From a virus: DNA of 31,540 bases. The position numbers were made by a program, and so were the translations under genes. Under the pieces are notes generated by a model. The model did no database searches. It saw only the letters and a list, made by a program, of their open reading frames with translations, and was not told the DNA's origin. Shown in pieces: positions 1 through 31,540 of the stretch. The DNA lies in IMG/VR virus record IMGVR_UViG_3300048032_000129, positions 1 to 31,540 of that record. One strand, given 5' to 3'. Numbering within the stretch: the stretch's first letter is position 1; each line of letters begins with the position of its first letter.

Positions 1-1
1 C

Positions 2-640
2 CGTGTGGAGACTCAAGCTGAAGCGGCTAAACGCAATCTTAAAACTGCGTATGAGTCTGGCGACCCTGACGCTATGGCCGAAGCTCAACAGCTTCTGGCT
101 AGGGCTGAAGCGGATCGCAATGCGCTTTCTCAGTATCAAAGAGATCTTGAGAAATACAAAGTTGATTACGCAAACTGGCTTGAGCAGCAAGAAGCTAATA
201 TGCAGGCAGAGCAAGAGCTTGCTCAGCAACAGCCTGTTTACCAACAAGAGCCTGCGTATCAAGAGCCATCAGCTAAGGCCCAAGACTGGGCTTCTGCAAA
301 TGAATGGTTCGGCACGGATACTGTCATGACCAATGTGGCTTTCGCTATACACAATGACTTAATACAGAGCGGTGTTGACTTAGAATCTGATGAATACTAC
401 GCTCAAATTGATTCTCGTATGAGGCAAGAACTGCCGCATAAATTTAACGAGCAAACTAACGCGGGAGACAACCAACAACCCGTCCAAACTGTTGTCTCTG
501 GATCGCGCACGACTGGAACTGGACGCAATCAAAACTCTCGTAGAGTTGAACTGACAACAAGCGAACAAGCATTAGCTAGGAAGCTTGGAGTACCGTTCAA
601 AGAATACGCAAAACAGAAAATGAGGCTACAACGATCATGA
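2..640 (+). CDS. Probable scaffolding protein, C-terminal part (partial at window start)
   Basis: The reading frame is open from base 2, so the true start lies upstream; the GTG at 5 is probably internal. The visible part has about 212 residues. The first 75 or so are Ala/Glu/Gln/Lys-rich and look like a coiled coil. A Gln/Pro/Tyr linker with short repeats (QQPVYQQEPAYQEPS) follows, then a basic tail (KQKMRLQRS). Acidic helical proteins with a basic C-terminus just upstream of a major capsid gene are typical of phage scaffolding proteins, where the basic end binds the capsid protein. That role is inferred from position and composition; no sequence-specific motif proves it. It overlaps the next gene by an ATGA junction. 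Confidence 0.6.
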   Translation, partial: RVETQAEAAKRNLKTAYESGDPDAMAEAQQLLARAEADRNALSQYQRDLEKYKVDYANWLEQQEANMQAEQELAQQQPVYQQEPAYQEPSAKAQDWASANEWFGTDTVMTNVAFAIHNDLIQSGVDLESDEYYAQIDSRMRQELPHKFNEQTNAGDNQQPVQTVVSGSRTTGTGRNQNSRRVELTTSEQALARKLGVPFKEYAKQKMRLQRS

Positions 641-1104
641 GTGACGAAATAAAGGGTTCTAATAGAACGCCAAGAAGCAGTGGAAGCCGAGAGGCTAAAG
701 CTGCCCGTAAACCATGGAAGCCGCCTCAAGCGTTGGAAACTCCTGAACCGCCTCCGGGGATGAAGTATCGATGGCTGCGAACCCATATTCGTGGGGAAGC
801 AGACAAGACCAATGTTCACATGAGATTTCGTGAGGGGTACGAACCTGTACGTCCTGAAGAAATCGCAGGCTATGACTTGCCCGTCATTGACGAAGGCAAC
901 CATACCGGCACTGTGGGTGTTGGCGGATTGATGCTTGCAAAAATCCCAGAAGAAACGGTTGAAGAAAGAAATGCTTATTTTGCTAAGCAAACGGATCAAC
1001 AGATGCATGCTGTTGATAACGATCTTATGAAAGATGAGCACCCTGCTATGCCAATCTCTAACGAGAGAAAGACGCAGGTATCATTTGGCCGAGGGAAGAA
1101 ATGA
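637..1104 (+). CDS. Head-associated hypothetical protein
   Basis: A 155-residue protein starting at the ATG of an ATGA overlap with the upstream gene, so it is probably translationally coupled. The N-terminal 45 residues are basic and Pro-rich (KPWKPPQALETPEPPPG) and look disordered. A compact middle part follows (KYRWLRTHIRGEADKTNV), then a charged C-terminal third ending in GRGKK. No enzymatic motif is visible. Its place between the scaffold and decoration/capsid genes suggests a head morphogenesis or minor virion role. I do not recognise a named family, and the function is unproven. Confidence 0.7.
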   Translation: MSDEIKGSNRTPRSSGSREAKAARKPWKPPQALETPEPPPGMKYRWLRTHIRGEADKTNVHMRFREGYEPVRPEEIAGYDLPVIDEGNHTGTVGVGGLMLAKIPEETVEERNAYFAKQTDQQMHAVDNDLMKDEHPAMPISNERKTQVSFGRGKK

Positions 1105-1140
1105 CCTCATTTTTGATTGTGTTTAACTAGGAGATCCCAA

Positions 1141-1725
1141 ATGGCGAACCAAGATGCCGCTTTTGGAATGCGTCCAGTGCGTATGGTGGGCGGTGCCCCC
1201 TATACTGGTGGACAAAGCCGATATCGGATCGCTGCTAACTATGGAACTGCTATCTTCCAAGGAGATATGGTTGCCCAGGTTACTGGTGGTACGGTAGAGG
1301 TTCACGCTGACGGAGGCACTGTGCCTATCGTTGGTGTATTTAACGGTTGTCAGTACACCGATCCTACTACTAAGGAACAGGTTTACAGCAACTTCTACCC
1401 TGCAAGTACTAATGCTTCAGACATCATTGCTTTTATCATTGATGATCCGAATGTTGTGTACGAAATCCAGGCTGATGACACGTTCCCGATTGCCGACTTG
1501 TTCGGTAACTTCGATATTGTGTACACCAGTGCTGGAAGCACTGTAACTGGCATTTCTGGCGCTGAGCTAGATGTGACCACGGGTGCAGCCACGGCAGGCT
1601 TGCCAATTAAAGCAATTGATATTTCTGGCGACCCAGAAAACTCAGATGTTGCTACGGCGAATACCAACGTTCTTGTTGTTATTCAGAATTCAATTTACGG
1701 CCAAAAAGGCGCCGGTTTAGCATAG
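1141..1725 (+). CDS. Putative capsid decoration/structural protein
   Basis: A 194-residue protein. I chose ATG 1141 over an in-frame TTG at 1117 because AGGAG at 1129-1133 lies seven bases before it, and the protein then begins MANQDAAFGMRPVRM, a typical N-terminus in this family. It is rich in Gly, Thr, Val and Ala with few charges, consistent with a beta-rich surface protein. It directly precedes the major capsid gene, the usual place for a head decoration or stabilising protein. The decoration role is inferred from context; an alternative is a minor capsid protein. Confidence 0.75.
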   Translation: MANQDAAFGMRPVRMVGGAPYTGGQSRYRIAANYGTAIFQGDMVAQVTGGTVEVHADGGTVPIVGVFNGCQYTDPTTKEQVYSNFYPASTNASDIIAFIIDDPNVVYEIQADDTFPIADLFGNFDIVYTSAGSTVTGISGAELDVTTGAATAGLPIKAIDISGDPENSDVATANTNVLVVIQNSIYGQKGAGLA

Positions 1726-1736
1726 GAGGCTAACTA

Positions 1737-2645
1737 ATGGCTATTTCAAGAGCACAATTAGCCAAAGAGCTAGAGCCTGGTCTCAACGCTTTATTTGGCA
1801 TGGAATACGCTCGTTATGAAAACGAGCACGCCGAGATCTTTGAAACTGAATCTTCAGACCGAGCGTTTGAAGAAGAAGTGCTGATCGTAGGCTTTGGTAA
1901 CGCTCGTGATAAGTCTGAAGGACAAAGTGTCGGTTACGATTCTGCGTCTGAAGGTTTCACTTCTCGTTACACTCACGAAACCGTTGCGCTTGCTTTCGCG
2001 TTGACCGAGGAAGCAGTGGAAGACAACTTGTATGACCGCCTTGGTGCGCGTTATACGAAGGCTCTTGCGCGCAGCATGGCACACTCAAAGCAAGTTAAAG
2101 CTGCTAACGTTTTGAACAATGCGTTCAACTCTAGCTTTGCTGGCGGCGACGGTGTCGAGTTGATTGACGATGCACACCCCCTCGCTGGCGGTGGTACGTT
2201 CTCAAACCGACCAAGTGCTTACTCAGATCTGAACGAAACCTCACTCGAAGATGCTTTAATCAGCATTTCTACGTTTGTAGATGATCGTAATATGATCTTG
2301 GCTCTGCAGGGCGTTAAGTTGATTGTTCCACCACAGCTTCAGTTTGTGGCGGATCGTCTTCTAGACACCCCCGGACGAGTAGGTACGGCTGACAACGACA
2401 TCAATGCAATCAGGAATATGGGCATGCTGCCGCAAGGTTATGCAGTGAACCACTTCTTGACTGACACTGATGCTTGGTTTGTTAAGACCGACTGCCCAGA
2501 TGGGTTCAAGCACTTCGAGCGAAGCCCGATTTCAACTTCTATGGAAGGTGATTTCGACACAGGCAACGTGCGTTACAAGGCCCGTGAGCGTTACAGCTTC
2601 GGCTTCAGTAACCCACGCGCCGTGTTTGGTTCTCAAGGCGCTTAA
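1737..2645 (+). CDS. Major capsid protein (HK97-fold, Mu gpT-like)
   Basis: A 302-residue protein preceded by AGGAGG (1724-1729). Residues about 60-110 hold the pattern GYDSASEGFTSRYTHETVAL, then FALTEEAVEDNLYDRLG and a helical KALARSMAHSKQVKAANVLN. This resembles the P-domain and spine region of Mu gpT-type major head subunits. The C-terminal part (LLPQGYAVNHF-type core, then VRYKARERYSFGFSNPRAVFG) also fits this family. The length matches HK97-fold capsid proteins without a large N-terminal delta domain, consistent with a separate scaffold gene upstream. The gene is followed at once by a palindrome and a terminator, so it ends a transcription unit, as often seen for highly expressed capsid genes. 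Confidence 0.88.
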   Translation: MAISRAQLAKELEPGLNALFGMEYARYENEHAEIFETESSDRAFEEEVLIVGFGNARDKSEGQSVGYDSASEGFTSRYTHETVALAFALTEEAVEDNLYDRLGARYTKALARSMAHSKQVKAANVLNNAFNSSFAGGDGVELIDDAHPLAGGGTFSNRPSAYSDLNETSLEDALISISTFVDDRNMILALQGVKLIVPPQLQFVADRLLDTPGRVGTADNDINAIRNMGMLPQGYAVNHFLTDTDAWFVKTDCPDGFKHFERSPISTSMEGDFDTGNVRYKARERYSFGFSNPRAVFGSQGA

Positions 2646-2663
2646 TTGTTCCACATGGAACAA
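2646..2663. promoter_or_regulatory. Perfect 18-bp palindrome, parS-like
   Basis: Directly after the capsid stop codon the sequence reads TTGTTCCACATGGAACAA. It has 8-bp arms around a central CA and is self-complementary apart from that centre. The loop is too short for a stable RNA hairpin, so a dimeric DNA-binding protein is more likely. The core TGTTCCACATGGAACA is close to the bacterial parS consensus TGTTTCACGTGAAACA. The binding role is inference only. Confidence 0.5.
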
Positions 2664-2669
2664 TGAGAT

Positions 2670-2699
2670 AAGGGGCACTTGTTGCCCCTTTTCTTTTTG
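2670..2699 (+). terminator. Rho-independent terminator after the major capsid gene
   Basis: AAGGGGCA (2670-2677) pairs perfectly with TGCCCCTT (2683-2690) around a 5-base loop, followed by a T-rich run interrupted once by C (to 2698). A strong GC stem with a U tract directly after the capsid gene is a classic intrinsic terminator. Confidence 0.88.
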
Positions 2700-2710
2700 T
2701 GCTGTATAAA
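2682..2710 (+). promoter_or_regulatory. Possible sigma70-type promoter
   Basis: TTGCCC (2682-2687) and TATAAA (2705-2710) are separated by 17 bases and lie about 60 bases before the next gene. The -35 box is only a 4/6 match and overlaps the terminator's right arm, so this is tentative. It would restart transcription just after the capsid terminator. Confidence 0.35.
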
Positions 2711-2724
2711 ACAACTATCCCTGA

Positions 2725-2743
2725 CAGATGCATACCGCATCTG
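2725..2743 (+). repeat. Small hairpin in the 5' leader of the next gene
   Basis: CAGATGC (2725-2731) and GCATCTG (2737-2743) form a perfect 7-bp stem with a 5-base loop. It lies between the possible promoter and the AGGAG before the ATG at 2769. It has no T tract, so it is more likely a leader or stability structure than a terminator. Confidence 0.45.
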
Positions 2744-2768
2744 ACACTAGCCACGACAGGAGATACTC

Positions 2769-3278
2769 ATGGCGAATACGACTTTTTCGGGTGCGGTGCG
2801 ATCTGAAAGCACCTTCAAAGCTATCAGCAAAAATGCCACTACTGGCGCAATTACTGAAATCACTACCTATGGCGGCGCTCCAGTTAGCCTAGCAGACGGC
2901 AACGTAACGCTTACCAACGCCACTCACAGTGGACGAGTTCTGCTTGTTCCAGATGGCGGACAAGACAACACTTACACCCTGCCTGCACCAGTTGCTGGTT
3001 CTGTGTTTAAGTTTGTTTACGCGGGCGGCGCGGCTGATGCAACGGATGCTTTGATCGTTACCCCTGGCAACACCAACTTTTACATTGGTGGTGTTACGTT
3101 CCTTGATACTGATGGCAATGCAATTAGCAGCGTGTTCTCAGACGGTAACTCAAACAGCAGCATTCAGTTGAATGTGCCTGCTGGCTTTGAGGTAACCATT
3201 GTTGGCTTGAACACGACCAACTATCAGATCTTTGGAAATGTAACGAGTACTACTGCGCCTGCGTTTGCTGATCAGTAA
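2769..3278 (+). CDS. Virion structural protein (hypothetical)
   Basis: A 169-residue protein with a strong ribosome site (AGGAG at 2758-2762) before ATG 2769. It is Thr/Ala/Gly/Asn-rich and almost free of Lys. Alternating hydrophobic stretches (SGRVLLVPDGGQDNTYTLP, GSVFKFVYAGG, GFEVTIVGLNTTNYQIFG) suggest an all-beta fold, as in phage decoration or fibre-like proteins. It sits alone between the post-capsid terminator and a hairpin at 3298-3317, so it may be made at its own level. No catalytic motif is seen. A head decoration or head-fibre role is possible but unproven. Confidence 0.7.
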   Translation: MANTTFSGAVRSESTFKAISKNATTGAITEITTYGGAPVSLADGNVTLTNATHSGRVLLVPDGGQDNTYTLPAPVAGSVFKFVYAGGAADATDALIVTPGNTNFYIGGVTFLDTDGNAISSVFSDGNSNSSIQLNVPAGFEVTIVGLNTTNYQIFGNVTSTTAPAFADQ

Positions 3279-3297
3279 TATATTGATTAACTTCAAT

Positions 3298-3317
3298 GAG
3301 AGGGCATAAGCCCTCTC
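3298..3317 (+). terminator. Intergenic hairpin, weak terminator or processing site
   Basis: GAGAGGGC (3298-3305) and GCCCTCTC (3310-3317) form a perfect 8-bp stem with an ATAA loop. The following bases (TATTTAGGAG) lack a real U tract and run into the next ribosome site. It may be an attenuator or an mRNA-stabilising structure rather than a full terminator. Confidence 0.55.
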
Positions 3318-3333
3318 TATTTAGGAGAAAAGC

Positions 3334-3735
3334 ATGGCTGATACAGTAACATCTCAAACCATCCAGGATGGCGAGAGAAAGGCCGTACTGAAGTTTACAA
3401 ACATAAGTGATGGAAGTGGCGAGTCAGCAGTTACCAAGATTGACGTAAGTGCTCTTGCGGCTAACAGTGCTGGGGCAGCTTGCACTGAGGTTGCGATTGC
3501 AAAAATCTGGTGGCAGTGCGTCGGCATGGGCGTTGAGCTTTTGAACGATGCAACCACAGATACGCTGATCATCGGCTTGTCGCCTGATTCAAATGGATTC
3601 CATGATTATTCACCGTTTTCTGGGATACCAAATGATGCTGGATCTGGAAAGACGGGTGATGTGAAGTTCACCACAATCGGTGCAAGCAACACAGACACTT
3701 ACACCGTAATCGTTGAAGTATTGAAGACGTACTAA
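3334..3735 (+). CDS. Virion structural protein (hypothetical)
   Basis: A 133-residue protein with TTAGGAGAAAAGC before ATG 3334. It is rich in Thr, Ser, Ala, Gly and Asp, with beta-type stretches (ERKAVLKFTNISDGSG, DTYTVIVEVLKTY) and a central WWQCVGMGVELL. No enzyme motif is present. It ends at TAA 3733-3735, and the next ATG begins on the final A of that stop (TAATG), indicating coupled translation. Its position before the connector genes supports a particle component; the exact role is unknown. Confidence 0.7.
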   Translation: MADTVTSQTIQDGERKAVLKFTNISDGSGESAVTKIDVSALAANSAGAACTEVAIAKIWWQCVGMGVELLNDATTDTLIIGLSPDSNGFHDYSPFSGIPNDAGSGKTGDVKFTTIGASNTDTYTVIVEVLKTY

Positions 3736-4412
3736 TGGCAACCTCAGGAAGCTCTGATTTCGAGCCAGATGTTGCGGAGTACGTTGAGGAAGCATTTGAA
3801 CGATGCGGCCTTGAGTACCGCACTGGCTACGATGGGGTGACCGCAAGACGGTCACTCAATCTTTTGTTTGCTGATTGGGCAAACAGAGGGTTAAACCAGT
3901 GGACTGTTACCAATAGTACCACCACCTTATCTCAGGGTGATGAGTTTATTGATTTAACGGCTACTACCATCGATGTGCTTGATGTTGTTGTTAGGCGAAC
4001 TGACGGCAGCAACACGACAGATATAGCCATGGAGCAGATCGGGCGGTCTGAGTACTGGAATCTTCCCGATAAATCTACTCAATCTAGGCCGACTCAGTTC
4101 TTTCTAGACAAACAAATAACGCCAAGGCTGTATATTTGGCCTGCATCTGAAAATTCTACGGACCAGTTGATCATTAACCGCCTGGTTCGTATTGAAGACG
4201 CAGACGCTGGTGTCAACACAGTAGATGTCCCTTTTAGGTTTTACCCATGTCTGGCAGCAGGGCTGTCTTACTACATAGCTTTGAAGAAGGCGCCTGATCG
4301 GGTTCAGATGCTTAAAGCCTTGTATGACGAGGAGTTTGCTCGAGCCGCTGATCAAGATCAAAGCAGAGCGTCATTGATGGTAGCGCCTAGCATGAGGTCT
4401 AGGATAGCGTAA
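3735..4412 (+). CDS. Head-tail connector / DNA stabilisation protein (P22 gp4-like, tentative)
   Basis: A 225-residue protein starting in a TAATG overlap. The N-terminal segment has an alpha-helical pattern (VAEYVEEAFERCGLEYRTG, ARRSLNLLFADWANRGLN) like the start of P22 gp4-type tail accessory factors, which attach to the portal ring and close the filled head. The middle is beta-rich (DEFIDLTATTIDVLDVVVRR, PRLYIWPASENS). The C-terminal helix (LKALYDEEFARAADQD) ends in a short Arg-containing tail. Two genes downstream lies an adaptor-like protein, as expected for a connector cluster. The assignment rests on pattern and position, not on a diagnostic motif. Confidence 0.68.
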   Translation: MATSGSSDFEPDVAEYVEEAFERCGLEYRTGYDGVTARRSLNLLFADWANRGLNQWTVTNSTTTLSQGDEFIDLTATTIDVLDVVVRRTDGSNTTDIAMEQIGRSEYWNLPDKSTQSRPTQFFLDKQITPRLYIWPASENSTDQLIINRLVRIEDADAGVNTVDVPFRFYPCLAAGLSYYIALKKAPDRVQMLKALYDEEFARAADQDQSRASLMVAPSMRSRIA

Positions 4413-4753
4413 TGGCCTTTGCTTCTGGCAAGTATGCGATTGCCATCTGCGACAGATGTGGCTTTCAGTATAAATACACAGAACTTAAAGAAGAGTGGAC
4501 TGGGTTCCGCGTTTGTAATGAATGCTTTGAACCAAAACACCCTCAACTAGAGCCGCCTAGGCACGTTTCTGATCCAGAGGGCTTGAGGTTTGCTAGGCCG
4601 AATCGGTCGGCAAGCACTGTAGCTGGTGAAGGCGTTGTTAGGACCATTGATGCTAACCAGATGATGTCTATCACTGGCGACCCTATTGGCTCGGCCTTTA
4701 GCATTGATGGCGCAACTGGCTCTATTGGAACAGTAACGGTGGTAACAACATGA
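4412..4753 (+). CDS. Zinc-ribbon structural protein with a glycine-rich C-terminal repeat
   Basis: A 113-residue protein overlapping the upstream stop by one base (TAATG). Cys13-x2-Cys16 and Cys35-x2-Cys38 form a four-Cys zinc ribbon (CDRC and CNEC knuckles 18 residues apart), followed by HPQLEPP. The C-terminus (GATGSIGTVTVV) resembles the repeat unit of the protein at 6123-6425. Zinc-ribbon proteins of this kind sit between connector genes in several podovirus-like phages. A structural or assembly role is likely, but DNA binding cannot be excluded. It overlaps the next gene by four bases (ATGA). Confidence 0.75.
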   Translation: MAFASGKYAIAICDRCGFQYKYTELKEEWTGFRVCNECFEPKHPQLEPPRHVSDPEGLRFARPNRSASTVAGEGVVRTIDANQMMSITGDPIGSAFSIDGATGSIGTVTVVTT

Positions 4754-5385
4754 GTTTTACATTAGCGAGCTTAAAATCTACGGTTCAGGACTACTGTGAG
4801 ACTGCAGAAACGACTTTTGTTGCCGAGCTAGATACGTTTATCCAGGAGGCAGAAGAGCGCATATTGAAGAATGTGGAGCTTCCTGTGTTCAGAAAAAACG
4901 TTACAGGCAACGGCACTTCAAGTTCTCCATACCTAGGCACGCCAACAGACTTCTTGGCTACATACAGTTTGGCGCTGATCATCGACAGTGTTTACACCTA
5001 TCCATTGCTCAAACATGTATCGTTTATTAGAGACTACACGCCAAATCCATCAACGACTGGGACAACAAAGTATTATGCTTTGTTTGATGACAGCACGTTC
5101 ATTTTGGCGCCTACGCCTGCAGCTAATTACGACTATGAACTGCACTACAAATATCGTCCTGCATCTCTGACAACAACGTCAGGATCAAGCACAACCTGGC
5201 TTTCAGATAATGCGCCAGATGCCATGTTGTATGGCACGCTAGTTGAAGCGGCTACTTTTTTGAAAATACCTGAAGAAGCTGCTCAGTATGAGCAACGTTT
5301 CTTGTCTGCTGTATCCGCGCTAAAGAAGCTTGGAGAAGGCTATGGAGCAAGAGATGAATTCAGATACGATATTGCTAGGGGGTAA
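4750..5385 (+). CDS. Head-tail adaptor protein (SU10 adaptor-like)
   Basis: A 211-residue protein starting in an ATGA overlap. The order of motifs matches the phage adaptor family: an N-terminal helical part (FTLASLKSTVQDYCETAE, TFIQEAEERILKNVELPVFRK), a beta core (YLGTPTDFLATYSLAL, KYYALFDDSTFILAPTP, YDYELHYKYRPASLT), then WLSDNAPDAMLYGTLVEAA and a C-terminal helix with LKKLGEGYGARDEFR. Family members form a ring beneath the portal and link it to the short tail. This is one of the clearest indications that the particle is podovirus-like. Confidence 0.8.
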   Translation: MSFTLASLKSTVQDYCETAETTFVAELDTFIQEAEERILKNVELPVFRKNVTGNGTSSSPYLGTPTDFLATYSLALIIDSVYTYPLLKHVSFIRDYTPNPSTTGTTKYYALFDDSTFILAPTPAANYDYELHYKYRPASLTTTSGSSTTWLSDNAPDAMLYGTLVEAATFLKIPEEAAQYEQRFLSAVSALKKLGEGYGARDEFRYDIARG

Positions 5386-5387
5386 CA

Positions 5388-5681
5388 TTGGCTTTGTTTG
5401 AAGCATCTACTCTTGGGGTTGGCAACGTTGTTGTGGCAACAACTCAAAATAAAGGGCATGACCCAGAGTTTTGGGCAAAGACGGCATCAGATAGAATTGT
5501 GAGTGTCGGTGGAAACTGTCATCCTTTGATTGCTCAACAAGCTGAAGCTTTTAAGCAGTCTGTGGAAACAACGGTAAGTTTTTACATTAAAGAAGCGATC
5601 AAGAGCGATAGAACAACATTGATCGCAGAACTAGAAAGACAAGGTCATGGCGACATGGCGAACATAATCAGGAGTCTGTAA
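5388..5681 (+). CDS. Conserved hypothetical protein with a TTG start
   Basis: A 97-residue protein beginning at TTG 5388, two bases after the upstream stop. AGGGGG at 5377-5382 serves as its ribosome site, and no in-frame ATG gives a full-length product. The sequence MALFEASTLGVGNVVV leads into HDPEFWAKTASDRIVSVGGNCHP and a helical half (QQAEAFKQSVETTVSFYIKE). It ends in IRSL at TAATG, overlapping the next gene by one base. It may be a small assembly factor in the tail region. No family was recognised. Confidence 0.72.
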   Translation: MALFEASTLGVGNVVVATTQNKGHDPEFWAKTASDRIVSVGGNCHPLIAQQAEAFKQSVETTVSFYIKEAIKSDRTTLIAELERQGHGDMANIIRSL

Positions 5682-6112
5682 TGGCGATAACAACTGCAAT
5701 GTGTACTAGCTTCAAGAAAGAGCTTATGGAGGCAGTGCATAACTTCAAGAACTCAGGTGGCAACACATTCAACCTTGCGCTGTACACAAGTTCCGCAAGT
5801 CTAGGGGCAGCAACCACTGCCTATACAACGTCAAACGAAACCTCTGGTACGGGTTACACTGCTAAAGGCGCCGCGCTAACTCGCGTTGATCCTACTACTT
5901 CAGGCACTACAGCGTTCACAGACTTTGCTAATCTTACGTTTAGCTCAAGCAGTATTACTGCACGAGGCGCGTTGATTTTTAATGATTCTGCATCTGGCGA
6001 CCCTGCTGTATGTGCGTTAGATTTTGGCGCTGATAAAACGTCAAATTCAGGGGATTTTACTATTCAATTTCCCGCAGCAGATGCCTCAAATGCGATTATT
6101 CGCATCGCATAG
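5681..6112 (+). CDS. Structural protein (hypothetical)
   Basis: A 143-residue protein coupled to the gene before it by TAATG. A short N-terminal helix (CTSFKKELMEAVHNFKN) is followed by a Thr/Ser/Ala-rich beta-type sequence (NTFNLALYTSSASLG, ARGALIFNDSASGDP, GDFTIQFPAADASNAIIRIA). The low charge and small side chains are typical of virion surface proteins. It lies between adaptor and fibre genes. No enzyme motif is present, and the role within the particle is unknown. Confidence 0.72.
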   Translation: MAITTAMCTSFKKELMEAVHNFKNSGGNTFNLALYTSSASLGAATTAYTTSNETSGTGYTAKGAALTRVDPTTSGTTAFTDFANLTFSSSSITARGALIFNDSASGDPAVCALDFGADKTSNSGDFTIQFPAADASNAIIRIA

Positions 6113-6122
6113 CGAGTAATCT

Positions 6123-6425
6123 GTGTCAGACTTATTTGGATGGGGCAGAGGTACTTGGGGCGCAGGAACTTGGGGCGAAGTCACCCCAGTTGAAGTTACG
6201 GGTGTCGCAGGTACTGGCGCTGTTGGAACAGTTACTGTTGGGCTGGGTCAAACGATTGTCCCAACTGGTGTTGCAGGCACTGCGTCAGTTGGTAGTGTAA
6301 CCGTTGCATTACCCGACGTAGCTGTCGTAGTCGGAGTTTCGGCGACAGGGGAAATAGGATCTTCTGTTAATGTTTGGGGCTTGGTAGACACCTCCCAGAC
6401 CCCAAATTGGGAAGAAGTAGCCTGA
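6123..6425 (+). CDS. Small Gly/Trp-motif repeat protein, probable tail component
   Basis: A 100-residue protein that I start at GTG 6123; the frame gives MSDLFGWGRGTWGAGTWG. It opens with a Trp-Gly motif (WGRGTWGAGTWG, residues 7-18). Two to three imperfect copies of a roughly 30-residue unit follow, with cores GAVGTVTV, ASVGSVTV and GEIGSSVNVWG. Similar elements occur in the proteins at 4412-4753 (repeat core) and 12109-14004 (Trp-Gly motif). The ribosome site is weak. The final TGA overlaps the ATG of a tiny downstream gene. Probably a small tail or fibre-attachment protein. Confidence 0.62.
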   Translation: MSDLFGWGRGTWGAGTWGEVTPVEVTGVAGTGAVGTVTVGLGQTIVPTGVAGTASVGSVTVALPDVAVVVGVSATGEIGSSVNVWGLVDTSQTPNWEEVA

Positions 6426-6484
6426 TGTTTAAGCAAGTTATTAAGGGTTCAGAAAAGCCCAAGACTAAAAGTCGGAGAAGATAG
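6425..6484 (+). CDS. Tiny basic peptide (19 aa)
   Basis: ATG 6425 overlaps the upstream stop as TGATG, and the frame runs to TAG 6482-6484, directly abutting the fibre gene's ATG at 6485. The product MFKQVIKGSEKPKTKSRRR has eight Lys/Arg among 19 residues. Its perfect fit between two genes suggests it is translated, at least to carry ribosomes across. It also contains the GGAGA ribosome site for the fibre gene. A separate function is unproven, and it could be only a coupling leader. Confidence 0.45.
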   Translation: MFKQVIKGSEKPKTKSRRR

Positions 6485-7873
6485 ATGGCAACTTACGTTA
6501 ACGATTTACGGCTCAAAGAAATAACCACTGGCGATGAGTCAGGAACTTGGGGCACCAGTACGAATACAAATTTGGAGTTGATAGCTGAGGCTTTTTCCTT
6601 TGGGACAGAAGCTATTACGACTAATGCAGACACCCACACGACTACGATTGCTGATGGTTCTACTGATCCGGGCCGTTCGCTGTTCCTGAAGTACACCGGC
6701 ACTTTAGATAGCACTTGTACGATCACGATAGGGCCGAACACGATCAGCAAGCTGTGGTTGATTGAGAACGCAACCAGTGGCTCACAGAGCATCATAATCA
6801 AGCAAGGTAGTGGTGCTACGGTCACAATTGCTAACGGCTCCACGAAAGCGATCTATAGCGATGGCGCAGGTGCAGGTGGCGCGATGGTCGATGCTTTCGT
6901 TGACCTTGATCTTACTGGCACGACAACGGTTTCGGCACTGACCGCATCTGGGGCTTCTACGCTTTCAGGCGGTGCAACAATATCTGGTACGACAGCCGTT
7001 GCTACGCTTACTGCTTCTGGAAATGCGACAATCTCTGGGAATGCGTCAGTCACTGGAAATGTAACTGCTGCAAACTTAAACGCCGATGCTACGGCAGGAG
7101 TGTATGGCAGTTCTTCCAGCCCTGTAGTATTTACAGTTACAGTAGCCTCTAAAACTTCGGCGCATCCGTATAACGGAGATGGAAGCAGTTCAGGTTATTT
7201 CTTCGACGGGATTGAGTCCCCTGCGATCAGCCTGCACGGCACGGATAGCGTCACAGCTAACAGTGAATACGTTTACCGCTTTGACCAAGCAGACGGGTCA
7301 AACAGTGGTCATCCTTTGTTGTTTTACATGGATGCCGCTAAAACAACAGCTTACACCACGGGCGTAACAACTAACGGTACTCCGGGAAGTGCAGGAGCTT
7401 ACACACAGATAGCAGTAGACAGAGAAACGCCCAGCGTTCTTTACTATCAGTGTTCAAGCCACGCTTACATGGGTAACTATGCCTACAACGCAGCTTCTAC
7501 TAACTTAAATGGCATCAAAATGCCGACGGCTGATGGGAGTTCGGGCCAAGTCTTATCAACTAACGGTTCGGGAGTGTTATCTTTTGCTACTGTTGGCGGG
7601 GCTTACAATTCTTGGCTTGTCAAAACCAGCGCATATACTGCTCTAGCTGGGGATCAAATTATTGTTAACAGCGCGAGCGCAGTCACAATAACGCTGCCTG
7701 CTTCTGCAAGTGCTGGAAATACAGTAATTATTAAGGCCACAGGTGGCGGTACAGTAACCGTTGGGCGTAACTCACAGAAGATAAACTCAACGGCGGCTGA
7801 TGGAACCATACTAAGTGGAAGTTCCTCTCAGCTTGTATTTGTAGACGCTACAATTGGATTCTTAGAAATTTAG
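6485..7873 (+). CDS. Tail fibre protein with cupredoxin-like domain
   Basis: A 462-residue protein. Residues 1-140 (MATYVNDLRLKEITTGDESG, with WGTSTNTNLELI) are the conserved virion-attachment end seen in many podovirus-like tail fibres. Residues 140-205 are Ser/Thr/Ala/Gly repeats (LTASGASTLSGGATISGT, SGNATISGNASVTGN), probably a beta-helical shaft. Residues about 213-335 form a separate unit with His276 and Cys323-x2-His326-x2-Met329 (YYQCSSHAYMGNY), the ligand pattern of type-1 copper cupredoxins. Residues 345-462 are a second beta-rich module (SSGQVLSTNGSG, ITLPASASAGNTVIIK). GGAGAAG before ATG is the likely ribosome site. Role: host recognition, inferred. Metal binding is untested. Confidence 0.82.
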   Translation: MATYVNDLRLKEITTGDESGTWGTSTNTNLELIAEAFSFGTEAITTNADTHTTTIADGSTDPGRSLFLKYTGTLDSTCTITIGPNTISKLWLIENATSGSQSIIIKQGSGATVTIANGSTKAIYSDGAGAGGAMVDAFVDLDLTGTTTVSALTASGASTLSGGATISGTTAVATLTASGNATISGNASVTGNVTAANLNADATAGVYGSSSSPVVFTVTVASKTSAHPYNGDGSSSGYFFDGIESPAISLHGTDSVTANSEYVYRFDQADGSNSGHPLLFYMDAAKTTAYTTGVTTNGTPGSAGAYTQIAVDRETPSVLYYQCSSHAYMGNYAYNAASTNLNGIKMPTADGSSGQVLSTNGSGVLSFATVGGAYNSWLVKTSAYTALAGDQIIVNSASAVTITLPASASAGNTVIIKATGGGTVTVGRNSQKINSTAADGTILSGSSSQLVFVDATIGFLEI

Positions 7874-7885
7874 AGGAGAAATCAG

Positions 7886-9061
7886 ATGGCAGTTCTTTTA
7901 GGTGCAAAACCACCAATACCCACAGCGCAGTTTGTTATAGGTGAGTCAAAGACTTTTACAGCCCCAATGACAGGAACTATTAAAGTAATTATTACTGGCG
8001 GTGGGGGCCAAGGCGCGTTTCTTGCTAATAAAAATTCAACACCAAATTCAAATGTTGGTGACGCTACAGGCGGCGGTGCGGGTGGTTATAGTGAAAAAAC
8101 TTTTGCTGTAACAGCAGGAGAAACCTTTACGATTACTGTTGGTGCTGGAGGCTCTAGTGCGCTTGCACCAAATGACATTAACAGTAGTAGGGTAGGCAAC
8201 GCCGGGGCCAACTCCAGCTTTGTTACAGCTTCCGCAGCGGTGTCTGTAAGCATGGCTGCTAACGGTGGGGGCGCTGGACAGTTTAGCGCAGCTACCTCTA
8301 GTGCTGTTACTACTGCTGGAGGAACAGGCGGCACAGCTAGTGGTGGAGACTTCAACTACACAGGCGGTGCTGGTGGGTCTATTACAAGAGTTGCAAACAA
8401 CAGTAAAAGTGCAATGACTACAGGAGGCGGGGCTGTTGCTCTTTACGGCACAACTTACCGTGGTGGTAACATAACGTTAGGCACCGCTAATGAAAGTTCA
8501 TACATGATTGGCTCTACTGGTGGCGCAGGTGTTGGTGGTAACGGAGGCGACATTGCTTTCTCTGGAACTGGCTCCAACGCACGTTTTAGTGCTGGTGGAA
8601 GTGCAAGTCGCTCAGGCGCATCAGATGAGTCAGGGAGCGGTATGAGTACCAGTATCATCATGGCCGAGACGCCGGGAGCGCCTATGACCTCCTCTACAAT
8701 TAGTCTTATTGATGCCCAAGGTTTTGCATACGGAGGAATGTATTCTTACAACGCGAGTCCTTCCGTTTCTACGTCTGGATTTGGCGGTGGTGGCGGCGGT
8801 GCTACTGGATACAACCAAACTCCTAGTTACCAATACTTCTACTCTTATGCAGGAACTGCTGGTGGCTTTGGTGGAGGAGGCGGTTGTACTTTTGTCAGTG
8901 GTGTGGATTACCTTTCTACTGGTCAAGTTCGAGCAGGCCCGGGAGGCACTGGTGGTGGTGGTTCAGGCGCTTACAGCGGCCCGTTTTCTACCATGACATC
9001 TGCTACCTACCGTTCATGGGCGGCGGCTGGCGATGGCCTTTGCATCATCATGTACATTTAG
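7886..9061 (+). CDS. Glycine-rich tail fibre/adhesin-like protein
   Basis: A 391-residue protein with GAGGAGAAA upstream of ATG 7886. The N-terminus (FVIGESKTFTAPMTGTIKVI) is a beta strand pattern found at the start of Gly-rich phage fibre domains. The rest carries many poly-glycine blocks (TGGGGQG, TGGGAGGY, NGGGAGQ, GFGGGGGGATG, GFGGGGGC, GGTGGGGSG) spaced by variable segments. It ends with DGLCIIMYI, a buried strand. Poly-glycine blocks alternating with variable loops recall the adhesin tips of T-even-like phages, where the loops set host range. That comparison is by architecture only. The chaperone-like gene directly downstream supports a fibre role. Confidence 0.78.
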   Translation: MAVLLGAKPPIPTAQFVIGESKTFTAPMTGTIKVIITGGGGQGAFLANKNSTPNSNVGDATGGGAGGYSEKTFAVTAGETFTITVGAGGSSALAPNDINSSRVGNAGANSSFVTASAAVSVSMAANGGGAGQFSAATSSAVTTAGGTGGTASGGDFNYTGGAGGSITRVANNSKSAMTTGGGAVALYGTTYRGGNITLGTANESSYMIGSTGGAGVGGNGGDIAFSGTGSNARFSAGGSASRSGASDESGSGMSTSIIMAETPGAPMTSSTISLIDAQGFAYGGMYSYNASPSVSTSGFGGGGGGATGYNQTPSYQYFYSYAGTAGGFGGGGGCTFVSGVDYLSTGQVRAGPGGTGGGGSGAYSGPFSTMTSATYRSWAAAGDGLCIIMYI

Positions 9062-9072
9062 AGGAGGCTACA

Positions 9073-9372
9073 ATGGCTATTTACATTATAAAGAATGAAA
9101 GCGATGAAGAAGTTAATCGCATTGTGGCTACTCAAGAGTTTGTTGAGGCAAACCATGCTGGTAGATACGAAGAGGTTATTCCGGCCAAAAGTCCTGTGCC
9201 AGCAGAATCAACAGCCCGTAACTGGCGTAATGAAGAGCTAGAGGCTACAGACTACATTGTGCCCCTATCTGACCATCCGCAACGAGCAGCGTACATAACG
9301 TACAGAACTGCACTACGGGATTGGCCTAGTACATCAGACTTTCCAGACACTAAACCAACACTGGGATCATAA
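9073..9372 (+). CDS. Phage tail assembly chaperone (Phage_tail_APC-like)
   Basis: A 99-residue protein. I chose ATG 9073 because GAGGAGG (9061-9067) lies just before it; the frame is open further upstream, but that part overlaps the fibre gene. Residues about 48-90 hold the family pattern RNWRNEELEATDYIVPLSDHP, then YITYRTALRDWP and FPDTKPTL. Such proteins follow tail fibre genes and are thought to help fibre assembly or attachment. The N-terminal half (AIYIIKNESDEEVNRIVA) is specific to this phage and may bind its own fibre. Recognition is from motif pattern and gene order. Confidence 0.78.
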   Translation: MAIYIIKNESDEEVNRIVATQEFVEANHAGRYEEVIPAKSPVPAESTARNWRNEELEATDYIVPLSDHPQRAAYITYRTALRDWPSTSDFPDTKPTLGS

Positions 9373-9374
9373 CG

Positions 9375-9536
9375 ATGGAATTCTTAATCAACGTATTTCA
9401 TGGCGTGACCTTTGCCATAGCACTGTCAGCAGTGTTGTGTGCAACAACGTCCCCGCCAAACAACGAATGGGCGCAGAAAGCATATCGGATTATGAATATC
9501 ATCGCTTTCAACGTCTGGAAGTCTGAAGACAAGTAG
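9375..9536 (+). CDS. Small membrane protein (53 aa)
   Basis: ATG 9375 lies two bases after the chaperone stop, and the frame ends at TAG 9534-9536. Residues 4-24 (LINVFHGVTFAIALSAVLCA) are a hydrophobic segment fit to span the membrane. The tail (PPNNEWAQKAYRIMN, VWKSEDK) is polar and probably cytoplasmic. No strong ribosome site is seen, so translational coupling is likely. It opens a run of small membrane proteins that leads to the holin and lysozyme genes, so an accessory lysis role is possible. The function is unknown. The next gene is in the same frame, after the stop codon. Confidence 0.7.
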   Translation: MEFLINVFHGVTFAIALSAVLCATTSPPNNEWAQKAYRIMNIIAFNVWKSEDK

Positions 9537-9542
9537 CACCCT

Positions 9543-9749
9543 GTGGATATAGGGTCAGTCAGCGACACTGCTCAGGTTAGCTGGAAGCAGATAGCGGTTC
9601 AGAAGCAAGAGCGCCTGCGAACGGGTGCCGAGGGTGAGACTGTGCGGGAGGCTGTCGAGACGATTATCCCCACGATCTATACCAAAGAAGGCAATAAAGT
9701 AGAGGCGCAGCCACTTGCGCCAACCCAACGAGTGAATATATCGGTATGA
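9543..9749 (+). CDS. Small hypothetical protein with a GTG start
   Basis: A 68-residue protein from GTG 9543, the first start codon after the in-frame TAG of the gene before. No convincing ribosome site precedes it, so re-initiation after the upstream stop is likely. The sequence includes VSWKQIAVQKQERLRTG, GETVREAVETIIPTIY and a C-terminal APTQRVNISV. It looks soluble and helical in the first half. It overlaps the next gene by ATGA. No family or function was recognised. Confidence 0.62.
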   Translation: MDIGSVSDTAQVSWKQIAVQKQERLRTGAEGETVREAVETIIPTIYTKEGNKVEAQPLAPTQRVNISV

Positions 9750-9937
9750 GCGACAAAGGCGAACAAGCATTAAACGAAGTCAACGCGCATGAGCGCGAGT
9801 GTGCGCTTAGGTATGCTCGTATCGAAGAGCGTTTGTCTGAAGGCTCTGCCAAGTTTAAGCACCTAGAAAAACTGATATACGGACTGTATGCACTGATTGC
9901 AGCGGCTGCATTGCCGCAGTTCTTCCTTGGCGGCTGA
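9746..9937 (+). CDS. Small XhlA-like membrane protein
   Basis: A 63-residue protein in an ATGA overlap. Residues 5-42 are a charged helix (EQALNEVNAHERECALRYARIEERL as pattern), followed by one hydrophobic segment, residues 43-60 (LIYGLYALIAAAALPQFF). A short N-terminal coiled coil plus a C-terminal membrane anchor is the layout of haemolysin XhlA-type proteins, which act with holins in some phages. The resemblance is architectural and not proof of function. Its place three genes upstream of the nuclease-holin-lysozyme run supports a membrane or lysis role. Confidence 0.65.
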   Translation: MSDKGEQALNEVNAHERECALRYARIEERLSEGSAKFKHLEKLIYGLYALIAAAALPQFFLGG

Positions 9938-9939
9938 CC

Positions 9940-10389
9940 ATGATTGGTGAAATCGCGGCTATCGTGGCTGGCGTAAACGCGGCTACAAGTGCGATTAAGC
10001 AGGTCGCTGAGACCACCAACGACATTCAATCCATCTCGGGGTTTCTATCTGCGCTAGGCGGCGCAGAGGTAGAGCTTCAACGCGCCCAAAACGAGGGCAA
10101 GCTGTCAGAGGCGGATGCAGTAAAGGCGGCGCTAGCAAAGAAGCAGATCCAAGAAACCATGCGTGAAATCAAGGATCTGTTTACCGTTAGTGGTAACGGA
10201 CAGCTATACCAAGAAGCTATGATGGCGATGGCAGAGGCCCGCAAACAGAAGCAGCTTGAGTTGGCTAGAGCAGCGGCTAGAAAGAAGAAGTTTTGGAAAG
10301 AGGTCAGGGAAATCTCTTTCGTCATTGGAATACTGGTAATTCTTTTGCCCATGACGCTGGCGTTATTGCTTGGTTGGTTAACACGATGA
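9940..10389 (+). CDS. Tail-anchored hypothetical membrane protein
   Basis: A 149-residue protein starting two bases after the previous stop. It begins with a Gly/Ala-rich amphipathic stretch (IAAIVAGVNAATSAIKQVAE). A Gln/Ala/Lys-rich helix (residues 44-118, ending ARAAARKKKFWKE) follows, then a single hydrophobic segment at 126-146 (SFVIGILVILLPMTLALLLGW). The strongly basic stretch before the anchor suggests the long helix stays in the cytoplasm. No enzyme motif is present. It might be a lysis accessory or a membrane-active internal virion protein. It overlaps the next gene by ATGA. Confidence 0.68.
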   Translation: MIGEIAAIVAGVNAATSAIKQVAETTNDIQSISGFLSALGGAEVELQRAQNEGKLSEADAVKAALAKKQIQETMREIKDLFTVSGNGQLYQEAMMAMAEARKQKQLELARAAARKKKFWKEVREISFVIGILVILLPMTLALLLGWLTR

Positions 10390-10592
10390 TGGCCTTTTTG
10401 CTTGTCGTGGTTGTGAACGGGGAGCCTATAGATGATCAGTTTTACTTCCGCGATATCACGCGGTGTAACACGTTTGCCTATTATGTCAGCACAGGCAAAA
10501 CTAAAATCAACAACCGCTATCAGATGCAAGAGAACATAACGGCGTATTGCATACCTAAGCGAGTTGCAGCAAACACGAAAACATGGGACTGA
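10386..10592 (+). CDS. Small hypothetical protein with a hydrophobic N-terminus and two Cys
   Basis: I start at ATG 10386, which overlaps the upstream stop as ATGATG; the open frame further upstream lies inside the previous gene. The 68-residue product begins MMAFLLVVVVNGEPIDD. Residues 3-10 are hydrophobic but too short for a usual signal peptide, so they may be a buried strand. Cys27 and Cys55 are the only cysteines and could pair. FYFRDITRCNTFAYYV and ITAYCIPK look like a compact small fold. I recall similar short proteins near lysis genes in aquatic phages, with no known role. Confidence 0.65.
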   Translation: MMAFLLVVVVNGEPIDDQFYFRDITRCNTFAYYVSTGKTKINNRYQMQENITAYCIPKRVAANTKTWD

Positions 10593-10593
10593 T

Positions 10594-10920
10594 ATGGCAG
10601 CTAAAAAATTACAAGAAGGTAGTGAGTACGCTGAATACGATGCCGATGGCGACGGCGTGGTTTCTGACGAAGAAATAGAAACTAGCAAAGAGTTGTTAGA
10701 GCTACGGCTTCACCATGAACGTGCGGATGCACAACGCGCCATGAGTTGGTTTGCGCTGTGGGGAATGCTTCTTTACCCGTCTCTGGTGGTCGCATCGGAG
10801 CTTTTCGGGCTGTCTCAAGCCGCGAAGATCTTAGGTGATATGGCTGCGGTCTATTTCGTGTCTGTTGCGGGTATACTGGCAGCGTTTTTCGGCGCTCAAG
10901 CGTGGTCAAACAGGAAATAA
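10594..10920 (+). CDS. EF-hand membrane protein, holin-like
   Basis: A 108-residue protein from ATG 10594 (the in-frame ATG at 10564 would overlap the previous gene). Residues 16-27 (DADGDGVVSDEE) are a textbook 12-residue EF-hand loop with Asp at positions 1, 3 and 5, Gly at 6, Val at 8 and Glu at 12. A charged helix follows (TSKELLELRLHHERADAQ), then two hydrophobic segments at about 51-68 and 81-101 joined by a short turn. The tail is basic (WSNRK). Two membrane helices next to lysis genes suggest a holin-like role. Calcium binding by the loop is expected from the motif but unproven. Confidence 0.78.
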   Translation: MAAKKLQEGSEYAEYDADGDGVVSDEEIETSKELLELRLHHERADAQRAMSWFALWGMLLYPSLVVASELFGLSQAAKILGDMAAVYFVSVAGILAAFFGAQAWSNRK

Positions 10921-10921
10921 G

Positions 10922-11278
10922 ATGTATCACTACAAAGCTGTATTAGTTCGTGTTGTTGATGGCGATACCATAGACGTAGATATTGATCTGGGGTTTGACG
11001 TGTGGCTCAAGAAGCAGCGCGTTCGGCTCGCAGGCATTGACGCGCCTGAGTCCCGCACCAGAAACAAGGCTGAGAAGGTCTTAGGGCTGGCGGCTAAAGC
11101 ACGGCTTGTAGAGCTTTGTTCTGGCGAGATACAAATAGAGTCCTTAGGCAAAGGCAAGTACGGGCGTATTTTGGGTGTCCCAAGGACTTCTGAGGGCACC
11201 AGCATATGCCAGATTCTTATCGATGAAGGTCATGCGATAGAGTATTGGGGCGGAAAAAAGGTTTGGGTTTGGGCGTAA
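10922..11278 (+). CDS. Thermonuclease (SNase-like)
   Basis: A 118-residue protein starting one base after the previous stop. It has the staphylococcal-nuclease OB-fold pattern: VVDGDTIDVDIDLGF (residues 11-25), then RVRLAGIDAPE (33-43), and KGKYGRILG (77-85). Asp40, the catalytic-type Arg35 and Glu43, and the later Arg82, match the calcium- and active-site residues of the family. No signal peptide or anchor is visible, so it should act in the host cytoplasm. Its place in the late membrane/lysis cluster suggests degradation of host DNA or action at lysis rather than replication. Biological role inferred; nuclease family assignment is secure. Confidence 0.87.
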   Translation: MYHYKAVLVRVVDGDTIDVDIDLGFDVWLKKQRVRLAGIDAPESRTRNKAEKVLGLAAKARLVELCSGEIQIESLGKGKYGRILGVPRTSEGTSICQILIDEGHAIEYWGGKKVWVWA

Positions 11279-11311
11279 CTACCCAGAAGAATAGCGAATA
11301 AGGGACAGATT

Positions 11312-11689
11312 ATGAGCATTGTTGCATCACTGGTCGGCCCAGTAACAGGGTTACTGGATAAGTTCATTGAGGACAAGGATCAGAAGAATGCCTTGGCCCA
11401 TGAAATTTCCACCATGTCGGAGCGTCACGCGCAGCAGATTGCTCTTGAGCAGATAGAAGTTTTGAAGCTCGACGCAAAGGGCAATTGGTTCCAATCGTCC
11501 TGGCGCCCGTTAGCGGGTTATACATGCGTACTAGGGCTAATGGTGAACTTCCTGATTTCGCCTATCGCAGCAGGGTTTGGCTTAATCATTCCTCAAGCCG
11601 ATGCCGGTGTAATGATGCCTCTGCTTCTTGGGATGCTAGGGCTAGGTGGTGCTAGATCATTTGAGCGCGTCAAAGGCGTAGGAAAATAA
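11312..11689 (+). CDS. Holin (GTA_holin_3TM-like)
   Basis: A 125-residue protein with AGGGA upstream of ATG 11312. It has an N-terminal amphipathic region (IVASLVGPVTGLLDKFI), a charged helix (KNALAHEISTMSERHAQQIALE as pattern), then the family signature NWFQSSWRPLAGYTC. Hydrophobic segments lie at about 68-90 and 98-117 (GVMMPLLLGMLGLGGARSF). Family members make pores in the inner membrane at a timed moment so lysozyme can reach the cell wall. The lysozyme gene starts on the next base after the stop, giving a standard holin-endolysin pair. Confidence 0.83.
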   Translation: MSIVASLVGPVTGLLDKFIEDKDQKNALAHEISTMSERHAQQIALEQIEVLKLDAKGNWFQSSWRPLAGYTCVLGLMVNFLISPIAAGFGLIIPQADAGVMMPLLLGMLGLGGARSFERVKGVGK

Positions 11690-12109
11690 ATGACTAAGCT
11701 AATCGACATGTTGAAGCTGCACGAAGGTGTTAAATCGTACTGTTACAAATGTACACAGGGCTTTGAGACAATAGGCGTGGGCAGAAACATTTCAGAGTCT
11801 GGCCTTGGGTTGTCTGACGATGAGATCGAATACTTGCTGGCGAATGACATAGCGCGAGTGAAAGACGAGCTATCGGATGCTTACTTTTGGTTTAACGCCA
11901 TGAACGAAGCGCGACAAGACGCGATGGTAGATATCTGCTTTAACCTTGGTTTGACTAGGTTGCGCGGTTTTGTAAAGGCTCTTGAGGCAATGTCGCGTGA
12001 GCAGTTTGACATCGCAGCAGATGAGTTTATGGATAGCCGTTGGGCTTCCCAAGTAGGTAACCGTGCGGTTAGAGTAACGGAGATGATCCGCACAGGTGAG
12101 TATCGTTAA
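11690..12109 (+). CDS. T4-type phage lysozyme (GH24 endolysin) with Cys in the active site
   Basis: A 139-residue enzyme that cuts the glycan strands of peptidoglycan. Glu12 (KLHEGVK) is the catalytic acid. The following motif YKCTQGFETIGVGRN aligns with YKDTEGYYTIGIGH of T4 lysozyme, so Cys21 replaces Asp20 and Thr27 matches Thr26. NLGLTRLRGF and WASQVGNRAVRVTEMIRTGEY fit the C-terminal lobe (R..E....G). No signal or SAR segment is seen, so export depends on the holin. It overlaps the next gene by one base (TAATG). Cys at this position also occurs in other family members, so activity is expected. Confidence 0.9.
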   Translation: MTKLIDMLKLHEGVKSYCYKCTQGFETIGVGRNISESGLGLSDDEIEYLLANDIARVKDELSDAYFWFNAMNEARQDAMVDICFNLGLTRLRGFVKALEAMSREQFDIAADEFMDSRWASQVGNRAVRVTEMIRTGEYR

Positions 12110-14004
12110 TGCCTTTACAAAAATACATATTTAACCCTGGCATCAATAAAGAGGGCACCGATTATACGGCGGAAGGCGGCTGGTTCGACGGGAACCTAGT
12201 TCGCTTTCGCAAGGGCTTGCCAGAAAAAATTGGTGGGTGGGTTAAATACATTACCGCTTCATTTAACGGAACAGGCAGAAAGCTTTTTGGTTGGACGGCC
12301 CTTGATGGTACAAATCTCTTAGGCCTTGGAACAAGAACAAAGCTGTACATTCAGTCAGACAACAGCTACAGCGACATAACGCCTATACGAGCAACTACCT
12401 CTGCTGGCGATGTAACTTTTGGCGCAACTGACGGCTCAAGTTCAATCAATGTAACTGACAGCAACCACGGCGCCGCTAAAGGTGACTTCGTAACTTTCTC
12501 AGGTGCAGCGTCCCTTGGCGGCAACATCATCGCTGCTGTTTTGAATCAAGAGTACGAGATTGATTCGATTACGAGCACCAACGTGTATGTGATCACCGCC
12601 AAAGACACTTCTGGAGCTACCGTAACCGCCAACAGTAGTGACAGTGGCAATGGCGGAAGTTCAGTGGTGGGCGCGTATCAGATCAATGTCGGCCTTGATG
12701 TGTTTGTGGGCGGCACCGGCTGGGGCGCGAGCACTTGGGGAAGTGGCGGATGGGGTTCTAGCAGTCCTCTTAGCGCCCTTAACCAACTACGTCTGTGGTC
12801 CATGGATAGTTTTGGCGAAGACTTGATAGCGAATGTTCGTGCAGGTGGTATTTACTACTGGGATACCAGCGCAAAAACGCTAGGCACAGACAGGGCGGTG
12901 AACATATCCGCTCTGACAGGGGCTAACTTTACGCCGACAGCCGCCCTTCAAGTTTTGGTATCCGACGTGGATAGACACGTCATTGCACTAGGCGCAGACC
13001 CAATAAACGACGCAGCGACTTCCAGAACAGGCACTATTGACCCTTTGCTTGTTGCCTTCTCTGACCAAGAAAACCCAGCAGAATGGTTTCCCACGGCAAC
13101 CAACACCGCCGGTTCACTGCGCTGTTCTGCGGGATCACAAATTATTGGTGGCCTTCGAGCAAGGCAAGAAACTTTAATCTGGACTGACGTGGCGCTGTAC
13201 AGTTTGCAGTTTATTGGCGCGCCACTGACTTTTGGGTTAAATCTGATTAACGAGGGCGTGAGCTTAGTTGGACCCAACGCAGCTATAAATACGCCATCAG
13301 GCGTGTTTTGGATGGACAAGAAGGGATTCTATTCTTACCAGGGCGCGGTTCAACCTGTTCCCTGTAGCGTCAGGTCTTATGTGCTGGATGACTTTAACGA
13401 AGCGCAGGCTTTTCAGGTCTTTGGTTTTGTGAACAAGCAGTTTGATGAAGTAGGTTGGTTTTACTGCTCCTCTGACTCAACCGTGATTGATCGATATGTA
13501 ACGTACAACTATGTCGAGCAGACGTGGGCCATAGGCAATCTATCGCGCACTGCTTGGCTAGATGAAGGCATAGAAAGCTTTCCTCGTGCAACGGGCACTT
13601 CCAGTAGCAGCAACTATGTCTTTAGCCATGAAACAGGGTTTGATGATGAAGACTCGCCAATGGACAACGTGTTTATTGAAAGTGCCGACTTTGACCTGGG
13701 TGATGGCGAAGAGTTTCAGTTTATCCGCAGGTGCATACCTGACGTTAAATTTACGGGTAATTCCGGCGCTACACAGACCATGAACTTTGTTTTAAAAGCG
13801 CGCAACTTCCCAGGCGAATCACTGACTACGGATCAAACGACAGCGTTTACGGGAAACACTACTAAGATTGATACCCGTGCTAGAGGCCGACAAGCTGCTG
13901 TTCGCTTTGAATCAGATGACGATGGAGACACTGGTGATCGCTTAGGGGTTGGCTTTAGGATTGGTGGTACAAGGCTTGATCTACAGCCTAATGGTCGAAG
14001 ATGA
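12109..14004 (+). CDS. Tail hub / DNA stabilisation protein (P22 gp10-like)
   Basis: A 631-residue protein coupled to the lysozyme gene. The start (FNPGINKEGTDYTAEGGWFD, then NLVRFRKGLPEKIGGW) is the recognisable N-terminus of a broad family of podovirus tail proteins comparable to P22 gp10. Residues about 90-190 look like an inserted Ig-like or beta domain (Thr/Ser/Gly-rich). Residues about 203-215 hold a WG-x-G-x-WG motif followed by LNQLRLWSMDSFGEDL. Later blades include GVFWMDKKGFYSYQG and WFYCSSDSTVIDRYVTYN, consistent with a beta-propeller. It would sit between the connector ring and the tail tip. It overlaps the next gene by ATGA. Confidence 0.78.
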   Translation: MPLQKYIFNPGINKEGTDYTAEGGWFDGNLVRFRKGLPEKIGGWVKYITASFNGTGRKLFGWTALDGTNLLGLGTRTKLYIQSDNSYSDITPIRATTSAGDVTFGATDGSSSINVTDSNHGAAKGDFVTFSGAASLGGNIIAAVLNQEYEIDSITSTNVYVITAKDTSGATVTANSSDSGNGGSSVVGAYQINVGLDVFVGGTGWGASTWGSGGWGSSSPLSALNQLRLWSMDSFGEDLIANVRAGGIYYWDTSAKTLGTDRAVNISALTGANFTPTAALQVLVSDVDRHVIALGADPINDAATSRTGTIDPLLVAFSDQENPAEWFPTATNTAGSLRCSAGSQIIGGLRARQETLIWTDVALYSLQFIGAPLTFGLNLINEGVSLVGPNAAINTPSGVFWMDKKGFYSYQGAVQPVPCSVRSYVLDDFNEAQAFQVFGFVNKQFDEVGWFYCSSDSTVIDRYVTYNYVEQTWAIGNLSRTAWLDEGIESFPRATGTSSSSNYVFSHETGFDDEDSPMDNVFIESADFDLGDGEEFQFIRRCIPDVKFTGNSGATQTMNFVLKARNFPGESLTTDQTTAFTGNTTKIDTRARGRQAAVRFESDDDGDTGDRLGVGFRIGGTRLDLQPNGRR

Positions 14005-14345
14005 GCAAGATTTTACAAGGACGTTTGCCTTTTGCTCAGAACGGCGTCTCTGTAGACAGCGGCACGTTTAACAGAACAATACGGCTTCTGGAACTCAGTT
14101 TGGACTCGTTTGATCCAGATTCCACGCCGCAGTTCTCAAGGAAAGATAGAGACACGTTTAAGTTTAACGCTGGCGATGTGATTTGGAATACATCGATTAA
14201 TACGTTACAAGTATACGACGGTGACGCTTGGATAAGCTTGTCCCAAGAGTTGCCATATGCGACTGACCCGCTTGAGGCGACAGGCCAAGTGGGCGCGGTC
14301 CAGGTAATAACCAACGGCAATATAGTAGTGAGTGTAGGTTCATGA
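14001..14345 (+). CDS. Small tail/structural protein
   Basis: A 114-residue protein in an ATGA overlap with the gp10-like gene. It contains FNAGDVIWNTSINTLQVYDG and DAWISLSQELPYA, a pattern often seen in short phage tail-fibre or structural proteins, where a strand-rich unit precedes a short Gly/Val C-terminus (ATGQVGAVQVITNGN, IVVSVGS). Charges are concentrated in the middle (SRKDRDTFK). It overlaps the following basic gene by four bases. A virion component is likely; the exact place is unknown. Confidence 0.68.
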   Translation: MSKILQGRLPFAQNGVSVDSGTFNRTIRLLELSLDSFDPDSTPQFSRKDRDTFKFNAGDVIWNTSINTLQVYDGDAWISLSQELPYATDPLEATGQVGAVQVITNGNIVVSVGS

Positions 14346-14605
14346 CAAAACTATGCCCTAGAGGTAAGGCAGCAGCTAAACGCAAGTTCGATGTTTACCC
14401 TTCAGCTTACGCAAATGCGTATGCCAGCAAGATATGTGCAGGCAAGATCAAAGACCCTTCTGGAGTGAAGCGTAAAGACTTCAAAGGGCCAAAGCCTAAA
14501 AACATGAATGGTGGTGGGTTTGCTGCTAAGCGGGCCAGAGTGATTGATCCGAGAGGGTTTAATGGCATGTTGTCCGGCAAGCGGCCAAGGACGAAGCTTA
14601 CATGA
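14342..14605 (+). CDS. Lys/Arg-rich conserved protein 1
   Basis: An 87-residue, strongly basic protein in an ATGA overlap. The N-terminal half (LCPRGKAAAKRKFDVYPSAY, then ANAYASKICAGKI) is a motif I recognise from many aquatic phage genomes, with two Cys about 28 residues apart. The rest is Lys, Arg, Pro and Gly (KRKDFKGPKPKNMNGGG, KRPRTKLT) and probably disordered. It is the first of three adjacent basic genes. Composition suggests binding to DNA or to a negatively charged surface, possibly packaged with the genome. That is inference; no function is known to me. Confidence 0.75.
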   Translation: MTKLCPRGKAAAKRKFDVYPSAYANAYASKICAGKIKDPSGVKRKDFKGPKPKNMNGGGFAAKRARVIDPRGFNGMLSGKRPRTKLT

Positions 14606-14940
14606 GCTTGAAAGAATGGTTCGGCAAGGGCGAGAAAGGTGATTGGGTTGATATCGGGGCGCCAAAGGTAGACGGTAAGTTCCAAGCCTGCGGACGTGCT
14701 AAGGTGAAAGGCTCAAAGCGCAAGTATCCCAAGTGTGTGCCTAGGTCAAAGGCAAAAGCCATGAGCGAGTCTGAACGATCTAGCGCGGTCAAGCGTAAGA
14801 GATCCAAGGAGCAGGGGGTTGGTGGCAAACCGACTATGGTGAAAACTTTCGCGAAAGATGGCGGGCTTATCACAAAAAGAAACCACAGAGGATGTGGCGC
14901 TGTAATGCCTGATCGAAGAAAGAAAACAAGGTACTCCTGA
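14602..14940 (+). CDS. Lys/Arg-rich conserved protein 2 (DUF5872-like)
   Basis: A 112-residue basic protein in an ATGA overlap. It reads LKEWFGKGEKGDWVDIGAPK, then GKFQACGRAKVKGSKRKYPK and CVPRSKAKAMSESERSSAVK, a sequence type common in marine phage genomes. Residues 83-88 (AKDGGL) start a short Gly-Gly motif, and the C-terminus NHRGCGAVMPDRRKKTRYS carries a recurrent ending (GCG-x-VM-x-x-RRK-x-T-x-Y). Three Cys, no enzyme motif. Overlaps the next gene by one base (TGATG). Perhaps a nucleic-acid-associated virion or packaging protein. Confidence 0.72.
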   Translation: MSLKEWFGKGEKGDWVDIGAPKVDGKFQACGRAKVKGSKRKYPKCVPRSKAKAMSESERSSAVKRKRSKEQGVGGKPTMVKTFAKDGGLITKRNHRGCGAVMPDRRKKTRYS

Positions 14941-15299
14941 TGTTCAAACGTTATGCTCAAGAGTTTAGCAGCGGCGGTGAGGTCAAAGGCGGCAGGTCTA
15001 GGGCTGCTAAGCGTAAGCGCGAAAACCCAATACCGAAGACAACCAAGGGTAAATCTGCTAATTATCTGCCTACAAAAGAAGGCGCGGGGATGACAGAAGC
15101 AGGTGTAAAGGCCTATCGTAAAGCAAATCCTGGTAGTAAACTGCAGACGGCTGTAACAGAAGATAAGCCTACGGGCAAGAGGGCAAAGCGCAGGAAGTCT
15201 TTTTGTGCTCGATCTGCTGGACAGATGAAGAAGTTTCCGAAAGCGGCAAAAGATCCTAACTCAAGATTGCGTCAGGCGAGACGCAGGTGGAAGTGTTAA
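14940..15299 (+). CDS. Lys/Arg-rich conserved protein 3 (DUF6321-like)
   Basis: A 119-residue, very basic protein starting in TGATG. The N-terminus MFKRYAQEFSSGGEV carries a Gly-Gly-Glu-Val motif also seen in neighbours. The middle is an AKRKRENPIPKTTKGKSANY stretch plus KAYRKANPGSKLQTAV. The C-terminal RRKSFCARSAGQMKKFPKAA, then KDPNSRLRQARRRWKC, is the clearest domain, which I relate to DUF6321. Cys at the last residue is conserved in this sequence type as I recall it. Function unknown. It sits between tail and ejection-protein genes, consistent with a packaged protein. Confidence 0.76.
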   Translation: MFKRYAQEFSSGGEVKGGRSRAAKRKRENPIPKTTKGKSANYLPTKEGAGMTEAGVKAYRKANPGSKLQTAVTEDKPTGKRAKRRKSFCARSAGQMKKFPKAAKDPNSRLRQARRRWKC

Positions 15300-15300
15300 T

Positions 15301-16440
15301 ATGTCAGCAACCACAGAACAATTAAGAGAGCAATCGAAGCAAAGAACCCAAGAGATTCTTAATCAACCTGGTTCAATGCAAAGATTTGCTCCTAGCCAGC
15401 TACAGCAAATGAATCCTGGCCTAAGGGTTAATCCAGCCACTGCTCAGTCAGCGTTCCTTGGCAATATAGCCAACCCACTTGCCGGAGGCTTTCAACAACA
15501 ACGTGCTCGTGGCGCCAACTATTTGAATTACGAAGCAATGCCATCAAACGTTGGCGGTCCCCTTACAGACCCGCAAGTTCCACCAGGCTACGTTCCACCT
15601 GGAACTCAGCCAGAAACCATTAAGGTTTACCCAGATGGCACGCCTGTCCCAGAAGAGACAGATGTTTTCGACCCGTCAGATATTGAAAGCAACAAAGATC
15701 AGTTTTTAATTGACATAAACCAGACCAGAGCGGAGCAAGGATTGCCGCTTTTTAAGACGTTTGACGAATACATTGCTAATGCCATAGGTGACATAGGAAC
15801 TGGTTATATAGGCATGGCTGAAGGCGGTATTGCCTCAACTTACCCACAAGAAATGTTCTTGGGTGGCTTGATGTCGGCAATTGGCAGTGGCGCAACTGCT
15901 CTTGGAGGTGCTGCAACAAAAGGTTTAGGTAGTCTTAAAGACATTGCTTTGAAGGGCATGCAAAATTACAACAAAAACATGGCTCCGGCTGGTGGTATCG
16001 GTGCCCTTGGCGGAAAGCGCATAGAAGATATGACTCGTGAAGAGCTTCTTGAATACATCAAGAGTGGGGGTAAGTCTTCGGGTGGCCTTGGCGCAGATTT
16101 AAAATCCATAGGTAGCGGCATAACAGATATTGTTAAAGGAAGACCTACTGGTGGCACAGCCGCGTTAGGAGAGATGGGCGATTCATCAATGCTTTATGCG
16201 GACGGTGGCGACGTTAAATACCCCCGCATGAACGGCCCTATCTCTGGTCCAGGGACTGAAACATCTGACGATATCCCTGCCATGCTTAGCGATGGCGAGT
16301 TTGTTGTAAATGCTAAAGCAGTTCGTGGAGTAGGCAAGTTGGGTGGTGCCAATGGCTCTAAAGCTGACCAGCGCAGGGAAGGCGCACGCATGATGTATGC
16401 GCTGCAAAAAGCTGGTGAAAAAGCAATGAGGAAAGCGTAA
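15301..16440 (+). CDS. Probable internal virion protein with a 'GPG-SD-IPAMLSDGEFV' motif
   Basis: A 379-residue protein starting one base after the previous stop. The N-terminal third is Gln/Asn/Pro-rich (LREQSKQRTQEILNQPGS as pattern). A Gly/Ala-rich hydrophobic part follows (MSAIGSGATALGGAATKGLG, about residues 191-210). At about 316-346 lies a motif including SDDIPAMLSDGEFVVNAKAV and RGVGK, widespread in aquatic phage proteins, then a helical tail (RMMYALQKAGEKAMRKA). MAEGGIA and YADGGDV are short Gly-Gly motifs shared with neighbours. Position before three large genes of internal-protein type suggests it is packaged. It overlaps the next gene by TAATG. Confidence 0.72.
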   Translation: MSATTEQLREQSKQRTQEILNQPGSMQRFAPSQLQQMNPGLRVNPATAQSAFLGNIANPLAGGFQQQRARGANYLNYEAMPSNVGGPLTDPQVPPGYVPPGTQPETIKVYPDGTPVPEETDVFDPSDIESNKDQFLIDINQTRAEQGLPLFKTFDEYIANAIGDIGTGYIGMAEGGIASTYPQEMFLGGLMSAIGSGATALGGAATKGLGSLKDIALKGMQNYNKNMAPAGGIGALGGKRIEDMTREELLEYIKSGGKSSGGLGADLKSIGSGITDIVKGRPTGGTAALGEMGDSSMLYADGGDVKYPRMNGPISGPGTETSDDIPAMLSDGEFVVNAKAVRGVGKLGGANGSKADQRREGARMMYALQKAGEKAMRKA

Positions 16441-18920
16441 TGTCATTTTTTAGCGGTTCTACCAAGGAAGTCGAAACAGCCGTACCAACAGTTCAGCCTC
16501 AAGCTCAACAGCAATATTCTGATCCTGCTGTTGAGCTAACCTCCCGTCAGTTGATGGACCTGTATTTCAACCCCGAATACGGGATGATAAACCAGCAGAT
16601 TCCAATCCCTGTACAGCAAGTAGCCGGTCTTTCGCCATTAGAAGTACAAGCACGCAACCTAGCCGGTGGGCTTGGCGGATTTGGCCAGCAGCTTTCTGAG
16701 TCGCAAGACATGTTCCGTAGGGCGGCAAGAGGATTTGACCCTCGCTCTGCTGGGGCGTTTGCAGATCCACGCGCTAGATCTTTATATGAACAAAGCACCC
16801 GTGGTTATGACCCTCGCATGGGTCAACAATTCGTGGACCAACAAGCTCGTGCGATGCAGATGGGCGCTTCAAGAGATATTGGTCGCGCCCAAAGAGGTAT
16901 GGGTCGAGAAGCCTTTTTGGCTCAACGAGGCATGATGGATGCTGCTAGAGCAACTGGCCTAGAAGCTGCCATTGGTCAAGCAGGGTTAGATACCGCTGGC
17001 CGTGACATTAGACAAGACATTTTGGCTTCTCAAAGAGGCATGGGCGCTGCTGGCGACAGGGCGGTTCAAGAGGCTCTTGTTGGCCAAAGAAGATTAGATG
17101 CTGCGGGACGCGGCATTGATCGCGACGTTGGCTCTGCAATGATGGATCTGCGTGGCGCTGAACTTGGTGCTGGCAGAGAGTCTCGCATTGGTCAAAGGGC
17201 TATGGGGCGCGCTGCCCAAGGGATTGGTGGACAAGTTGGCGGTGCTCAAGCTGGCGCCATGGATGCTGCTCAGCGAGCAAGAATGCAGACACAGATGGCG
17301 GGGCAAGATCTTCGCTCTGCTGGTCAAATGGGTAAAGCTGCCGCACTTCAAGGCATTGCGGGTCTTGCAGGCACAGGCGCTCAGTTCGATCCATCCTCAG
17401 TAAGCAGTTTCATGGACCCTTTCAATAGAGATGTTATTGAAGCTCAGCAAGCCGAGATTGCACGTTTAGGCGAACAGCAAAAGATAGCTGCTCGTGATCA
17501 AGCAGTTCGATCTGGCGCCTTTGGCGGCTCTCGCGGAGCCATAGCACAGGCTGAGATTGGTCGTAACGTCTTGCAGCAACAAGCTAAGACGGGCGCAGAG
17601 TTGCGCTCACAAGGCTTCCAGCAGGCACAGCAGGCCGCACAGCAGGCGTTTGAGCAGTCCCAGGCTCGTAGGCAGCAAGCTGCACAAATGACCGGCTCTC
17701 TGGGTCAGGCAGGCGCACAGACGGGTATCAGTGCCGCACAACAAGCAGCGAACTTAGGGCTGAGCGCAGAGCAGTTGGCGCAGCGTAGCGCGCTTGAGGG
17801 CGGTCAACTTGGCCTTAGTGGCCTGACTTCTCAAGCAGACATCGCTCAACGCGCTGCACAGATGGGTATATCTACCCAGGAGTTGGCCGGTAGGCTTGCT
17901 CAACAACGAGGCCAGTTAGGTCTTCAGCGGGGCCAATCTCAAGTTGATATTGCAAGACAAGCTGCAGACTTAGGCATTTCTACTCAAGAAATGCAAAGCA
18001 GAATAGCTCAGCAACAAGGTCAAATGGGTTTGCAATCTGGTCAAGCTCAAGCTGATATTGCTCAACGCGCCGCACAATTAGGCATGTCTGCTCAAGAATA
18101 CGCTGGCCAGATGGCGCAACAGCGTGGCGCTCTAGGATTACAGGCGCAGCAAGGCATTGGTGGTCTAGCGGGACAACGCGCAGATATCGCCAGAGGTATC
18201 GGATCTCAGTTCCAATCTGCTCAACAGCTTGGCTCTGGAATCTTTGGAGATCAAATGTCTCGCATGCAAGGTGCCGCAGGAGGTATGGACAGACTGTCTC
18301 GCGGCGCATTTGGCGATGCATTAAGTGCCTATCAAGCTGGACAGCAAGGCATGCGTGCAGGCGCTCAAGGCATTGCAGGTCTAGGCCAGCAAGGCTTCGA
18401 TATGCTTACTAGCCAGATTGGTACGACGGCTGGATTGGGAGCGACTGGTCGAGGCGTTCAACAACGCGGACTTGATGCTCAATACAAGGCTGCTACGCAG
18501 ATGGCTGATGAGCCGTTCATGAGACTACAGCGAGGCATGCAGGTCCTTGGCCAAGGCAATCAGTTTATGCCTGGATACTCAAGCGGTTACAGCGTTGGCA
18601 CTAATCAAAACCAAACTTATCAAAAGCCAAGCACTTTCTCGAAAGTCGCTAATATTGCAGGCACAGTTGCATCGTTTTTCCCATCTGACATTCGGTTGAA
18701 AGAAAACGTCATGAAGGTTGACGAGACGGATTCTGGCGTTGGTTGGTACACTTGGAGTTGGAATGACACCGCTAAGGCTATGGGGGTTGATGGGCCAACT
18801 GAAGGCGTTATCGCCCAGGACTTGATTAATGTTGATCCTACAGCAGTATCTTTGGGCGAAGACGGTTACTACCGAGTAGATTATTCAAAGGTTGACTATG
18901 AGCGCAAGCAAGCAAGCTAA
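16440..18920 (+). CDS. Gln/Ala-rich repeat virion protein with C-terminal S74-type self-cleaving chaperone domain
   Basis: An 826-residue protein. Residues 80-700 are rich in Gln, Ala, Gly and Arg, with coiled-coil-like helical repeats. At 464-571 three copies of a 36-residue unit stand in tandem (cores DIAQRAAQMGIS, DIARQAADLGIS, DIAQRAAQLGMS), with a weaker copy before them. Residues 749-820 fit the Peptidase_S74 intramolecular chaperone: SDIRLKENV, VGWYTWSWN, EGVIAQDL, then YYRVDYSKV. Ser749 and Lys754 have the five-residue spacing of the Ser/Lys dyad that cuts before the serine after trimer assembly. Context suggests an internal or tail-associated virion protein. Overlaps the next gene by 23 bases. 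Confidence 0.8.
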   Translation: MSFFSGSTKEVETAVPTVQPQAQQQYSDPAVELTSRQLMDLYFNPEYGMINQQIPIPVQQVAGLSPLEVQARNLAGGLGGFGQQLSESQDMFRRAARGFDPRSAGAFADPRARSLYEQSTRGYDPRMGQQFVDQQARAMQMGASRDIGRAQRGMGREAFLAQRGMMDAARATGLEAAIGQAGLDTAGRDIRQDILASQRGMGAAGDRAVQEALVGQRRLDAAGRGIDRDVGSAMMDLRGAELGAGRESRIGQRAMGRAAQGIGGQVGGAQAGAMDAAQRARMQTQMAGQDLRSAGQMGKAAALQGIAGLAGTGAQFDPSSVSSFMDPFNRDVIEAQQAEIARLGEQQKIAARDQAVRSGAFGGSRGAIAQAEIGRNVLQQQAKTGAELRSQGFQQAQQAAQQAFEQSQARRQQAAQMTGSLGQAGAQTGISAAQQAANLGLSAEQLAQRSALEGGQLGLSGLTSQADIAQRAAQMGISTQELAGRLAQQRGQLGLQRGQSQVDIARQAADLGISTQEMQSRIAQQQGQMGLQSGQAQADIAQRAAQLGMSAQEYAGQMAQQRGALGLQAQQGIGGLAGQRADIARGIGSQFQSAQQLGSGIFGDQMSRMQGAAGGMDRLSRGAFGDALSAYQAGQQGMRAGAQGIAGLGQQGFDMLTSQIGTTAGLGATGRGVQQRGLDAQYKAATQMADEPFMRLQRGMQVLGQGNQFMPGYSSGYSVGTNQNQTYQKPSTFSKVANIAGTVASFFPSDIRLKENVMKVDETDSGVGWYTWSWNDTAKAMGVDGPTEGVIAQDLINVDPTAVSLGEDGYYRVDYSKVDYERKQAS
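17721..18152 (+). repeat. 108-bp coding tandem repeat (36 aa x 3, plus a degenerate copy)
   Basis: Within the Gln/Ala-rich gene, three copies of a 108-base unit run from 17829 to 18152, and a weaker copy begins near 17721. They align at protein level with conserved D-I-A-x-x-A-A-x-L/M-G and Q-x-G-x-L/M-G-L-Q. Codon usage differs between copies, so the repeat is maintained mainly at protein level and is not recent at DNA level. Confidence 0.75.
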
Positions 18921-20118
18921 AAGCAAAAAGGTTGGCAAGGTCATGAGGGAGTTCAAGTCAGGCACCCTAAAGTCAGGCGGGTCAGACAAGAAAGTAACCA
19001 ACCCTAAGCAGGCTATTGCTATCGCTATGGCTGAAGCTAATGCAATGAGGATGGGTGGAATGATGGATAGCGACGTGATGAATCGGCCTATGTTCCAAAC
19101 ACCACAGATGCGTGAAGGTGGCGGCATCATGGCAGGCGTTGCGCCGATCCGTGGGTATGCAGAAGGTGGCGAAGTTAATGATGAGATTGTTGCAACAGGC
19201 ACCGAAGAAGAGCTTGTCGATCAGTTGTTTGGTCCAGGCGGTCTTTTGTTTGATACCGACGCTCCTATTAGAAGTACTTTAGCGGCCTTAACCATTCCGA
19301 TAGGAGGGGCTGGCCTGCTTGGTATCACAGCTAGGGGTCTGATGGCCGCAAGAACAGCTTCTAAGGCCGCAAAAGCTGCAAAAGGTGTTCAAATGAACTT
19401 GCCCGGAATCGCAGGCCCATCTGCCGCTTCGCGTGCTAAATCCTTAGGTGAACGTGCTGTTTCTGCTGCCAAAGAAAGTCCCAAGAAAACTGCGGCTGGC
19501 ATAGCTGCCCTTGGCCTTGGAGCACCTGCTCTTATTGGTGGAGATCAGCAGGCTCCTGATGCTCCGCCACCTGAAGTACCGACACCTGTTGTTGTTACTG
19601 AAAGTGGTGGAGGCGATGATACAGAAACAGCAGAACCTCAAACATTTCTTGATATGTTGAAGGGTGCAGGTGGCCAAGTGCTTGAAAGCTTGCAGGATCC
19701 AGCCACCAGATATGCTTTAGCTAAAGCGGCTCAGCCGTCAGAAGGTTTTGTACCGCGTGACTTCTTCAGCGACTTCACTTTGGGCAAAGAAGAGTACAAG
19801 CAGCTTGAGGCGCAAAGAGATAAAGGAACTGCGCTTGAAGATAACCTCAAGCTTCTGAAGGAGTTGAAACCAGAAGCAAGTGTTGATGAGTTGCTTGATT
19901 TGCTGCTAAGCAAAGACACTGCAACTGAAAAAGAACAAAGGTATCAAGATGCGGTTTTAACCCTTTTCAATGAAGGAGCAAAAGACCCAAAAAATCTTGA
20001 TAAAACAGAAGAGCAAAGGCTACTAGAAGCTCAACAAAGAGCTGCCTTTATAATTTATGGAGCACCAACTTCTGCTTCAGCCGTTGGCGAAACAGTAACT
20101 CTTGAGCCTACTGAATAA
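18898..20118 (+). CDS. Probable internal virion protein with DUF6496-like N-terminus
   Basis: I chose ATG 18898 (AAGG at 18888-18891) over an in-frame TTG at 18892. The 406-residue protein overlaps the gene before it by 23 bases. Residues 9-47 (KKVGKVMREFKSGTLKSGGS, then KVTNPKQAIAIAMAEA) match the DUF6496 pattern. MREGGGIMAG and YAEGGEVND follow. Hydrophobic segments at about 126-150 (STLAALTIPIGGAGLLGITA) and 195-215 could insert in a membrane. A Pro-rich linker (PDAPPPEVPTPVVV) leads to a charged helical C-terminal part. Position in the ejection-type gene run suggests a packaged protein; this is inferred. Confidence 0.72.
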   Translation: MSASKQAKSKKVGKVMREFKSGTLKSGGSDKKVTNPKQAIAIAMAEANAMRMGGMMDSDVMNRPMFQTPQMREGGGIMAGVAPIRGYAEGGEVNDEIVATGTEEELVDQLFGPGGLLFDTDAPIRSTLAALTIPIGGAGLLGITARGLMAARTASKAAKAAKGVQMNLPGIAGPSAASRAKSLGERAVSAAKESPKKTAAGIAALGLGAPALIGGDQQAPDAPPPEVPTPVVVTESGGGDDTETAEPQTFLDMLKGAGGQVLESLQDPATRYALAKAAQPSEGFVPRDFFSDFTLGKEEYKQLEAQRDKGTALEDNLKLLKELKPEASVDELLDLLLSKDTATEKEQRYQDAVLTLFNEGAKDPKNLDKTEEQRLLEAQQRAAFIIYGAPTSASAVGETVTLEPTE

Positions 20119-23100
20119 TGATCACTGTAAGGTTGCCTGACGGCAGATCTGTAAATGTAAATACAGATGATCAAAAAGTTGCCAGAAGCACTGCTCAAAA
20201 ATATCTAGATGAAAACCCATTAGTAGAGCGTGGTGCCCAGCTAGGCGAAGAAGACGTATCTGCCCTTGGTGATATTGGCCGAGGCATAGGTGCGGGCGTT
20301 GTCGGTGCTGTAGAGGGTGTTGCTTCTCTTCCAGCAGAACTAATCGACTACGCTACTGATGCAGAAGAAAGCAATGCTGAAGCGGTGAGAGATTTCTTCA
20401 GCCAATACAAACCAACCACATACACGACTTTAGGCGAAGCTGCAAAATTCATCACACAGTTTGCAGTCCCAGGTGGCGCTGCTGCAAAAGCAGCAAAGGC
20501 CGCTCAGCTTGGTCGCGCTGGACAAATTGGCTCCTTTGCCGCTGCAGATTTCGCAGCCACTACGCCTGATGTTGAAACCCTTGGCGACTTCTTTGATGGC
20601 GGACCAACCAAAAGACTTGATGCTTCTGAGCTAGAAGGTGCTGAACGCGCTGCTGCAGAACTTGGCAACAGACTTAAAGTGGCTGGTGAAGGAGCAACTT
20701 TATTGCTTGGAGTACCTGCCGCAGTCAGAGTTGCTGCTCCAGTGATAGGCAAAGGAGTTGATGCTGTTGCAAGCACAGACGTTGTAAAGCGCACCGCTCA
20801 AGCCATCAAAGATCCAGACAGTATCTTAGAAAATGTTGGTGTTAAAGCTGACATAGAAGACCCTACCTTCTTGCAAAGAAACCTAGCTCAAGCTTCAAAG
20901 AAAGCTAGAAAGTACCTGACTTTTCAAGGCGAGATGCCAGATGTGTTTAGCCGTCAGCTACAAGCATTGAAGACCCAGCAGATCAGCGCACAAAATCAAC
21001 GTGCTCGTCAGAGCATGGAAGAAGTAGATAACGCGCTCAAAGCGTTGAAGAGCAGTGGCAATCTAACCGAGACAGATGAGCGACTGACGCTTAATGCGCT
21101 GAACAATTACATGTTTGCTGAAAACGTTGGAGTCTCAACTGCCCCAGGGTTTAAGCCTAGAGACGTGGTCAGACAGGAAGGACGTGAGGCTCTTGTTGCC
21201 CTAGACAGAAAGCTTAAAGGCGCCACATCAAAGTCATTGTTTGGAGGCAAGCGAGAGTTAAGTCTTCTTGATGCTGCAGATAAGTTCAGGACTCAGATTG
21301 ATAACCTGTCTGACACGATCCGTAACGATACATTTCTGACCAAGGATTTGTCCGAAGGACTTTCAAACGCGATTAAAGACAACAAAGGTTATTACGCCAC
21401 AAGAATGTATCGGTCTTTCAAGGACAAAGATGCGTATGTGCCAAATCAAGATCAACTAAGAAACGCACTTGATGAAATCATAAAGATTTCTGAGAGCGTC
21501 CCTGGTCAAGGCCTATCAGAAGAAGCTGCTCTAGGGGTGCTTAATGACTTGAGGCAAAAGGTTTCATTTAACAACCCTAACACTAAGCCCTCAGATCAAT
21601 TCAATGACTTAACTCTTTCTGGTGTTAGGCGGGGCCCGTTAAAAGACAGAAAGTTAAATGATCTTCCTGCAGTCAGAGACTTCTTGGGTGAATACTCTGG
21701 TGCCTCTGAAGTGATTGGAAGAATAAAGAAAAAGGACGGGAACTTTGGCCTTGGGACCATCAGGCAAAGATCTTTAGAAGAGCAGCGCATCGGCATCAGA
21801 ACGAAAGCGATTGACACGATTGATGGCATGTCAAAGGCCATTAACAAGGCAAGATACTTTCAAAACTTGAACGCTTACAACAATACCCTTCCTGATGGCA
21901 GCAAGTTTATTTTTGATTCTAGGCCAGTGACTTCGTCGCTTCAGGAAGCTGATAGCTATAAGCGTGTTGGCATGGAAGGTTCTCTTAGTGACGCAGCAGT
22001 AACAACAGAGGCTAAACAAAAATACGGGCCGCTTGCAGGCAAGTACGTCAAAGAAGAATACCTGCGCGCAATAGAAGACATGCCTCAGCAGATCTTGAGT
22101 GCAGACACAAACAGAATCTGGGCCACGTTCTTAGCGGCAAAAGGCTTTTCCCAAGTAGCAAAAACAGTTCTAAGCCCAATAACGCAAATACGAAACGCAA
22201 CCACTGCATCTTTCTTTGCGCTGAAGAACGGTAACTTCGGCAACGCAGAGAACCTAATAGATTCAGCACAGACTGTGTTCAGCCAAATAGGCCAGAGGCT
22301 TGTTGATCTTCCTTCAGGAAGTACGCCACAAGAATTGGCTAAGAAGATTGGACGATCAGGTTCTTTGGTAAAAGGAAATAAAGATGAAACTGTCAACATC
22401 AAGAAGGGCGACATAGATAACTACTATGACGATCTGATTGAGCTTGGGATCGTAAACACGAATGCCAAGATCGGTGAGTTTGAAAACCTTTTCAAGGATG
22501 CCCTTAGCGCCAAGAAGGGGGTATTCGGCAGGAAATATGTTGAGGCTGCTGCAAATATACAAAACACCTTCGCCGGTAAGTTGTACCAGGGGTCTGATGA
22601 CATCTGGAAAATATACAGCTATGAGATGGAGCTTGGCCGTCTCATGGATGCGTTCAAGAAAGGCGCAAAAAAAATACCTGTGACAGATGTTCAGAATCAA
22701 TTGATGCTTAAAGGCCGGTCTGTATCTGAATTACAAGGACTTGAACTGCAGCAGTTCTTGAAGAGAGAAGCGGCATCGATAGTTAAAGACACAGTTCCTA
22801 ACTACGCCCGTGTTCCTCAAGCAATTCAACAACTAAGAAGGTTGCCGTTTGGTAACTTTGTTGCATTCCCTGCTGAGATCATCAGAACGTCTGCCAGCGT
22901 CTATAGCCGAGCGATGAAAGAGCTTGGCAACGAATCAACCGCCATTAGATCTATTGGCATGCGTCGATTGCTGGGGTCATTGACGGTTGATGGCGGCCTT
23001 TATGGCGGCTTGATGGCCGGGGGACTAGCATTAACCGGCTCTGATTTAGAACAAGTTAATGCATACAAGCGTTCTTTTGCTGCTGATTGGGAACGCAACG

Positions 23101-24260
23101 CCATGCTAATTCCCATCGCAACGGATAAAAATGGCAACATTACTGACTTCTATAACTTCTCGTACACAAATCCGTATGACTACTTAACAAGATCTGGCCG
23201 CGCCGTTTTCAATGCGGTGAATAACGGCATCACATCTGAGAAAGAACTTAATCAAATAGCTTTTGATGCGGCAGTAGAAAGTGGTCGAGAGTTCTTTTCA
23301 CCATTTCTTGGCGAGTCAATATTAACTGAAAAGATCTTGGATATAGGTCGAAACCAAACAAGGTTTGGTCGTCCTGTTTACAACGACTCAGACCCGTTTG
23401 ATGTGAAGGTTGGTAAGTCTTTTTCCCACTTGGCAGAAGGCCTAACGCCTGGAGCATCTCCTGTTGAAATAACATCAACCGTCACGTCGCCTTTGCCTGG
23501 CGGTCTTGGGTTGAGATTTGGTGACTTCCCTAAAGCCATAGGTCTTGCTGCCGGTATAACAGACCCAGAAGATGCAGTGAAACGATCTGGCGCACGAATT
23601 GACCCCATGGGAGAGTTTACTGAGGCTTTGACTGGAGTTAAGGCAATTAAGCCAAAGATTGAAACTTCCTTGATGTATCGTGGGTACGAAGCTGGAAGGC
23701 AGGTTAGGGATGCTGCAGGAATCTTCAATCAAATAGCCAAGACAAGCGGTAAAGCGGACGCAGAGGATTTGACCAAAGCTTACATCACCGCAAACGAACA
23801 AAGATTTAAAGCATTGCGCGACTTGAACACGGCGATTGAAGACGCAAAGACCCTTGGTCTTTCTACTTCAGAAATTGTAAAACCACTAAGGAAGGCTAAG
23901 GTTCCTCAATTAAACTACGTTCTTTCCGGTCGATTTAATGCATTCTTCCCAAGCAAAGAAACCATAGCTTTTGCAGTTCAATCAAACGAAGACAAGCTTT
24001 CAAACCCATTTGATTTTGGCGCAATTGGTGAAGCTAGAAGTCAGTTCCAAGGCGCCCGATTCAGACCACAGGCTCAAGCCGAAGCACAGGCCGCTAGGAT
24101 GGAAGCTTTGCAACAAGCCTCTGCACCACAAGGTGTTCCTCAAAGTGCGCCTACACAGCCTAGCACAGCGCCTGTTGCACCTCAGATGCCATCCCTGTTT
24201 AATCGTGCATCACAGTTCCTGCGCCAGCAGGAAGAAGAGAAACTTATGGGCGGTAGTTGA
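20118..24260 (+). CDS. Large internal virion / DNA ejection protein
   Basis: A 1380-residue protein, the largest in the window, coupled by TAATG. It begins with a short domain (ITVRLPDGRSVNVNTDDQ, then KVARSTAQKYLDENP). Gly/Ala amphipathic stretches follow (GRGIGAGVVGAVEGVASLPA; GGAAAKAAKAAQLGRAG). A long helical centre runs to a conserved-looking segment near residues 893-925 (VPNYARVPQAIQQLRRLPFG, NFVAFPAEIIRTSA) and a hydrophobic patch at 953-975. The end is Gln/Ala/Pro-rich. Very large proteins last in the structural block are usually ejection proteins that cross the cell envelope ahead of the DNA. No lysozyme or transglycosylase motif was found. Confidence 0.78.
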   Translation: MITVRLPDGRSVNVNTDDQKVARSTAQKYLDENPLVERGAQLGEEDVSALGDIGRGIGAGVVGAVEGVASLPAELIDYATDAEESNAEAVRDFFSQYKPTTYTTLGEAAKFITQFAVPGGAAAKAAKAAQLGRAGQIGSFAAADFAATTPDVETLGDFFDGGPTKRLDASELEGAERAAAELGNRLKVAGEGATLLLGVPAAVRVAAPVIGKGVDAVASTDVVKRTAQAIKDPDSILENVGVKADIEDPTFLQRNLAQASKKARKYLTFQGEMPDVFSRQLQALKTQQISAQNQRARQSMEEVDNALKALKSSGNLTETDERLTLNALNNYMFAENVGVSTAPGFKPRDVVRQEGREALVALDRKLKGATSKSLFGGKRELSLLDAADKFRTQIDNLSDTIRNDTFLTKDLSEGLSNAIKDNKGYYATRMYRSFKDKDAYVPNQDQLRNALDEIIKISESVPGQGLSEEAALGVLNDLRQKVSFNNPNTKPSDQFNDLTLSGVRRGPLKDRKLNDLPAVRDFLGEYSGASEVIGRIKKKDGNFGLGTIRQRSLEEQRIGIRTKAIDTIDGMSKAINKARYFQNLNAYNNTLPDGSKFIFDSRPVTSSLQEADSYKRVGMEGSLSDAAVTTEAKQKYGPLAGKYVKEEYLRAIEDMPQQILSADTNRIWATFLAAKGFSQVAKTVLSPITQIRNATTASFFALKNGNFGNAENLIDSAQTVFSQIGQRLVDLPSGSTPQELAKKIGRSGSLVKGNKDETVNIKKGDIDNYYDDLIELGIVNTNAKIGEFENLFKDALSAKKGVFGRKYVEAAANIQNTFAGKLYQGSDDIWKIYSYEMELGRLMDAFKKGAKKIPVTDVQNQLMLKGRSVSELQGLELQQFLKREAASIVKDTVPNYARVPQAIQQLRRLPFGNFVAFPAEIIRTSASVYSRAMKELGNESTAIRSIGMRRLLGSLTVDGGLYGGLMAGGLALTGSDLEQVNAYKRSFAADWERNAMLIPIATDKNGNITDFYNFSYTNPYDYLTRSGRAVFNAVNNGITSEKELNQIAFDAAVESGREFFSPFLGESILTEKILDIGRNQTRFGRPVYNDSDPFDVKVGKSFSHLAEGLTPGASPVEITSTVTSPLPGGLGLRFGDFPKAIGLAAGITDPEDAVKRSGARIDPMGEFTEALTGVKAIKPKIETSLMYRGYEAGRQVRDAAGIFNQIAKTSGKADAEDLTKAYITANEQRFKALRDLNTAIEDAKTLGLSTSEIVKPLRKAKVPQLNYVLSGRFNAFFPSKETIAFAVQSNEDKLSNPFDFGAIGEARSQFQGARFRPQAQAEAQAARMEALQQASAPQGVPQSAPTQPSTAPVAPQMPSLFNRASQFLRQQEEEKLMGGS

Positions 24261-24261
24261 T

Positions 24262-24633
24262 GTGATCCCAAAGAGGGCGCCAAGGAAGGGCAAGAGCAAG
24301 TACTTCGCAAAGAAGACTGAGTACGACGGCATTGTCTTTGACTCCAAGCTTGAAGCAGCACGATACAAAATCCTGAAGAAATACGAAGCCACTGGCGAAC
24401 TGACCGACCTCGAGGTTCAGGTGGATTTCCCGTGCAGGATCACAGTGGATGGTGAAGACAAGAAGATCTGCTCATACATCGCAGACTTTCGCTACAAGCG
24501 CGATGGTGAGGTGGTGGTAGAGGACGTTAAGGGTGTGATCACCCAAGTGTTCGCGCTCAAGAAAAAGCTAGTCGAAGCCCTCTACCCTGGAACCAAAATA
24601 CTGATCGTCAAAGACCCAAGAGACTGGGACTAG
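24262..24633 (+). CDS. PD-(D/E)XK nuclease (DUF1064-like)
   Basis: A 123-residue protein from GTG 24262, one base after the previous stop; the frame is open further upstream but only inside the large virion gene. It reads KSKYFAKKTEYDGIVFDSKL followed by EAARY. The likely active site is Glu31, Asp75 (IADFRYKRDG) and Asp88-x-Lys90 (VVEDVKG), the PD-(D/E)XK pattern, as in T7 endonuclease I-like Holliday junction enzymes. It may trim branched DNA before packaging. That is inference; DUF1064 members are often just called phage nucleases. Its TAG shares bases with the stop of the opposing gene. Confidence 0.8.
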   Translation: MIPKRAPRKGKSKYFAKKTEYDGIVFDSKLEAARYKILKKYEATGELTDLEVQVDFPCRITVDGEDKKICSYIADFRYKRDGEVVVEDVKGVITQVFALKKKLVEALYPGTKILIVKDPRDWD

Positions 24634-25721
24634 AACGGAACCTTGCGCTCATCGACGTTATCTAGGTAGCTACCTGGGAAGTCACGTCGCACGCTTTCAC
24701 CCGTCATCATAAGACCAGCATCGAACTCTGCCTTCGATAGCTCTCTGATCTCAGAACTACTGTAATGATACTCACCCGTCACCTCAGACGTTGAGTTGTA
24801 GAACTCCATGATCCCAACCTGATAAGCAGTAGAATCGTCTGTGCTTTTTCCTGGAAGGTGATTTGCATTAACCAGCGCAGGTATCCACATGTGATCTTTG
24901 CACCCGTCTCGCTGCTCCTGAAGCGTCAGAGACTTCTCCTTTCGCTTGCAGTACCACACGGCACCGTTTGATTCAGTCAGCGGCTTCACGTTCTTGCAGT
25001 TTCTGCAGTTGACCGACTCCGGCAGACGGCGCCCGTAGTAGATATCACGGTACAAGTTGGACTCATTCTTCATGCGCCAGTCTTTTTCAGACATGCGTGT
25101 GCTCTTGTCGGGCGCGTCACTGGTGATGATGCGATAAGCCTTAGCTTGTGCCTTGTCCCAAATGTCTGGGTTAAAGTCGATGATCTCTTCGTACACCTCA
25201 CTATTGTTCTTGTTGACCACCACCACCATGCACATGGTCAGGCCAAGCGCGCCCATGTAAGCGTGGATCTGCCATCGATACGTTTCACTCCAGGCTTCGT
25301 AACTCTGCAGTTTCACAAGCTCCTTGAACCGCTTGTCGTTGGCGCTCTTCACCTCAAGCAGCAAGACCACCTCTTCGCTGGGCGGTGGAAATATGCCCTT
25401 GAGAAGCCCGTCACACGAGCCTGCGAAGTGTCCGCCAAAGAACGATGCACGGAATTGGTTTCCGTCCTTGTCGTGCGAGGCAATAGATATCACGTCGGTA
25501 TCGCGAATGTTATCGACTACCTGATCTTCAATGCGGTTGCCTAGATCGAACAGGCGCAGCATCCTGCCTCCAAAGGTAGATGGCAAACACCAATGGAAGC
25601 CCATCCATTGCTTGTACTCATCGTCATCACCGATGCCGCTGAAGCCAAGGTGGCCGCGGCTACGGCCTTCCTTCTCTGCTATTTGTTCATCGATCCGATC
25701 AAAAATGGACGCTGACGACAT
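24630..25721 (-). CDS. RecB/Cas4-type PD-(D/E)XK exonuclease
   Basis: A 363-residue protein. Glu65 (NRIEDQVV), Asp104 (GSCDGLLKG), Glu123-x-Lys125 (LLLEVKSAND) and Gln151-x3-Tyr155 (WQIHAYMG) give all the core motifs of a RecB-type nuclease. C-terminal Cys239-x2-Cys242, Cys258 and Cys274 could bind zinc or an Fe-S cluster. Such enzymes chew DNA ends to make single strands for recombination. It is the last gene of the leftward unit and overlaps the helicase gene by 23 bases, suggesting paired action. Whether the Cys group binds Fe-S or zinc cannot be told from sequence. Confidence 0.86.
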   Translation of the reverse strand: MSSASIFDRIDEQIAEKEGRSRGHLGFSGIGDDDEYKQWMGFHWCLPSTFGGRMLRLFDLGNRIEDQVVDNIRDTDVISIASHDKDGNQFRASFFGGHFAGSCDGLLKGIFPPPSEEVVLLLEVKSANDKRFKELVKLQSYEAWSETYRWQIHAYMGALGLTMCMVVVVNKNNSEVYEEIIDFNPDIWDKAQAKAYRIITSDAPDKSTRMSEKDWRMKNESNLYRDIYYGRRLPESVNCRNCKNVKPLTESNGAVWYCKRKEKSLTLQEQRDGCKDHMWIPALVNANHLPGKSTDDSTAYQVGIMEFYNSTSEVTGEYHYSSSEIRELSKAEFDAGLMMTGESVRRDFPGSYLDNVDERKVPF

Positions 25722-27369
25722 TCCAGTACCTTCCTTCTTTTCTTACAGTTATTTGTTTGATGTGGCTTAAAGCCTTTTCATTGTTCACCTGGTCAACCGC
25801 ATCATCGATGTTGATTGGGCAAGCGTAGTTGTTTGTGAGGGCCCGCCACTTACGCTCTGCAAGCGAGCCTGCTTTGCCGCGCATACCCAGCATGATGGGC
25901 ATGTTCTGTGGCCAGTATTCGTTAGGGCTAGAAAACGCAACGTTCAAGTAGTCGTTGCCGTTCTTTGACTTCTTCTTCTGCGCCGTAATGAAGTCGATGT
26001 TCTTGATCTTCTCAAGCTTCTGCGCTGGTTCATCAAGCTCGTCAGAAAGAACCGATCCTTGAGCAGCTTGCCTAGTTGCGGCAGCATCCTTCTCTTCTTC
26101 TTCAAACAGTTTGGGTTGCTGTACGGGAACAGGCTTGAGTGCGCCGCATTCGACACAGGTCTTATCGTCCATGTCGTTGACAGCGACACAAGAGTCACAA
26201 ATCCAGATCTTTGTTTCTTTCTCTTTGTCTTCATCTTTGGGCGTGACGGGTCTAGCTGTATCAATGCAGCCATGACGGTTCATGTTCTCGCCGTAGTCCA
26301 ACAGCAAGCAGTCTTTCTTATCACCCCAGGTCCGCATACCACGACCACAGATCTGCATGTACAGGCCCAATGATTTGGTGGGGCGTAGCAGCGCGATGCA
26401 GTCGGTACGAGGCGCGTCCCAACCCTCAGTAAGTACGGCGACGTTACACAGCGCGTGTATCTTGCCGTCCTCAAAGCGTTCCAGTATATCCTCACGCTGA
26501 GCCTGGGGCGTTTCACCTGTCACAACTGCAGCCTCGATACCAGCTTGGCGCAAGTACATGCACATCTTCTCGGCGTGGGCCACTGTGATACAGAAGAACA
26601 CACTGCTCATCCTGCCCTTGCTGTACGCCTTGTCGATCCAATCGGCAACAATGGACAGCATGGTTTGATCTTCCATGGCCAGTTTCTCAATGTCTGACTC
26701 ACGATAGTCACCACCCTTGAACTTCACTCGTGCGGTAGAAGCATCGATCACAGCGTCATCGCTGACCTTGTATGCCGAAAGACGGCACAGATAGCCGTTC
26801 TTGATCATCTCTGGGATGCCTACGCGGTAGGCTACGCCTGAGAAAAACTGACCGTCTAGGCCGTATATGAAGCCCTGACCCATACGAAAAGGGGTGGCGG
26901 TCACGCCAAGGATCTTGGGCGGTGTCCACTGCTCTTCATCAAAGTAGTCAAAGATCTTGCGGTATCGCGTCTTCGGGTCTGGCGCCACATGGTGGGCCTC
27001 GTCCACAATGATGTAGTCGAAATGGCCAGAAGAAGCCAGCCGCTTGGGTGTGGCCAGCGTGTCTCTGCTGGCAATCACGATACGACCATCGACTTCGTAC
27101 TGGCGAAGACCGGCTGCAAGGATTCCAGATGGCGCACATGGCCATACTTTCTTGAGTTTGTCTTCCGCCTGGGTGACAAGCTCCTGTCGATGCGCGAGGA
27201 TCAAGACTCTGCAGTCAGGCTCAGCCTCAAACAGTTGCTTGATGAGGTTGGCAAAAACAACCGTCTTGCCAGCCCCAGTAGGTAGGACGATTAACGGATG
27301 TGTTGCTTGGGTATCAAACCAGTGCAGTGCTGCTTCAATTGCTTCTTCTTGATAATACCTTAGCTTCAT
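25699..27369 (-). CDS. SF2 DEAH-box helicase with zinc ribbon
   Basis: A 556-residue protein with a Q-motif-like start (MKLRYYQEEAIEAAL), Walker A PTGAGKT (30-36), DEAH (123-126), VTATPFR (156-162), motif V LTEGWDAP (313-320) and motif VI QICGRGMR (339-346). A zinc ribbon follows (Cys391, Cys394, Cys405, Cys408). Residues 420-556 are a phage-type C-terminal region (KKKSKNGNDYLNVAF, ERKWRALTNNYACP). It resembles RecQ/RecG-unrelated, UvrB/Hef-like SF2 helicases found in phage replication modules. AAGGA lies just before the ATG, which is inside the small upstream gene. Role: DNA unwinding in replication or recombination. Confidence 0.9.
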   Translation of the reverse strand: MKLRYYQEEAIEAALHWFDTQATHPLIVLPTGAGKTVVFANLIKQLFEAEPDCRVLILAHRQELVTQAEDKLKKVWPCAPSGILAAGLRQYEVDGRIVIASRDTLATPKRLASSGHFDYIIVDEAHHVAPDPKTRYRKIFDYFDEEQWTPPKILGVTATPFRMGQGFIYGLDGQFFSGVAYRVGIPEMIKNGYLCRLSAYKVSDDAVIDASTARVKFKGGDYRESDIEKLAMEDQTMLSIVADWIDKAYSKGRMSSVFFCITVAHAEKMCMYLRQAGIEAAVVTGETPQAQREDILERFEDGKIHALCNVAVLTEGWDAPRTDCIALLRPTKSLGLYMQICGRGMRTWGDKKDCLLLDYGENMNRHGCIDTARPVTPKDEDKEKETKIWICDSCVAVNDMDDKTCVECGALKPVPVQQPKLFEEEEKDAAATRQAAQGSVLSDELDEPAQKLEKIKNIDFITAQKKKSKNGNDYLNVAFSSPNEYWPQNMPIMLGMRGKAGSLAERKWRALTNNYACPINIDDAVDQVNNEKALSHIKQITVRKEGRYWNVVSVHF

Positions 27370-27514
27370 TCCTTCGCTCTTTCATCAGTTTCCGATACGT
27401 TTGTTGCCAGTACTGCTTAGCCCAGTTGTCATCTGGCGCATCGCGAACCTTGTCTATGCACCGCAGAACGGCGCGTTTACGAGTTTTGAATCGGTCTTCA
27501 GTAGCTAATGACAT
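27335..27514 (-). CDS. Small basic hypothetical protein (59 aa)
   Basis: ATG at 27514 (minus strand) follows AGGAAAGG, a good ribosome site, and the frame ends at TGA 27335-27337. The 59-residue product (MSLATEDRFKTRKRAVLRC, then DDNWAKQYWQQTYRKLMKER) is helical and rich in Arg/Lys. It overlaps the helicase start by 35 bases and the 91-residue gene before it by 10 bases, so it probably couples their translation. It may be a small DNA-associated protein. No family was recognised. Confidence 0.65.
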   Translation of the reverse strand: MSLATEDRFKTRKRAVLRCIDKVRDAPDDNWAKQYWQQTYRKLMKERRNEAKVLSRRSN

Positions 27515-27780
27515 ATCCTTTCCTCGTTTAAGACCTCGGCCATCTTGGCATGAGAACCATCTTCAATGCTTTCCAAAACCTGAGGCAGCAGTTGAGACAT
27601 TAGCTCTATGTCGCCATGAGCCATGTTCCAACCAAGCGAATACACCATCATGACTTCGACCAGGACGCGGGGATCTAGCTCTTCCGCACTGATCTCCATA
27701 AGGTTCCTGATCAAATCCATAGCGTACTCATGAGCTTCGCTGTCACCTTCCATTTCGATTCCGTACTTGTCTTCTTCCAT
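27505..27780 (-). CDS. Acidic hypothetical protein (91 aa)
   Basis: A 91-residue protein preceded by AGAAGGAC. It is strongly acidic and helical (MEEDKYGIEMEGDSEAHEY, then LIRNLMEISAEELDPRVLVE; the central VMMVYSLGWNMAHG is hydrophobic). It overlaps the 59-residue gene by 10 bases. No enzyme or DNA-binding motif is seen. An acidic small protein in a replication operon could be an inhibitor of a host protein or a DNA mimic, but that is speculation. Confidence 0.68.
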   Translation of the reverse strand: MEEDKYGIEMEGDSEAHEYAMDLIRNLMEISAEELDPRVLVEVMMVYSLGWNMAHGDIELMSQLLPQVLESIEDGSHAKMAEVLNEERICH

Positions 27781-27794
27781 AATTCTTTGTCCTT

Positions 27795-28313
27795 CTAATT
27801 CAACGGGACTACGGTTTGTAGCTCAACGTCAAAGTCAAACTTGCACGAAGCCAATGATTCAAGCTTTTTGCTCAGCCTGTTCAACCGCCCTTCTTGAAGA
27901 TACAGGGCTTTTTGGGTTGACTGGCTAACCTCGTAGTCACCTGTTTGAGCTTCCAATCTTTGGGAATCATCCCTGATGGTTAACGCAGTCGTTCCCAAAA
28001 GATCCAACAAGATAGCGATTTCATCGTTAGATAAAGGCGCAGTTGTAACCTCTTTAGGTACGAGCAAAGGCTTTTCGCCCTTTTCAGGGTTAGCTCCAAG
28101 CCAATCGACATACTTCTGCATAACCCTAGAAGATGGTTTGGCGACATCACCTTCAACAAAATCCTTCAAGCTCTTGCGATCAACACCAACCCTCTGGGCA
28201 ATGACCGCAGTCGCTGCCGTTTTCTTCGTTCCGCTTTTGACCGCTTCAGCCATGATGTGGCTGTTCAGTGCGTTACGAGAGAAGCGTATTGTTTTTTCAG
28301 ACTGTAAATTCAT
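27795..28313 (-). CDS. HTH (XRE-like) DNA-binding protein
   Basis: I start at ATG 28313 because AAAGGA lies five to six bases upstream; an ATG at 28319 is in frame but too close to that site. The 172-residue product has a probable helix-turn-helix at about 34-72 (TAVIAQRVGVDRKSLKDFVE, then RVMQKYVDWLG), like the XRE/Cro family. The C-terminal half is helical (IAILLDLLGTTALTIRDD, QKALYLQEGRLNRLSKKLE) and may dimerise. It lies inside the leftward operon and may regulate early or middle genes. Regulation is inferred; no operator is assigned with confidence. Confidence 0.7.
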   Translation of the reverse strand: MNLQSEKTIRFSRNALNSHIMAEAVKSGTKKTAATAVIAQRVGVDRKSLKDFVEGDVAKPSSRVMQKYVDWLGANPEKGEKPLLVPKEVTTAPLSNDEIAILLDLLGTTALTIRDDSQRLEAQTGDYEVSQSTQKALYLQEGRLNRLSKKLESLASCKFDFDVELQTVVPLN

Positions 28314-28329
28314 TCTCATTCCTTTTCTT

Positions 28330-28431
28330 TTATCTACCCACGACCAAAAGCAACACAAACGACAGGGCATATATCGTAACGATGATCCCGATGCCGACTA
28401 TTATTCCTGTCTTTATGTCATTCTTGTCCAT
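28330..28431 (-). CDS. Single-pass membrane peptide (33 aa)
   Basis: ATG 28431 (minus) follows GGAG with about six bases between, a good ribosome site, and the frame ends at TAA 28330-28332. The product MDKNDIKTGIIVGIGIIVTI continues YALSFVLLLVVGR: a short charged N-terminus, then about 24 hydrophobic residues. It sits in the leftward replication operon, just upstream of the HTH-like gene. The strong site and clean membrane profile support a real gene; the function is unknown. Confidence 0.58.
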   Translation of the reverse strand: MDKNDIKTGIIVGIGIIVTIYALSFVLLLVVGR

Positions 28432-28518
28432 GATGTTCTCCAAGTTAGCCCCGCCTTCGGTCACACGGACGGGAACGTGCCATGAGAGGGCTAAACCAAA
28501 CCCCCGACCAATCTCACA

Positions 28519-29004
28519 TCAAGACCAGCTTGCGGTGTTCAGACCTGCGGCTGGCGTAGCCTGTGCCTGTTGTGGCTGCTCAGTTTGAGCGTGGGCCTGA
28601 GGCGCACCGGCACCAGATTTGTACCCACCAATCTTGTTGCTGGGCCCGTACTGGCCTGCAGCAGGCTCGAGTTTGATGGCTGCAGTAAACTGCTTGCCCA
28701 TCGCGGTACGAAGCATGTCGGTGTTCAAGGACTGAGATGCATCCTGTCCCGTTGATCCGATGAAAGCCTTCAGTCGAGACAGGCCAACCTGATTGTTCAG
28801 AACAAAATAATCCCAGACCTTACGACCTGCGTGAGTGGGTCCAACTACGTTGAACTCAATCTTGATCATCTCGTTACCGGCCTTCGACATAGTCTCTTCG
28901 TACATCGCCGCAGCCAGTGTGTAATCGCCTGCTGGCATTGGGGTATTGTCCGAGCCACCAATCTCAATATTGCTGACATCGATTCCTTGATCTAATAGAC
29001 CCAT
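28519..29004 (-). CDS. ssDNA-binding-like protein (DUF669 family)
   Basis: A 161-residue protein with GGAGCAGC before its ATG. The pattern AGDYTLAAAMYEETMSKAG, then NEMIKIEFNVVGPTHAGRKV followed by WDYFVLNN, GKQFTAAIK and YGPSNKIGGY matches DUF669, a family found beside phage recombinases and believed to bind single-stranded DNA in an OB-type fold. Residues 131-158 are a Gln/Ala/Pro-rich disordered tail. The Sak4-like ATPase gene is directly upstream, 12 bases away; this pairing is known in other phages. The exact role is inferred. Confidence 0.78.
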   Translation of the reverse strand: MGLLDQGIDVSNIEIGGSDNTPMPAGDYTLAAAMYEETMSKAGNEMIKIEFNVVGPTHAGRKVWDYFVLNNQVGLSRLKAFIGSTGQDASQSLNTDMLRTAMGKQFTAAIKLEPAAGQYGPSNKIGGYKSGAGAPQAHAQTEQPQQAQATPAAGLNTASWS

Positions 29005-29016
29005 AGTGCTGCTCCT

Positions 29017-29790
29017 TTAAGCTGCTTCAGTGTTTGTGTTTGCAGACAGTGCTGCGATGTAGGCTTCCATGAATTTATCCCATGAAAACTCAAGCTTGGA
29101 GGGCAGTTCAATACGAGACTTCGCATCGTATGCCGCAGCAAACTTTGTGTACAAACCACGGTTGCCGTAGCTGACACCTCTGGCCTTCTGGCCGTCCTTG
29201 ATCAACTGGGTTTCGTAGTTTGCGAACAGGTTGAAATCAACCCAATCTTTGATGAGCGCGTTCACCTTCTTGTTGCAGCGCATCTCCCATCGGTCATACG
29301 GCTCCAGTTCAGGATCTTTGTATGCCTTGGAAGCAACGTGGCTTAACAAGATGATGTTCATACCCTTCTGGGTATGCAGCGCATTGAGGCCTGACAGCAG
29401 ATGAACCCAGGCGTTTTCTTCGGCAACGTAGAACGCACCGTAACCTGCCTTGGGATCCGCCGCCGATGACCAACCGTTCTGTTCACACACTTGAGCTTCG
29501 CCAAGCTTGGCTGCAGCGTCAGTGGTGTCAAGAACAACAGTCTTGTACGCATGATCTTCCATCACAAGCGTCTTCACCTGGTCCAACAGTTCCTGCCAAG
29601 TGTTTGCTTGGGGAAACCGCGGGGCGTTGATAAAGGACAGACCGTCCTCTGCCTGTATGAAGATAGGGCTTTCAGCCCCTGATCCAAACGTACTCTTACC
29701 GATACCGTCCGTACCCTGGATATTCATCCGTACAGGCGGTGTTGAGCCTCCGCTTTCGCGGGTGCTCGTCACTTGCTGAAGTAACGACAT
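29017..29790 (-). CDS. Sak4-like RecA-fold ATPase, single-strand annealing protein (AAA_24)
   Basis: A 257-residue protein. Walker A GTDGIGKST (26-34) follows a beta strand (RMNIQ), the Walker B-like TVVLDTTD lies at 84-91, and LLSHV (148-152) resembles the sensor region of the AAA_24 family. Length and motif order match Sak4-type phage recombinases, which work with an ssDNA-binding partner. The DUF669 protein encoded next is the likely partner, and the nuclease at 24630-25721 the likely end resector. The preceding gene stops one base before this one begins, so both share one transcript. Confidence 0.85.
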   Translation of the reverse strand: MSLLQQVTSTRESGGSTPPVRMNIQGTDGIGKSTFGSGAESPIFIQAEDGLSFINAPRFPQANTWQELLDQVKTLVMEDHAYKTVVLDTTDAAAKLGEAQVCEQNGWSSAADPKAGYGAFYVAEENAWVHLLSGLNALHTQKGMNIILLSHVASKAYKDPELEPYDRWEMRCNKKVNALIKDWVDFNLFANYETQLIKDGQKARGVSYGNRGLYTKFAAAYDAKSRIELPSKLEFSWDKFMEAYIAALSANTNTEAA

Positions 29791-29791
29791 G

Positions 29792-30211
29792 CTATGCCTC
29801 CTTTATGTTTTCAGCCTTGATGGTTTTGACCTTAGGGTCACCGAGTTTGATCGAGTGTGCATCGTGCCACTTGCCTGAATCCTTCGGATGGTTCATGGCA
29901 TACGTCTGAAACGAACGCATATCGACCTTGTAGGAAGTCTGCTGGGAAACAAAGGAGGGCCACTCGTCTTGAGGCGTAGCCTCTAGGAGTTCATCAATCT
30001 GGGCTTGATCCCAGACATGGGTACGACTAATAGCAACGGTGATACCGTCTTTAGTCTTCTCGCCACCTTCATTATGGATGGGTCTTAGAAGCTCACTTGC
30101 TTCTTTAGAATCAAGGATCTCACGTTCAATCCGCTGGATGTGCCGCTCAATCTCTGCTTTCTTTTCTTTCGCTCCAAGCCACTGCTTAGCCAAACATTCA
30201 ATGCTTGCCAT
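29792..30211 (-). CDS. Hypothetical protein, first gene of the leftward operon
   Basis: A 139-residue protein starting at ATG 30211 (minus), with AAGGAAAAGGAT upstream. Residues 5-45 form a charged helix (WLGAKEKKAEIERHIQRIER) typical of a short coiled coil. The remainder includes TKDGITVAISRTHVWDQAQI and YKVDMRSFQTYAMNHP. I have seen proteins of this layout next to Sak4/AAA_24 genes in phages, with no assigned function. It could be an accessory factor for the recombinase. There is no enzyme motif. Confidence 0.72.
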   Translation of the reverse strand: MASIECLAKQWLGAKEKKAEIERHIQRIEREILDSKEASELLRPIHNEGGEKTKDGITVAISRTHVWDQAQIDELLEATPQDEWPSFVSQQTSYKVDMRSFQTYAMNHPKDSGKWHDAHSIKLGDPKVKTIKAENIKEA

Positions 30212-30356
30212 ATCCTTTTCCTTTTCTATCTATCAACTCAACTCTCTACGCAACCGAGAATGACTGATGGATAAACAAAGTGCAACACCTTTTACAAAAA
30301 AAATTGTATTAAAGAATATGGGGAGTTAGTATCGGCAACTGGTAAAGGAGCCAGCA
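30212..30356. promoter_or_regulatory. Divergent control region
   Basis: These 145 bases separate the leftward recombination operon from the rightward primase gene pair, and they are the longest gene-free stretch in the window. They are AT-rich near 30290-30320, with an eight-base A tract and a dyad. Both flanking genes have ribosome sites at its edges. It most likely carries early promoters for both directions. I found no strong consensus promoter for the leftward side. Confidence 0.6.
30291..30319 (+). promoter_or_regulatory. Possible rightward promoter with A-tract dyad
   Basis: TTTACA (30291-30296) and GAATAT (30314-30319) lie 17 bases apart. The first is a 5/6 match to a -35 box, the second only a weak -10. 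The dyad TACAA-N6-TTGTA (30293-30308), with a central A tract, overlaps the -35 box and could be an operator or a bending site. The AAAGGAG at 30343-30349 is the ribosome site of the next gene. This call is tentative. Confidence 0.32.
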
Positions 30357-30578
30357 ATGGAATATGTGATTGAAAAAAACTCAGAGGTGCCGCCGCATCC
30401 TACTCGAGGTTCGGGCAAATGGCAGAAGCTTCTGAGCAAGATGGAAGTGAACGATACCATCACCGTCAAAAGCGAGGAAGAAGTTCGGGGAATTAGGACT
30501 TCCGCGTACAACTTGGGAATGAAAATAAAATCAAGACGTGTCTCGGAAGATGCGTTCTGGGTACAAAGGGTGGAGTGA
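30357..30578 (+). CDS. Small conserved hypothetical protein upstream of the primase
   Basis: A 73-residue protein with AAAGGAG (30343-30349) before ATG 30357. It reads GSGKWQKLLSKMEVNDTITV, then KSEEEVRGIRTSAYNLGMKI and KSRRVSEDAFWVQRV: a short helix-strand unit with a basic centre. Similar short proteins, ending in FWVxRV, are common next to phage replication genes, and their role is unknown to me. Its stop overlaps the primase ATG as TGATG. It might be a small DNA-binding factor acting with the primase. That is speculation from position. Confidence 0.72.
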   Translation: MEYVIEKNSEVPPHPTRGSGKWQKLLSKMEVNDTITVKSEEEVRGIRTSAYNLGMKIKSRRVSEDAFWVQRVE

Positions 30579-31540
30579 TGATGCCTTTCTTATCGTCAAA
30601 CACAGACGGGCCCATGTCCCCCGAGGCAAAAGAAGAACTGCTACATGATATGTGGGAACAAGGAATGCACATCATTCCATGTGGCTCACCGACTGAAGTA
30701 GTTCCACAGTACTTCAGAACACGGCATCCGTTTGAAACAGAAGAAGACCTCAAGGCCAAGTGGGCTAAGACACCACGGGTCAAGTGGCAACACTATCAGA
30801 AGATCCAGCCATCAAAGGACGAGATCAACCAATGGCACACGCAGTATCCAGGCGCGAACTGGGCAGCAATCACCGGCATATCATTCGCCGTGGTCGATGC
30901 TGACTCGGACGATGCAGTCAGATGGATAGATGCAGGCGCGATATCTCGCACACCACTGGTTCAAACAACGCCGCGGGGTGGTAAGCACTACTTCTATTCT
31001 CTAGGTGGTGGCTCTGTCATCCGCAACAGCGTTGGCCAAAACAAACTCGACATCCGAGGAGATGGCGGCTACGTCATGGTGGCACCCAGCGTTGGCTACA
31101 GCATGGAATGCGATCAGGGGTACGGCGTCGGCGGGATGGATGACCTGCCTGTGATCGCAGACAAGGACCTGCAGCAGATACACGTCTTCAACACCGGCAA
31201 CAAAGTCGAATCGATCCGAGAAAAGCTTACTGAAGAACCCAGAGAACAAGGCAGTCGTAACGATACGCTGGCCAGACTGGTAGGTAAGTGGGTCAAAGAA
31301 GGCTGGGGTATGCGCGAGGTCTTGATCAAGGCGCAGGATTGGAATCAAGGGTGTTTCCCGCCCATGGACTTGATCGAAGTCACCCGCACCACCATCAGCA
31401 TAGTTAACGGCCACATCAAACGGCACCCAGACGATGTCAATGCAGGCATTATGGGGTGGCAAACATCCAAGTGGCAGACTGAGATCAACGAGGATCTCAA
31501 AGAGATACAGTCACAAGAAGACCCGCTGGATGAAAAGCGG
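30578..31540 (+). CDS. Primase-polymerase (Prim-Pol, AEP superfamily), partial at window end
   Basis: ATG 30578 overlaps the upstream stop as TGATG, and the frame stays open for 321 codons to the window end, so the gene continues outside. The archaeo-eukaryotic primase motifs are present: Asp107-x-Asp109 (AVVDADSD), His137 (TPRGGKHYFY) and Asp158 (LDIRGDGGYVMVAPS). A helical domain at about 225-280 (RNDTLARLVGKWVKEGWGMR) resembles the PriCT region that follows such catalytic domains. It would make primers, and perhaps extend them, for phage replication. A helicase domain may lie further on; the visible part does not show one. Confidence 0.87.
   Translation, partial: MMPFLSSNTDGPMSPEAKEELLHDMWEQGMHIIPCGSPTEVVPQYFRTRHPFETEEDLKAKWAKTPRVKWQHYQKIQPSKDEINQWHTQYPGANWAAITGISFAVVDADSDDAVRWIDAGAISRTPLVQTTPRGGKHYFYSLGGGSVIRNSVGQNKLDIRGDGGYVMVAPSVGYSMECDQGYGVGGMDDLPVIADKDLQQIHVFNTGNKVESIREKLTEEPREQGSRNDTLARLVGKWVKEGWGMREVLIKAQDWNQGCFPPMDLIEVTRTTISIVNGHIKRHPDDVNAGIMGWQTSKWQTEINEDLKEIQSQEDPLDEKR

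Follow-up and report, generated by a model that had tools for sequence, protein, structure and literature searches.

The window analysed here is a 31.5 kb virus record (31,540 nucleotides, IMG/VR record IMGVR_UViG_3300048032_000129) in which both structural and replication genes are present, the former including a major capsid protein (PF25209) and two SU10-type adaptors (PF24175), and the latter a primase-polymerase, a Cas4-type exonuclease, a helicase and a Sak4 annealing protein. On the plus strand at 6485-7873 lies an ORF of 462 aa that PHROG matches identify as a tail fibre (phrog_30742, E 6.6e-39), with a further N-terminal match to phrog_31104 (E 1.5e-24). The fibre comprises this N-terminal domain, a shaft, a module at residues 213-336 and a tip of approximately 125 residues that is common to other fibres, such that the module is situated between shaft and tip. 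Directly 3' of the fibre (7886-9061, plus strand) is encoded a Gly-rich protein (Pfam PF21722, E 1e-8), which may be a poly-glycine adhesin or a partner of the fibre tip, and at 16440-18920 (plus strand) an 826-aa virion protein bears a C-terminal Peptidase_S74 intramolecular chaperone.

Residues and composition of the fibre module

The original prediction proposed a cupredoxin-like, possibly copper-binding domain at residues 213-335, which on the 462-aa ORF correspond exactly to 7121-7489; by AlphaFold2, Foldseek and hhalign the domain extends over residues 213-336 (7121-7492, plus strand) and has nine predicted strands. A scripted residue scan finds the four proposed ligands at the positions given for them, all on the plus strand: His276, the putative N-terminal copper ligand, immediately ahead of strand 5 (7310-7312); Cys323, the putative copper thiolate ligand, at the end of strand 8 (7451-7453); His326, the putative C-terminal ligand (7460-7462); and Met329, the putative axial ligand, in a loop of amicyanin length (7469-7471). 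Tyr321 lies two residues ahead of Cys323 (7445-7447, plus strand). In total the fibre contains His at 51, 227, 251, 276 and 326, Cys at 78 and 323, and Met at 1, 134, 282, 329 and 346. CSSHAYM (323-329) is the sole CxxHxxM in the stop-to-stop frames of at least 60 codons in the window, and when the fibre protein was shuffled 20,000 times the pattern arose in 0.01% of cases. The claim that the module departs in composition from the Ser/Thr/Gly shaft holds in part, as Tyr (9.8% vs. 1.8%), His and Pro are enriched in the module region, whereas Ser and Gly are not depleted there and occur at about the level of the rest of the fibre. His227 (7163-7165, plus strand) was also considered as a ligand and was ruled out, as its conservation is limited to the close family (68/82) and it is missing from shorter homologues. 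In close relatives, strands 1 and 2 are linked by a conserved additional loop, KTxAHPYNGDGSSxxY (about 7151-7189), that contains this His.

Predicted fold and relation to known cupredoxins

AlphaFold2, supplied with 52 diverse relatives, predicts a nine-strand sandwich (pLDDT 93.1, pTM 0.86), in agreement with the Greek-key sandwich of 7-9 strands expected of cupredoxins, with strands 1 to 5 at residues 214-222, 236-240, 248-251, 262-267 and 278-281 and strands 6 to 9 at 294-297, 306-311, 318-323 and 331-336, the ligand loop running into strand 9; a model built with 24 close relatives reached a pLDDT of 81.5. Cupredoxins account for 49 of the top 50 Foldseek matches of the deeper model in the PDB, and for 48 of 50 with the independent shallower model, these counts including many mutants of the same proteins; among them are rusticyanin, amicyanin, plastocyanin, NirK, laccases, CueO and the Nitrosopumilus purple cupredoxin. 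Structure prediction and fold search thus agree with the cupredoxin fold originally proposed for the region. The best match was rusticyanin (E 1.8e-3, probability 0.99), although with a TM of only 0.45 and 13% identity, and no match in the PDB fell under an E of 0.001 or reached a TM of 0.5 on the query; these modest values indicate that the window domain is a divergent cupredoxin. Rusticyanin is a free periplasmic electron carrier. A comparison of the Foldseek type with viral models returned 62 matches below 0.001, mostly to marine phage structural proteins. Giant-virus "beta-sandwich proteins" of Pithovirus LCPAC302 and Marseillevirus LCMAC201 (A0A481Z6J5 and A0A481YWX9) likewise match the model.

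Profile comparison points in the same direction. With hhalign, the family profile aligned to bacterial amicyanin-like and plastocyanin sequences at 93.6% probability (89% when two bridge-type rows were removed), with the N-terminal His, the Cys and the C-terminal His in register with the bacterial cupredoxin ligands and the Met in the same loop. Column-shuffled controls gave no more than 1.8%, a reversed control 0.2%, and segments of the fibre outside the module 0.2-1.4%. With the four ligands masked the probability fell to 7.5%, which shows how far the evidence from sequence depends on the ligand motif; masking of the ligand loop gave 18%, with His276 still in register. Taken with the predicted strand positions, the profile alignment would set the ligands where cupredoxins have theirs. 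The upstream His and CxxHxxM had been read as the type-1 copper ligand set, and the order H...C-x2-H-x2-M is indeed present in the fibre. Amicyanin, plastocyanin and pseudoazurin (PF00127) share with the window domain this order and the layout of strands around the ligands, and the amicyanin loop CTPHPFM (PDB 2vmj) has the same C-x2-H-x2-M spacing as the Met329 loop. In contrast to that group, the window domain falls under the PF00127 cut-off, is embedded in a fibre rather than being a free secreted protein, and has its strands 1 and 2 joined by an extended loop (about residues 223-235).

Searches with existing sequence models returned little. The cut-off of PF00127 (Copper-bind) was not reached, as 2 of 56 family members matched (best E 0.049) and the window protein did not, and none of the 56 had a confident match to a Pfam or NCBIfam cupredoxin model. 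PF25489 (At5g54830-like) matched 14 of 56 members weakly (best 0.002), which does not make a confident family. Sequence searches of the PDB with the window domain or the family profile gave weak matches, the best to NirK (0.015) and pseudoazurin (0.21). A protein from a Prochlorococcus genome, L177, does exceed the Copper-bind cut-off (34.8 bits vs. a cut-off of 21.2); it is 42% identical to one phage domain of the family, and the family profile finds it at 5e-11 within a small set. As judged from these alignments, L177 is a bridge from the phage family to the Copper-bind cupredoxins, and exchange between host and phage is possible. The phage domain related to L177 shares its ORF with another domain of the cupredoxin-like family. 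The weak Pfam scores could be taken to mean that the motif arose by chance in a low-complexity fibre and is unrelated to cupredoxins. However, the fold, profile and conservation results, together with the controls, speak against such an origin, which is almost certainly not the correct explanation.

Ligand conservation and distribution among marine phages

Across 128 aligned domains, His276 is kept in 125 of 128, Cys323 in 122 of 126, His326 in 123 of 126 and Met329 in 126 of 126. In an alignment of 56 diverse relatives, which leaves out ligand-free paralogues, the only invariant columns are H276, Y321, C323, H326 and M329. Because some of the scans used patterns over the motif itself and were therefore subject to ascertainment bias, the ligands were recounted with a profile that had its four ligand columns blanked, applied to annotated records of isolate phages found by tblastn. 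H/C/H/M was present in 26 of 26 full domains, which removes motif scanning as the cause of the conservation. His276, Cys323, His326 and Met329 are thus retained in nearly all homologues, very distant ones included, in keeping with the role originally assigned to them.

The exceptions are informative. His, Cys and His are lost together in three N-terminal copies (L072:770-1123, L066:263-634 and L076:722-1084) that keep the rest of the domain sequence and belong to proteins termed adaptor-like from gene order and sequence resemblance, while the fibre copy encoded on the same contig as a ligand-free adaptor copy retains the ligands. At the corresponding N-terminal position of a protein of phage 023Pt_psg01 (L237:1495-1860), which is coded just after the head genes and was assigned as an adaptor on the same grounds, the ligand site is intact. 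In one fibre copy (L026), whose contig also encodes an intact copy, the Cys is replaced by Ser. Joint loss of the three residues is as expected if they act as one site, and the paralogues without ligands suggest that metal is not required for the fold to be kept. It could be argued from these paralogues and from the Cys to Ser copy that the domain is an Ig-like scaffold whose conserved residues are structural, holding no metal in nature, or a metal other than copper. However, the near-invariance of exactly four ligands in otherwise divergent sequences is hard to explain without a metal, and a scaffold of this kind is considered unlikely.

The domain is widespread. Separate scans of viral contigs recovered 301 relatives of the window type and 223 of the type found in cyanophage S-TIM66, and by tblastn 24 annotated phage records contain the window domain and 354 the S-TIM66 domain, the latter from phages of Synechococcus, Prochlorococcus, Pelagibacter (SAR11) and Methylophilales, from cyanophages, and from marine or uncultured viruses. 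The remark that CSSH-type motifs occur in other marine phages is borne out by these scans and the tblastn relatives. Annotations of the proteins that carry the module read tail fibre, baseplate wedge, gp9 connector, virion structural or hypothetical, so that nearly every annotated context is either a structural protein of the virion or a hypothetical one, and the module also occurs in head-tail adaptor-like proteins. Two domain copies are found per phage protein in L102, L126, L104 and L147, in tandem in L102 and L126. Matches in bacterial and archaeal genome contigs were also obtained, and these may be phage-derived. The same domain is present in fibre and baseplate proteins of cyanophages and pelagiphages (phrog_30742, phrog_693, phrog_677 and phrog_32294); the records examined label these proteins tail fibre, baseplate, virion structural or hypothetical, and do not name the domain a cupredoxin. 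No Pfam model covers the module in any of the 56 members scanned, and the open-licence literature yielded no paper that describes cupredoxin domains in phage tails. Thus, while the cupredoxin fold and site are already known, their recurrent use as a virion module appears undescribed.

A model for the module on the virion

Fold, ligand register and strong ligand conservation across marine phages are established computationally, and allow the construction of a model in which residues 213-336 form a cupredoxin domain with a complete putative type-1 copper ligand set, the site binds copper, and the domain serves as a metal-stabilised rigid module; we consider this model likely to be correct. Copper loading is what we infer for the site, and thiophilic metals other than copper are possible. 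As the fibre folds in the reducing cytoplasm, the putative site would acquire copper outside the cell, after lysis or in seawater. The metal would then lock the ligand loop, so that shaft and tip would be separated by a spacer that is rigid and resists proteases. Found not only in fibres but also in the baseplate wedge, in the gp9 connector and in proteins of adaptor-like type, the module most likely serves as a general rigid building block stabilised by metal; a tip dedicated to one receptor would be harder to reconcile with the wedge and connector copies than a structural module of general use.

An alternate scenario may assign the module to adsorption, with a copper-loaded domain docking either on a protein of the host surface or on a receptor for copper uptake, in the manner of an iron Trojan Horse. 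The module is common in fibres, and the fibres are mosaic, as 24 of 150 distinct module ORFs share the tip of the window fibre and differ from it at the N-terminus. In addition, a role as ligands has been proposed in marine phages for iron-binding HxH tail fibres, a type known from marine and other phages such as T4 (gp37) and Alteromonas phage R22Y (PMC11705849). The window fibre resembles these in having a metal site, here putative, within a phage fibre, but differs in both metal ligands and fold, and contains no HxH motif, its five His being placed as listed above. However, the module here lies between shaft and tip rather than at the tip, and the baseplate wedge, gp9 connector and adaptor proteins that also carry it would not be expected first at a receptor; docking by way of copper is therefore conceivable and, on balance, somewhat unlikely. 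A redox function, in which the site would cycle between Cu(I) and Cu(II) and sense or act at the cell surface as electron-transfer cupredoxins do, is suggested by a ligand set and loop that match those of amicyanin and rusticyanin. However, domain and PHROG annotation of the fibre identified no redox partner or enzyme domain, and the virion structural or hypothetical nature of nearly all annotated contexts likewise argues against this function, which is quite improbable. For the metal-stabilised spacer proposed here, adsorption or redox chemistry may provide an additional, though unsupported, function. It is likewise rather unlikely that genuine blue-copper centres are present on the tails and baseplates of a large proportion of marine tailed phages and serve in infection as well as in stability, whether by making adsorption depend on copper or by acting as a redox trigger.

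Cultured phages that encode the module include P-SSM2, P-SSM4, Bellamy, HTVC028P and Mosig, so that virions can be assayed directly for metal and infection compared with and without copper. The complete ligand set, together with its recurrence in the tails of ocean phages, indicates that virus particles may carry copper. Loading of the sites with copper would make phage particles an unrecognised class of copper proteins and possibly a marine reservoir of organically bound copper, paralleling what has been proposed for iron with HxH fibres.
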